In this document: piece by piece, positions 1 to 64,000 of the stretch
How the letters are laid out: each line of letters begins with the position of its first letter
How positions within the stretch are numbered: position 1 is the stretch's first letter
Assembly (NCBI GenBank): GCA_018287875.1
Contig: JAGVVL010000018.1
Location: 1,418,501-1,482,500, forward strand
Reading direction: 5' to 3'
DNA from: Nigrospora sphaerica
Lineage: Eukaryota > Ascomycota > Sordariomycetes > Amphisphaeriales > Apiosporaceae
Length of the DNA stretch: 64,000 bases
Notes under the pieces: generated by a model
What the model was told of the DNA's origin: nothing
The model's database searches: none
What the model saw: the letters and a program-made list of their open reading frames with translations, nothing else
Position numbers and translations under genes: made by a program

Positions 1-1
1 C

Positions 2-274
2 GCTTACGAGCAGGAAAATGAGCAATTAAAAGCTGCACTCGAGAGACAGCGACCTCGAAAACAGCGTCGAGTCCTTCCTAAGTCTCAACAGGCGTTTGTT
101 GATATGGAGGACATCTCGTAAGCTAGGGATCAGCTGAGGGATGAAGCGGACCAAGTTCGCCCACGGAGGTTTGCGCGCCAGCAGCAAAATAGGCGGTCGG
201 AAACACGACAAATTGAAGATAATTGGGACCATGAGATAGAGGAGGTCCTTGAGGAGATACAAGTCAAGTATTAG
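2..274 (+). pseudogene. C-terminal remnant of a pogo/Fot1-like DDE transposase
   Basis: The frame opening at base 2 reads a charged coiled-coil-like tail (LKAALERQRPRKQRR, then QQAFVDMEDIS), is cut by TAA at 119-121, and continues in the same frame through a Glu/Arg-rich stretch to a TAG at about 272-274. Basic tails of this kind followed by an 'AFVDIEDI' motif are typical of the C-termini of fungal pogo/Fot1 transposases; that is recalled family knowledge. The TAA would derive from CAA by a CpA-to-TpA change, the RIP signature. The catalytic DDE core would lie outside the window to the left. I did not find a convincing terminal inverted repeat downstream. It could also be the tail of another coiled-coil protein. 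Confidence 0.5.
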
Positions 275-1183
275 CTAATTAGGCCTGGTTGTGGCTGCAA
301 AACACCAAAAACCGTCTTAAGGGGTCTCATGATAGGTGTGGTGGCCCAAGTCTGGATTGGCCCAAGTGGTGGTAGTCCAACTTACTCCACACCTTCGTCC
401 AAACCCCCCGCTTCCGGGGGGCCGACCCAAACGGCCCCGGCGCCTTGCATCCGGCCCGAGACCGCATTCAGCGCAGGGCTCACCGTTGGACCCCCTGCAT
501 GTCGCCTTCGGTCTTCGAGTTCAGACTGAACAGGCATCCGCAGCCGAACCATGGACAACCGCCTCTGCTTTTCTCCACAGCACTGCCCACTCTTGGTAGC
601 CTGAGCCCCCGTTTTCTCGGGCCTTTATAGACCCATTTGGTCCGCGCTTGCAAGCCATTGGTGGCGTCTTGCATGGGCACCAGGTGCTACCATAGATGGA
701 AGGGACGTGGCGAAATAAGCTCCCGGCTCCATAGTACCTATAGGGCGACCCTTCTGGGCGACCCTTCTCAGCCCCGGTAGGCACAACCCTTGCTAGCTGG
801 TCTGCGCACAGCATCCCATGCGGCAGGTGGGGTGGTGCTTCCCCCCCATCCATGTCTGCCAGCCCCGGAACCTTGCAAACACCGGAGCGATTATCCACCG
901 GGTAGTGCTTCACACCTTTCTCGCCATACCTGAAGAACCATGTCCGGAAATCAGCGCAGCCAACCGGTAAGGTTAGCATTGCCGACAACGGCCACTGAGC
1001 CAGGCGAGGAATCGCCGGCACAGACTGCCCTGCGATGACTCCAGGGCCGCGAGGCGAAGATTGATGAACAGGGCGCAATCCCGCGGTATTAAAAAGCCCG
1101 TCTCGCCATCGTTCCTCGGGATTTCGATGAAGGGCATCGCCTCGCACACTCTTTTCGTCAGTCTTCAAGCCTATCGTGTGACT
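275..1183. other. Intergenic; upstream region of the chitinase gene
   Basis: No gene is supported here. Plus-strand ORFs at 329-630 and the minus-strand ORF at 521-1168 are proline/arginine-rich frame shadows without recognisable motifs. A short direct duplication (gcgacccttct, twice near 747-770) is visible. The stretch presumably holds the promoter and 5' UTR of the chitinase; I see no convincing TATA box. Confidence 0.4.
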
Positions 1184-4100
1184 ATGGTGACTCCGTCCTG
1201 GTTCACGACGGCGCTGGGGGCTGTTGGCCTCTTGCTTTCCGTCGACGGCGCTGCAGCGAAGCCTGGGTCCGCCTTCTTCAGGACAGCTTCCAGCCCGGCC
1301 TATCGTCAGCTCGACATCTGCCCAGAACGATGCGCCGTTTCGGGGGCCAGCCCTGGGAACTGGTCATCCTACCCCAACTTCAAGCAGCTGAGGAGGTGTC
1401 AAGAGACTATGTTCTACGATTTCTCCCTCTACGACCCCGTCGACAGTCTGACCGACAACCACCACATCCACGCTTGTTCGTCATTTGGTCATGATTTCTC
1501 CAAGATCCCCATCTCAGCATCCGCCGTCGCTTCTGCGCAGCCTGTCGACGTTACGTTTGAAATGGGATGGTGGCACGAGGGCTTCGGGCTGGCAGCCTCG
1601 GGCCTCCGGTCCCTTACCAGACAAATGCGCTCGTACGTCGACAACGGGCACGGAGCTGCTGACAGACCCTTCATCATGTTCGCTCAGGCTGGTCAGGCCA
1701 GTATTGGACTCTACATCGGCCAAGGTCTGCTGAATCAAGGCCTCAGCGCCTCTGCCCTGAAGACGTTCGAGGACAACCTCGCCAACCCCGATATCTCGAC
1801 CCCCAGTCTGGCCATGCAGCTCTGTGGGCCAGACTACGACAGTGCTCACATCTTCGGCATAATGGCCACCAGCAACGCGACCTTTGCTCCCATCCAGGAC
1901 GCCATAAAGACTTGGGCCAACGCCACATGTTTGTCCTATTCAGCGTCCGTGAACTTTGCCGGTCAGGCCATGTTCACCACGCCGCTTGCACACGCCAACG
2001 GCACAATCAATTCCACTTTATTCGCTCAGGATAGTGCGCTCGTCGAGCGTGCCGAGTGCAGGACGACCCAGGTCGAGTCTGGCGACAGCTGCGCCAAGCT
2101 GGCTGACAAGTGTGGCATCCCGCCCGCCGCGTTCACTCGGGTCAATCCGGCATCTGACTTTTGCGCCACGTTGCGACCGAAGCAGCACGTTTGCTGCTCC
2201 ATGGGCAACCTCCCTGACTTCAGTCCCAGTCCCAACGATGACGGTTCGTGCCATGCCTACCAGGTCAAGGCCGATGACAATTGTGATGATCTCGCGGCGC
2301 AGTTCAGCCTCACCAGGCAAAAGATCGAGGATTTCAACAAGGACACCTGGGGATGGAACGGCTGCAAGCTCTTGTACGTCGACACCGTCATGTGTCTGAG
2401 CAAGGGCTCGCCTCCCTTCCCTGCGCCAGTCGCCAACGCAGTGTGCGGTCCGCAAAAGCCTGGCTCCAAGCCCCCAACGGATGGCTCGGACATTGCCGAT
2501 CTCAACCCGTGCCCCTTGAACGCCTGCTGCAACATCTGGGGCCAGTGCGGCATCACCAAGGACTTCTGCGTGGATACCAACACCGGTGCCCCGGGAACTG
2601 CCAAGGCTGGCACTTACGGGTGCATCTCCAACTGTGGTACCGACATTGTCAAGGGCGATGGCAGTGGTGAGATCAATATTGCTTACTTTGAGGGGTACGG
2701 TTTGAGCCGACAGTGCCTCTTCCAGGACGCATCCCAAATCGACACTTCACAGTACACCCATCTACACTTCGGTTTTGGCACTTTGACGGCCGACTACGAG
2801 GTCAAAGTTGGCGACGAGCTCTCCAATTACCAATTCGAACAGTTCAAACTCGTCAAAGGCGCCAAGAGGATCCTGTCTTTTGGTGGCTGGGAATTCTCGA
2901 CCTCTCCTGCCACCTACGCCATCTTCCGCGACGGTGTCACGCCGGCAAATCGTTTCAAGATGGCCGCCAGCATTGCCAACTTCGTCGAAAGGCATGGCCT
3001 TGACGGCGTCGACATTGACTGGGAGTACCCCGGAGCCCCCGACATTCCCGGTATACCACCGGCGAGCAAGGAAGACGGCCCCAACTACCTGGCCTTCCTT
3101 GTACTCCTCAAGAACCTGCTGCGAGGCAAGTCGGTTTCCATCGCTGCTCCCTCCTCCTACTGGTACTTGAAGCAATACCCTCTTGAAGCGATAGGAAGAG
3201 TCGTGGACTACATTGTCTACATGACCTACGATCTCCACGGTCAGTGGGATACGGACAATGCCAACTCGCAAGAGGGGTGCGACAATGGCAACTGCCTGCG
3301 CAGCCAGGTAAACCTGACCGAAACCAAGCAGTCCTTGGCCATGATCACAAAAGCAGGCGTCCCCGGAAAAAAGATCGTTGTGGGCATCACCAGTTACGGG
3401 CGGTCCTACAGCATGGCCAAGTCTGGCTGTTGGGGGCCGGACTGCCTGTACACCGGCGACCGCTTGCACTCGGATGCCACACCCGGTACCTGCACTGGTA
3501 CAGCCGGGTACATTGCCGACGCTGAGATCGCCGAGATCATGGGCACCGGCAGTGGCCCAAAGAGGGACTCTGGCCGTGTCGTCGAGAGCTTTGTCGACCC
3601 GAGCAGCAACAGCGACATTCTAGTTTACGACGATAACCAGTGGGTCAGCTACATGAGCAGCAAAACCAAGAAGACGCGCGCCGCCCTGTACCGAGCCTGG
3701 GGTATGGGGGGCACCTCCGACTGGGCAAGCGACTTGCAGCAGTACCACGATGTCCCTCGCCCGGCAAAGAGCTGGGCCATCTTCAAGGAGCTCGCTCGCT
3801 CTGGTGATGATCCCAAAACGGACCACTCACGAAATGGCAACTGGACCGACTTTGACTGCACCAACAAGCTCACCGTCGACTGGGACGACTACACCCCCTC
3901 GATGAGATGGAAAGGGTTGAACGCCGATGCTGCATGGAGGGACATCGTCAGGATTTGGAAGGATACAGACAGCAGAAGGCCTGATGCCGACTTCAGCGCT
4001 TCCGTCCACGGCGTACTCAAGACCGGCTCACAGGCCGATTGTCGCGATATACAGTCTTCGAACTGCGACGTCTCTCGGGACTGTAGCAAAGGTATGGACG

Positions 4101-5599
4101 GCGAACTTTCAGGGCCTGCGGCGGAGTTGATTTGGAACTCACTTACTGCAATCCATCACATGTACAAGGTCTACTACGACGATCTCTTTGACGCCTTCAA
4201 CATCTACCAGGCCTCGATGGATGACATGGTAAACAAATTTGCCCCCATTCCGGCGGAACCGGACCCCAAATGGACACTCCTCCTCATTGACCTCATCACC
4301 GTCGGGGCCCTTTCGGCTGCGGGGCCGTTTTTCACTTCTTTTTTGAAGAACCAGGCATTCTTTGATGATAGCCCGGCCATGCAGGACAACGTCCAGGACC
4401 TCGTCATGAACCTGATCGGCCAGGGTACTACCATTGCCAAGGATGTTTTGCCGCCGACGGTGGGGAAGTGGACGCCGACAGACCAATATGCCTTCGGCAC
4501 CTGGATGGGCCAGGTCATCGATGGATGGGCCAACATCACCGTGCAGGCCGTGGACAGATTGTTCAACGGCTCAGACGCGTCGATTGAACTTCTTTGGAAC
4601 GCCATCTCCGACGGAAAGCTCATCGAGGGTAAGAACGCCGGGGGGGAGAAGAAATCACAGGAGAAACTCGAGAAAGAGGCCGACCGACAACTTCGAGCCA
4701 ACATTGGCAAAGTCTTCTTTGGCTTCTCCATCCCCGAGCTCTGGCGGGCTTCCAAGACGTACACCTTCGTGGCCGACTCGGGTGACGGGTGTGATGGGGA
4801 CACGGAAGCGAGCAGCAAATTTCTCTCGGGCGCCAAGGGAGCCTGCGTCGACGGTAGGATGTACTATCTGGTCAGCTTGAAAGGGCCTGCCAATGAGTGC
4901 ATCTGCTATCATAGAGAGACCCGGACGGGGTGCACAAACTATGTTTGCAAGGATAACAATTTCGTGCCGCCCCCAGGCCTTGACGAACTGGACGGGAAAC
5001 AGTTTGGACGCGTCACCGTGGAGGAACTGATCAAGGGCGCCGTCCGCACCTATGTCCAGAACGGCAAAAGGAACGGCGGTGCCTTCGCCGATCCCACGGA
5101 TGGCGGCACCATCGAGAACCTGATGGAAGTGGACATGACTACGCCGGGCATGGTCCGACTTCCCGTCTGCAGCCCCGACTTGGCGCATCGGGTCTGGGAC
5201 ACGTCTGGGGATGTCTTCAGTCCCAACTACCCCTGCGACGTCCCCCTGGGCACGGACGACTGCGGCGACTCCTCGTTCGAGAACACCTCCAGCGAAGTAT
5301 CGCCCAAGGTCGAGGACTGCCGTGCCCTTATCCGAAGCATCGAGGGCTTGGCCAACAAGCACTACAGCTGGAACCTCGTCAGCCAGAAGGCGATTGTGGA
5401 GGAAGGCTCCTGCCGTTTCGGTGTCGAGGCGACTTCGATCTCGGGCAATGTAGAGTTTCGTGTCGGCACTCAAGACGTCATCGACATCGTCAACGAATCC
5501 ATAAACCGGTTCGGCGGTAGTGGCCGGGTTTCGGCAAAGGGGTTCATGAACTGCAACGGCAACATCAAGCAGCAAGGCGTCAAGTGGGGCATCTACTAG
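1184..5599 (+). CDS. Secreted modular GH18 chitinase (LysM, chitin-binding, GH18, C-terminal Hce2-type domain)
   Basis: Intronless gene for about 1471 aa, secreted, predicted to hydrolyse chitin. I start at the ATG at 1184 because the next residues form a clean signal peptide (TTALGAVGLLLSV, cleavage near AAA-KPG); earlier in-frame starts put a poor leader in front. Order: a cysteine-containing N-terminal region typical of killer-toxin-like chitinases; two LysM-like segments (about residues 290-345 and 355-405); a hevein-type chitin-binding stretch (CNIWGQCG, about 420-480); a GH18 barrel (about 495-840) with the active-site motif DGVDIDWE, whose catalytic Glu is residue 614, and MTYDLHGQWD further on; a long linker region; and a Cys-rich C-terminus (about 1359-1471) matching the Hce2/ECP2-like pattern. 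This subgroup-C architecture is known in ascomycetes and is compared with the alpha subunit of yeast killer toxins, thought to act on chitinous walls of competitors or the producer. All key GH18 residues are present. Confidence 0.93.
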   Translation: MVTPSWFTTALGAVGLLLSVDGAAAKPGSAFFRTASSPAYRQLDICPERCAVSGASPGNWSSYPNFKQLRRCQETMFYDFSLYDPVDSLTDNHHIHACSSFGHDFSKIPISASAVASAQPVDVTFEMGWWHEGFGLAASGLRSLTRQMRSYVDNGHGAADRPFIMFAQAGQASIGLYIGQGLLNQGLSASALKTFEDNLANPDISTPSLAMQLCGPDYDSAHIFGIMATSNATFAPIQDAIKTWANATCLSYSASVNFAGQAMFTTPLAHANGTINSTLFAQDSALVERAECRTTQVESGDSCAKLADKCGIPPAAFTRVNPASDFCATLRPKQHVCCSMGNLPDFSPSPNDDGSCHAYQVKADDNCDDLAAQFSLTRQKIEDFNKDTWGWNGCKLLYVDTVMCLSKGSPPFPAPVANAVCGPQKPGSKPPTDGSDIADLNPCPLNACCNIWGQCGITKDFCVDTNTGAPGTAKAGTYGCISNCGTDIVKGDGSGEINIAYFEGYGLSRQCLFQDASQIDTSQYTHLHFGFGTLTADYEVKVGDELSNYQFEQFKLVKGAKRILSFGGWEFSTSPATYAIFRDGVTPANRFKMAASIANFVERHGLDGVDIDWEYPGAPDIPGIPPASKEDGPNYLAFLVLLKNLLRGKSVSIAAPSSYWYLKQYPLEAIGRVVDYIVYMTYDLHGQWDTDNANSQEGCDNGNCLRSQVNLTETKQSLAMITKAGVPGKKIVVGITSYGRSYSMAKSGCWGPDCLYTGDRLHSDATPGTCTGTAGYIADAEIAEIMGTGSGPKRDSGRVVESFVDPSSNSDILVYDDNQWVSYMSSKTKKTRAALYRAWGMGGTSDWASDLQQYHDVPRPAKSWAIFKELARSGDDPKTDHSRNGNWTDFDCTNKLTVDWDDYTPSMRWKGLNADAAWRDIVRIWKDTDSRRPDADFSASVHGVLKTGSQADCRDIQSSNCDVSRDCSKGMDGELSGPAAELIWNSLTAIHHMYKVYYDDLFDAFNIYQASMDDMVNKFAPIPAEPDPKWTLLLIDLITVGALSAAGPFFTSFLKNQAFFDDSPAMQDNVQDLVMNLIGQGTTIAKDVLPPTVGKWTPTDQYAFGTWMGQVIDGWANITVQAVDRLFNGSDASIELLWNAISDGKLIEGKNAGGEKKSQEKLEKEADRQLRANIGKVFFGFSIPELWRASKTYTFVADSGDGCDGDTEASSKFLSGAKGACVDGRMYYLVSLKGPANECICYHRETRTGCTNYVCKDNNFVPPPGLDELDGKQFGRVTVEELIKGAVRTYVQNGKRNGGAFADPTDGGTIENLMEVDMTTPGMVRLPVCSPDLAHRVWDTSGDVFSPNYPCDVPLGTDDCGDSSFENTSSEVSPKVEDCRALIRSIEGLANKHYSWNLVSQKAIVEEGSCRFGVEATSISGNVEFRVGTQDVIDIVNESINRFGGSGRVSAKGFMNCNGNIKQQGVKWGIY

Positions 5600-6041
5600 G
5601 TACGGGGACCAACGGGCACTGCCATGGGGGCAACAGGCACAGCTTCCTGGATAGAAATATCAGTCTTTTTCCACTTGTGAATGTCTTTTCCCCTCTTCTC
5701 GCACGTCGGGGTGTAAGCGTCAGCGTAGCTCCCTCTGTGCCGGCCAAATTCAGTGTACGGAGCCCTGGCCCGAGGCTTGCCGCCCTGAATTATTAATCTA
5801 CCGGCGTGCTGGACTGGGAAGCCAGAGTGCCCGGTTTGGTCTACTATATAGGCTCGGAATCCACTCGACTGCATCATGGTGCTGCCCACACAGCAAGCCG
5901 TATTCACGCTAAGAGGAACCAGAGCATCCAGCCTTTTGGCCAGAGCGGGCGGGCCAGAGGACCGACAGATTGTGAGAACCCCAATTCGCCCAACGCTCGA
6001 CCACTTATGCCTTTTGCCTTGCCACTATTACTTTTCTACCC
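5600..6041. other. Intergenic; possible promoter with TATATA
   Basis: Chitinase 3' region followed by about 200 bp containing a TATATA hexamer at 5845-5850. If this is a TATA box, transcription would start near 5875-5890 and run through the intron-like array into the HET gene. No coding exon is supported. Confidence 0.3.
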
Positions 6042-7097
6042 TGACCAGCCCGACAGGCCAGATGGATCAGAGCTGACCTACTTCTGTTCGTCACTTTAGC
6101 GAGTAAGTGACGCGAACTCGACCAGCCCAACAGGCCAGTTGAATCAGAACTGACCTACTTCTGTTTGTTACTGTAGAAAGTAAGTGGCGACACCTCGAGT
6201 AGCCTGACCAGCCCGACAGGCCAGATGAATCAGAACTGATCTACTTCTGTTCGTCGCTGTAGCTTGTAAGTGATGCGACCTCGACTAGCCCGACAGGCCA
6301 GATGGATCAGAACTGACCTACTTCTGTTTGTTGGTGTAGGATGTAAGTGACGCGACGTCGACCAGCCCGACAGGCCAGTTAAATCAGAACTGACCTACTT
6401 CTGCTCGTCGCTGTAGGAAGTAAGTGAGGCAACATTAACCATCCTGATTAGCCAGACAGGCCAGATGGATCAGAACTGACCTACTTCTGTTCGTCGCTGT
6501 AGGATGTAAGTGACGCGACGTCGACTAGCCCGACAGGCCAGATGAATCAGAACTGATCTACTTGTGTTCGTCGCTGTAGGATGTAAGTGAGGCGACGTCG
6601 ACAAGCCCGACAGGCCAGTTGAATCAGAGCTGACCTACTTCTGTTCATCGCTATAGCTTGTAAGTGATGCGACCTCGACCAGCCGGACAGGCCAGATGAA
6701 TCAGAACTGACCTACCTCTGTTCGTCGCTTTAGGCAGTAAGTGACACGACGTCGACCAGCCCGACAGGCCAGTTGAATCAGAACTGACCTACTTCTGTTT
6801 GTTGGTGTAGGATGTAAGTGACGCGACGTCGACCAGCCCGACAGGCCAGTTAAATCAGAACTGACCTACTTCTGCTCGTCGCTGTAGGATGTAAGTGACG
6901 CGACCTCGACCAGCCTAGCGGGCCAGATCGATCGGATGGATCAAAACTGACCTACTTCTGTTCTTCTCTACAGGAAGTAAGTCACGCGAAATTGCCCAGG
7001 CTGATCAGCCAGACAGGCCAGATAGATCAGAACTAACCTACTTCTGTTCGCTGCTGTAGGAAGTAAGTGACGCGACCTCGACCAGCCCGACGGGCAG
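6042..7097 (+). repeat. Tandem array of 13 intron-like units (77 or 86 bp)
   Basis: Thirteen GTAAGT hexamers sit at 6103, 6180, 6266, 6343, 6420, 6506, 6583, 6660, 6737, 6814, 6891, 6977 and 7063. Spacings are 77 or 86 bp only. Each unit contains, in order, a 5' splice site (GTAAGTGA), a conserved GACAGGCCAG block, a branch-site-like AACTGAC (variants CTGAT, CTAAC), a pyrimidine-rich run (CTACTTCTGTTCGTCGC) and TAG (once CAG). Exactly three bases separate each AG from the next GTAAGT: cga, aaa, ctt, gat, gaa, gat, gat, ctt, gca, gat, gat, gaa, gaa. The implied introns are 74 or 83 nt. Orientation matches the downstream HET gene, whose proposed ATG is at 7110. Periods of 77/86 rule out a translated repeat. 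It is either a minisatellite derived from an intron or a true run of introner-like units. Confidence 0.9.
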
Positions 7098-7109
7098 TAT
7101 ACGTGTGAT

Positions 7110-9200
7110 ATGAACACGCCTAACACAGTATTCAATGTAATACTAGCCAGTATGACAAGTCGCACGTCACCCCCCCAATCATTCCCTTGGTCTAACGTGT
7201 ACCTAGTACCTGTCGGACAGTTGGATTTTCCGTTCCGACCACGCCTTCACCGAGGGTCTTCCCGCCAACGTCTTTCAGCATGTCTCACAGAATGCCCCAT
7301 CTCGACTTTGTGGCCGTTGCTCGGACGCCGATTCTACACAACCGATTAGATTACGGCAGCCAATCGAAGGCTGCGATTTGTGCACACTACTGGGAGGCCC
7401 CAGTCACCAGAACGAAGATGCCATTTGTCTCACGATACGCCCAAATGGCTGGATGCTTTGCAGGACTGAAGGTAGTAGATCCTATATGCAGCTCGTGAGG
7501 CCGCCGTTTACTAACTGTTCATTACAGAGCAAGGGGGTGATCCTAAAATCCCCCGCGGACTTCCGCAGCTTCCCGAACTTGGGGGTGATGCCTATTTCGA
7601 CCTCCTCCGTGCCTGGGTTAACGACTGTAATACCTCCGCGGCGGGGCATCAGCATTGTTCACGAGAACTGACGACTTTCGAGCCGCCTACTAGGCTTATT
7701 GATATAGGCCTCGAGGGACTTCCTTCGTCTCTTCGCCTTGTGTCTGATATGGCCGAGCATACGTCCTACATTGCCCTGTCCCATTGCTGGGGTGAATTGA
7801 AGGACGTGATAAGAGACCAGATCAACACGTCGGGAGCTAATCTGGACAACCGGAAGGCAGGGTTTCAAATGACTGAACCCTTCTGGCCACAGACATTCCT
7901 CGACGCAATCCGGGTGACGCGAGAACTTGGGCAACGTTACCTCTGGATTGATGCCATCTGTATTAACCAGAGCGACACTAAAGAATGGGAAAGCGAGTCG
8001 CAGCGTATGGAGAAAGTGTTCGAGAATGCCTACTGCACCATCGCTGCCGTCTCTGTCGACGATTCCTCCGAACATGGCTTCCTTCGGCCCTCCAAGGATG
8101 GTAAACTCCTGCCAAAGCGACCAGAGAGACCGTGTGTGCGCCTGGACACCCGCTCTCACGGGACCGTCTATGTATGCAAAGACATCGACCAGTTTAAGGA
8201 AGACGTGCAGGACGATCTCTTAAATAAGCGCGCCTGGGTCCTGCAGGAGAGAGCGCTCTCACGACGAACAATTCATTTCACCACGAACCAAACCTACTGG
8301 GAGTGTGGTCTCGGCATACGCTGTGAGACCTTGACCCGGATAAAAAGGTACATGAAGCACTCGAAATATTCCGTGGAAACTAAATACTTTCTCTCTCCTG
8401 CTTATGTTTTACGTTTAAGCATTATCCTTTGATTAGGCAGAGGCTGACATTCTTACTTTAGTGGCACGTCGACATTTATAAGTGACCCGCGCTTTCCTGC
8501 TGCACTTACCAATGCTGGAATAAGACCTCGTCTTGAACTTTCGCAACACTTATACAAGCGATATACAATGCTCGATCTCACCGAATCGAGCGACCGACGT
8601 GTCGCGATCTTGGGGCTCGAGAAGCGACTGGCAGGCACATTTGGAACGAAATCTGAGCACGGTATCTTCCACGATTGGTACCTTCCCCGAAGCCTCTTAT
8701 GGCAGCGTCACGGCTCGGCTAGGATGAAGCCTATCAGGTACAAAGACGAGCACAAGGTTCCATCGTGGTCTTGGATGGCCTGCGAGGGACCTATCGACTA
8801 TATGGTGGTTAGTTTCGGGCATGTCGATTGGGTGAAGTCGACACTCTCCTATCTCCATCTCGATGGGGGTATGCTCAGGACGCAAGTCTGCAGGCTTCAG
8901 GCCTGTGAGATAGCTCAAGCCATTCCCCGATCCGAAGATAGACGATGCACCTTAAAGGATCAAAGAGGAGAGTCAAGGGGAGAGTGGTGGCTCAGGTTCG
9001 ACGGGGACGACAGAACTAAGGTGGAGTCAGTCGGGTGTGTTATTATCGGAAGGGAAGCATCCAAGTCTGGGCATGGAAGGCTGTACTACGTGCTGGTTGT
9101 TGCGCCGCACCCGGAGAGATGCGACTACCAGAGAGTCGGAGTTGGATCTGTTCCGCAGCAGTTTCTCTCCTTCAAGATGGTGGATGGATGTATCATTTGA
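7110..9200 (+). CDS. HET-domain (heterokaryon incompatibility) protein
   Basis: Spliced model 7110-7136, 7207-7471, 7528-8347, 8462-9200 gives 616 aa with all phases conserved. Introns are 7137-7206 (GTAATA, branch CTAAC, CCTAG), 7472-7527 (GTAGTA, TACTAAC, ACAG) and 8348-8461 (GTACAT, CTGAC, TTTAG). The N-terminus carries cysteine pairs (LCGRC, CDLC), followed by YFDLLRAWVNDC, then the HET domain at about residues 179-355 with YIALSHCWG, RYLWIDAICINQ and RAWVLQERALS, and a C-terminal part with LYKRYTMLDLT and PSWSWMAC. HET proteins trigger cell death after fusion of incompatible hyphae; allorecognition is usually encoded by polymorphic partners. The first exon (nine codons) is the least certain part: no ATG exists in frame between 7207 and 7471, and this splice supplies one in phase. 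The intron-like array ends 13 bp upstream of it. Confidence 0.85.
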
Positions 9201-9389
9201 CTGGTTCATGATGGGTTGGTATGCTAGTATGCGATGCGGGTTTCCTTAGCACACACATAGTTCCCTTTCCTCTCTTCAGTTCCACTCTATTCCAGGCATG
9301 TCCTTATATTCAAAGGATATTGAAATGGTTGATACTTACGGCTCTCGAATCCCGTCACCGCCAGAAACAATCCTTACTGACAGGGCCAT

Positions 9390-9522
9390 CCTTGCCGAGA
9401 TACGATTGCATAATCTCCAGGCGCATCTGGCTGTCACCCCGCAAGACCCTGTGCTGTTTAAGGGCACGGTGCGCTCCAATCTAAATCCATTCCACCAGCA
9501 TACCGTCACTCAGCGTCGATAA
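9390..9522 (+). pseudogene. Fragment of an ABC-C (MRP-type) transporter nucleotide-binding domain
   Basis: The frame reads [20 protein letters not shown] and on through a [10 protein letters not shown] motif, which is the Q-loop region of the second nucleotide-binding domain of ABC-C multidrug transporters (family consensus LRxRLxIIPQDPVLFxGTVRxNLDPF). Walker A, signature and Walker B motifs are absent; the match stops after about 40 residues at a stop codon at 9520-9522. It is an isolated relic next to the HET gene and transposon island, with no neighbouring transporter exons. Confidence 0.75.
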
Positions 9523-10019
9523 AATTATGGTGACGCACGACGTATGGACAGACACAGGGGACGCCACCAGAGCTATGGGAACACAACAAATGACAGTGCA
9601 GCTTTCGGAAAATGTGCGAGCAGAGCGGCGAGAGGGACACACTGCGAGCGATGTGTTTGGGCGAGCAGCGACGCGGAAAATAAAGCCATCGCAGCCTTGT
9701 AAATAACCTAAGGCCCGTACTTGATAGTAAATCCATCGTGTGCCAGATTGAATAATTATACCTCACTCGATTTACTCTATCCAATAATTCCCAACCCGAT
9801 CGATTAGACGAAAGTGGTAACAGGAGTTAGATTAAGTCGATTACCAAAAGAGGAAATCAAGCAGCACAGGGGCTTGAAACCTCCTGAGGAAGAGTGGCTT
9901 AGCTTTCTGTGCTGCAATTGGCCGAAAGATGGAGGGCGTTTAAGACTTGGTAAAGCGGCAGGTGGTCATCTAATGGGCCGCCCATTCATCTCACGCAACG
10001 GCCGTTACCTAAAGAGGGA
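9523..10019. other. Non-coding transition into AT-rich block; small inverted repeat
   Basis: No gene supported. A 9-bp perfect inverted repeat, GCAGCACAG at 9861-9869 and CTGTGCTGC at 9907-9915, could be part of a degraded transposon end or a hairpin. From about 10020 the base composition becomes strongly AT-rich. Confidence 0.35.
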
Positions 10020-13000
10020 ATAAAAGTTCACCGACGATAAAAATACTTTAAAAATCTAATTAATACGTTAAGTGTACTTAAAAGCGTTTTATAAATAAAG
10101 GACCTCATTAAAGATTATAGTTCTTAATAAGCTATGTAATTTTCAAACGCTATTTAAGTATAAGCGCGCGACCTTATTAACGTTATTAGTGTCTTAATAA
10201 GTGATAAAGTGTTTTATTTTTGTTAAGCGGCAGATTATAACTAAGATAACGTTGTAGATATTACTCTATAGTAAGTGTATAACGAAGTCTATTAAAATAT
10301 CTTACTACACTCGTTAAAGTACGGGTAATAAGTAAAGCACCCTTACTTAACTTCGTAAGAAGAGATGGTTTAACATTAAGTATAATAATTATTATTTTAT
10401 TACTTTATAAAAGCGTATATCCGCGGTTAATAATAGTTTTAAGATAAGGTCTCGTATATACCGGCTCTTTTTAAGTGTTTAGCTATGATAATTGTATAAT
10501 ATAAATAAGTTAATTTAACGTAAAGTTTAAGTAAGTTAAGAATATAAAGGCGGTTATAATAATATAACATATTAACTCGCTCCTCGCATTTATTAAGAGA
10601 TATTAAGGGATATTAAGGGATATTAAGGGATATTAAGGGATATTAAGGGATATTAAGGGATATTAAGGGATATTAAGGGATATTAAGGGATATTAAGGGA
10701 TATTAAGGGATATTAAGGGATATTAAGGGATATTAAGGGATATTAAGGGATATTAAGGGATATTAAGGGATATTAAGGGATATTAAGGGATATTAAGGGA
10801 TATTAAGGGATAGTAGGGTTTCTTAGTATATAATGCCTTTAAAATAAAGTAAACAGTCTTATTTAACTTATGTCTTCGAGTTATAAGGTTTTAAATAGTT
10901 AGCGGTAATAATAAAGCGTGGCGATCTTATTATAAAAATAGTATAATAATAAGATCAAGGTTTAGGTTAACGATGTTTAATTTTAAGGGGTTGTTAAGAG
11001 CGAATTATAATTTAATTACAGCGTTAACTTAAGTCGGGCTTTCTTTAAAGCGGACTAATTTCTTTCAAGATTCGAAGTTCTCTTTTTTTAACTCGACTTT
11101 ACTTTAATATAATGATTGTTTATCCTCCTCTTTAAGTAAGTCTTTTAACTTCTTAATTTAAGTATTAAGTTATATTCCTTACTTTTTGAGTCGGTATATA
11201 ATTTTTAAATTACATCGAGATAAGAATTCAAACTATCTCGTTCATTAATGATTTAATAACTTTATCGCTATAAAGTATGCTAAGTTTTAGTAATTAACAA
11301 TGATCTTAATTAATAATAACACGCCTTTTAACTTAAGACGCCATTCTTCGAAGCAATAAATAATAGTTAAAAAGTTCCTTATTATAAATTTTATAGTTAA
11401 ATCCTATTAAAGAGTGCTTTTTTAAGAAGAAGGTAACTAAGTATAAGATTCTATCGTCTTTATATTATAATAGTATATTAAGTAAGATATAATTAAAGAC
11501 ATTAGTCTTTAAAATCACTTCTTTCTTTTAGTTAAAGAGAGTGATAACCGGGGCTAATATAAACGCGTTCTTTAACACGACGAATACATTCTTATACTCT
11601 TTTATTTAAGCGAGTTTAAACCCTTTCCTTTTAAGGTTAATTAACGGGGCAATAATCTTTAAAAAGTTTTTAATAAACTAGCGGTAAAAGTTTTTGAAGT
11701 TAACAAACGCTTATATATTAATTAAGTAGGATAAGTTAGCTTAATTCTTAACTGCCTTAATCTTAACCTGGTTTAAACGTAAGTTACTGTAATTAATAAT
11801 TATCTTTAAGAACGTGGTCTTAGCTTTAAAGAATTCACACTTCGAAATTTTTATAAATAAGCCAGCTTCTTTTAATACTTAAAGCACTTTTTATAAATGT
11901 TCGACATGTTCCTTATAAGTCCGGCTATAAATGAAGATATCGTTGGAGAATATAATATAATATAATTTTAAATGAAAATATAAGATATCGTTAATAAACC
12001 TCAAAAACATAATAAAGGCTTTCATTAATTTAATAGGTATAATTAATAACTCAAATAAGTTAAACGAGTGTAAAATATAGTTCAGTATTCTTATCTCTTT
12101 TTAACCTTAATCTTATTAAAGGCTGTAATAATATCGACTTTAAAGAACTACTTTATTCTCTTTATGTTATTTAAGGTTTCCTTAACTAAGGGTAGTAAGT
12201 AATAGTCCTTATAAATGATGTTATTTAAGGTATAGTGATTAATATTAAAACAGAGCCCTCTGTTAAGCTTCTTAACGAATAAGATAAGGGATATAGTTAA
12301 AGACGAGATAAGTTAAATAAACCCTTTTTAAAGATTCTTGTATAGCCACTCTTTTAATATAGATAATTCGTTATAAGATATAGTACATAAAGGTTTAAAA
12401 GGGAGGCATTTTCTCTTTTATTAGTTTAATCTCGTATTCGTAATCCCAATGTCATAGTAGTTTCTTTACTTCTTTTAATGAGAGTATATTTTTAAATTCT
12501 CGTGGTTTAACGGGAGTTACTTAAATAAAGGTGGATTAGCCTTTTAAAATGGGTGCTCGTCGATTTCTTCGATAGTGATAAGAAACGCGGTGTATTCTTT
12601 CTATAAGTATGCTAAGTAAGCGTGAGCGGTAATTAAAGCGACATCATAATAAAATAATGCATCCAAATAAGTCGGTAGGTTCTTTAAGCGGGCATATATA
12701 AGAACGTTATATATAGTAATAACCTTTATAAGTTTCTTTAATATATTATATTTTTAAAAAAATATAATTCGCTGTTAAATATTAATATTTAAGTTACAAA
12801 ACTTATATAAAGGTAGTATATTTCAAGCTATGAGATTTTGAAGATAAAAAGGAAGTAAGCTAGCTAAGTTATAGAAACGTAATTGTTTCTTATAATAATC
12901 GTTTCTTCGTATCGAATATTTAACGAAGTAGGTAACCTTCCCACTCTCGCTTAAGCGACCGTCGATCATCTCGATCTTAAATAATCTTTATGAAGGCTAA

Positions 13001-13521
13001 ATTAATAGCTTATAAGTTTTAACATATATATAGTTAGTAAGTGCTTTAATAGCGGCTTTAAAGTTAACAAAAACGTAAGTTAATAAGGTGTATTTATTAA
13101 AAATTAAAGTAGTAAGTAAGACTATAAGCTTTTTATATATATCTTTATCTTTATTAATAGATGAGTTATAAGCGGAATAAGTAGATATTAATAAAGGTAA
13201 CGGACTTAAAGAGCTAAGCTTAAGAGCTAATAAGCGACTTAATATAAGCTTGCGTTATTTAACGATTAAGAACTCTTTATATGTAGCTCTTGAAACTAAT
13301 TAATAAACGCGATTATAGCGGAGATAAGCTAAGGGGACTAAATAAGTATAAGTACTTACTAAGTAAGTAAGGTCGTGGATATTAAAAGGGGCGGGCTTCT
13401 TTAAGGGCTTAGAATACGGGCTTAATAGAATTAAATAAGTCAGCGGTTAAGTTTAAGGTATTGAGCGACTATACAGCCTTTATAACTGCACCGAAAATAT
13501 TCTCCTCTCTTTCTTCGATTG
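10020..13521 (-). mobile_element. RIP-degraded Ty3/Gypsy retrotransposon remnant
   Basis: The block is AT-rich and stop-riddled, but the minus strand still shows a Ty3/Gypsy pol order read from high to low coordinates. Near 12590-12540 lies a decayed pre-RT region, near 12330 a KEWLYKN-like segment, near 12290-12250 SLILFVKKLNRGLCF (consensus PVLFVKKxxGGLRFCVDYR), near 12150 FFKVDI, and near 11950-11900 IFIYSRTYKEHVEHL followed by a relic of SKCEFF. RNase H and integrase would lie toward 10800-11500 but are too decayed to delimit. Excess TA/TTAA and loss of CpA fit RIP. It differs in sequence from the intact element to its right. LTRs were not identified; its 5' side stops at the left LTR of the next element. 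Confidence 0.8.
10591..10810. repeat. 10-bp tandem repeat (TATTAAGGGA), 21 perfect copies plus one variant
   Basis: The 10-mer TATTAAGGGA is repeated without error from 10601 to 10810, preceded by one variant copy (TATTAAGAGA) at 10591-10600. It sits inside the RIP-decayed element. Perfect homogeneity within a mutated background points to expansion after RIP, by slippage or unequal exchange. Confidence 0.98.
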
Positions 13522-13754
13522 TGTAAAGGGGCCGGGCGGGCGGATCGGCGGTGCGTCGGCGCGCCGGCGGGAAGCAAGCGCCAGGGCGGTCGCCGAAACG
13601 GCGGAGCGGCGCCACGTTAATCCGGGGCGCCCTTATGCAGAATCTGGCCGCGCCCGCAAACGGAGGGACGGCCAGATTGAAGTCAATACAGCCAGCCAGT
13701 CATTGGAATTGCGTGCACATAGTCACCTCGTTCGATTCGTATCATTCCGTTACA
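13522..13754 (+). repeat. Left LTR (233 bp)
   Basis: Starts TGTAAAGGGGCC and ends TTCCGTTACA. It matches 22692-22924 base for base on visual comparison. The segment AGATTGAAG at 13674-13682 is complementary to the putative primer-binding site just after the LTR, suggesting that R, and thus the transcript start, begins near 13674. Confidence 0.95.
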
Positions 13755-13757
13755 ATT

Positions 13758-13766
13758 CTTCAATCT
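13758..13766 (+). promoter_or_regulatory. Putative self-priming primer-binding site
   Basis: CTTCAATCT, three bases after the LTR end, is the exact reverse complement of AGATTGAAG inside the LTR (13674-13682). In Tf1/sushi-type chromoviruses the first bases of the genomic RNA fold back and prime reverse transcription instead of a tRNA. Nine paired bases fit that pattern (Tf1 uses eleven). Confidence 0.55.
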
Positions 13767-13790
13767 CTACACCACGAGAACGAGCCGGCT

Positions 13791-15139
13791 ATGGCACCCG
13801 CTACCCGATCGCGCCCCGACAGCTCGACGCCCGGTCAAGCAAGCTCTCACCCCAACTTAGGGTTAGGAGCCAACGAGCCAGCCGCGCCGAGCAACGCGGC
13901 GATCCCCGGCGCCCTGACTACCGGAGCGGGCACGGTGGAGGGGCGCCCGTTCCCAATGGACGAAGGGCCCACGGGCGCGGACGAACCGCGACCATCCGGC
14001 GAAACGGATCCAAGCCCAACGCCGGGACCCGACATGTCAACCCCTCGGAGTCCGATCTGTTCCGGGTCGCCACGCGGGAGAACGACCTTCTCCGCGCGCT
14101 GCTGAAGACACAGCAGAAGATGATCGAGATGATGACGGCGGACCGAGCCGACCGCCAACGGGGTCAAGGACTAACGCCGCCCAGTCGGAGCACGAGCGGA
14201 GAACCGCGCACGTACGAGAAGCCACCGACTTACGCATGCAAGAAGCTAGAGGAGGCCTCGACCCACGTGGAGATCCGAAGCTGGATCGTGGCGGTGGAAC
14301 AACAAAACGAGAGCCGACCCGACCAGACGGATGCTCGCTATATCGAATGGGCCCTCACCAACGTGGACTACGCCTTGCAAAGCGAGTGGCGCACCCACGC
14401 CGAAGATCTATACCCGCAAGGGAAATACAGCGAGCAGGCCAAGTGGGCAGACTTCTTAAAGTTCATTCGACGGGAACACATCGACCCGGCTCAGAATATG
14501 CAGAGGTCAATGGCGGCGCTACAACGGATCCGGCAAACGGCCGACCAATCGCCGACACAGTTCTATAACGAGTGGTCCGCGTGGCAGCGACGGGTTCGAG
14601 AGAGCATCGCAGGCCAGCCCCTCATCGCACACGAGTTCCTACTCAAGCTGCGACCGTGGCTACGGATGGACATCATTCGGGATAACGTTGCTATCACCGA
14701 CGCCCAAGCGGTCGCCCACGAGGCGGAGCGTCGATGGCAGATCCTCTCCCCTTATCAGCGAAGGGATCGCGAAGGGACACGCGACGGGACTCCGGGAGGA
14801 AGGAAGCGACCCCGGGCCGAGCACGAGTTTAGCGGGACCCGACAGGGGTATGTGAACCAGGCGGTGGTGCAACCAGCGTCGAAGGTTCGTCGAGGGGGTT
14901 CGGCCCAGGCGCCACCGAGAGGAGACCCCGCCCGAAGTACGTCCGTTGCTATAAATGCGGCGAGGGGGCCATATCCAGCGGGATTGTACGGCCAAGCCGC
15001 CGGGCAGGCAATCCCGGCGGCGCACACCGGCGCTACACGAGCGGCCGGCGCGCGGATCCAGGCGGCAGAGGTGAAGCAAGAGACGCCCCAGTACCGATCC
15101 GACTCCGACTGGAGCGCGAGCGAGGCGGGAAATGTGTAG
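13791..15139 (+). CDS. Gag of the LTR retrotransposon (frame-broken)
   Basis: Structural capsid protein of the element. The start ATG at 13791 (MAPATRSRPDSS) is in the frame that ends at 14105. The capsid-like part (RVATRENDLLRALLK, then a WADFLKFIRREH segment and retrotransposon-gag-type helices) is in the frame one base earlier, ending at 15139. A CCHC zinc knuckle (CYKCGEG then HIQRDC) at about 14947-14995 is split over two further frames. Each change of frame equals one missing base: near 14034 (a CCCC run), near 14935, and in the GGGGG run near 14955. No in-frame nonsense mutation is needed to explain any break. Gag packages genomic RNA through the knuckle. Confidence 0.85.
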
Positions 15140-15552
15140 CTGAGCCGGACGGAGCGCAAGACGACTCAGCGGACACACACCGCGCGACAGGGGTGCTAGG
15201 CGCGGCCATGCGCACCACGGGCCAGTTATGCGACGAACTCGGCCGAGCGAAGAAGCCGATTCGGATCGACCTGGATTCGGGGGCCGAGGTCAACGTGATC
15301 GCAAAGCGGACGGCGGATCGAGCCGTCACGAGGGGTTGGGTTACGAAAGTCCCCATAACTCTGCCGCGACTTTTAGGGGTCGACGGGCAGCCGCTACGGT
15401 GCTATGGCGCCGTGGAAGCGGCGATAGAGATGCAAGACGTGCAAGGGCAGGTACGGAGGTTCACGCAGGTGTTCTTCGTCGTGCGCCGAGATAAGCACGC
15501 GGCCCAGGTGCTACTGTCCCGCCCGGGCATGGGGCGGGAGGAATTACCTTAG
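15121..15552 (+). CDS. Aspartic protease region of Pol
   Basis: The frame carries IRIDLDSGAEVNVI, the DSG active-site motif of retroviral-type aspartic proteases, preceded by a linker that joins Gag. It ends in an apparent stop at 15550-15552, but the continuing protein (ITLDTRKPDTFTFRVMQF) is in the next frame. One extra G in the GGGG run near 15532 would join them. The protease cleaves Gag-Pol inside the virus-like particle. Confidence 0.85.
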   Translation, partial: RGGKCVAEPDGAQDDSADTHRATGVLGAAMRTTGQLCDELGRAKKPIRIDLDSGAEVNVIAKRTADRAVTRGWVTKVPITLPRLLGVDGQPLRCYGAVEAAIEMQDVQGQVRRFTQVFFVVRRDKHAAQVLLSRPGMGREELP

Positions 15553-17413
15553 ACACACGAAAGCCAGACACGTTCACGTTTAGAGTGATGCAGTTCGTGG
15601 GGCCAGAGGAGTTCGCCCGCGAAGCGACCGAAGGCGAACCGGTGCTAATCGCCCAGCTAGCGAGGCTAGAGTTAGGTGACGCGTCGGCGATACCGGGGCT
15701 TGACGACGAACCGCCCATAGGGACCGTCGCGCTACCAGCCTGTTTAAAGGAGTACGAGGTCGTGTTTAGTGAGTCCGCAGCCGCGGAGCCGCCTATTTTA
15801 GGAGAGACACCGCACACGATCGACCTCATCCCCGGCGCACAGCCTCCACACGGACCTATCTATCCCCTCTCAGAACCGCAACGAAAGGAGCTCGAGGAGT
15901 ACCTCGCGAAGGCGTTGGAAACCGGTCGCATTAGGCACTCCACGAGCCCGGCGGGGGCACCCGTGCTATTCGTGCCAAAAAAGGACGGCAGTCTACGACT
16001 ATGCGTCGATTACCGGGGCCTAAATAAGGTCACGGTAAAGAACCGATATCCGCTTCCGCTAATTAGCGAGCTGATGGATCAGCTGGGGTCGGCGAAGGTG
16101 TTCTCGAAGATGGATTTACGAGACGCCTATTTTCGCCTCGCAATCGCAGAGGGCGACCGCTGGAAGACCGCGTTCCGAACGAAGTACGGCCACTTCGAGT
16201 ATAACGTGATGGCCATGGGGCTCACGAACGCGCCCGCCACGTTTCAGGCCTATATGCAGAAGGCATTAGCAGGGCTCATTGACACCATTTGCGTGGTTTA
16301 CCTCGACGACATCGTCATCTACTCGCAGGACGCGAAGGAACACGCGACGCATCTCCGAATGGTGTGCGAACGGCTGAAGGAGCACGAGCTATTTGCGAAG
16401 ATCTCGAAGTGCGAATTCTTTAAAGAGGAAATCGAGTTCCTAGGATTCGTGGTCGGCCGAGTAGGCTTAAAGATGGACCCGAAACGAGTGATAGCCGTGC
16501 AGGAATGGCAGCCTCCTGAGTCGTACCGGGACATCCAAGTGTTCCTAGGGTTCACCAACTTCTATAGGAAGTTCATTGCGAAGTACTCGCATATCACGGC
16601 ACCGATTACGGCGCTACTGAAAGGCATGGAGGCCGGCCGGAAGAAGGGCCCGTTCCAGTGGCCCCTGGACGCACAGAAGGCGTTCGAAGAGCTAAAGCAC
16701 GCGTTCACTTCGGCGACGGTGCTCCGACACTGGGACCCGGAGAAAACTAGCAGGGTCGAGACAGACGCGAGTGATAGGGCAGTCTCAGGCATCCTATCAC
16801 AGAAACAAGGAGGTGGCGAGTGGAGGCCAGTCGCCTACTGGTCGCGGAAACTCACGGCGCCCGAGCTGAACTGGGCCACGGGCCAAAAGGAACTGCTAGC
16901 GATTGTCGAATCACTCGAGCATTGGAGACACTACCTTGAGGGGCTGAGCGCCAAGTTCACGGTCTGGACCGACCACCAGGCACTGAAAGGGGTCGTGGAA
17001 GCACCGGCGAGAGACTTACGAGGCCGCCTCGCAAGATGGGTGTACAGGCTCTCGCATTTTGACTTCGATATGGAATATCGGAAGGGGGCCACGAACCCGG
17101 CGGATCCGCTATCGCGGCGACCAGACTACATGGCTGGGGAGATCAGCTACCACGACGTGATTCCGTCACTAGCAATGAAACTGGCACTCGTCGACCAGCT
17201 GCCGGCCGAGGTCCGACACCAGGTGGCAAGGATCAGCACCACGAGAAACGTCGGGACCGCGACGTACGTGGGGGCGGTGCGGGCGATGGTGACGCACACA
17301 GACAAAAGGTCGGCGGGTGGCCAGGGGGGACGCGGTCCTTGCCCCGGTAACCCGGGCACAAGGCCAGGGAGGGCCACCCACGACGAGGCGCCGAGCAGTG
17401 ATCGACGAGGCCG
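15540..17413 (+). CDS. Reverse transcriptase-RNase H region of Pol
   Basis: Copies element RNA into DNA. Recognisable RT blocks are VLFVPKKDGSLRLCVDYRGL (about 15961-16020), FSKMDLRDAYFRLAIAEGDR, FEYNVMAMGLTNAPATFQ and the catalytic YLDD near 16299; FLGFTNFYRKFI follows. RNase H is marked by VETDASDRAVSGILSQ (about 16756-16803) and WTDHQALKG (about 16966-16992). All catalytic aspartates are present. The same frame stays open to 17594, but the integrase takes over in the neighbouring frame somewhere between about 17300 and 17414. Confidence 0.95.
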
Positions 17414-18400
17414 GTGGGGGGACAGGTGCTCCCGAGAGCAGTGGCTCGAAGCGTGGCAAGAAACGAGACCACTTGGGCGGATAAGCCCACTGAGGCGTTC
17501 TACCAGCTCATTCGGGGGCTACAACCCCAGGACCGGGACATCGCGGAACGAATGGAGAAGGCGCGGCAAGGCCAAGCTGCGGGGTACCACCTAGACGAGG
17601 AAGGAGCCCTCCGATTTAAAGGAAGGCTAGTCATCCCTAATGAGGGAGCGTTAAGGGCCCAACTACTCCACCAACACCACGATGACCCCAGGGCGGGACA
17701 CCTAGGCGCGAATAAGACCTTAGAGCTGCTCACGAGGAAGTTCCACTGGCCCGCGATCGCCGAGGAGGTGCGACAGTACGCAGAGTCATGCCAGGAGTGC
17801 CAGGGAGCAAGGAGACCAAGGCACAAACCGTACGGCCTACTCCAATCCCTACCGCTACCCGAGGGACCCTGGCAAGAGATTAGCATGGACTTCATCACTG
17901 GGCTGCCGATCAGCTGCCGACCCGAGGGCGACGCCTGCGACGCCGTGTTAGTCATCGTGGACCGATTCACGAAGATGGCACTGTTCCTACCCACGAGGAA
18001 AACCCTAACTGCGGCAGAGTTAGCCCATATCCTGTATAAGGAAGTGGAATGCCGGTACGGGACGCCCCTCGGGATTGTGAGCGATAGGGACTCCCTACTC
18101 ACGAGCCGGTTCTGGCAAGAGTGGTGCGAGGCAAGGGCAACGAAACGCCGGCTGAGCACGGCGTACCATCCCCAAACGGACGGGCAGACAGAGAGAACGC
18201 ACCAAACACTAGAGAAGTGGTTACGCACGTGTTGCGACGAGGCGACATGGGCATCCGGGCTACACGAAGCCGAGTTCGCCTATAATAACCGCCGCCACGA
18301 CTCCATCGGGGTGTCACCGTTTGAGGCGCTGTATGGATTTCACCCGAGGATGACGGAGTTCGCCCCCAAGCAGAACGCTTTCGGAGCGCGGGCGTGTTAG
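17414..18400 (+). CDS. Integrase region of Pol
   Basis: Inserts the cDNA into chromosomes. A zinc-binding HHCC domain is visible (HQHHDDPRAGHLG, then CQECQ), followed by the DDE core: MDFITGLP (first Asp, about 17886), GIVSDRDSLL (second Asp) and HPQTDGQTERTHQTLE (Glu), with the GPY-like C-terminal part continuing in the next frame. The frame ends at TAG 18398-18400. One added G in the GGG run near 18388 joins it to the following chromodomain segment without loss. Confidence 0.93.
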   Translation: MGGQVLPRAVARSVARNETTWADKPTEAFYQLIRGLQPQDRDIAERMEKARQGQAAGYHLDEEGALRFKGRLVIPNEGALRAQLLHQHHDDPRAGHLGANKTLELLTRKFHWPAIAEEVRQYAESCQECQGARRPRHKPYGLLQSLPLPEGPWQEISMDFITGLPISCRPEGDACDAVLVIVDRFTKMALFLPTRKTLTAAELAHILYKEVECRYGTPLGIVSDRDSLLTSRFWQEWCEARATKRRLSTAYHPQTDGQTERTHQTLEKWLRTCCDEATWASGLHEAEFAYNNRRHDSIGVSPFEALYGFHPRMTEFAPKQNAFGARAC

Positions 18401-18996
18401 AACGGCTACAGAAGAGCCGAGAGGTCCGCGCGCGTATGAGAGAACACTGGGACGTCGCAGTGAAAGCCCAACAAAAGGGCTACGACCGAAGGCACCAGGA
18501 CCAAGAGTTCCAACCAGGTCAGTGGGTAGGCCTCTCGACGAAGCGGTTCCGATTTAAGTGCGGTGCGAAGCTCGCCCCGACGTACATTCGGGTAAAGGTC
18601 ACGGAGAGGATTGGTAAGGTGGCCTACAGGGTCGCCCTGCCCTCGCAGTACGAACGGATACACGACGTGTTCCCAGTGTCATCGTTGGAGCCATGGACTG
18701 GCAAGGCCTCCGGGGACCATGAGGCACTCCCAGGACTGGTGGAGGACCAAGAGGAGTGGGAGGTCGAGGATATCCTCCGACACAGGACGACCGCCCGAGG
18801 GGCGGAGTACCTCGTGAAATGGATGGGCTGGCCGGTGGAATATAACACCTGGGAGCCAGAGGCGAACCTGGAGAACGCGCCGAAGATCGTGGCACGCTAT
18901 CGTAAGCGGCGGTCCCACCGTAAATGGGACGACGATCGCCCTCCGAGCACAGGAAATCACGGAGTGGCGGGGCGCGAAGCGCAGCAGATCAATTAA
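18391..18996 (+). CDS. C-terminal integrase segment with chromodomain
   Basis: After a basic segment with the module WTKRFRF-like LSTKRFRFKCG and the VSSLEPW hallmark, the protein ends in a chromodomain at about 18757-18910 (WEVEDILRHR, YLVKWMGWPVEYNTWEP, then a helix ending VARYRKR). All three aromatic-cage positions look plausible. Chromodomains on integrase define chromoviruses and direct insertion to chromatin carrying particular histone marks, often heterochromatin, which fits its position between two RIP-decayed elements. Confidence 0.93.
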   Translation, partial: GVLERLQKSREVRARMREHWDVAVKAQQKGYDRRHQDQEFQPGQWVGLSTKRFRFKCGAKLAPTYIRVKVTERIGKVAYRVALPSQYERIHDVFPVSSLEPWTGKASGDHEALPGLVEDQEEWEVEDILRHRTTARGAEYLVKWMGWPVEYNTWEPEANLENAPKIVARYRKRRSHRKWDDDRPPSTGNHGVAGREAQQIN

Positions 18997-19165
18997 CGAG
19001 GCCAGGGCCTAGAAGTACACGGAGCTAAGCCATGCAATTGCTGTGGAAGGTCGCACGCGGCATGCAGAGTAGGACGCAGGAGGTCCGCTAGGCGGCGTAC
19101 GGGCGACGAGGATCCGCCAAAGCGCAGGACGCAGCGGATGAGGGGACGGCAAACTAGGTGACGCG

Positions 19166-22100
19166 TCAGGGCGACCTAGCGGCGAGACGGGCGAAGGCGT
19201 CGCGAAGGAGGGGTCCAGCCGAGGGACCGTGAGCCGCGTCGTCGGCGGCAGAGCGGCGACGTTTGGCACCTCGGGTCGACGAGGACGGCGAGACGGCGGG
19301 CGGAGCGATGCCACCGAGGACGTTGATCCGTCGCAAGCCGAGTGACGAGAAGGCGCTGTTGTAGTACTCCTCCATTGCGGCCGGGGACCAGTCCTTAAAC
19401 GGCAGGGGGGAGGAGCCGCCGCCGGAAGGCTAGTCACGATCTCGGAGACGTACCGGGGTGTGTACCCAGCTCCAATGGGATCGGGGCGGGTAGCGTCGAT
19501 CGGGAAGCGGCGCAGGACATGCGATCGTCCGCCGGCCTGGGCAAGCCGAGCCAGAGAGAGATGGCCAGCTCGGGGAGCACAACCAAGGACGTCAGCCGTC
19601 GCCGAGAGCGTGATGGTGGCCACGTCGAGGTTCTCAGTGTCTCGCGTGTGCTGAACACTAGGCGGCGCGGGATGGGAATCCCAGCGCATAGCCGTGTCTA
19701 TCTCGCGGTTCGCCGAGTGGAGACTGAAGTGCCGGGCCCAAAGGACGTCCCGGAAGGCGGTAACGCTGACAGGGGAGCGGGGTCAGGATACAGCTCGAGG
19801 ATGCGGTTCATGGCCCGTCGGCGGGCGAGCGCCCATTGCTCGGCAGTCCAGTGTGGGTCCACGGACGGGCCGGTCGGGGCAAGAGCTTGCGCGGGTGGCG
19901 GCATTTGCGCCGACGCGTCAGTGCCCCCGAGACCATGTCAACATCGCCATCAGGGCTAGGGGAGCGGTCACCGCCGGTGTCGGAGCCAACGGACAGGGCG
20001 TTGCCGCCGTCGGACGCATCTGGGTCGGCGACCGCGCTCAAGGGAGAGGAAGGGCCGCACGAGTCCAGACCGTCCACGACATCGGAACCAGAGCGGCTAC
20101 TGTCCAGCGAGGAAACGTCGCGACCGCCGTCGCCGGGCATGCTGAAGTTTACCCGCTTAGGCGAAGCGAACGGGTCGTACTCGCCTTGCCATAGCCCGGA
20201 GAGGCGCTGTAAGTACGCTGGCCGTTCGCCGGCGACGAGAGGACGGCAGCGAGCCGCCGGACGAAGGCAAGGGTGTAGACGTCGAAGCCAGGTCTCGAAA
20301 CCGCGTCGGGCAGTATGGTAAACGTCGTACATTGCGACAGGATTATGGTGGCCTCCAACCTCGGAAGGGCGGGGGGGAACCAAATCGCGAAACTCAATGA
20401 GTTTCTGGTCACGAGCGGACGAATGAGGTGGCTCGGCGACGGTCGTGGGGACCTGGTCGAACTTATGCCACAGTTCCAAGCGCGCGGCGACGCAGTCGCG
20501 ATACTCCTCCGCGGACCAAGGCTTCTCAGGCAGAGGACAGGTATTGGAGATCATCGTGAGATGGATCCGCCGCTCGGCCCGCCACTCCACCATCGAGGAG
20601 GCGCCGCTAGCGGAGGGAGCACCGCTAGCAGAGCGGACGCCGGAGGCAGGGCTGGAGGGCCAGGGTGTCGCAGCACGAGTGGAGCGCTGGACCCGAGAGG
20701 CCGGCGCAGAGGACATCGGCGCGTCCGACAGGGACGCAGCAGAGGACAGCAGGTCGCGATCCTCTAGCGCAGGCGCGCCCGAGCCACCCCGGCCGGAGGG
20801 GCCAGGACGGGCACTGGAGCCGGAAGGAGAGCTGCGACCGGACGGCGACTGGACGTACTCGCCATCGTCGTCAGTGTCCGCACCCAGGCTCGAGGCGTCG
20901 TCGTCAGAGTCCTCGTCGTCGGAAGGCGATTCATCGCCAGGCATCGCGGCGGGGACTGGCGTGAAGGGCGACGAAGGCCCGGCGGAGTCGACTCGTGCGT
21001 CGGAATGGGATCGGCGGACAGACGCCTTGCTACCCTACCGGAAGTGTTAACTAAGGACCGGTCGCGTCAAAACGAAGACGGGGAGGACTCACCGGGGTAC
21101 GGCGACCAGGGGCGGCGGGACCTGCTCGAGCAACGCGGCTCTTACCATGTTTCTCCCGCCGGGCGTGGTTGACACCAAACCACGAATCAACCCTCGCAGC
21201 ACCTTTTTCTGCGATCGTTTGAACCGACGCTGCCAATCGATATCCGATGTGGCCTCGCCCGCGAGAAAATGGTATCCAGGCGCCCAGCGGTACAGCTTGT
21301 CGTCGTAGTTGTCGACGGTTAGGCGATAAAGTTCCTCGCAGTGCGCGATAAGGCGGGACAGGCTATCGGCACTGCGATCGCCGACAGGAAGGGCGAGGGT
21401 GTATCGCCGCTGGTACTCCTCAGCACTGACAGGCTCCCGTTGGCCATGGGCGCCCTACCGGAACACGATTAGAACCAGTACGCCGACGCGGCGGCGAAAG
21501 GAGGGGAAACTCACGGCGAGGATGTCCGTTTGTAATTGGACGAACCGGCGCTGGCTCTGCGCCTCAACAACGGCGAGGGAGTTGGCGGCTTCGCGCTTTT
21601 TCTGTTCCTTGCGCTCCTGGAAGACGGCAATGTCCTCCTCATTGCAGCATAGGCGGAAAGCCATCGCCGCCTCGTGGTAGACCGTCTTGAGCGACCCATA
21701 GGCTTGGACGTATCGCCAGTTCCAATTGGAACTGCCCACCTGGCCCATGTGGGTACCGCGGTATTGAAGGACGCGAAGATGGGCGATGCCAGCGGTGAGG
21801 ACGCGGCCGGCACCGACCAATTCCTCGGGAATCTAAACGCGTCAGCCATCGCAACACAGTCGCGGGCAAAGGGCAACACAAACGGCGACACATTTGCGAT
21901 GATCAATGGCGCAGATCCGCACTTGCCGGCACCCTCACAGTTCAGAGAGGGATCAACAGCGCCGGTCGTGACACTGTTGCAACAAAAGGCATTGGGGCTA
22001 GAGGGGAGGGTTAGCAACGCCCGAGGCAGCCGAGCGAGGCCCGATAGAGCGCCGACCAGGATGCGGGACGCACAAGGAAACGACAAGATCGTCGTCGGCG

Positions 22101-22219
22101 TTCCGGGACAAAGGGCCGCCGGAGTGTCCAAAACGAAAGACAGAGTGACAGGCGGGGAGGACCTCCCACTCGCGAATGCGGTTAAGCGCGTCCTCGCGCG
22201 AGTAGATCGGGTACAGCAT
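19166..22219 (-). CDS. Antisense, intron-containing coding region inside the LTR element; function unknown
   Basis: Read on the minus strand. A first part from 22219 (MLYPIYSREDALNRIREWEV) is followed after an unresolved segment by WRYVQAYGSLKTVYHEAAM and by RRFVQLQTDILA ending at 21515. Intron 21455-21514 (GTGAGT...GGTAG) leads to an exon not visible as a normal ORF (EEYQRRYTLALPVGD, LYRLTVDNYDDKLYRWAPG, to 21093). Intron 21030-21092 (GTGAGT...GGTAG) leads to a long exon with an acidic Ser/Asp start (MPGDESPSDDEDSDDD), a central YRDCVAARLELWHKF and WTAEQWALARRRAMNRILEL. Intron 19394-19453 (GTACGT...TTTAAG) leads to DWSPAAMEEYYNSAFSSLGL and a stop at 19166. Phases match at the three junctions listed. 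Two frame breaks (near 19922 and 19775) each equal one missing base in a G or C run. I recognise no domain; an earlier intron near 21930-21830 is possible but does not hold phase. Confidence 0.6.
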
Positions 22220-22691
22220 TGTCGGCGAACAGTCGAAGAACGAATGGATGAGGAACAGAGAGCGTCACGAAACACGAGACGTACGGGGAATGGAGAGGTC
22301 GCCTGCCACAAGGAACGGGAACAAAGGAAAGCTGCAACCAGGCGCCGACCCAGGAGTTGGTATGGAGTACGGAGCTACAAACAAAGCCGAGCCCTCGGCG
22401 CCCCAGGCAGCAACACGGGCAGCGAGGCAGCGAGGCGGCGAGGCGGCGAGGCCGCCGCGACAGAGAGCGCGACTGGAGACAAACACGCAGCGCGGGGCAG
22501 CGCCGCCCAGGCAACGACCGGCCGCCGACGGGCGGGCCAGCAGACATAACGAGCGCATAGGACAACCCCACGAAGGGCGGCGACCACAAGGTGGCGGGCC
22601 AAGGACCCACGCGGCGCGGCGCACCCGAGACCGCTCCACCGATAGGAATTCCACGGGCGCCGGAGACCGGGCCCAGGAATTGGGGGGGCAT

Positions 22692-22924
22692 TGTAAAGGG
22701 GCCGGGCGGGCGGATCGGCGGTGCGTCGGCGCGCCGGCGGGAAGCAAGCGCCAGGGCGGTCGCCGAAACGGCGGAGCGGCGCCACGTTAATCCGGGGCGC
22801 CCTTATGCAGAATCTGGCCGCGCCCGCAAACGGAGGGACGGCCAGATTGAAGTCAATACAGCCAGCCAGTCATTGGAATTGCGTGCACATAGTCACCTCG
22901 TTCGATTCGTATCATTCCGTTACA
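22692..22924 (+). repeat. Right LTR (233 bp)
   Basis: Same 233 bases as 13522-13754 by visual comparison. It is preceded by a G-rich polypurine tract and followed directly by the truncated LINE. Confidence 0.95.
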
Positions 22925-25900
22925 AATAAGCGGAACAGCTATATCGAGACGGCCTTATTTGGCAATATAGCTACTATCTATGCGAGTCCTTTACTGAAGG
23001 AGCACAGCTTAAGCAATGCTACCACTGCTACCGTTATAGATATATCGCCTGTGTCTGCTGCCACGTATGCAGGTGCAGACTCTGTTCTTCAATAAAGCAT
23101 GACGATAAAGAATGCCCAGAAGCCGAGAATAAAAGCTAGTACTGCTATCCAGCATGCCGAGGACTATATACTGCGTGGTCTAAGGAGTGTCTAGTCTATT
23201 AAAAGCAGGTCCAGATTGCTAAGACTGCTTATATTATAAGACCGAAGGGATTCGCACTGCCCTTATAAGAACCCCTTAAGCTAACATCCGAAGACTGGCA
23301 GATAATATAGCCGCGGAAGCGTCGAGCAACCAGCTGCCGTACTAGAAGCACTGGCAGAGCCCGCAGCAGAACCCACAAAGAGATAGACGACATAGACATC
23401 GAAACACCGGAGTTAACACTAAACAGCATCCACGCTCGACCATGATAACGCTAAGGATCTTATATTGGAACATGCAGAAAAGCAAGAAAGCATAGATCCC
23501 GGTAGTCAATGCTATCTCCGAAAAGTACAACATCCTAGCTATCCAAGAGCCCTGGCGAAACCCACATATGCCGACTACCTATTACTTAAGATTCTCTCCG
23601 TACCACCTCCTATACACTACCGAGGGAGGTAGAGTATGCATCTTTATTAATAAGAAGTTCCCCTTAATATAGTGGACCTATAAGGCGCAGCCAGATAGGT
23701 GTCATGTCATAATCCAGCTGCTAGACGGTCCTATAACTGTTATTTGCGTATACTCACCTCCTCCTAGGTCTATTAGCAGATTAGACCTGCCAGCTATCGA
23801 AACCCTCCTTACCGGCCCCCAGCTAGGACAAACAGTCCTTATAGGCGACTTTAACGTCCACCACCCTATTTAGGGAGGACATAACGTCCGACCCCACAAG
23901 GCAGCCGATAAGCTGCTCTAGCTAGCAGAGCAATGGAGACTCCAGCTAATCACCCCCCCCGGAGTGCCGACATAGACTCGAAGAGGGTGCGCGGACTCTA
24001 TAATTGACCTAGCCTGGGCCACGGAGAACCTCCGAGTCGCCTACAACGGATACGCCCCGTACGCTGGCTTTAATCACCTCCCACAGGTGATATACGTAGC
24101 TGGAGATCGAAACGACCCCCAGAATAAGCCACGGCGTAGCTGGAAAACAGCTGACTATGACCAAGCGAAGGCTGAAGCAGTATACCTACCATAACCAGAG
24201 TCACTAAAGACACCAGAGGACATCGACAGATACACCGAAATATTAATTAAGGAGCTGACTAAGATAGCCGACCTAGCTGCCCCCCTTTGCTATCCTAAGG
24301 GGAGAGGCAAGGCCTAGTGGAACCACGAAATAAGGGAGACTATAAAGAAAGAGAGGAAAACCTAGCAGATATAGCTCTCCGACAGGAGAGACGCAGCCTG
24401 GCGAGCGCTCCGGTAAGCATCCCTTACAAAAAAGAAGTCGATCCGTATAGCAAAGACAGCGACATAGAGAACCATGCTCTACGAGGCTTCTAGCCGGAGT
24501 ATAGAAAATCGCAAGATGGGCTAGAACCAAAGGAGCCGCGCCATCGCTACCACCAGCCGTCCCTACACTGCACACTCTATAAAGCGAAGCAACGACCCAT
24601 AAAGAGAAAACAGAGGCCTTTCGGGAAAGATTTTATCCCCTTCCTAAGGCCGCGTATACCGGGTTCCGAATAACGCACTAGCTCGCACCGCCTCTCGATA
24701 TAGACCAGAAGGTGACGGCGGAATAAGTGTAAGAAGTCCTTATTAAGGCAGGCCAGTGGAAGGCACCTAGACTAGACTAGCTTCCTAATGGATTCCTTAA
24801 ACGATTAGGAGAACCCCTTTTCCGTGCCTTAGCCTCTTTAGCAGAGGCATGCTAACGTATAGGATACTACCTAACAGCGTTCTGTAAAGCAGTAACAGTC
24901 ATCCTCCGGAAACCAGGAAAACAGCCAAATAAGTACCACCAAGCTAGCGGCTGGAGGCCCATTACGTTACTTAACACTATAGGGAAGACAATCGAAAGCT
25001 TATTAACGTAACGGCTGGCTAGCTTTGCCGAAGAGAACGGACTCCTCCCGGACGAACAGATAGGCAACCGGAAGGGCTGCTCTACGGAAACCGCGCTACG
25101 GCTGCTCACAGACCTAGTCCGAACAGCCTGGAAGTATAGAGGCGCTGCGACCCTCCTATCGCTAGATATCTTGGGTGCTTTCGACTCCGTTAACCATAAT
25201 AGACTCCTCGGCAACCTACGAGCGCTCCGAGTACCTATATAGACTATTAATTGGATACGCAGCTTCCTCTTTAACCGATCCACCACACTGCTCTTCGACG
25301 GCCAGGAATCGGACGAGATCCCGGTCCTGGCAGGCGTCCTGCAGGGCTTACCCTTATCGCCCATCCTCTTCTGCCTCTACACAGCCGGCCTTTATAAGGC
25401 CCTCTGTGCTATCCCCGGGATAGCCACTATCGCTTTCGTAGACGACACGAACCTCGTAGGCTTCGGCTTAGACCCCGAGCAGACCTGCGAGCGGCTAGAA
25501 GCCGCTCACAGGATCTGTAAAGAATAGGCAGTCAGCCACGGCATGACCTTCGCAGTCCAGAAATATCACCTAGTCCACTTCTCTCGAAGACGGAAGGGTC
25601 CGGACACGAAGATAGCCTTAGAAGGCCACGAAATCGAACCAGAGGACTCCTGCTGCGTCCTCGGGGTCCACGTGGATAGACGCCTCCGCTAGGACACCCA
25701 TATCCAATCGATCTCCAAGAAGATGACCACGCAAGTCTACACCCTAGACCGCATAGCAGCTTCGACATAGGGCGCGTCCTTCCAGCGGACCCGCCAAGTC
25801 TACACTGCGGTTGTCAAGACCGCTATAGGCTACGGAGCCTCGGAATGGCACCGGCATATATCGAAGAATAGGGCTAAAATACTTAGCGACATCCAGACTA

Positions 25901-26815
25901 AGTGCCTCCGCAAGGTCACAGGGGCCTTTAAAACGACAGCAACCGAGATACTCGAAACAGAAGCCTACATGCCACCTCTAGATATATAGCTTAAAAAGAG
26001 AGTGGCGGCGTCGGAAGAGAGGCTCTAACAGCCACGTATCGCATCACTTATCCAAGCCAGATGTAATAGCGCAGCTAGATGGATCCTAACGAGACCGACT
26101 CGCCGGCGCAGACCGAAAGGGCCCGACGTCCCTGACTGTAAGGGATGGCTAAACAAGTGGCTAGCCGGAGACTCGGCATACAAGGCCGAAAAGAGAGACT
26201 GGCAATAGAGATAATAGCAGATACGGCAAAACTGAACAGCGCGAGCCCCGGCAGCAACTAAGATGCCGCCAGATAAGCACATCCTCAAGCTCCACAAGGG
26301 ACCCTATAAGGCCGAGAGCTCCATCCTTGTCCAAGCGAGGACTGGCAACATCGGACTAAGAGACTTCCTTTTTAAACGCAGGGTTCCGGGCATTGTTAGC
26401 CCATGGTGCGACTGCGGTCAAGGAAGGGAAACCGTCCGACACATCCTCGTCTTCTGCCCACAGGAAAGAGAAAGACGAGAGCGCCTAATCCAGGCCTTAG
26501 GAGAACCGATAGACACGGACAGGATGCTCGACTCCCCAGGGAAAGCAGGGATTATCGCGAGATGGCTACTCCGTTCAGGCAGGCTAGGCATGTTCCAGCT
26601 TGCAAATCAACTTATTAGCTAAGAAGCAGGCACGATGAGCCCGATCTTGGTATGGCAGGTCAAATAGCAGGAGGAAGCGGAGCGACGCAGAGGAACCCAG
26701 GTTTTTCACCCGACCGGACGGCAGCCCGGAACGGTCTTCCTGGGCTTAGACATGCAGGGGGTCCTCATGGCCTAGAAAGGTCGCTAGGCGTAAGAATCAT
26801 AATAATAATAATATT
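22925..26815 (+). mobile_element. 5'-truncated, mildly RIP-mutated LINE (non-LTR retrotransposon)
   Basis: Begins within ORF1: three zinc-knuckle-like motifs near 22998-23200 (CYHCYRYRYIACVC, then SSIKHDDKEC and YTAWSKEC). An endonuclease/exonuclease/phosphatase-type domain follows at about 23450-24130 (ILYWNMQKSKKA, ILAIQEPWRNPH, VLIGDFNVHHP). Reverse transcriptase spans about 24880-25560 (GWRPITLLNTIGK, LSLDILGAFDSVNHN, AGVLQGLPLSPILF, IAFVDDTNLVG). The end (about 26260-26622) has a CDCGQGRETVRHILVFCP motif typical of LINE C-termini. It ends with a short (TAA)n-like tail near 26798-26812. In-frame stops are almost all TAG or TAA at Trp or Gln positions, as CpA-to-TpA changes on either strand would produce. 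It is a dead copy. Confidence 0.9.
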
Positions 26816-27393
26816 TAGTCTATCTTTAAGCAAGTAAGCAAGCACACAAAATACACTCTCGTTTTTCTCAAAGAGAAGTTCCTTATTCTTCCGTGTTTTT
26901 TTACAATATAAAGCCACCGGCGGCTTATTAGCAAGGAGCGGGCGCATCGTTAGCGCCCGACTTAAACTTAAATTCTATAAGAATTAGTCTTATAATAGAA
27001 TTAAAACTACCCTTTGCTACCCTATACTTAACGGTACCACTATGACTCCTCTGGACCTTTATAATTACTCGGTCTTTAAAATTACATTAGTTAAGAGCGG
27101 TTACAAGGTTTAAGCCACGCGTCAAGTAATAGATATCTCTGCATCTTTAGCCACATCGTATAGATAACTATATCTTTCACTGTGTTTTAGAGTGTTAACG
27201 TTAACTTAAGTTTAACGCTAACTTAAGCTTATGCCGTAGAGCTACCTACCTTAACATCATTACTAACCTTAACGTTTAAAGCCGACGGTAAGTCACAAGC
27301 CCACCGCAGGTGCTCCTGGAAGGCCCTTGGAGGGCACCCCTCCCCGCATAGGAGGAAAAGAAATAGTTGTCTACGTATAGATTCCGACTCGTC

Positions 27394-27433
27394 TCGTGGG
27401 CTCTCTCGTGGGCTCTCTCGTGGGCTCTCTCGT
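27394..27433. repeat. 12-bp tandem repeat (TCGTGGGCTCTC), 3.3 copies
   Basis: Three perfect copies and a partial fourth. Confidence 0.95.
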
Positions 27434-27598
27434 ATTATCTAAGAGGTGGCATAGATGGTGTCGTAATAACGTACGGAATTAAACAAGAACTGAGTAGTAA
27501 CTAGAACTACTTAAGTAGTCGAATGGAAACATGTCTCTTACTTACGTGCGTTACGTGTCCCCTGCTACATGTGCTCTCTTACGTGTGTGCGTTTCTTT

Positions 27599-27623
27599 AA
27601 TTCGAAGGCGAAGCCTTCGAATT
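27599..27623. repeat. Perfect palindrome, 11-bp arms with 3-nt loop
   Basis: AATTCGAAGGC, loop GAA, GCCTTCGAATT, followed by a run of five T. It resembles a hairpin terminator or a miniature element end; in a fungal genome it may just be a degraded terminal inverted repeat. Confidence 0.9.
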
Positions 27624-28212
27624 TTTATATATCAATTGGGAGCAAGCCTTAGCGAAGCGTTCCAATTTCAGAACGGCGTCATGAGTATCACTCAAGTCGG
27701 GCTGTCACGGGGTTTTATTAGATGTCCGTATCCTTTGTATGTTATCTTAGTGTGGCCGTCCTAACCGCTGGATGCGGTGGTGCTGATAGGGGTGGTTAGT
27801 CCGTGCGTGCTGGTGTCAGCGCTGACCTCTAATGCGTTGCTCAGATCCGCTGGGCTGGGTTCGTAACATAGGAGCTTTTCCGGGGTATGATCGGCGAGAT
27901 GTGGCTCGCGAGGCAGAAAGGCATTAAGGCATTGATGCTATTAGAACGAGAATACCCTGCGCAACTCTACGCCATCAGAGCCCGGTCTCCCAGGGTCCCT
28001 CACGGAAAGCGCATAGGCAGAGCGGGTGTCAAGCATCTCAGCGTGTCACCGGACGCTGTCCGTGCCAAACAAAGCTGGGTACGAGGGGGTTGACGATGGC
28101 TCAGAGAGAGTTCAGCGCCGACCCCGCCAACTCACACAGTTGCGAGCAGGAGCGGCAAGGAGGACTAGCAGGGGAGAGTACGAGACGGTCTCCCGGTCGG
28201 AGCCCTGGTGAT

Positions 28213-28765
28213 GGGCTGGCAGACGACATCGTAGGACTGGCTTGTCTGGCATGCGTAAAAAACTTCCACCGGCTGGAGCCGGCGAAGAAACTGATGCTCC
28301 TCGAGGCGGCCTCAAGCCTTGGCGGCATGTAGGCCGAGCATCGCTAGTACTCGGGCCCCAAGAGCAACAACATGCTCGGCACCTACGATTACCCCGAATT
28401 CCCCATGGATGAAGCCACTTTCGGCGAGCACATCCCCGGGCGCGTGCTACACGATTATGTTACGCGAAACGCTGACAGGTTTGGGCGTTCTCGACCCCAT
28501 CAGGTACAGCTGTTGGGCTTCGGTCGCGGAGCACCGCGCCGGCCCTGAGGGCGGCTGGGTCCCGACCACCTAGGACGCCGGCGGGGCCGAGGCCAAGATG
28601 ACGGCCAAGAAGCTGGTCATTGGTACCAGATTGACCCCGGACCCTTCCTACCCGAGTTCAAGGGCCGGGACGGCTTGGGCATGCCTCTCTCCCACAATAG
28701 ATCCCTTCGGCAGCACGCTGTCGCTCCCGGGTCGACCAAGCCATTGACCATCCTCGGCGGCAGCC
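28213..28765 (+). pseudogene. FMO-like flavin monooxygenase pseudogene
   Basis: The plus strand reads HRLEPAKKLMLLEAASSLGG, then an interrupted AEHR...YSGPKSNNMLGTYDYPEFPMD and FGEHIPGRVLHDYV. This is the conserved stretch after the FAD Rossmann motif in fungal FMO-type monooxygenases (consensus LExxxxxGGxWxxxRLYPGLKxNNxxGTYEYPDFPM). Two TAG stops at about 28330 and 28342 replace Trp and, probably, Leu codons. A frameshift follows near 28482, and the next recognisable piece (TAKKLVIGTRLTPDPSYP) is in another frame at about 28600-28645. The glycine-rich FAD site is itself degenerate (DIVGLACLACVK). The gene is dead; the TGG-to-TAG change fits RIP, although this was presumably a single-copy gene near repeats. 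Confidence 0.75.
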
Positions 28766-30550
28766 GCCATGCCTCGGGAAGCGGTTGAGGCCCAGCCGAC
28801 GGATATGAGCGGGTGGATGAGCCTCGAAACGGTGCACTGCAAGACGGTGGTGCACGCCCGTTGCGGTCGCTGGCGCTACCTGGCAGGCCGCGGAACACGG
28901 TTTCCCGACTTTGCTTTTGACGCCATCCCCATCCCCTACACCGACCGGCTGCTGGTCACCTTGGGCCTCCGGGTCCATCGAAAGGCCGGGTGCCAAGCTG
29001 AGGCCACGGAGCCCGACGGCCCTGCTGATTACCGCGACAGTGTGCCCGAGTAGCTAGGTGAAAACCCTTAGGAAAGCCGATACTGGCCAAATGGGAATGC
29101 GAAATCACCGCGGCGTCTTGGCCGTTCGGCCTTAACGCTTCAGGGTGGCTATGAAGACCAGCGTTAGTCTCAGCATGCCTGCGGATAGCGTGGAGGCGAG
29201 GCGACTGGCGAAAACCTGTCCAGAAAGCTGACCGGCGGGGGCAATCCTTGCTTCGATGCTCCGCATTTCATTCAAATAAATCGGCAGGTTGACTAACGCG
29301 CGATCCGCCGGGGAGGTGGCCCGGGAGAAGCAGAGACGGGAGGAGCAGAGGATTGGCAACGGCATCAGAGCTGGGGTTCGCGCGAAACGTCTGCAGCTCG
29401 ACCCAGATTGCGTTTAGATGATCCGTCACGGGAATACTCCATGTACGGTGAAGACGTTAGCTAGACGTACTACCTGTGGCGCCTTGGTGGCGGGAACAGG
29501 AAGAATAAACAGCGACACAGACTGGGGCTGGGCCGGGGAATGCCGGTGATATCGGACATGTTGAGCAAAGTCCCCCACCTGCCCAGCCTGTCCTTGACGC
29601 GGGAGAGACTGGGCAGCCCCTGGGGTATGTGGCCGGGACGACGAAGGGTGGCCGACAGACCTAGAGCACGCTAAGAAGTCGCTTGGCCGCGTCGTGGGCG
29701 CGGCCGCGTTCTGGCCTGGACACTGAATAACCCAATTTGCCGGAGATCATGGCCGCGGTTTGCTATACCCGGCGCCCCGAGGCGGTTGCTCATTACCCCG
29801 CCGGGGCCAATGCTTGACCACATGGTCTAGATTGACTCGCAACAGTTCAGTCACTCAGGCCGAGAGCGGAGAGACCGAGGCGCCGTATTTGCGCAACAGT
29901 TGGCTCGGAGCCCTCAACCGAATGTACGAAGCAAACCCAAAGCGTCCGAGTCCTCCACCACTTCAAGGCGCCTCCAATCGATCGCCGTCTCGCCCTCGGT
30001 ACACCACTGCCGACCCCCTCGAGCGGCCTGCGCCTTTTGGTTTTGTCGTACGTACCCGAGGGGCGGCCTGCGCGAGGACCACTTCACGCACACGAAGGAA
30101 CGCCGGGCCGGCTTCCACCCTTGGCGCGGAGCCACATGTTCACCATGTCTTCGGGCATGCGGAGGCTCCGTCCCGCCCGGCCCATCGCGTTCTGAGCAAT
30201 GGCGACCCTACGCTCAACTCGTGGCCGCCCGCCCCGGCTGCCTGGCATCGTGGCGTGCTAGGCAAACAGGCCAAGACCCTCTCACTAAGAGTGAGAATAG
30301 AGCCGCCTTGTTGTCGAGCCAGTATCCAGTGGGGGCCGCGCGACCTGCACGACTCTTCTGTAGGCCAGAGGCGCAGCAAATATTCATGATGCCCGTCTGA
30401 TACCGCCACCCGCCCCGCGTTTCGCTCAGCACTTTCCAGCCGTTGGCCTTCACCCATAAGTATCTGGGCGCCGCGAGCCGGAACAAGGCCATGCTTCCCC
30501 GGCAGTTTCCACCGCGACATTTTCTAGGCCCTCTCCGAAAGCCCATCAGC
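28766..30550. other. Intergenic, probable decayed coding DNA
   Basis: GC-rich and with several open frames (for example 28769-29053 and 29760-30400), but none shows a motif or codon pattern I trust. The first 300 bp may be the rest of the FMO pseudogene. The last 150 bp would hold the tyrosinase promoter; no clear TATA box. Confidence 0.35.
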
Positions 30551-31878
30551 ATGCTGCTCGTCAGGGCAGCCCTGGCACTGACCGCCGTTGTATCTGCCAA
30601 TGGGGCGCACGTGCCCGACTCCACCAAAAAGACGGACACGCTCGCTGCCGAGAGTCTCCGAAACTTGGTGGACGCCATGGCCGATGGCAGCTTGGAGGAG
30701 GTCCTTGCTAAAAAGGGCGTTGCCCAAGCCTGCAGTGCCGATAGCATCTCGTCCGGTACCGTTCGCACTCGCCGCGAATAGTGAGTGCCCGCCTGCTCCC
30801 CTATCGTCCAGGGCTGACGACGGAACCACCAGTTCGACGCTTGACTACACGCGGGCCATCAAGTGCCTGATGGCGAAGTCTCCTAGAACCGATCCCGAGT
30901 TCGCGCCCGGAGCCAAGTCCCGGTACGACGACTTCGTGGTGACACATGTGAACTACACCAAGTATGCACACTCGACCGGATCCTTCTTGATGTGGCATCG
31001 CTATTACATCTGGTCGTTTGAGGAGGCGCTTCGCAGCGAATGTGGCTACCAGGGCTTCCTGCCGTACTGGAACTGGGGCAAGTCGGCGCAGGACCCCCTC
31101 GGGGCGCCCTACTTCGATGGCAGCGCGCTGTCGCAGGACGGCAACGGCGTGTACAAGGAGCACGGCTGCATGGCGGGCCTGCCGAACGGGCTCGGCTGCA
31201 TCAAACCTGGCCAGGGGGGTGGCTGCGTCGAGACAGGGCCGTACGCCGGCCTCCAGGTCAACATCTCGGCCATCTTGCCCGTCTTTGACGACGTCGTGCC
31301 GGGGCCCCGCTTCAGCTACCAGCCTCGTTGCGTCCGGCGCGATATCTCGCCGGCCCTTTTCCAGAGGTGGACGGGCGACGAGCACTCATTCGATCTGCTC
31401 ACTAACCCGCTGTACCAGTCCCACATCTGGGACTTCCAGGAGAGGCTGGCTGGCTTCGGCAACAGCAGCGGGGTTTTCTACAGCCTACACCAGGCGGGTC
31501 ACATGGTCTTTATCGGCGACCCGGCCGGCGACGTGTATAACACGCCGAGCGACCCCATGTTCTGGCTCCATCGTGGGCAAATAGACGGGACCTGGTGGAT
31601 ATGGAAAAACCAGCATGTTACCGGCCGCGCCTTGCAGATCGGTGGGCCGCGCGTGTGGAACCGTGAGTGCGCCCTGATGCTCCATTTTCCGTTGGATCCG
31701 TCTGTGGCGTACCCGAGCGAGTCGTGGCTGATATATCCCATCCACAGTGGGCGGCGAGGTTCCCCTTGGCGACGCCACTATCGACGACTTGATTGCATTG
31801 GGGGTCAATGGCGAGGCAAGCCCCATTGCCGAGCACGTCAGCTCGGTTGGCGGTCGGTACTGTTATATCTATCTATAG
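30551..31878 (+). CDS. Secreted tyrosinase-type copper oxidase
   Basis: Spliced model 30551-30780, 30833-31662, 31748-31878 gives 396 aa. Introns are 30781-30832 (GTGAGT, GGCTGAC, CCAG) and 31663-31747 (GTGAGT, GGCTGAT, CACAG); phases hold. It begins with a signal peptide (MLLVRAALALTAVVSANG). CuA ligands lie in THVNY (His about 116), HSTGSFLMWHR (about 123 and 132); CuB ligands in LHQAGH (about 296 and 300) and DPMFWLHRGQID (about 323). It ends in a short tail with VGGRYCYIYL as in fungal secreted tyrosinase-like proteins (about 380-400 aa), which lack the long C-terminal inhibitory domain of melanin tyrosinases. It would oxidise phenols to quinones outside the cell. In the CuB motif the common second His of LHH is Arg, and the stretch after intron 1 is about five residues shorter than relatives I recall. 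Confidence 0.9.
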
Positions 31879-32331
31879 ACAGTCGGGGTTGACCGTCGCA
31901 AAGGGGCCCCCGAGAACAAGGCCGCAGCGGAGCTCCACTGTTATAGGGAAGGAGGCGTTGATTCGGCGTTTATTGCCTTGTTTCACCGAGTCACTATTCC
32001 CTTGCGTACGGATTCGTGTCCGAGCCCCTTCCTCCTGGCCCTTGGCAACATCCGGGCCTCAAGGTGTTATGCGAAGGTGTCGAGGTTGACTTGGAGCGAA
32101 GCACCCACGAAACGTCACGGTTGCCAAGCGGCCGACGCCAAGCGTGTTTGAGGTCCGTGTGGTGCCGATGACAGGCCGTGGACGGGGTCTACGGCGATGG
32201 CGTGGGACGAAGGGCGGGTTCCAATCATTCAGTTGAAAAGGCGCGTCTTCGCATGCCCAGACGACGCGGTAACGGCCCCGTGTGGCGGCCGGGCTTGGCT
32301 CTTCTTCTATTCGGGTGACGGGGCCGGCGTC
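31879..32331. other. Short intergenic stretch
   Basis: Convergent 3' regions of the tyrosinase gene and the minus-strand gene. Nothing recognised. Confidence 0.5.
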
Positions 32332-32949
32332 TCAAGGGCCATGCGCCTTGGACATGGCGGGCCCCCGGATATAAGGCGGCGGCACTTCGCCTACGCCGCC
32401 GACCATCAGGTCGTCGTTGGTCTCGACGGGCTCATAGTCAGGCAGGGCATTATCGGGGCTGGCCTCGTTCCAGGTGCCCAGGATGTCCTCGGGAGGTAGG
32501 TTGAGGTGGTGGGCCAGCTGAGCGAAGCGGGCCGAGTAGTCGCGCAGCACGTCCTCACCTTCGGCCAGCCAGTCGGTGAGCTGGTCGCGGCGCTGCTGGA
32601 CCTCCTCGCGGGTCGAGGTGGAGGGAGTGACGGAGTTGGGGCCGCCGCTGTAGGGGGGGACGTCGGAGGCCGAGTAGGCGGGCAGCTCGGGGTCGGTGGA
32701 CGAGGGCGCGACGGGAGAGGCTTGGGCGCCGTAGGGGTCGGCAGGGGTGTTGCTGCTATGGCCATAGCGCTGCAGCCATAGGTTGTGCTCGCGCAGGGCG
32801 GCGCGGAGCTGGTCCAGCTCGCTGGCCAGGCTGGGGATCAGGCGGCGCAGGTCGTTGTAGGCCGATGTCTCCTCGGACGGGGCGGCGGAGGACGAGGATG
32901 AGGCCTCGGCGCCCGAGGCGGACCCGGCGTCGGGTTGCTCAGAGGCCAT
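32332..32949 (-). CDS. Hypothetical 205-aa protein with PY motifs
   Basis: Uninterrupted minus-strand frame. I place the start at the ATG at 32949 (MASEQPDAGSASG) because upstream codons are a translated ATG-repeat (poly Ile/Met/Val). The protein has a Ser/Ala-rich acidic head, a predicted helix (about residues 30-60: DLRRLIPSLASELDQLRAAL), a Pro/Ser-rich middle with PPYSGG, a second helix (about 120-160: REEVQQRRDQLTDWLAEGED) and an acidic tail with PPPY. PY motifs bind WW domains of Nedd4/Rsp5-type ubiquitin ligases, so an adaptor or membrane-traffic role is possible, but this is only inference. No membrane segment. Confidence 0.6.
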   Translation of the reverse strand: MASEQPDAGSASGAEASSSSSAAPSEETSAYNDLRRLIPSLASELDQLRAALREHNLWLQRYGHSSNTPADPYGAQASPVAPSSTDPELPAYSASDVPPYSGGPNSVTPSTSTREEVQQRRDQLTDWLAEGEDVLRDYSARFAQLAHHLNLPPEDILGTWNEASPDNALPDYEPVETNDDLMVGGVGEVPPPYIRGPAMSKAHGP

Positions 32950-33724
32950 GATCATTGGGGTGGTGATGATGGTGATGATGATGACGACGACAACAGACCG
33001 ACAACCCAAAAGACTCTCGAAAATTCATTAAGCATGGAGACGGGGGGTGTGGGGGAGACGAACAAGGCAAAGTGAGAAAACGGGTCTCGTGTCCGTTACG
33101 TCGGAAGTACCGTAAGCAATGGGCCCAGGTACTCCGTATACAGTACTTGGCTCAGCTACCCCACCTGGGCGGGAGTGGCAGCTGCCGGGTCACCGGCAAG
33201 TGGAAGGGAGGATGAGTGGGAACCCTAGCCAGTGGAGTGCTCCGTACGGTGTTTGCTAGGGGAGATACTTGGTCTGCTACCTGCCCCACTCGGTGCTTTG
33301 CTCACGAGGTACTTAACAAGCCGCCCCGCGCTGGGTGATGATTGTGGAGCGTTGAGCCGACTGGACCAGAAGACTGATATTGATGATGACGAGACATTTG
33401 ACTTGGTGGTTATTTAACCGCACCCCAGTGACAACAACACTTTGAAACTCACCATTTCTCGCTGCATGGCCGTAAGCCACTTGCACGTCTGTCGGCGTTG
33501 TATGTGTGTGCGGCCACTGCGCACGTGATCGATCAAGCACTCGACCTGCAATCGCCCAAGTGGTGGGGCCCAGCAGGCACGTCGAGAAGATACACAGGGA
33601 AGGGTACGATAGATATATATATATATATTGTATAGTATAAATAGCTGCGTGTGTGTGTGTATAGACACGCAGGTATAGAATAGTAGGTAGGAGGGCCTCG
33701 GAGGGAACGCCTCTCGCCAATGTA
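32950..33724. other. Intergenic with microsatellites
   Basis: Holds ATG-type trinucleotide repeats near 32950-32990 (5' side of the minus-strand gene), an (AT)n run at about 33612-33628 and a (GT)n run at about 33645-33661. No gene supported. Confidence 0.5.
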
Positions 33725-34141
33725 GTGTGGGTTCCAGTCTTCCCGGCACCTCCCATCGCCGGATCTCTGGCTTCCGTTCCCGCCGTGGGTGCTACCGTGT
33801 CCCAATATATCGGTGGAATCGGTCTGGACGGCCGCGGCAATAAGCAGCTGGCCCTCGACCGTACCCCGTCCCTCTACGCAGGGGGCGACTTTGGCGATTG
33901 CTCGGGCGGGGAGAGCCAGCTGAACGTGACCAAGTTCGATGCCACCTTTTACGACGATTCGACGGTGCTCTTCCATGTCCATGGCACCGTCAGTATGGCC
34001 ATCTTTTTCTCGCGCGCCGCTCGCGTCCACCGTGACTCCTGGTCCACGCGTGACTTGTCGCCTGGCACGCCGACTTGGAACGCACCCGCTCGGCCATGGC
34101 CATGCGCCTCATGGCCCCTGGCCACAAGTCCGCCGCCATGA
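33725..34141 (+). pseudogene. Possible fragment of a TRP/ML-like domain protein
   Basis: One frame reads DRTPSLYAGGDFGDCSGGES and then NVTKFDATFYDDSTVLFHV. This resembles the N-terminal ML-like domain of fungal TRP-like/flavin-carrier-type membrane proteins (pattern LNVTKFDAAYY...NMTVLFHLEG, recalled). The similarity ends near 33995; the following codons are Arg/Pro-rich and no transmembrane part follows in any frame. No signal peptide or clear start is present. It may be a truncated gene copy or an exon whose partners I could not identify. Confidence 0.4.
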
Positions 34142-34890
34142 GCGCCGCCGTGCCCGTGCTGCCCGCCGTGCTGCCCACTCTCGATACGGGGCCCTACGAG
34201 TTCACCTGCCTCCGTTCCCATTACAAAGTTATGAGGACCCGGGATGGGCAACACAACGGCTAGGTGGCCAAGTACGGATTCGTGTGGGAGGCGCGGGACT
34301 GGGAAGCGCGAACGGACCTTGATCTACCGGGTACATCCGGGGCTGCTACCGTTCTTTTTCCGTTTCTATGTGAGTAGTTTCGCCGTCTAATTTCCACTTA
34401 CCCAAGCTAAGTACCAAGGTAACTAGACTTCCCTCTGTCCGACGTTATCGGAGTACCGTGTCCCCCGCATAAGACGCCCCTGATCTTGATGAACACCGCC
34501 GCATGCTGCCATTGTTGAGAATGGAAGTCTGGCGACTTACTATGTCGTCTTGTCTTTCTGCCATTATCAAGCTAAATGCCCCTGCAACTATGCATCTTCC
34601 TAAACAGTACGTTGAAGTTTCATTCAACAAAAATGAAGAATAAAGAACAAGCAACTGACCTCCATGCAGCACAGCCGCTCTCTGAAAATCAAGCAAGCTT
34701 TCCCCCAAAAATCATGACAATGTGACTCACTCCACTCACCCAATGGCATTTACCAATACTATTATATCCTCTCAATGCCTTGACATAAAACACTTCCCCT
34801 TGACCAGGCTACTCAACCTTGTCTTCTACGAGTACTCGCATGAGCTGTGGGAAGTGCCTAAGCCATGCGCCAGGGACGCCAATGCGGCCA
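34142..34890. other. Intergenic, 3' side of mucin-like gene
   Basis: No gene supported; the minus-strand ORF at 34445-34708 lacks features. Confidence 0.45.
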
Positions 34891-37800
34891 CTACCCCCCT
34901 TGGAGCATGGAGCCATCTGTAGATGCATCCGGCACGTATCCTTCCATGTTCGGTAGGGGAACCGTAGGCACGGCATGGTGCGGGTGCGCTCCGGGCAGTT
35001 GAGGAGGGAGCCTGCTCAGACTACTAAACACTGTATAGGCCGTTGATGAACCATATCCACTACGTGTACTGCTTCCATGCAGAGACTTCGTTGACGTGCG
35101 GAACGTAGTCGAGTAGTTGCCAGTCAGCGTTGTCCAGTTGCCTGGCGCTTGATGTCAGCCATGGCCAAGTCACGGACGCCCAGCGAGACTTACCCCAGAG
35201 GGACTCTGTGCATGTCGACGAGTATCTGGTCGAGATTGTGCTCTCATCACAACTACTGCGGAGACTTCCAGTCCCGGCCTCAGGGCGCGAAACAGAAACT
35301 CCTGCCGGTGCTGTTGCCGAGACACTGTAGGACTCGGAACAGATCGTATCTCCAGCCCCAGGCGTCGAAGAATTGGATATCGGATACGGGATCGAAGACG
35401 AAACCATGGGTGAGTACGTCTCTCCCCCAGAATGAGTTGACGTCGCCCTAGACGTCGGACTTGGTGTGTAAGTACCTTCCTCTGTGCAGGTCGAAGAGTT
35501 GCTTGCAGGGTATGGCGGAGAAGACGTCAAAACGGCACCTGTGCTTGTCTGACCCGGTCGTGGGCTTATTGTTTGGCCGCCAGCAGCCAATGTGGAAGAA
35601 GCACCTGATGGAACAGAAGCCGGGCCAGTGCCACTTTGTGTGATGGTGGTATTAGAAAGAGGGTAGGGAACCGACATTGATGTCATACTCAACGAGGCCG
35701 GCGACAGCGTCAAGACCCCGGTTGATAGTCTTGTGCTGTGGGCCGACTCTGTAGGTTCCGGTAGCGATGTCGCATTAGATTTAGAACTAGGGGCCGAACT
35801 GGATCCAGTACCCGAAGACAACATTGCAGCCGTCGATCCTGTCCCTCCCGCAGTGCCAGATGAGAAGGGAAAGGAGGACACATTCGTAATTGGGAAGGGG
35901 GCTGTCGAAGCCAGCGGTATACTCTGCGTGCTAGGGACTCCGTTCTGACCAGATAGTTGGCCTGTTGGACCTCCAGTTGTCCCTGTGGGGCCAAAAGCTG
36001 AGGATGAATTGGAAATAGGGAATGGAGATACGATAGTGCTGCCGGCGGGCGAGCCCTGTCCTGCCGGGCCACTCGGCACGCCAGTAGGTTGCACCTCGGT
36101 TGTTGAGTTGGACATGGGGAAGGGCAAAGCGCTGCCTGAACCAACGGGTGTCCGTGAGATAGAAGTACCGCTGGCAGGAATTTTTGTGGATGATGACGAC
36201 ATGACACTCGATGAGATTCCTTGACCAGAAGGGCCACCAGGATTGCCGGTTGGTCCCATGGGGGAAGTCGAATTCGACAAAGGAAAGGGAGGGGTCGACA
36301 CAATAGTACCCGTGGGGAGAATGGGGGGCACATTGCTCGGACCGGTAGCTCCGCTCGAGGAAGTAGTGCCCGTTCCCGTTTTTCCTGTTGGGTACTGTAG
36401 AGATGAGGAGTTGGAAAGGGGAAAAGGCGCCACGGGAACACTCGCAAGGGGGCCCAGGGCACTCCCAGTACCTAGAGGGGTGTTGGATGGAGAGGGCGAC
36501 CCCGTTCCGGGGGGTGAGTTCTCTTGACCTGATGAGATGCCACCTGCCGGTTGTGTAGGACCAGGTGCGGCTCTCGTATTGGACATGGAGAAGGGCACGG
36601 AAGGTGAAGGAGACAGAGTTGGAACACCAGTCGAATGCAACCCATTGGAGTAGACGCTGCCGGGGGCAGTCGGGCTCCCTGCCCCCGTAGAGTTCGATGC
36701 TGGAAATGGTGGGCCGGGGCCAGGTGTCCCAGAGACAGAAGGCGGGCTGTTGGGTGAACTCGGTCCTGGCAGCGTCGAGGAATTCGATCGTGGAAATGAC
36801 GGCGTCACTATTGCAGTGGGCGACGACCCGGTGGGCCCCATGCTGAACGGTTGGCCACTCGGATTGCTGTTGGTGAAAGCCTGTCCCAGAGGACCACTGG
36901 GGATACTGGAGAAGGAAACATGAGCTGTGGCACTCGTGCTTGTTGTGGAGTTAGGAAGGGGGAATGGCGCTGACATTGATGCCGATGGGACGGAGGAGAA
37001 CCCAGCTGACAATGAGCCTTGCACGGTGGCATCCGATGGTCCGATCGGCGATGTGGCCAAAATAGACGAGTTGCCCGTTGCCTGGCCGGTTGAGGCTGCT
37101 GGGTTGGTTCGGCTAGACCCTGCCGGAGGACTTGGTCCAACAGATCGACCGCTGCTGTTCGACAAGGGGAACGGAGTGGAAGTGAGGCTGATGGGCCCGG
37201 GACCCGTGGGCACACCCATAGTTGGACCAACGGTTGGTACAGTGCCTTTCGTCGAGGTGCTCGCGGCTGAAGTGGGAGTAGCACCAAATGATGAACCCGT
37301 AGCGCCGGGACTAACCACTCCATTGCTTGAAAATGGAAAGCCCGTAGACCCAGAAGGAAACCGCGTGGAGTTAGTGAGTGGGAAAGGCGTTGTAGATACA
37401 CTTCCAGGCGTGGGACTGAAAGGTGGCACTGTCTGCCCCCCCGGGCCAGGACTGGATGTTCCATTGGATACCACCAGGGTTTGCGACGTGTTTGACGATT
37501 CCACAGGAGTCACCTGGCTTCCCGAGCCCAAACTTTGGCTTCCACTAGGCTCTGTGCCTGGCAGTGTGAAGTTAGAAGTTGGAAAAGGTTGGGGAGATGC
37601 GGAAAAGGCACTCGAGTTACTGGGACGGCGGCTCGCATGGGGAGTTGATGAGATGGTCGATGTGGCCTTCGCTGTTCCGGGAAACCCAGAAGCCGAGTGG
37701 GATGTGACAGGTCCGGATGGAGATATGCTCAGAGTGCTGGTGCTCGTTGGTGAGACGTCAGGTATAACACCGGTTGGTCCAACTGTCGGTCCCCCCGAAC

Positions 37801-40239
37801 GGTTGGTAGAGTTAGTCGAAGCAAAGGGCGGGGGCGCAATGGTGCTGGCTCCCGGTACTGGTGCGATCGATGTGTTATTGCCAGCACTACCAGTGGATGA
37901 TAAGGACGCGCTGGGGACTCCCGACGGGTATAGGCTCATCGAAGATACAGGTAGCGTGCCTGAGACGGGCTGTGCTGTTGATGAAGCCGATGATGAACCT
38001 GACGCAGGTGCTGTGGCAGGAACGGTAGAGTCGGTTTCTCCAGAGGATGCAGAAGTGCCATTGGAGACGGGGAAGGGAGCAGGGGAGATGGGCATCATCC
38101 GACTCGATGTGGAAGCACCATGGGATGCTGTAGTCAAGGGCGGCGTGTTTGGGATTTCTGATCCTGTGGGTGCAGAGGCGTTTCCCGGAGTTGAGGTTGG
38201 AGCGCTGCTAGGCAACGGGGTCGAAAACCCTTGGCCTCCAGGGCCGGTCAAAGTTCTCGAGGAAGAATCAACGGACGAGGGAGGACCAGTGCCCGTGCCA
38301 CCGCTAACGGTGGGAGATTCTGGCCCCGTCGGACCAACAGTGGCATTGGAATTCGAAGTGGAAAACGAAGACAGTGGCTGACTGCTTTCTTTAGTACCTG
38401 AAGTTCCAGTGGATACTGACGTGTTTTGGGACTGGGTAACGATCAAAGAGACAGACTTGGACGAAAGTGTACTCAGGGTCAAGCTGGGAAGACCGGTCGA
38501 TCCTGATTTGGTCTGTAAGGTGGTATTCGACAAGCTGAATGGAGGCGACGGTTCGGATGAGGCAGATGGCACGGGCGAGATAGGGTTCGTGAGTGTCCCT
38601 GCAGGTGTGGTGGCGGTGTGGGTTTGGGATCCCAAACCCGATGTCGAATTGGCCAGAAAGCTTGACGTAGAAGTCAAACTGCCCGACGCAGGAACGCTGA
38701 TATCCGTAGTATTGGCTGCATACCAACTGGTGGTTAAGTTGCTAGTAGGGGGCACTGATAGTGAAGACACACTAGCAATACTCGTGATCTGCCCCGACTC
38801 GCTGAAAGACGATCCAGAAGGAACCATTGTGGAGCTGGCATTAGATGATGAAGCGGGAGAAGACGCCGTAATAGTTGTCGATGGTTCCGCCGTAGAAGTC
38901 AAGAGGCTAGAGAGGGTGCTTCGAGTACCTGTTGCCTCTCCTTGACTCAAAGGTCCAGTGGGTCCCCCTGTGAAGGAAGTGTTACTCCCAGAAAAGCGGG
39001 CGGCGCTTGTGGTTATTGTGTTTTGAGCCGACCCTGTTGCACTGAGACTTCCCCTCGACGAATCTCCAGAGCCGAAGCCAGTGCTAGTGGTCGAAGACGA
39101 GCTCGAGCTTGTGGGACCACTCTCCATGACGGCAGTAGACGAAAATCCTATTGCCGTGGAGTTGACAGGGGAGGGTCTCTCAGTACTAGTCATAGAAGTA
39201 GTGGATTCACTCAAGCTTGTCTCACTTCCGGAAACAGGACCTGTAATGAAAGTTTCCACCGTTGAACTGTTGTACCCGATAGGAGATGGGAAGACTTCAG
39301 TTGACGACGTCAAGGCGGTAGTTTCAGTACTGTACTTCGTATTTGGGCCTCCTGTAATGGAGATGGTTGAAGTAGACGGGCCCAGCGGTATGGTTTGGCC
39401 GCCGGGGCCTCCACTGTCTGGTGCGGTAATTGTCGAAGCGACGTCAGTTGGACCACCACTCGAAGTGGAACTCGCAGTTGAACCCTAGAGCGAAATTAGG
39501 AGCCATTCATGAGGTAGGGCCGGTCCTTCGCCACACCACGTGCAGCTGCCGTATTTGAAGGAGCAGGTCTGGGGAAGGGAGGTGGGAATTACCGAAAAAG
39601 ATGGTGTGGTGCTAATTGAGCCACTTGAAGATCCAGTGGCGGAGGTTGTGTCTACTGTCGTAGCGGATGGCGGGAGGGTACCGGGGCCGAAGGTCACGGG
39701 AACTGATGAGCCTGTGGTAGATATCCACTCAGTCGAAGTCTCGGTTGTACCCGTAGCCTCAGCCGAAGAAGTGCTATTCAGATGTAGGGAACTCGGGCTC
39801 GTGGAAGGACCTTGAACAAGTCAGTCAAGAATTGGGCGGGGCTGAAGAGAAGGCATATACCAGTAAAGGATGCCGTCTCGCCCGCGGGGCCCGTTATTGT
39901 GGCTGCGGTGGAAGAGACGGTAGCAGTCGTGCTCAGAGGCTGGCCTCCACCCGGGCCTACCTGAGAAGTCGTGGAAGATACCGACACCGTGGTAGAGGTT
40001 GATCGAGGAGACGGGAGAGGATATCCGTAAGGACCATAGGGAGGTGGGTATTCCTGACCGGAATCCTCGGGAAGACCCCCGCCATAGGCGGTGTAATCTG
40101 GGACCGCGTTCTGCTTGCCGACTGGCACTGGGCCACGGATGGCGGGGGGGCTGATGCTGATGCCGGCCAAGGTAGTTGAAAGGCATCCCACAAGGATGGC
40201 TGCCCACATGAGGTGGACCATACGAATCGAGGCTCTCAT
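34891..40239 (-). CDS. Giant secreted Ser/Thr/Pro-rich mucin-like protein with PFPxSNSS repeats
   Basis: Spliced minus-strand model 40239-39861, 39810-39593, 39484-35194, 35147-34891 gives 1714 aa with phases intact. Introns are 39811-39860 (GTATAT...TTCAAG), 39485-39592 (GTAATT, CCTAATT, CTCTAG) and 35148-35193 (GTAAGT, CTGAC, ATCAAG). It starts with a signal peptide (MVHLMWAAILVGCLSTTLAG; the ATG at 40221 is an alternative start). The rest is almost wholly Ser/Thr/Pro/Gly. About 17 spaced copies of P-[FY]-P-x-[ST]-N-x-[ST] (for example PFPLSNSTSPMGPTG) occur at roughly residues 420-1550, each with an N-glycosylation sequon and often followed by GPTG...GQ. A few Cys occur near the end (GDTICSES, SSCDES, SSTCTES). 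The C-terminus has no hydrophobic GPI signal, so it is probably released or wall-bound through glycans. A heavily glycosylated surface or matrix protein is likely; no enzymatic domain is visible. Confidence 0.85.
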
Positions 40240-42918
40240 GCTGGGCGACTGGAGGGTACCAGCTACCCGGGCGGGTGGATGGAGAGTGTTGGGAAACGAA
40301 TGGCGGGACCGGATACCTTAACGACGAAAGAAGTCCAAGAGGGCCCGTGGTGCCCGCAGACGCCGAAGAGAGAGTGTCGGCCTTAGTAGGAAGAAGGGGA
40401 ACGAAGGATGGGCTGGCGCGTGACGTTGCGTCGTCGTGATGATGGGGGTGGTGAGGTTGACGGGGATGGATAAGAACGGGGGTTCAGTGGTCCACGGTGG
40501 GGTAGAGGGGAAGAAGAAGGTGAATGAGATGGGCGGCGGGGGGTTGTAATGGATGGAAAGATCTAGCGGGGTGAGCAACGCCTCAACTGAAGGGAAGGGG
40601 GGAGAGGGGGGGGAACCGTCGACATGAAAGTATCAAGACCGAAATGAGTGAGGAGAGGCGAGGGGAGAGAGGTTGAGGGAAGCGCGTGAGGGAGCCGGGG
40701 AAAGCGCGTCTGTAGCCTGGTGTAGACTGAAAGGTAGGGAAGGCACAGGCACGGGCACAGGCACAGGAAGCCATCCATTCGTCTAGGAAAGGCGATACGA
40801 TGATGCTGGGCCACGGCCAACCCTGGCGAGCACGAATGTTCAGGGAGATGGAACCAGAAGGTCTTGGACCCCTACGACCTACGGCCCCAAGAAGGCGGAG
40901 CCATTGCGAGGGCCCTCAAACAAGCATATAACGCACTTCCACGAAGCCCAGGGACGCCCCCTTCGAACCGTTGTAGCCCCAGCCCCCCCATCGGGTCTGC
41001 AAATAATCACGCCCCATGGGCCGAGAGACGGTGGCAGCTCTCCACATTCCTCGGTGATCCACGTTGCTCAAGGCTTCAGTCCCTCCCTGCCTGGGTCTCG
41101 GCGAGGGCCTTTGTGTATGCATGCTCCTGGAACAGGTGTTATGAGTTACCCCAGAGGTCATCGAGTGCCTGATTGCCTGCATAGGCGCTGGATCACCGCC
41201 GTGAGAAAGCCCTGCGCCATGAGCGTCTTTCGGAATAGGACCACGATGCCGGCACCTCTGCAGAGTTGGCAACAGAGGGGCGGTATCTCAATCCCATGTA
41301 AGAGGAACCAGAGTGTTTGCGGACCACGCTTCTGGATCTCCATGCAGGTACCAACACACGACATGTTGTCCCGCTGTCCACGACAAGCCACCCGAGATTG
41401 TGTCCAGTCGAAGATGCCGCCTGCCGTCATTCTTCGCGAAGACCTTGCTCGAGAATTCGGCGCTTGGGCACCCCTTAGGGATCAGCCCTCCTGGACGTGA
41501 ATGGGGGATCGAAGCATCCGACACTCAGCTCTCCAACCATGGGCATCATCGGAGGCCTGAGATACGGAAGTTGCTTTCCCGCTCAGTTGCTGACCAGGAC
41601 CCGCGAGACTCGTGTCATGGTAAATAACTGCCCTGTGCGACTCGTAGTGGACACGTCCGTCGCCGACTGCTCCAGTCAGGCGAGAGGAGACACTAGGTAG
41701 AACGAGTGACACATTCAACAAGGCGCGCGGGAGAAGCGCTGCCCAGATTCCGGGCGAGAGAGCCAGCGTACCGAGAGCGGCTGCCATGCGTGTGTGCTCC
41801 CGTCAACGATTGAGGAGTGAAAAGAAGGTAGCACTGCGCTCGGGGTATATGAGGCTGTATGCGTCAATCGCAGGCCGTGTACCAGATGACAGGCAGTCCG
41901 TCACATGCCGTTGGCCGTAGCTTCGCCGAAAGGTGAAGCGTCCCTGAATGCATGAGCACATGCACCACCCTAGAGGCTGCTTCAAGTCAATTCAGGTCGC
42001 AGCGAGTCGGCTTCGAGCCCCAGCGGCCAGGAAGGCTTTACCGACCGTTACCAACATGCCACCACCAAGACCAGCAACGTTACCTTTTTCGCGTCGTGAG
42101 GGGGTAATGGGGCCACGGACCCGCGGCAGTCAGTCGATGCCACTGTAGAGTCATCCAGGGCAGACTTACCGCCACGGGGAATGTCCAACAGCCGGATTAG
42201 CTACACCCGGCCGGACCCCGAAGACGACTGATAGGACAGCCGCACCACCGGGGCCTCGGCCAAAGCGACCAGACAATCAGGCAGTGCTGGTCTCGTATTG
42301 GTGGGCCAAAGCAACAGAGGAGAGAAGACGCATCCGATGGGCGATACCACGCGTTTAGTACGATCCGAGGCAAGTCACGCAAATACCCAGTAAATGGCCG
42401 GTCTCGGCCACGCAGGCCAAGAAACCGGGCCTCGTCGAGACAATCTGGCAGGCAACACCCGGAAGATCAGGTTCGGGTTGTCTCTGACATGGCAGTTCCA
42501 GCATACCCAAGCGGTGCCTCGACGTACGAATGCATGGTCCCGAATCGTACCGCCAGATCTGCGCAACCTAGTACAACCATGTTAGCGAGCTCCTGTGGGC
42601 CACTGATACGATCTGGCTACGGTAGGTGAACACTTCATCTCCAGTGTACGGGCCCCGTGATACAGGGGTCAATGTCTATTCATTTCCATATTTGTTGTAG
42701 GCATAAAGCTGACGCAGTGTGATGCACAACCCTCCCCTCGACACTTTTCCAAGGATTTCTGCGTAAGAGCTCACCACCGGGGCTCACGATCAATTTTATC
42801 CTTCAATGTTCTCAACCCATTGATTTCAGGGGCTAACGGGGTATTGGCGTAGCGTGTATACTACTCGGTTTTCTTTGCTGCCTCTCTCAACTAAAACACG
42901 CGGGGAGTTAATATTTGA
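40240..42918. other. Gene-free stretch of 2.7 kb
   Basis: The first 350 bp are pyrimidine-rich on the minus strand and probably form the promoter and 5' UTR of the mucin-like gene. Beyond that only short frames without motifs occur (40904-41500, 41482-41787, 42375-42566). Confidence 0.4.
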
Positions 42919-44621
42919 TCAGCGGCATACGACGTAGACCAGCGAGCTCGCACCGCCCTAAGCACAGAACAGAGCAAGATCAGGAATAGCGGGGGTAACC
43001 CAGTTGCACAATTGTGTTGAAAGGGGTGATAAAGAGTAGCGGCAGTTGCTTACATCTGGCGCGGTGCTTTCATCCATTTGGGTATCCTTGCCCTCAATAT
43101 CGGCGGCCCAGAGAGCGGCGCCCACTATGAAAGGTATCAATATGCTGTTCAGCCTCAGAGACGCACGCGTACTTGCCTGTATTCGTGAAGGAAAAGAATA
43201 TAGAGGCGAAGGGGATCATTTCCAGAAAGGTCGCCACAACCCCAAACCTGCAATTTAGGTGAGTCAGGAACCACGTTCACGTCACCATGTCGCCAACGGG
43301 GCAGGGGGATTGCACGGCTGTGTCGGTGTCGTCTCTCGAACCGAGGACACTGATTCAGTCTCTGACCAACAGGGTCACTCACGCCGTGTATGCTCCGGTA
43401 TGTCTGTTCAACCACTCTGCTCTCCGCCGGGGTGGCCACTGCTTCAATTGGAAGTACTTTACGCGATAGTTAGATTAGACAGAGATACGTTGTGGGAGAA
43501 ACCTGGCTTACCCGGTCGTGAACGGTGTTGCCCCGCGAACGACCTGGTGTGACGTCAATAACCGGTTCCGTACTTGAGAGATTAACAGCTGTAAACATAC
43601 CCTGGAGTAGGATGAACATGACGGTGCCAACGACTGTGCAGATGAGTTCAAAAATGGTGTCCCAATGATAGCGGCCGAAAGGGCTTACCCGGGATGAAGT
43701 TAAGAGGCAGATACATGACGTATCGGACCAGGGCCTTTGGGGTGAATTTGGAGAACGGGCTCTTGAGGATCTTGCCAAGCCTATCGATGGGGTCGCGGCC
43801 GGACTTGAGTTGCCTGCCTTCACTCACTACGCCTGACGCATCGCGGGACAGCAGTGTGCCGTCGAAGGTGTCTAGCAGGGCGTCCTGCAGAAGGAAATTA
43901 CGGGATACCATGTTGACGATGGTAGAACTCTCGTTGAGGATTAGTAGGACGGTAGTGAAAACAGCGAGAGGACCGTTGACGAAGATCAAGACTGCGAGCT
44001 GCGGCAGGTAGGTGAAAAAGAACATGCCGGCAACGACGGAGGCCGAGAGGGATAGAGTGGGAAGAAGGCGCGAGGCGAAGGGCTTCCATAGCGCGCGATG
44101 CGTTAAAAAATAGACGATGCCCCTGCCGTGGACCGTCAGCGCCACGCGCGTGAGTGCGAGTTCCTCCTGACAGAGAGGCCATCACACGTACTTGAAGGGA
44201 TAGATATAAGCGTGGCTGCGGGCAGCATCGGCCATAAGAGCCCGGGCCTTCTCATAGTCCTCCTTGCTGTCACCAAGTACGAATGAGCCAAAATCCAAGA
44301 AGCGGAAAGCCGAGGGGACAGTTGAGCGTACGCGACCTCTTGGGCCCTGGACTGGACATGGCCCACGAATCCTGAGGACGGCGACGACGCCATGATGAAT
44401 GGATGAGACGAGGCGTGCCGAGCAGCGGTCGAGGAACGGCTTGCGGACGCCGACGTAGCGAGTAGACTGTATTGGGACGGCGAAGCTGCAACGGCGTACG
44501 ATAAATAGTTAGAAAAGTTATTTGCGCTTCTGTTGCTGTTCAATGGAATGTATGGTGCGGCGACTGTGGATGATGGCTGAATTGAGGGCAGAACGGTTGA
44601 GGTGGGATCCCATGTCGTCAT
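42919..44621 (-). CDS. RRT8/outer-spore-wall-type multi-spanning membrane protein
   Basis: Minus strand, seven or more exons. Firm exons are 44122-43689, 43633-43601, 43543-43512, 43456-43383, 43247-43177, 43124-43054 and 42957-42919. The N-terminal exon ends at 44192 and reads SKEDYEKARALMADAARSHA then YIYPFK, joined in phase to GIVYFLTH across intron 44123-44191 (GTACGT, CTGAC, GGCAG). The core has hydrophobic segments (VVAGMFFFTYLPQLAVLIFV), YVMYLPLNFIPVVGTVMFIL, DRYFQLKQW, FGVVATFLEMIPFASIFFSF and TNTVGAALWAADIEG, the profile of yeast Rrt8/Lds-type proteins linked to lipid droplets and spore-wall assembly. Intron 43125-43176 uses a GC donor (GCAAGT). The start is not settled: an ATG at 44621 opens a Ser-rich frame, but it is one frame off from the last part of exon 1, so a further intron or another start is needed. 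Confidence 0.75.
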
Positions 44622-46870
44622 TACTTTTCCCTTTCTCTGCGGAGGGCGAGCACAGTCCGGGCCACGGCGCAGCCCTGCGCCGGCGCCCTAAAGTAATACG
44701 GATAGCCCCACCTGTCGCACCGGGACAGTTCTGCCCGTGAGGTCAGACTGACGACCTGACAGTCCCTGCCCAGTCATGAATGCTTCACTAGCCACGCTGG
44801 GTGGCACATTCCAGCTCCGGCCGGCCGGGTTATGGGATGCTTAGGTATCTAGCTACTTAAGTAAGGCAATCTGCAGTCATAGATTCTCACCCGACGTTCG
44901 GGGCCGGACGTGGCCAACAGACGGGCTGCAGGTAGTGTGGCGGGGCAGGGCAGGTACCTCCTCCCCCTTTGTCAGAACGCGAGGCAAACAGACGGGAAGT
45001 CGCCAACACCCATGGCGTCCATCTATTGAGGTAGTCAAAACGGGAAGGGAGGTCAGGTGCCTACAGGTAATCCAGCCCGATGTGACCTGATCCATGGAAT
45101 TCCAGCCCTATAGGAGCAAAGATGACTTCCTTTGCGCTGATGATCCGGATGTGGTTTAATAGGAGCTAAGTACCTGCTTCTCTAAGCACTGGCCTGACTG
45201 ATCGGTGATACTAGGCGCATGCACGTATCTGAGGCGAGGCGCAAAGGGCTGAGAAAGCTACAGGTAAGTACATCCATACCCACCCGCCGTTCCGGGTGAG
45301 TCTTTGGCCAGAACTGGCAGTCCCGTTCCAGGATTGTCACCCCATCCGCATGCAGGTGAGTAACCACCAGGTGTCACTGTTATTATCACCTCCAACATGT
45401 AACTACACACCCCACCTCCCTACCTTACCTATTTCCCATCTATACAAGGCGTTCACAAGGCAAACTCCAAACCACCGCCCCCTTCCACCGAGTCGCGTAT
45501 GCGGTAAACCGTCGTCGGCGCGCCGGCTCCGGCCCCCGAACCGGACATGGCTTTAAAAAGTCCTACTTATGACCTTGACGCCACCTGTCGCTGATGACCG
45601 GGTGGCAACTGGGGCGAGCGGCCAGCCAGCCCATTTGACCTCTAGTTGCGGGCGCGGGGGTTCAAGTGGGTGGCGCTGCTGGCATCCATGGCTCCATGCT
45701 TTCTTTTCTTTACCAACCCACCCTCCGCCTTCCGCATGGATGGTGATGGGATCGGCATATGCCTCCCTACCCGCCCCATCCTTAATGGGGTAGGCTGTTG
45801 TATAATTGCCGGCCAAACCAGCAAACCGGCTGGTCTCATAGGCCCAACAAGCTGCCTGCACGTTGGGGGGCGGCTAATGAGCGCCAATGAGGGCGCGACG
45901 ACACTGGCTTGCCAGGCCGGCGCGCAGGCTCGCCCGCGCTCTTGAAACCAAACCTCACTCATGCTGTCCTCTGAAACGGGGAAGTCGAAACAACCGGGTC
46001 AACCGGCATGTAACCGGCGTGCAATCAGCGTGCTCGATGCACATCGATCTTACCTCGCCGCCACGCCTGCTCGCCGTGCGAGCGAGTGCCGGTCAACACC
46101 TGCGTCGGCTTGGTGCACCTCTTCGCGCCCGAGCTTGGCGGGCTTGGCTTCAGCCTCGCCGGTCCGCCATTGGCTACGAGATGGCTAGCCAGGTACACTG
46201 TTCAATCTCCGGAGCCCCAGAAGCTGGCTGATAAGATCCGGCTTGACGATCATCGTCTGATCCAACGGGTCACCCTCGTTGATATCGAGCCACAGCCGCT
46301 TACTGGCCGCGAACTCTGCGAGCAATCTTATCCAAGGATCAAGCTATGCTCCCTCCCCGGGCGAATGGGAAGAAGTTGTGCAGCTGTGCAGAAGACAGCC
46401 GATCCGGCCACGGCCACAGCGCCGCTTCGACCCTCTATGCGGCTCGTCGCCCTGCTCGCGCTCATTGGCCCGCCAGCGTGATATTGGGCTATGGCGAATA
46501 TATTGCCCTCCCGCAGGGATACACTATAGCTGCGGTATCCTCTCCGTGACGAAGCCGCGTGCCTCCAATCGGCAAATTCTTGACCACGCGTCCCGCGAAG
46601 GGGCTGGTCTGCAGCCGTGTCTGGGCAATGACAACCCGCGAACCGTCCCATGTTTGCTGACTTCTCCGACGAAGGGGATGGCGTATCGGAATTGGAAACT
46701 ATACATAAGACTGGCGAAACGCCGCCCTCTGTGGTCCCTCTATCATCACCCCCCTTTTCGTTCGCTTCCTTTGCCCAACTCCATTCCTCGTCGCCCACGA
46801 TCGTTAAGAGCCAAGTTTCTCTCCTTTATCTTATATCCTTCCTTGGTGCATCATCACACCTGTCTTCAAC
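44622..46870. other. Intergenic, divergent promoter region
   Basis: Lies between the 5' ends of the RRT8-like gene and the protease gene. Several open frames are present but have no motif. The last 150 bp are CT-rich, as often seen just upstream of fungal start codons. Confidence 0.45.
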
Positions 46871-48405
<1,535 letters not shown>

Positions 48406-50066
48406 GCAGGACGACAGGCTTTCCGCCCTTGCTTTCCGCGACCATGCTTTTCACTCCCACGATGGGTGACGAAAATCCTCTGGTTGTTACTTCGTGGGCG
48501 ATGATGCCCTCTCCTTGTTCTGCTTCTTCCTCCAAGGGGGAAGGCGCGGGTCCTTCTAGTTTTCATTCTCTAATGGGCGACGGCACTGTTTCTTTCCGCC
48601 TGGGCAGGCCCTGTTCGGCCTTGTTTTCTACAAGCGCATCGGGGGCTATTTTGCTCTGGGCTTACAGGGCTTTTGACGAAACCGTGTTTGATAGTGAATA
48701 CCATACCTCACAAGCAGGGACTACTTTCAGTGCTATGGAGACCAGTTAGGGGCGACGATAAGTGACTCAGCGACAAGTACTTCGAGGCGCCAGTGAAGTA
48801 CGGGCGCGGCCAAACATGCATACGGAGCTGGTATACATGCACACCCTTGAGGCGTTGCCATCGGATAAACACTGTGGTGACTCAATCGCTGAGCCACCTC
48901 AGAATGACATCAATGGCAAAGTGGTATTCCATGAACAGCCTATCGTCATAAAGTACATGAAAAGGCTCGGTGAAAACCAGTGTGGAAAGATGCCCTACCA
49001 GAACTACGCCAGGGTATACATGGTGGGAAAGTCTCGCCCGAAAGCCGCTTGTCGTGTCATCAGGCCGCGCACACCGCACGGTTGATGCAAGCTAACAGGA
49101 GCCAACGATGATTCTGCCATCGTCCGAATGGTAAACTCCAGACATGGCTCATGAAGATACGGCCCCCGGCTGGTTGACAGCAGAGCACACGTTCTTGTTG
49201 GTCGCCAACTTTTTTCCCCTGGACAAAGAAACAGTGGCGAGACGTATAAGGCCTCGGAGGATGTCTTCAAGCTTCACCTTGTTGATTTCGGTTCAATTAT
49301 CAATGCCCGGGCCCGATGAGTGGGCAGCTCTTCAGCCTGATGATACCGCGGCCAAGCAGTCAGCATACCCGCCAAGTAACGCATAGGAGAACATGGCGTT
49401 GCTCGGCGCAGCACTGCCCGCCCGCCAAAGAAGTTACGATAGTATCTTGCTATCCCCTGCAACTAGCGAAGCAGCGAGGATACCGGAGACTATGGTATAG
49501 GAAGACGACGGGCAGCCGAGCGCCGGTGGCCCTTTTAGTGCTGGGACCAAGCAGTGTATCATACCATTAGCTACTCGAACGTTGAAACAGCATCGGCCGG
49601 CGACAGCGGGCCGTCGGTTCAACGTGGAGAGCTGGAAAACAAGGCAGTCATAGTCTCTCGACCTGCCAGGCCGTGCCACTGGTGGCCGGGCCAAGACACA
49701 AGGCCGATTAGCCGGGGCCCCGATCGAAGCTGCTTGGCTACAAGACCAGCGTGGTAAAGACGCGAGCGCCATGTGTACAGCTCTGCCTAACCCGTGCGGA
49801 AAGACGTGGCCGTACGCAGGCAATCAATACCCGGCATGCCATTGGCCGCTGCACCTCCTCACGCGGGCGTATTTAACCGGTGGGCAGGCTTTACGTCGCA
49901 TTCTCGGTGGACGAGAGCCATATTCCCCGATTGGGAATCCTCGACGGATCAGGGGTATATAAGCCATGCAGATCACGGTGGCCCCCCCTGGACTGGCTGT
50001 GGTCATACATCGGCCACGTCGAGACCTGCCTACCCCAAAGCCGGCCCGGATCAAGTGCCAGTCAAG
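48406..50066. other. Intergenic, upstream of LPMO
   Basis: No gene supported. The right end carries the LPMO promoter; a TATA box is listed separately. Confidence 0.5.
49956..49962 (+). promoter_or_regulatory. TATA box of the LPMO gene
   Basis: TATATAA about 105 bp upstream of the LPMO start codon, preceded by GGGG. Position and sequence suit a strong inducible promoter, as is common for cellulase-type genes. Confidence 0.6.
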
Positions 50067-51077
50067 ATGAAGACCAGCGCCCTCGTCGCCCTTTGCCTGT
50101 CGGTTGCCTCGACAGCTGCGCACTGTACGTGGCGAATGGCTGGCCCCCGAGAGCAGCCGGCTCGCCGGGCCACGGGCGGTGCGGAACATTGTTGACGGGT
50201 GTCCAACAGATACATTTCCGAAGCTCAGCGGGACATCAGACTGGTCCGTGGTCCGCAAGACGGCCAACTGGCAGCACAACGGCCCCGTGACGGACGTCAG
50301 CTCGTCCGATATTCGGTGCTACCAGCTTTCGCCGGGCAGCGGCGGCGCGACGACGGCCAACTTTAGGGCCGGGGATACCATCACCTGGTTATCTGCCCCC
50401 AACATCTTTCACCCAGGCGCTCTGTCGGCCTACATGGCCAAGGCCCCCGGACGTGTTGCCGACTTTGACGGTAGCGGCCAGGTCTGGTTCAAGGTATACC
50501 AAGACATGCCGACCATGGCCAACGGCCAGTATAGCTGGCCGTCTGAGGGTATGTCTTCATCGGCCGTCCGAGCCCGAGAGCGCCCTAACTAACCATCCCG
50601 GCTACAGGCAAGTCGCAGGTCAGCTTCACCATCCCCAGCTGTCTGCCCGAGGGCGACTACCTCTTTCGTATCGAGCACGTCGCCTTGCACAGCGCCTCGG
50701 CACCGGGCGGCGCCCAGTTCTACATCTCGTACGGGCCCCTTCTTTCAGAAAACTCTATCTCGCAGGAGAAGAAGCACGTGGCTGACCCTGTTCCTTCTCA
50801 GCTGCGCCCAAGTCCACGTCAGTGGTGGCGGTTCCAAGATGCCCACCAACCTGGTCTCGTTCCCCGGGGCCTACAAAGCAACGGTTCGTGTATTTTCCTC
50901 TCCCACCTTCCCCATTCGCGGATACCAAAAATCGTCGCTCTTCTGCCTTCTTGAGCTTGTTAGGTGCGATAGCTGACTTCGAGATTCTGGCTATAGGATC
51001 CTGGGCTTATGGTCAACATCTATAACAACGGTGGAAAGGCTTACCAGCCTGCAGGGCCTGGCGTCTTTACCTGCTAA
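50067..51077 (+). CDS. AA9 lytic polysaccharide monooxygenase (formerly GH61)
   Basis: Exons 50067-50124, 50210-50548, 50608-50728, 50802-50883, 50997-51077 give 226 aa. Introns (85, 59, 73 and 113 nt) have branch sites TTGAC, CTAAC, CTGAC and CTGAC; the last uses the rare donor GTTCGT. The signal peptide MKTSALVALCLSVASTAA is cut before His19, which becomes the N-terminal copper ligand (HYTFPKL). The second ligand is His87 in FHPGALSAYMAK and the axial Tyr is near residue 171 in GAQFYISCAQVHV. VRKTANWQHNGPVTDV, IRCYQ and the C-terminal MVNIYNNGGKAYQPAGPGVF match AA9. No cellulose-binding module is attached, which is usual for this size. It oxidatively cleaves cellulose or hemicellulose outside the cell. 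Confidence 0.94.
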
Positions 51078-53007
51078 ATCCAAGCCGAGGAGCTGAAGAT
51101 GCAGAGGGTTTACGCCAAGTTGTTGGGATCGGGCGGGGGAGTGCATGGTGATCCACGACCCGCCCCCCCCCCCCCCCGAACTGGGTTTAATAGCAGGCAC
51201 TCAGCATCTTATTGTGAACATGGTTTTCGCCTGTGTACTTGATGACCTTGCTCTTTGTCACCCGTTGTCTGCTGACGGACTGGTTATCTTTGCCCGGCAG
51301 CAGTTCGACGTGGTAATGTTACTGCGTCGTGATCATCACTTCGAGTAGGCGTCAGCGGGCGCGGACCGAACCGAAAAATCCATACAACGCCCTCATGTAC
51401 ATGTTCTTTGCTCACTAAGCCCTCGGTCTTGACCATATTGTACTTGCCAGATCCGCCAAAGGCCTACGTCCTGCTTGCGACTGGATGCAGGAAAGTTTTA
51501 CCCGGTGTCACACGAATAACATGGCCGTATTGTGCGTGCTTCCCCAGAGCCCCGTGGCCGATAGTGCCGCCGTGCCTCTGCATGTGCTTAGCGAACCCAG
51601 TAGCACAACAGCCATGGTCACGGATAGTTTTTTGAGGGGGTGGAAGTAGATGTTGTACATGACCGAGCTGACAGACCGCAACCTTTCGACGAGGCACAGC
51701 CACCGGGCAGGCCTGTCCAGGAAGACCAGGAGCACAGGGAAGGTAGTTGCGACGGGTGCAACGGGGAAGCCCATCTGGTCTTTGGGGGCAAAACGGCACA
51801 CAAAGGACACTGACCGCATCGGCGCTGTGACCACCCACGCCCGTCCTCCATGATGCGTATCTGAAGGTGCAACAACCCAGCATGTCCTACAACTTCCACC
51901 ACATCCGGCACCCGCTTTTCTTGTCAAGATGCCGAGTTGGAGGTGACACCAGAAGATCCATCGGTTCCTTCAAAGGGGCCAAGAGCCGACTGAAGGGCAG
52001 GGGGGCAGAGCGTGGGCCATCACCGGCACTGCGGGCGATGTAGAAGCAGTTGGGTTATTTGTCCATCCACCCGTAGATCACCACATGGATGCTTGGGGGT
52101 GGGCCAGTCAGAGAATAGTTGGATGACAATCAGCAGGCTGAAACGACTGGGGAAGGTTGTGCAAGGGCAGGTGAGCTGGCACAGGGTTTAGCGTATTGCG
52201 CAGGGCAGGTATCTGCTTGGTCCATTGCAAGCAGAATGAACCCCCCGCCCCCTCCCCCCTCCAAAAAAGGCAGTAAGGGGGCAGTGGTGCCGAAATGCGT
52301 GCAGAGGCCACAGCCCGGCAAGAGAGATTGATAAGAGGTACCCGTAAGGCCTGGATGATGACATGTGTGCGACCAGGACACCTCGGTATGAGCTGCCGTC
52401 CAAGCCAAGCATCAATGGAACGTTCTGCTAACAGTAGGTGCTGCCATCGAGGGAAGTGTGCACTTTACCTATGATACGTCAGTACTTTAAGCAAGCAGAT
52501 GTAGGTGGTGCTTACCAGCGAGTACACCGAAGCTTTAAAAAGTCGAAGGCACGGCAAGAACCGGAAGACCCTCTGTCTACCTCCCTATTTTACTTGGAAG
52601 AAGCCGTTGCAACTTTGCCCAACAAAAGTAGGCCGGTTGCACTGGGGACTGGCAAAAGGCAAGCAGTGTCGGGAGCAGGACATGCACGTGCGCCACGAGA
52701 ACGAAGCTGGTTCGAAAAGAAAAGTATCCATCGTCCGACGGGAGCACCCATCGTATATTGTACATGCGAGTATGCCAACCCAACCCCGCCATCGACGTCA
52801 CCAAAATCATGACATGGCAGGCGGCTGACGGAAGGAAGCTCCAACTCAGCAGCAACCTGACACGACCTCCCGAGCCTCCTTCCCATCCTCCTCATCGCTA
52901 TCTCCTCGACTGACGAAGGACCCCATGCATGCTGGCGCCATCTAGACTTCTACACGACTGGACGACCGCCGGGACCTGGCCCTTTACCCCCCGGACACCT
53001 TATCAAG
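51078..53007. other. Intergenic, 1.9 kb
   Basis: Contains a run of about 15 C at 51163-51177. Open frames at 51464-51927 (minus) and 52438-52895 show no motifs. Confidence 0.45.
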
Positions 53008-53977
53008 ATGCCCGCAACCTTGATCGTCGGGGCCACGCGTGGTCTGGGCGCCTCACTCGCCAAGCAGTATGCGTCCCAGCCGTCGACCGTGGTATACGCC
53101 ACAACCCGCGCTGCTTCTCCGCCCGACGGCTTTCCCGACCACATCAAGTGGCTGGCCAACGTAGACCTGACGAGCCCGGATGTCGGGGAGAACCTGGCTA
53201 AGCAGCTCCGGGGAGGGCAGCCGCTGGGGCATGTGGTTCGTACAGTGTCCTAGTGGCCGTGCCGGGCCCGAATTCCGTTCCCCGTTGACCGCAGGGCTGC
53301 TGTGCAGATCATCACAGCGGGCCGCTTCACCACCGAAGACTTTTCGGTCGAGAAAGGGCCCGACTGGAACGACGAGCTCGTAATGTACACGACCAGCTCC
53401 ATCGCCCCCGTCTTCATTGTGCATAAGCTAGCCCACGCCGGCCTGCTTCAATTCGGCTCCAAGGTGGTGCTAGTGTCCAGCGAGGCCGGCAGCATCACTC
53501 TGCGCCATGAGTCGGAAGGCGGCGGCAACTACGCGCACCATGCCAGCAAAGCCGCGCTCAACATGGTCGGCAAGCTTCTCAGCCTGGACCTCAAGGAGAA
53601 AGGCGTCATCGTGAGCATCGTCCACCCGGGCTTCATGCGAACCGAGATGACCAAGGGCGTCGGCTTTGACAAGTATTGGGATGCTGGCGGAGGTAAGCGC
53701 CCTTGTTGGCTGTCAAGCTGATCGTCTCTGCTGGACAAGAACTGATGAGGTCCCTAAAGCTGTGACATCGGACGAGGCCGCAAAGAGCCTGATCGAATGG
53801 ACCGAGGGACTCGACGCAGGTAGGTCGGGCGAGTACTGGGCACCAAGAGGACCTGGCATGTACGCCCATATTCCCGTGGAATGAGCAGTCGCTGACGGCA
53901 TATTCGCAGGCGACATCGGCACTGCAGAAGCTGTGCTGGGGAAGAAGCTACCCACCCCGATGAACCTACCCTGGTAA
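53008..53977 (+). CDS. Short-chain dehydrogenase/reductase-like protein (C-factor type)
   Basis: Exons 53008-53235, 53308-53692, 53760-53855, 53910-53977 give 258 aa. It opens with the Rossmann motif VGATRGLGAS (Gly8, Gly12, Gly14), with VVYATTR at the second strand; VVLVSSEAGSI, the NYAHHASKAALNM segment, IVHPGFMRTEMT and WAPRGPGDIGTAEAVLG follow. An NAD(P)-dependent oxidoreductase fold is clear; the substrate is unknown. In NYAHHASK the position four before Lys, normally the catalytic Tyr, is His, so activity is doubtful unless the other Tyr (six before Lys) substitutes. Intron 1 has the donor GTTCGT. The last intron can start at a GC donor (53856, GCATGT), which keeps the conserved GEYWAPRGPG, or at a GT donor (53820), which removes 12 residues in frame. 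Confidence 0.88.
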
Positions 53978-56900
53978 CAAGCAACCAGGGTACGGAGGTA
54001 TGTGCACATATGCTCTCCACTCATGCGTACATGGGAGATAGGGCGAGGCCTGCAGCTCGGGCAGCTAAGGTCGTCTGGTGACCTCGTTGCCTCGCTACCA
54101 GCGCACACGCGAGGGTCGACCGGGCATGTCTTAAGGATGAGACAACGGCGAGCCACTTCTGCCGTAGGCGAGGCAGCCGACCTTGGCGCATATTTGCTGT
54201 GTACATGCTTGGGTTGGGAGCATACGCAGCTAGGATGGCATGTGACACGTGGGATGCTTTCGCGGCTGCTACCCCCGCCGAGCATCAGGTCTAGGTAATT
54301 CACAAGGCTTCTTGCCGAACTGCATGCATGTATTGTTTGCCCTCAGAGAATAGAAGCGGAAACGGGCATCTCCCAAATGCTTTTGCGGACGACCGTGACC
54401 AGCGCCGAGGCACCAAGCCAGAAGCAGGACCCCTGGCGAGCCAGCCCGGGCTGCTGGCCGGCGTCCTCTCGGCTCCCCCTGCCCCCGGTAGTTTTCCCGA
54501 CGCGATCAGGACGGGTGGATTGCGGTGAGATTTACCCCACAAAACGACAGTGACTCCGGTGGGCGGGGCGGCTCGCAAAGATGAGGAAAAGGGGGTCGGT
54601 TGTGCTGGCTGAATTTCAGGGTCTTCTCCGGCTTTTACCCATGAGCCCGGTGAGCCCGGGACGGCACGACGGGTCAGCAGTTCCTTGAAGTTGTCCACGG
54701 CCGTGGAAGACGATGGATGGGAGTGGGAACTTGTAGTAATAGCAGCAGCCGCGGTGTGGTCGTAGTAAGAAAAACTACAACGAAAGACCGAGGGGATAAA
54801 GGAGCCAGGGTTGACCAATGGCCTCGTCAGACCTGGAGGCTGACTTCGCAGAAAGGCCAAACAGGGCCTGCAGGGCTGGGTCGCCTGGCTACCGTGTACC
54901 TCACCACACTACACAGTAGGCAGAGGGCTTAGCGGTGAACGGCCCATGCAAGTGTTATGATCGCAGGGTCCAAGCGTGTTCCGTCAAATGGGCAAGCAAA
55001 GACTTGCTGGACCTGCAGCGTATTCCGGGAGGGGGGCCTTGATCAGGTGGCCACACAGAGAGGCATGATTTGGGGCTTCCACGTGGTATCCTACATAGGT
55101 TAGCTTTACTTTACACGGGCATGTACTTGCCAAGACACGCGTTAGTATGGAGTTCGCGGCCTTGGGCTTGATTGCCACTGGAACGGCGGAGGAGAAGGAA
55201 ATAATACCAATAGCATTTAAACGAGTTCCAATCACACTGTGCGCCAGGGGCTGTTGGTTGATCCGGGCCGTCGCGAATCGTATTAGCAAGGCCTTCCTTG
55301 CTGCGGTAGCCTCCCACAGCAAGAAGATGGACCGACAAGACGGCAATCATCCGAAGTTTTTCTGGAGTGCAACCATGGTGCCAGGTGTACAAAAAGCATG
55401 AGTGCAACTGAGTCTGGGTACACCTGTAGCTTGCTGCAACAGGGTAGCGTAGGCAGACGGCGAAGTGCCTACTCCCCCCCCCCCCCACCCACCCCGTCTC
55501 TCTCTCTCCAGCTGCTTCAACGGCCTGTCCACGTGGTGGCCGTTGTTGCCGCTCAGAGCACAGTCGTCGCCATTTGGTACGACGTGGTAATAGGGCACCG
55601 TTCGGAACAGGGCTAGGGGGGCATAGTCGAGAGCACGTACGCTGGAGGCTTGGGGCTGGAGGGCCTAGAAAGGGACTTGAGAGAAAGCGAGGGCCATTCA
55701 CACTGGCGTCTCGGATCGAGAGGTTGCGAGGCTAGCGAGGAACGAGTTAGACGGGTGGAGGCGCAGCAAGCAATCGGGAATAATGTCTGGATGCAACAGG
55801 GATGAAGCCCGCAGACGAGAAATTAACCAGGCCCAGGAGGGCTACCTTGCTGCTACAATTGGTAACTTGGTGGTACCCCCTCGTCCCCGGTGGAGGGAGG
55901 TCTGCAGGTTATGTATGCTTGGTACGCGCCTGACGCTGGACCGTAGACCCTGTAGTCTGGTTCGAGGGCAAACAGGTAGAAAACTCATACGTAGCCAGCC
56001 CGCTGGCCACCCTCTTTTACTGTGTATTCAGGAAATGAAGCGGATGCCGCCTTACTGATTATTGAGGTCACGCGGACCTCCTTTAGTTACTGCCCGTCTT
56101 ATTACCCGGTAGTACCTCATTACTACCCGCTTACTTTACCTCTAGGTGCTCAAGTCCAAGCAGCCTACTATACAGACATATGTACTGACACGACATGGGA
56201 TATATTATGTTACCTGAGACGTACCTGAGTTGTATATGGCAGCGCCCTACTGTGTACAGCGCCATCCCAATTGATGACCAGTGGCCAGCCCAGCAGCTGG
56301 ACATGGGTTTCATAACGTGCATCGCATCCCGGAGGCTATGCCCATGTTGATGCGCATGCGCATGTCATGCCAATACCCCTCGGTCCCCTACTTTCGTGCC
56401 GACGTGCGGGCCAGCATCCAGGCCTGGGCCGTGGTCTTGATGCTCAGGGCTCTCTTTTGTCCCCATCCATCGGACCTAGAGGGTAAAGTAGGAGGGGGGC
56501 GGAAAAGGAGCGCGGTCGTCTGTACATATATGTGTGTAAGAAAAAGAGAGAGAGAGAGAGAGAGAGAGACCAAGATGTACACATTCTGCAATAGGCACAC
56601 ACAAACAAACATACACACATGCACTTGCTCATATGCTTGTGCTCAAGGATCTACGTCGTCGGCCTCGTTGCAGCTCCGGCTTGGACCGAAAGGTTGTCGT
56701 CCCCATTAAGGCATCCTGCCTGCCGACATCCCCCCCAACGGCGTCGATGAGCATCCGCCGTAGCTGCTGCCACTCCCGCCGCTCCTGTAGGTGAACGGAA
56801 GCCGGCGGTCCTTTGGAATCCGCACTCTAGGCTCCGGGGATATGCATCCCTACTTCTTGAGCTCTGGTACATGTACCCGCCTTTTGCAAATGCGTACAGA

Positions 56901-59047
56901 CGCTCTCAAAATTTACTCAGCCCAAAAAGTACCTACCTCTTTAGCTACTTACTTATGCAGGTATGTACCTGCCTACCCTGAGAGCCTGATCTGACCTGCC
57001 ACTGGAGGCCGTCTTGTGACCTGGATCGCTACTGTAGCACATGGATCGGTTGTTCGACCCCCGGCCCAGAACTCCCTCTTGTATTCCGGGTACCTTTTCT
57101 TCTATTCGTTGCACCCGTCCCCTGCATATCGAAGTAAATAAAGAACCTTACAGAGTTTACCGGACCTGTGTCGCCCGCCCTGTCCCGGCTGTCTCTGCTT
57201 CCCGAAGCCTCGCGCCCGGTCCCGTTTCCTACACGCACCGCACGGCATTGACACCAGCATCCGTCGCAACGACAGTCACTCTCCTACTCTACTTGGTGTT
57301 CATCGCAGTCTTCGGTCCGTGGGCGTACGACATATCGCCGGCGAAGGACCTGGCAGCCCTGGCCGCCGGGGCAACGAACGGGGGTTTGTCGCTCATGCGC
57401 CTAGGCAAGTGCCCGAAGCACGAGCACGCACACACGCACCCTTCACCACTACCTTACACACACACACACGCGCACACATACACCCTCCACCCCCTCCCCC
57501 ATCGACCGACCCATTAATTCATCCATCCATCCATCCGTCCGTCCATCCATAACACGACCAGCGCGGGCCCCCCCCCCCCCGCTCCTTACCACGTACGTCG
57601 TAGTCCAGCGGCGAGGCCATTGATCGCTCCCGAACCCGTCCCAACCCAAAAACCGAAAGCCGGACTCCAGCTTTTATTAGACAAAGGGGTTCTCTTGAAG
57701 ATCACAACAAGCCTCAAGCTCTTAGAACGGGAAAATTCTCATCACGCGACGATTTTGACCAGTCGGTCTAGTCATAACCCGTCCACATTCACCCTCCTTT
57801 GCCTATTTCATTCCGGATCCGCTCCGCCCAAGAGCCCGTCAGCCAGCCCAGCAGCCAGCCCGCCCGCCCGCCCGCTCCAGCGCCGCCGTTCCAAGGTGGG
57901 AAACCAGCCCCGGTTGCCCGAATTCCAGCGCCGCCGATACGCAAGCAGCAAGAGGAAGGAGGCCATCCAGCCCGCCCAAACCCGCACCACTACGGACAAG
58001 AAACAGACAGACCCTCAGACAGACAGACAGAAAGACAAAAAGACAGACGGGCAAACAGCCAGCCAGCCAGATAAAACCTACAGCAGACAGAGATTCACTC
58101 CCTGGTCCAGCAAGCCCCCGGGCGGCAACTAACGCCTTTGCAACCCGCCAACGCTACCGCTTGCTTTTGGGCCCGACTGCTGCTACTCGCCTATCACTTA
58201 CACTGCTTAACCTTCTTCGTTCGGCCTGTCTGGTCTGCCGCCCCTTGCATCGAACGCCGGGCCCGTTGGGAGCGATAAACTTAAGCTCCAGTCGCTTTCG
58301 CACCGAAAATTGAATTGGGCCGTCTGCAACCACCACCCACGACCATCGACGCTACCCAAGCCCACCCCCCCTTACGAGAGATTCAACAATTAGCATACCT
58401 CGGGGACGCGCAGACCATTCCATCCCATCCCATCTGCACAACATCCATCTCCCTCTCTGTTGTGCTTATTCGCTCGCTCGCTCGCTCCTGTACGGCCGCG
58501 CGACGTTGTCTTCGCCGTCGCACCGTTTCCGGCGAGCCTCCTGTTTACTAGCACCGTTGCTGCCCACGTCATAGCCCTGGCCGGTCGCAGATATCCTCGG
58601 ACGAGGAAGCTTCCCTGGCCTTCCTCTCTTTTCCCTGCCGATCGACGTCCCCTCCTCTTGCATTGACGCATCACCTAGAGACACCGCTGCGCAGTCCAAC
58701 ACCTGGCTCTTCCCGGGTTGCCCAGTACGCTCAGAATAGCCGGGCCAGCTTTCATTGAAGGAGGCGACTGCCTGAGATCATCTGAACCGCCGGCCGCCGG
58801 TATCTGGACATTTGGCATTTTCGCCACCTCGACCGCCACCGAGCACGCACGTACGCACGCAACCACGCGCGTGCGCACGCGACGATAAACCACGATCATC
58901 GCGCTGCAGCCGGACCCCCTCTTGTCTATGGTCGGTCCATTGTCGATTGATTGATTGACCCAGCAACGGCCCCCCTTCTCCTCGATTCAAATCTCCATTC
59001 AGATTGAGCCGACCAGCCGGAGCGTTCCTGCCGCCTTCTCCAGCAAC
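53978..59047. other. 5-kb gene-free stretch upstream of Pal1, rich in simple repeats
   Basis: No coding exon is supported. It contains C-runs (about 13 C at 55474-55486 and at 57568-57580), a (GA)n run (56545-56569), a CA-rich block (57425-57485), a CCAT/CCGT repeat (about 57522-57550) and a GACA repeat (about 58003-58050). Many tacctacc-type short words occur, common in some Hypocreales. The last kilobase is CT-rich and is likely the 5' UTR of the Pal1 gene. Confidence 0.5.
56545..56569. repeat. (GA)n microsatellite
   Basis: About twelve GA units preceded by five A. Confidence 0.95.
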
Positions 59048-61260
59048 ATGTTTGCCGATCCATCAGGTAAGCCAAGGCCAACAACCACGGCGGTTGCTTT
59101 CCTTCTGCTCTCCTCCCATGACACTCCCCTTCCCCCCCCTTATGTAGTGGCACCGCGCCTGCGCGCCCGCCCTCCTGGCCATCCACCCGGCTCCTTTCCA
59201 AGCTCGTTTGTTATTACTCTGTCTGGTCTGATACTCGCCATCCTGGATCTCGGTGGATCTGGCTCCCTGCTTCCGTCCTCAATGCCACCCGAACAAGGAG
59301 AGCTTGGGCACCCGGTCCACTAAATTTGGCCAGTGGCCTGTCGCAATCTCAAGACTGATGTTTCAGAGTCGGCGTCGCAGTCGTCATTCCTTGGGTGCAC
59401 TGATAGGGATTGGAGGGCTAACATCGTCTGAACTACTGCTTGCATAGGCCAATCTTCTGGCAGCCGGTCAGCCGGCTTGACGCTCAATCTCTCGTCAAAC
59501 AACCCCTTTCGCAACCGCGCTGCTTCGCCCAACAGCATGGGCTCCAACCAGTTTTCTCCTCCCCCACCTCACTCCCCTTTTGATGACCCCCCTCCACGCC
59601 CGACCTCGAGGAACCCTTTTCTCGACCCTAACAACAACACCAACTCGGGCAACAGCAACTCTTTCCCAGCACAACAGTCAAGAGTGAAGTCGCCAGGCAG
59701 CATGTCGTCGACCAACGATAAGTCGGCTACGGCCTTCGCCGAGGATCTCTTCGTAAGCGTCTCCCTTCTCCTTTTGCACGTCGCCAGCCCCACCATGTCT
59801 CTGCCCGGCCTTGTGTCAGGCCCCCGCCGCCCCTTGCTCAATCCTGCCGCGGCCAATCCGCGTCTCGCTGCCATGCCGACGCCCTACTGACGACGTGTAC
59901 AGAATAGCCTGAGCCTGGAAGACAAGGCTGCGCAGAAGACGCCGTCTCTGCAACCTTCCAACCGGCCGCCGCCGCCTCCCAGCCGCTCCTCGCGCGGCGA
60001 GAATGGCCCCCCACCGCGTGGCCGCGGCCCACCTCCCCGAGGCGCGCCGCACCGACCAACGCGCTCGCAAGAAGAAGCCCAGAGGGCAGCCCGGACCCAC
60101 GGCGTCTCTGGCTCGCTCGGCGGCGAGAAAATGTTTAATTCGTCCGACAAACGGCCTGAGCGGCGGCCCGAGCGGCGGCCACGTCGCAACTCTGACACGT
60201 CCATCATCGAGAAGCCCATGACAGAGGAGGAGAAGAAGGCCCGGGAGATCCGCCGCCGTGAGCGTGAGCGACGCCACCGCGAGGGCAAGGACAAACCCAA
60301 GGGCAAGCGGCTTGATCTTATCGACCAGCTTGACGCGACCAGCATTTACGGTACCGGATGTGAGTGAAGCGATGCTTCTCTGTCTCCATTATTGGCAGCA
60401 GGCTGACCAACACAAACCCAGTGTTTCACCACGACGGACCCTTCGACGCCCTGAACCCGCACCGCAACCGTGGCGGCACCCGACGTGCGCCCATGGAGGC
60501 GTTTCCCGAGGGCTCGCTCAACAATTCACTGGGCGGCGCTGGGCCTCTCAACACGCGCCCCGACCACGCCACCTTCATGGGTAACCATGACGAGGAGGGA
60601 TTCCGAGAGTGGAGCGTCGCGGGCAAGGACCGAAACGGCTACGTTGCCCCCGACGCCAAGGTTGAGGGCGGCTTCTTTGACCCCACCGCCCGCGGCACCA
60701 TGCTTCACGGAGACGAAAGCATGGGACTTGGAACCTCGACGTTCCTCGAGGGTACCCCGGCGGCGCGCGCCGACATCCAGCGGCGCCAGGCAGAGCTCGC
60801 CGCCCAGGAGCAGGGAGGATTGCAGAGAAAGAAGTCTCTGGCCCAGCGCTTCCGGGGCATGAACCGCGAGCGCCCCTCGCGCGATTATGCCGGCGCCCGT
60901 ATGACGAACCCCGAGGGTGCGTACGGACCGAGATCCGGCGACTTGCCCACCAGCAGCAGCACGGGAGAGCGGAACCCTTTCTTTAGCGACTTCGACAAGG
61001 GAGGGGAGGAGCGCATCTCGGTGAAGCGGTCCGAGGCCATGTCTCCCGGCTCGGCGGGCGGTAACAGTCCCCCGCGCGGCTACAACGCGGAGCGACGGCC
61101 GTCGGAGCAACTCGGTCAAAGTTCGCCGACGGACCCCTCGGGGAAGTCCCAGGGAGGGGGCTTTCTGTCGCGCGTCAAGAGCTTGAAGGGCGGTCGAAGA
61201 CAGCGGCCCGAGGTCCCCAACCACCCCCCGCCTGCAAACAACGCCGGCACAGCCGTCTAG
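59048..61260 (+). CDS. pal1: Pal1-family cell morphology protein
   Basis: Exons 59048-59066, 59448-59752, 59903-60359, 60422-61260 give 539 aa. Introns are 381, 150 and 62 nt with GTAAGC, GTAAGC and GTGAGT donors and CTGAC branch sites in the last two. The first exon has only six codons plus one base (MFADPS), so the start rests on the splice that links it in phase to GQSSGSRSAGLTLNLSSNNP. The family core is visible: EEKKAREIRRRERERRHREG, KRLDLIDQLDATSIYG (just before residue 260), FHHDGPFDALNPHRN just after the last intron, and NPFFSDFDKG near the C-terminus. Otherwise it is a disordered, Pro/Arg/Ser-rich protein. In fission yeast Pal1 acts at growing tips and in endocytic patches with Sla2, maintaining cylindrical shape; a similar role in hyphal tips is expected. 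Confidence 0.93.
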
Positions 61261-62537
61261 AGGAGCGCTGACACGACGAGCACATGGGCGGCAGGCGACG
61301 GCAAAGCCGCACGGAAAAAGGGCTGGACGCGATCTCAGCCCTGAGTACGGGCGAGGGGTGCACGTGGATGGGCGCCGCGGGGGCCCCCACTCGTTGGGCG
61401 GCGACGGAAGCGCGCCGCGATTTTGGCATGTTGCAAAAGGGGCAGGGTCTAGCCCGAGTGCTGGGCCGCAGGGGGGGAGCGGTGGTGGCTCTCGAGCATC
61501 ATCAGCATGTGCTGGTCGGGTGATGTACCCGCTCGGCGCGAGGCGGCCTGGGGAGCATGGACGCGCATGAAGAGTGGTCGTCACGCGGCTCTTTCTTTTT
61601 TTCGGACTCGTCGCGGCGCGAGCGTTCAGTTGGGGAGGCGGATCTCCTTTACGCAGGTACTCACAGTCATTCGAGAGAGACATAAACAGGCACAGCTCGT
61701 CGACGAATGAGGCTCGTTGCGGCTGCCGCTGTGGGCGGGGAAAGTACAAGCCTCAGGGCCCCGTGGCATTGATGACGAGCTTTGGGGGGGGGAGGGGTTT
61801 CGCTTGGGTGGGTGTGGGTGTGTGCTTGGCGTGGCCGGGCTGAATTGCCTGTCGGCAGACGTTGACGCTTAACGATGTCGATGCGCGACGGGGTGGCACG
61901 CGCAGATTGTATTAGTGGATCATTGGAACTAGAGTATACTAATTTGTTCTTGTCTATATCGGCCGCGTGTGGTGATACCTGTGTTTTCCCCGTGATCAGC
62001 AGTGTTCCATGTCCGAGTCGGTGGTGTTGTGTTGTATCATGGTTTGCATTTTGTACGAGGCGTGGGCCGTGCCTGTGCGCTTGCGTGCCTGCTTGCGTGC
62101 CGGTTTCTTGGTCCATCTACAGTTGGCCTCGACCGACTACCTATCTGTCATAAAACAGCAGGTGCGTGTGTTGGCTTATACTGCCTCCTCCAGTTGCGTG
62201 TACCAGCCCATCCACCCATCCAAGTACATAGGTATGTAGGTACTTAGCCAACACCCATACCTACCCATCCATTCCATTACCCAGTACTGATGCGCCCGTG
62301 GCCAGACAACCCGAGTCTCACATAGAGCGAGCGGCTGTACGCAAAAAGCAAACAGCCTCCAGCGGCCCTCCCCCAGCATTACCAGCGGCCAGCAAGTCAT
62401 TCGGCGTTTCAGCGCGGGGGGAGCAAACGCCAAGGCAAAGGCAGACAGCGCCTTCCCCCCCGCAGGCCCACAGCAAACGGTTTGACGGGCCCAAGGCCAT
62501 TGCGGCCACGCTCACGATCACGTCCAAGTGTTCGGCC
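61261..62537. other. Intergenic between Pal1 and the next gene
   Basis: Pal1 3' UTR and upstream region of the next gene. No ORF with recognisable features; the large minus-strand frame over 60526-61749 is mostly a shadow of Pal1. Confidence 0.5.
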
Positions 62538-64000
62538 ATGGGGGGGAGCGTCGATGGCGACGCGGGTCGGCACGCCTCGCAGGCCAGCTCCCACTTCCTG
62601 CTGGAGCCTGTCACGGGCGTCACGCTCTACCGGCTCGAGCTGGCGCGTCGGCAGGCACGCGGGCGTCGGGGCGCCCTGCCGACGGGCTGCCCCGAGCTCG
62701 ACGACCACGTCCTCATGCAGGGGGGCTTCGAGCGTGGCACCGTCGTGGGCCTCAGTGCCGAGACCATGGAGATGGCTCTCTTGGTACGTACGTTGGAACG
62801 CCGCACTCGCACTCCCGGGACGGGCGAGCTGACACGCACCCCTGTGTGCTTGCTTGTTTGCATGCCAGCGTGCTGACTGCTCGTATGGCGCCCGCAGCTG
62901 GGTCTGCAGACCATCGCACACAACCTCGTTGCAGCCCAGTCGGCAACGAGGCCGCCGCTGCGCGCTGCCATCATCACCCCCTTGGCGCACCCGGCTATCT
63001 TGCCCCAGCTGCTCGGCGTCCTCCACGCTCAGGTTCAGGCCAGGGCGCCCTCTGCCCACAAGCCCGCCGACCCCGCCGCCGACGAAATGGCTAGCCGGTG
63101 TTTACAGCGCATCTCGCTGTCCCGTGTCTTTGACGTCGAGGGTTTGTACGACGTGTTGCGTGAACTGGAAGTAGCGCCGCATAGTCCTGCCGGCACCGGC
63201 ACCCCTCCCGCCCCCACTTTAGGCCAGCACGACGACGACCTGGATTTCTGCGATGCCCCCGTGCCCGGCCAAGGCCAAGCGTCTCACCCGCCATCCGACG
63301 GGGCACCCGAGCCAACTCCAGCCCTTGAGCTCCCGCGCCCATTCCGTCAGGATGCGCCTACGTCGTTGCCCGCGGCGAAATATGGGCCCTCAAAGACGGG
63401 GCGGACCGAAGTCATGGACAGCGAGGACGAGGGCAACTTATTATCTTCCTCCTCTCCGCTTTCGTCGCCGCCGCTCTCTAGCGATCCGCCTATCGCGTCC
63501 TCTCCAGCGGGGGTTCCGGAGCCGAGAGACGACGGTGAGCAAGCAACGGCAGAGGAAGGTGTCATACGGCACGAGGCGACGTCACGTGTCTCCAGCGAAA
63601 GGGACACAGAGGAGCAGGGGAAAGAGGATGAAGCACGCGGAGCATGCCCGCTCAATGCAGAAACCCGACTTCCCCGAGGTATCCCGGATATCATCCTCAC
63701 TACGCACATGCCCACACTCCTCTCGCATCTATTCACGTCGCGCGACAAGAGTGCGGCGCACACGACTATCCAGCTCCTGTCGACGCAACTCCGGTCCCTC
63801 AGCCGCAGCAACGCCGGGCCCCTCATCATCCTGTTGAACAGTACCTCGAGCTCGACCGCCGGCACGACGGCGGCGGTAGCCTTGGACTCTGCCTCGCCTC
63901 GGCCCGGCCACCCGCCCTTTGGACCCGGCAGCGTGGGATCTCGGCCCCTCGACCCCACGTTGCGGTCCATTTTCAACCCGCCGCCGCCGCCGCCGACGCC
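62538..64000 (+). CDS. RecA/Rad51-fold-like protein, 3' end outside window
   Basis: The first in-frame ATG is at 62538 (MGGSVDGDAGRHASQ). Exon 1 runs to 62783; intron 62784-62897 (GTACGT, CTGAC, CGCAG) joins in phase to an exon that stays open to the window end (450 aa so far). The N-terminal part reads LPTGCPELDDHVLMQGGFER and GTVVGLSAE, then after the intron LGLQTIAHNLVAAQ and AAIITPLAHPAILPQLLGVL. 'TGCxELDxxLxGGFxxG' is the start of RecA/Rad51/KaiC-type ATPase cores, but the Walker A GxxxxGKT is replaced by SAETMEMALL, so ATP binding is doubtful. A Ser/Pro/acidic insert (about residues 210-310) separates it from PDIILTTHMPTLLSHLF and LIILLNSTSS, which could be the Walker B side. A Rad51-paralogue-like protein is a guess. 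Confidence 0.7.

Follow-up and report, generated by a model that had tools for sequence, protein, structure and literature searches.

A HET-domain gene in the window, by which we mean the whole stretch of 64,000 nt analysed here, is preceded by a tandem repeat whose units carry splice-like signals. The question raised by this locus is whether the repeat is a non-coding minisatellite in front of the gene or a row of introns separated by exons the size of a codon.

The array and its splice-like junctions

The array occupies positions 6043-7095 of the forward strand, for which Tandem Repeats Finder gives a period of 77 and 13.2 copies. Minisatellites are tandem arrays with units of some tens of bp, and the stretch 6043-7095 is one in this sense. 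The hexamer GTAAGT occurs 13 times within it, first at 6103 and last at 7063, and the distance from one copy to the next is 77 bp in eight of twelve cases and 86 bp in the other four, which are the spacings given in a preliminary description of the locus. All 13 junctions have the form YAG-NNN-GTAAGT with, as had also been described, always exactly 3 nt from AG to GT; from 5' to 3' the enclosed triplets are CGA, AAA, CTT, GAT, GAA, GAT, GAT, CTT, GCA, GAT, GAT, GAA and GAA.

Inspection of the 13 aligned rows reveals GTAAGT as the donor in every row and an acceptor that is TAG in 12 rows and CAG in one. The branch site reads AACTGAC in eight rows, AGCTGAC in two, AACTGAT in two and AACTAAC in one, and CTRAY fits all 13. 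The claim that each unit holds a complete set of intron signals thus stands for the donor and for the branch site in its degenerate form, but not for the exact heptamer AACTGAC or for a uniform TAG. Likewise, the thirteen intron-like units first described are 13 junctions, between which lie 12 complete intron-like stretches of 74 nt (n = 8) or 83 nt (n = 4). Both edges of the array fall mid-intron, with an acceptor half at the start and a donor half at the end, the outcome expected from duplicating an exon plus its two flanking half-introns. Stretches 4 and 10 are identical, and the mean pairwise identity of the stretches is 86%, which suggests a recent rearrangement of part of the array. By inspection, all 13 junctions, along with the 12 intervening introns, match the Aspergillus consensus as quoted in PMC12403724 (donor GURWGY, branch RYURAY, acceptor YAG), to which the outer donors of the gene model given below, GTGAGA (5972) and GTATGA (7150), are a poorer match than the array donors.

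Since repeat copies share their signals by descent, 13 good-looking introns amount to approximately one observation. On the minus strand of the array (window 6083-7050), a weaker splice-like junction consisting of CAG, 2 nt and GTAGGT is present in 11 units. A minus-strand reading was rejected, its junctions being weaker, with 2 or 6 nt between the sites, and attributable to chance multiplied by the repeat.

The variation among the copies is more informative about the forward strand. At the 11 strict splice positions (the six of GTAAGT, C, T and A in the branch site, and AG) there are zero deviating rows, compared with an average of 1.25 in the other intron columns, and the hypergeometric probability that all 11 are invariant is 0.0008. 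When the splice mask is laid over the 77 circular placements, zero deviations are obtained at the true placement only. The three exon columns, with 14 deviations, form the most variable triplet, again at the true placement only among the 77. The earlier remark that the triplets vary while the splice signals hold steady is borne out by these columns. Drawn from 13 related rows, the pattern is modest evidence that agrees with constraint on splicing and with freedom or diversification of the codon.

The predicted gene model and the start of the HET exon

The gene downstream of the array encodes a HET domain (PF06985, 109.9 bits against a cut-off of 22.5), which is the only domain found in the protein at E up to 0.001; the gene is thus distinct from the NACHT-ANK type known from Tuber. 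With E up to 0.001, 1,030 of 7,996 scored candidates count as homologs, Diaporthe being the best named match (45%); the details given here are drawn from the best 120 of the 1,030. A motif of the form LxDxW...DNxFA, located by regular expression ahead of the C..C part, is present in 31 of these 120 among the matches listed. In the window gene the motif begins at the second codon after the acceptor at 7206, and the homologs keep it up to the first codons after this acceptor. The exon 7207-7471 contains no in-frame ATG, and its frame is closed just upstream by TAG 7204-7206, the end of a CCTAG acceptor that is preceded by TCTAAC. The start must therefore come from an upstream exon.

A splice parser, in which the site weights are approximations, connects 5876 to 7207 by 15 introns and 14 inner exons, every one of the exons exactly 3 nt long and all in phase 0. 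The resulting model comprises the following features, with micro-exons 1 to 13 predicted from the junction pattern together with the parse.

5876-5971, forward: predicted first coding exon (MVLPTQQAVFTLRGTRASSLLARAGGPEDRQI), weakly supported, with donor GTGAGA at 5972
5972-6099, forward: predicted intron 0, 128 nt, from the parse; from 6043 onward it consists of the array's opening half-unit
6100-6102, forward: predicted micro-exon 1, CGA
6177-6179, forward: predicted micro-exon 2, AAA
6263-6265, forward: predicted micro-exon 3, CTT
6340-6342, forward: predicted micro-exon 4, GAT
6417-6419, forward: predicted micro-exon 5, GAA
6503-6505, forward: predicted micro-exon 6, GAT
6580-6582, forward: predicted micro-exon 7, GAT
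6657-6659, forward: predicted micro-exon 8, CTT
6734-6736, forward: predicted micro-exon 9, GCA
6811-6813, forward: predicted micro-exon 10, GAT
6888-6890, forward: predicted micro-exon 11, GAT
6974-6976, forward: predicted micro-exon 12, GAA
7060-7062, forward: predicted micro-exon 13, GAA
7063-7146, forward: predicted intron 13, 84 nt; runs from the donor half at the array end into unique sequence, where a CTAAC branch site and an ACTAG acceptor follow
7147-7149, forward: predicted micro-exon 14, CCA, outside the repeat, with donor GTATGA, from the parse
7150-7206, forward: predicted intron 14, 57 nt; TCTAAC branch site and CCTAG acceptor, which holds the in-frame TAG stop
7207-7471, forward: HET gene exon that opens with the conserved N-terminal motif (YLSDSWIFRSDHAF), from homologs
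7528-8347, forward: HET gene exon with the HET domain PF06985, from the domain search
8462-9200, forward: last exon of the HET gene, from the open frame

The first exon, the 13 array triplets and the three HET exons together form an open frame of 652 aa, or 653 with CCA. Retention of an intron brings an in-frame stop in all 15 predicted cases, and in 13 of the 15 this stop lies inside the branch-site motif (TGA or TAA). The ATG at 5876 is the only listed one upstream of the array with a fair phase-0 donor. Support for exon 1 is nevertheless weak, because a comparable first exon also turns up in 58 of 400 shuffled versions of the upstream region. For the CCA exon, situated in unique sequence, the score is reached by two of 400 flank shuffles, and by one of 400 with a 3-nt exon. 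A further micro-exon, ATT at 5969-5971, appears in a slightly lower-scoring parse and is not claimed.

A database search with residues 1-110 of the predicted protein found no relative, so that exon 1 and the micro-exon peptide stand without support from homology. The 14 residues ahead of the motif in 28 of the 120 listed homologs are mildly charged (32% against 26%); a likeness between this region and the micro-exon peptide, limited to this mild enrichment, was dropped as support.

Judged from its phases and flanking exons, the array is probably part of the coding region, with a start exon before it and the HET exon after it, rather than a mere 5' leader as initially supposed.

A paralogous linker and the search for further copies

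A protein search of the same genome (51.6 Mb, 33 contigs) with the HET protein gave 39 matches. Among the loci then in hand, the LxDxW motif is present in one other gene, a paralog on contig C5 at ~977-981 kb (locus L019, which overlaps L031 as part of one gene, to which L079 also belongs). This paralog encodes a protein kinase domain (PF00069, 1.3e-20) and a HET domain (PF06985, 1.6e-32), an architecture common to many of the HET-protein homologs among the matches listed. Its kinase exon has a phase-0 end at GTGAGC and is separated from its HET exon by a non-repetitive linker of 307 nt (L019 771-1077; contig C5, ~977.8-978.1 kb), at a position equivalent to that of the window array.

The best parse of the linker (parse A) predicts introns of 59, 65, 65, 53 and 53 nt separated by the inner exons TAT, AAT, TTG and CTC of 3 nt each, with phase 0 at both ends. 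A tied parse B places a 24-nt exon where A has TTG, which leaves three 3-nt exons, and a third parse with a score close behind has a 6-nt exon in the same place. No dinucleotide shuffle (n = 400) and no window segment substituted for the linker (n = 200) attains the score of the paralog. One 3-nt exon occurs in the best parse of 19 of the 400 shuffles and eight of the 200 segments, two or more in none. The predicted sites vary in quality: GTRWGY fits two of the five donors, GTTAGT, GTAGGT and GTGGGT being poor, and two of the five acceptors are the poor AAG (AAAG and GAAG). With YAG acceptors only, two 3-nt exons are left in the best parse, the score of which is matched by 0, 1 and 0 of 300 shuffles at three penalties.

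A strict regular-expression scan, which is independent of the parser weights, also detects the TAT, TTG and CTC junctions in the paralog. The strict forward junction is found in none of 25 other HET-matched loci (L020-L045 without L031), the reverse form once each in two of them. In the window outside the array, the scan yields three forward matches, one of which is CCA. High-scoring candidate short-exon junctions are also seen at window 27282-27802, namely AAAG-CCGACG-GTAAGT (27282) and ATAG-GGGTG-GTTAGT (27790). A search with the N-terminal 119 aa of the paralog returned the paralog itself and two weak matches; since the window gene was not returned, more diverged relatives of the motif may be missed.

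Introner-like elements had been put forward as one origin of the array, together with a genome search for solitary copies of the unit. In a DNA search of the same genome at E up to 10, all 14 matches lie inside the array and none outside it, and all 12 matches to a 32-nt piece of the unit with up to three mismatches lie there as well, both searches being of a kind that could miss strongly diverged copies. Junction patterns that require a branch site and YAG, then 3 nt, then a strong donor occur outside the array 27, 20 and 41 times, against 25, 19 and 30 times in reversed controls. No other cluster is apparent by eye in the genome-wide lists for the three strict forms, which are blind to runs with weak donors such as that of the paralog. 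The junction background over the fetched loci was not used as a null, being biased to 3-nt junctions by the many loci that were fetched with a 3-nt pattern; it held one chance pair, in an AT-rich tract at 13.0-13.1 kb. The window has no Rfam match at gathering thresholds, and no relatives were confirmed from viral contigs.

Micro-exon reading, rival explanations and known systems

We consider it probable, on the sequence evidence, that the array represents 13 phase-0 micro-exons of 3 nt, followed by a 14th outside the repeat, in the 5' coding part of the HET-domain gene. The array, its phases, a conserved exon that lacks a start codon and the equivalent run parsed in the paralog are what the sequence shows, and these, together with the predicted CCA exon, lend support to the micro-exon reading that had been suggested at the outset.

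If the array is instead a non-coding minisatellite in a promoter or 5' leader, a single coincidence copied 13 times, translation would start at ATG 7110 (MNTPNTVFN) and a 70-nt intron at 7137-7206 would be removed. The frame of this ATG has phase-0 GT sites, and by inspection a donor GTAATA at 7137, which is below the score cut, could pair with the TCTAAC branch site and the CCTAG acceptor. Of the 31 motif-bearing listed homologs, 10 have at most 25 residues before the motif, and the models of three start within 2 residues of it; the minus strand, too, illustrates how a repeat multiplies chance junctions. However, GTAATA is weak while the strong GTAAGT at 7063 is near, and a start at 7110 leaves the micro-exon run of the paralog, the CCA exon and the unchanged splice columns without explanation; we therefore regard this alternative as unlikely. 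It is improbable, too, that the array is transcribed and then removed as intronic sequence in a single long jump or a small number of them, such as 5972 to 7206 (1,235 nt), with the micro-exons mostly skipped and the internal sites used erratically. Any donor-acceptor pair across the array would keep the frame, and use of distal sites is known in some stwintrons (PMC12403724), but the same source describes splicing by intron definition, under which neighbouring sites are paired preferentially, and no decay is seen in the splice columns.

A spreading intron that landed repeatedly at this site, in the manner of introner-like elements or stwintrons, is very improbable, even though no intron signal is missing from the unit. 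Introner-like elements, which place almost the same intron in many genes that are otherwise unrelated, are disfavoured because neither the DNA search nor the search with the 32-nt piece found a copy of the unit outside the array, and the junction counts there are near those of the reversed controls. Stwintrons, in which a splice element of one intron is split by a second intron, are at odds with the parse, where no intron shares its donor, branch site or acceptor with another; being complete and not nested, the array introns are not stwintrons. Recurrent intron sequences are known from both classes in ascomycetes. As reported, introner-like elements are scattered over genes (PMC4457414) and the stwintrons of Hypoxylaceae are scattered or nested (PMC8469720, PMC9024468, PMC12403724), whereas the window array is confined to one locus and is not nested.

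As to actual splicing, which we infer along with the start codon, the duplication route and any function, each of the 13 micro-exons has complete ordinary ascomycete splice signals, so that the introns would be removable singly by intron definition. Their removal could proceed one after another, with every splice leaving a new donor three bases downstream. Only in this loose sense does the notion of recursive splice sites, likewise raised earlier, apply: a recursive-splicing ratchet has abutting acceptor and donor, but 3 nt separate AG and GT at all 13 junctions. In a 5'-to-3' order the upstream exon would be long at every step, and the tiny exons would then present no necessary steric problem. 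The predicted product is an acidic stretch, RKLDEDDLADDEE, followed by P, between the short N-terminal exon and the N-terminal motif of the HET protein; unit by unit the residues would be R K L D E D D L A D D E E, and CCA would supply the P.

The probable origin of the array is a tandem duplication that took in one micro-exon, the 3' half of the preceding intron and the 5' half of the following one. Skipping any number of micro-exons would keep the frame, and keeping any one intron would bring a stop. A unit measures 77 or 86 bp, lengths that three does not divide, yet would become one codon after splicing. A change in copy number would thus be invisible to the reading frame, and growth or shrinkage of the repeat would alter the protein by single residues. 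If this is true, a coding gene can stay intact while a tandem repeat with such a unit expands within it, because splicing reduces each unit to one codon.

Two roles can be envisaged within the micro-exon reading, unless the array is simply tolerated by the gene. Possible, though doubtful, is a splice-based generator of diversity, in which a minisatellite of one-codon exons would vary the N-terminal acidic stretch of a HET recognition protein residue by residue, through copy number among strains and in-frame skipping inside any one strain, with codons diversifying while the splice signals stay constant. Rather unlikely is a decoy or brake, a putative role within the micro-exon reading and not an alternative to it, in which the long chain of introns, all needing removal, would lower the output of a cell-death protein. 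The stop brought by retention of any of the 15 predicted introns is consistent with a brake, but stops are common in introns and hence not specific.

The closest known parallel is provided by the nank (NACHT-ANK) genes of Tuber melanosporum, for which Iotti et al. 2012 described codon-sized micro-exons (as related in PMC3689799, PMC4986451 and PMC10197012). Both cases combine many 3-nt exons, here predicted, with a fungal gene family linked to self/non-self recognition. In contrast to the nank genes, for which alternative splicing is reported in these accounts, the window holds a HET-domain gene, with its predicted micro-exons on the N-terminal side and multiplied by a tandem repeat of 77/86 bp. 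As a separate observation, the genome that contains the window has 65 NACHT-domain matches on many contigs.

Micro-exon genes (MEGs) have been defined by at least seven exons, of which at least half are micro-exons shorter than 70 nt and divisible by three, in runs of at least four (PMC7653826). In number, share and run length the predicted model, with 18 exons, 14 of them of 3 nt and in a run of 14, falls within this definition. Like the MEGs of schistosomes and tapeworms, as characterized in that report, it would have micro-exons in unbroken runs, each of a length divisible by three, which in the MEGs can be left out singly (PMC7653826). Unlike the window gene, MEGs are flatworm genes and encode unrelated proteins. 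Their exons are mostly longer than 3 nt.

Very short coding exons have also been reported in ascomycetes, namely a single micro-exon in Xlr2 of Trichoderma (PMC11121469) and a 1-nt exon in CYP621A of Fusarium (PMC12940212); as far as these accounts go they occur singly, not as a tandem run. The Xlr2 report calls functional micro-exons undescribed before in filamentous fungi, yet cites Iotti et al. (PMC11121469). In the literature covered, with subscription papers mostly outside this coverage, no run of 3-nt exons is reported in a HET-domain gene or from a tandem repeat. If true, the present reading adds HET genes to the NACHT-ANK genes of truffles as carriers of codon-sized micro-exon runs. 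It would then suggest that runs of this kind are a recurring feature of fungal self/non-self genes, one that gene finders may overlook. The array would moreover let one see, in a compact natural setting, how many 3-nt exons in a row a spliceosome can process.

The surroundings of the locus comprise two further elements. Directly upstream and on the same strand as the array, a long open frame (window 977-5599) has GH18 chitinases with LysM and chitin-binding domains as its listed relatives, some of them named killer-toxin subunits, and its best named match is from Apiospora (66%). Downstream, an AT-rich tract at window 9900-13450 contains TATTAAGGGA about 22 times at 10591-10812 and by eye looks affected by RIP; the micro-exon array, ~3 kb away from this tract, does not look AT-rich.
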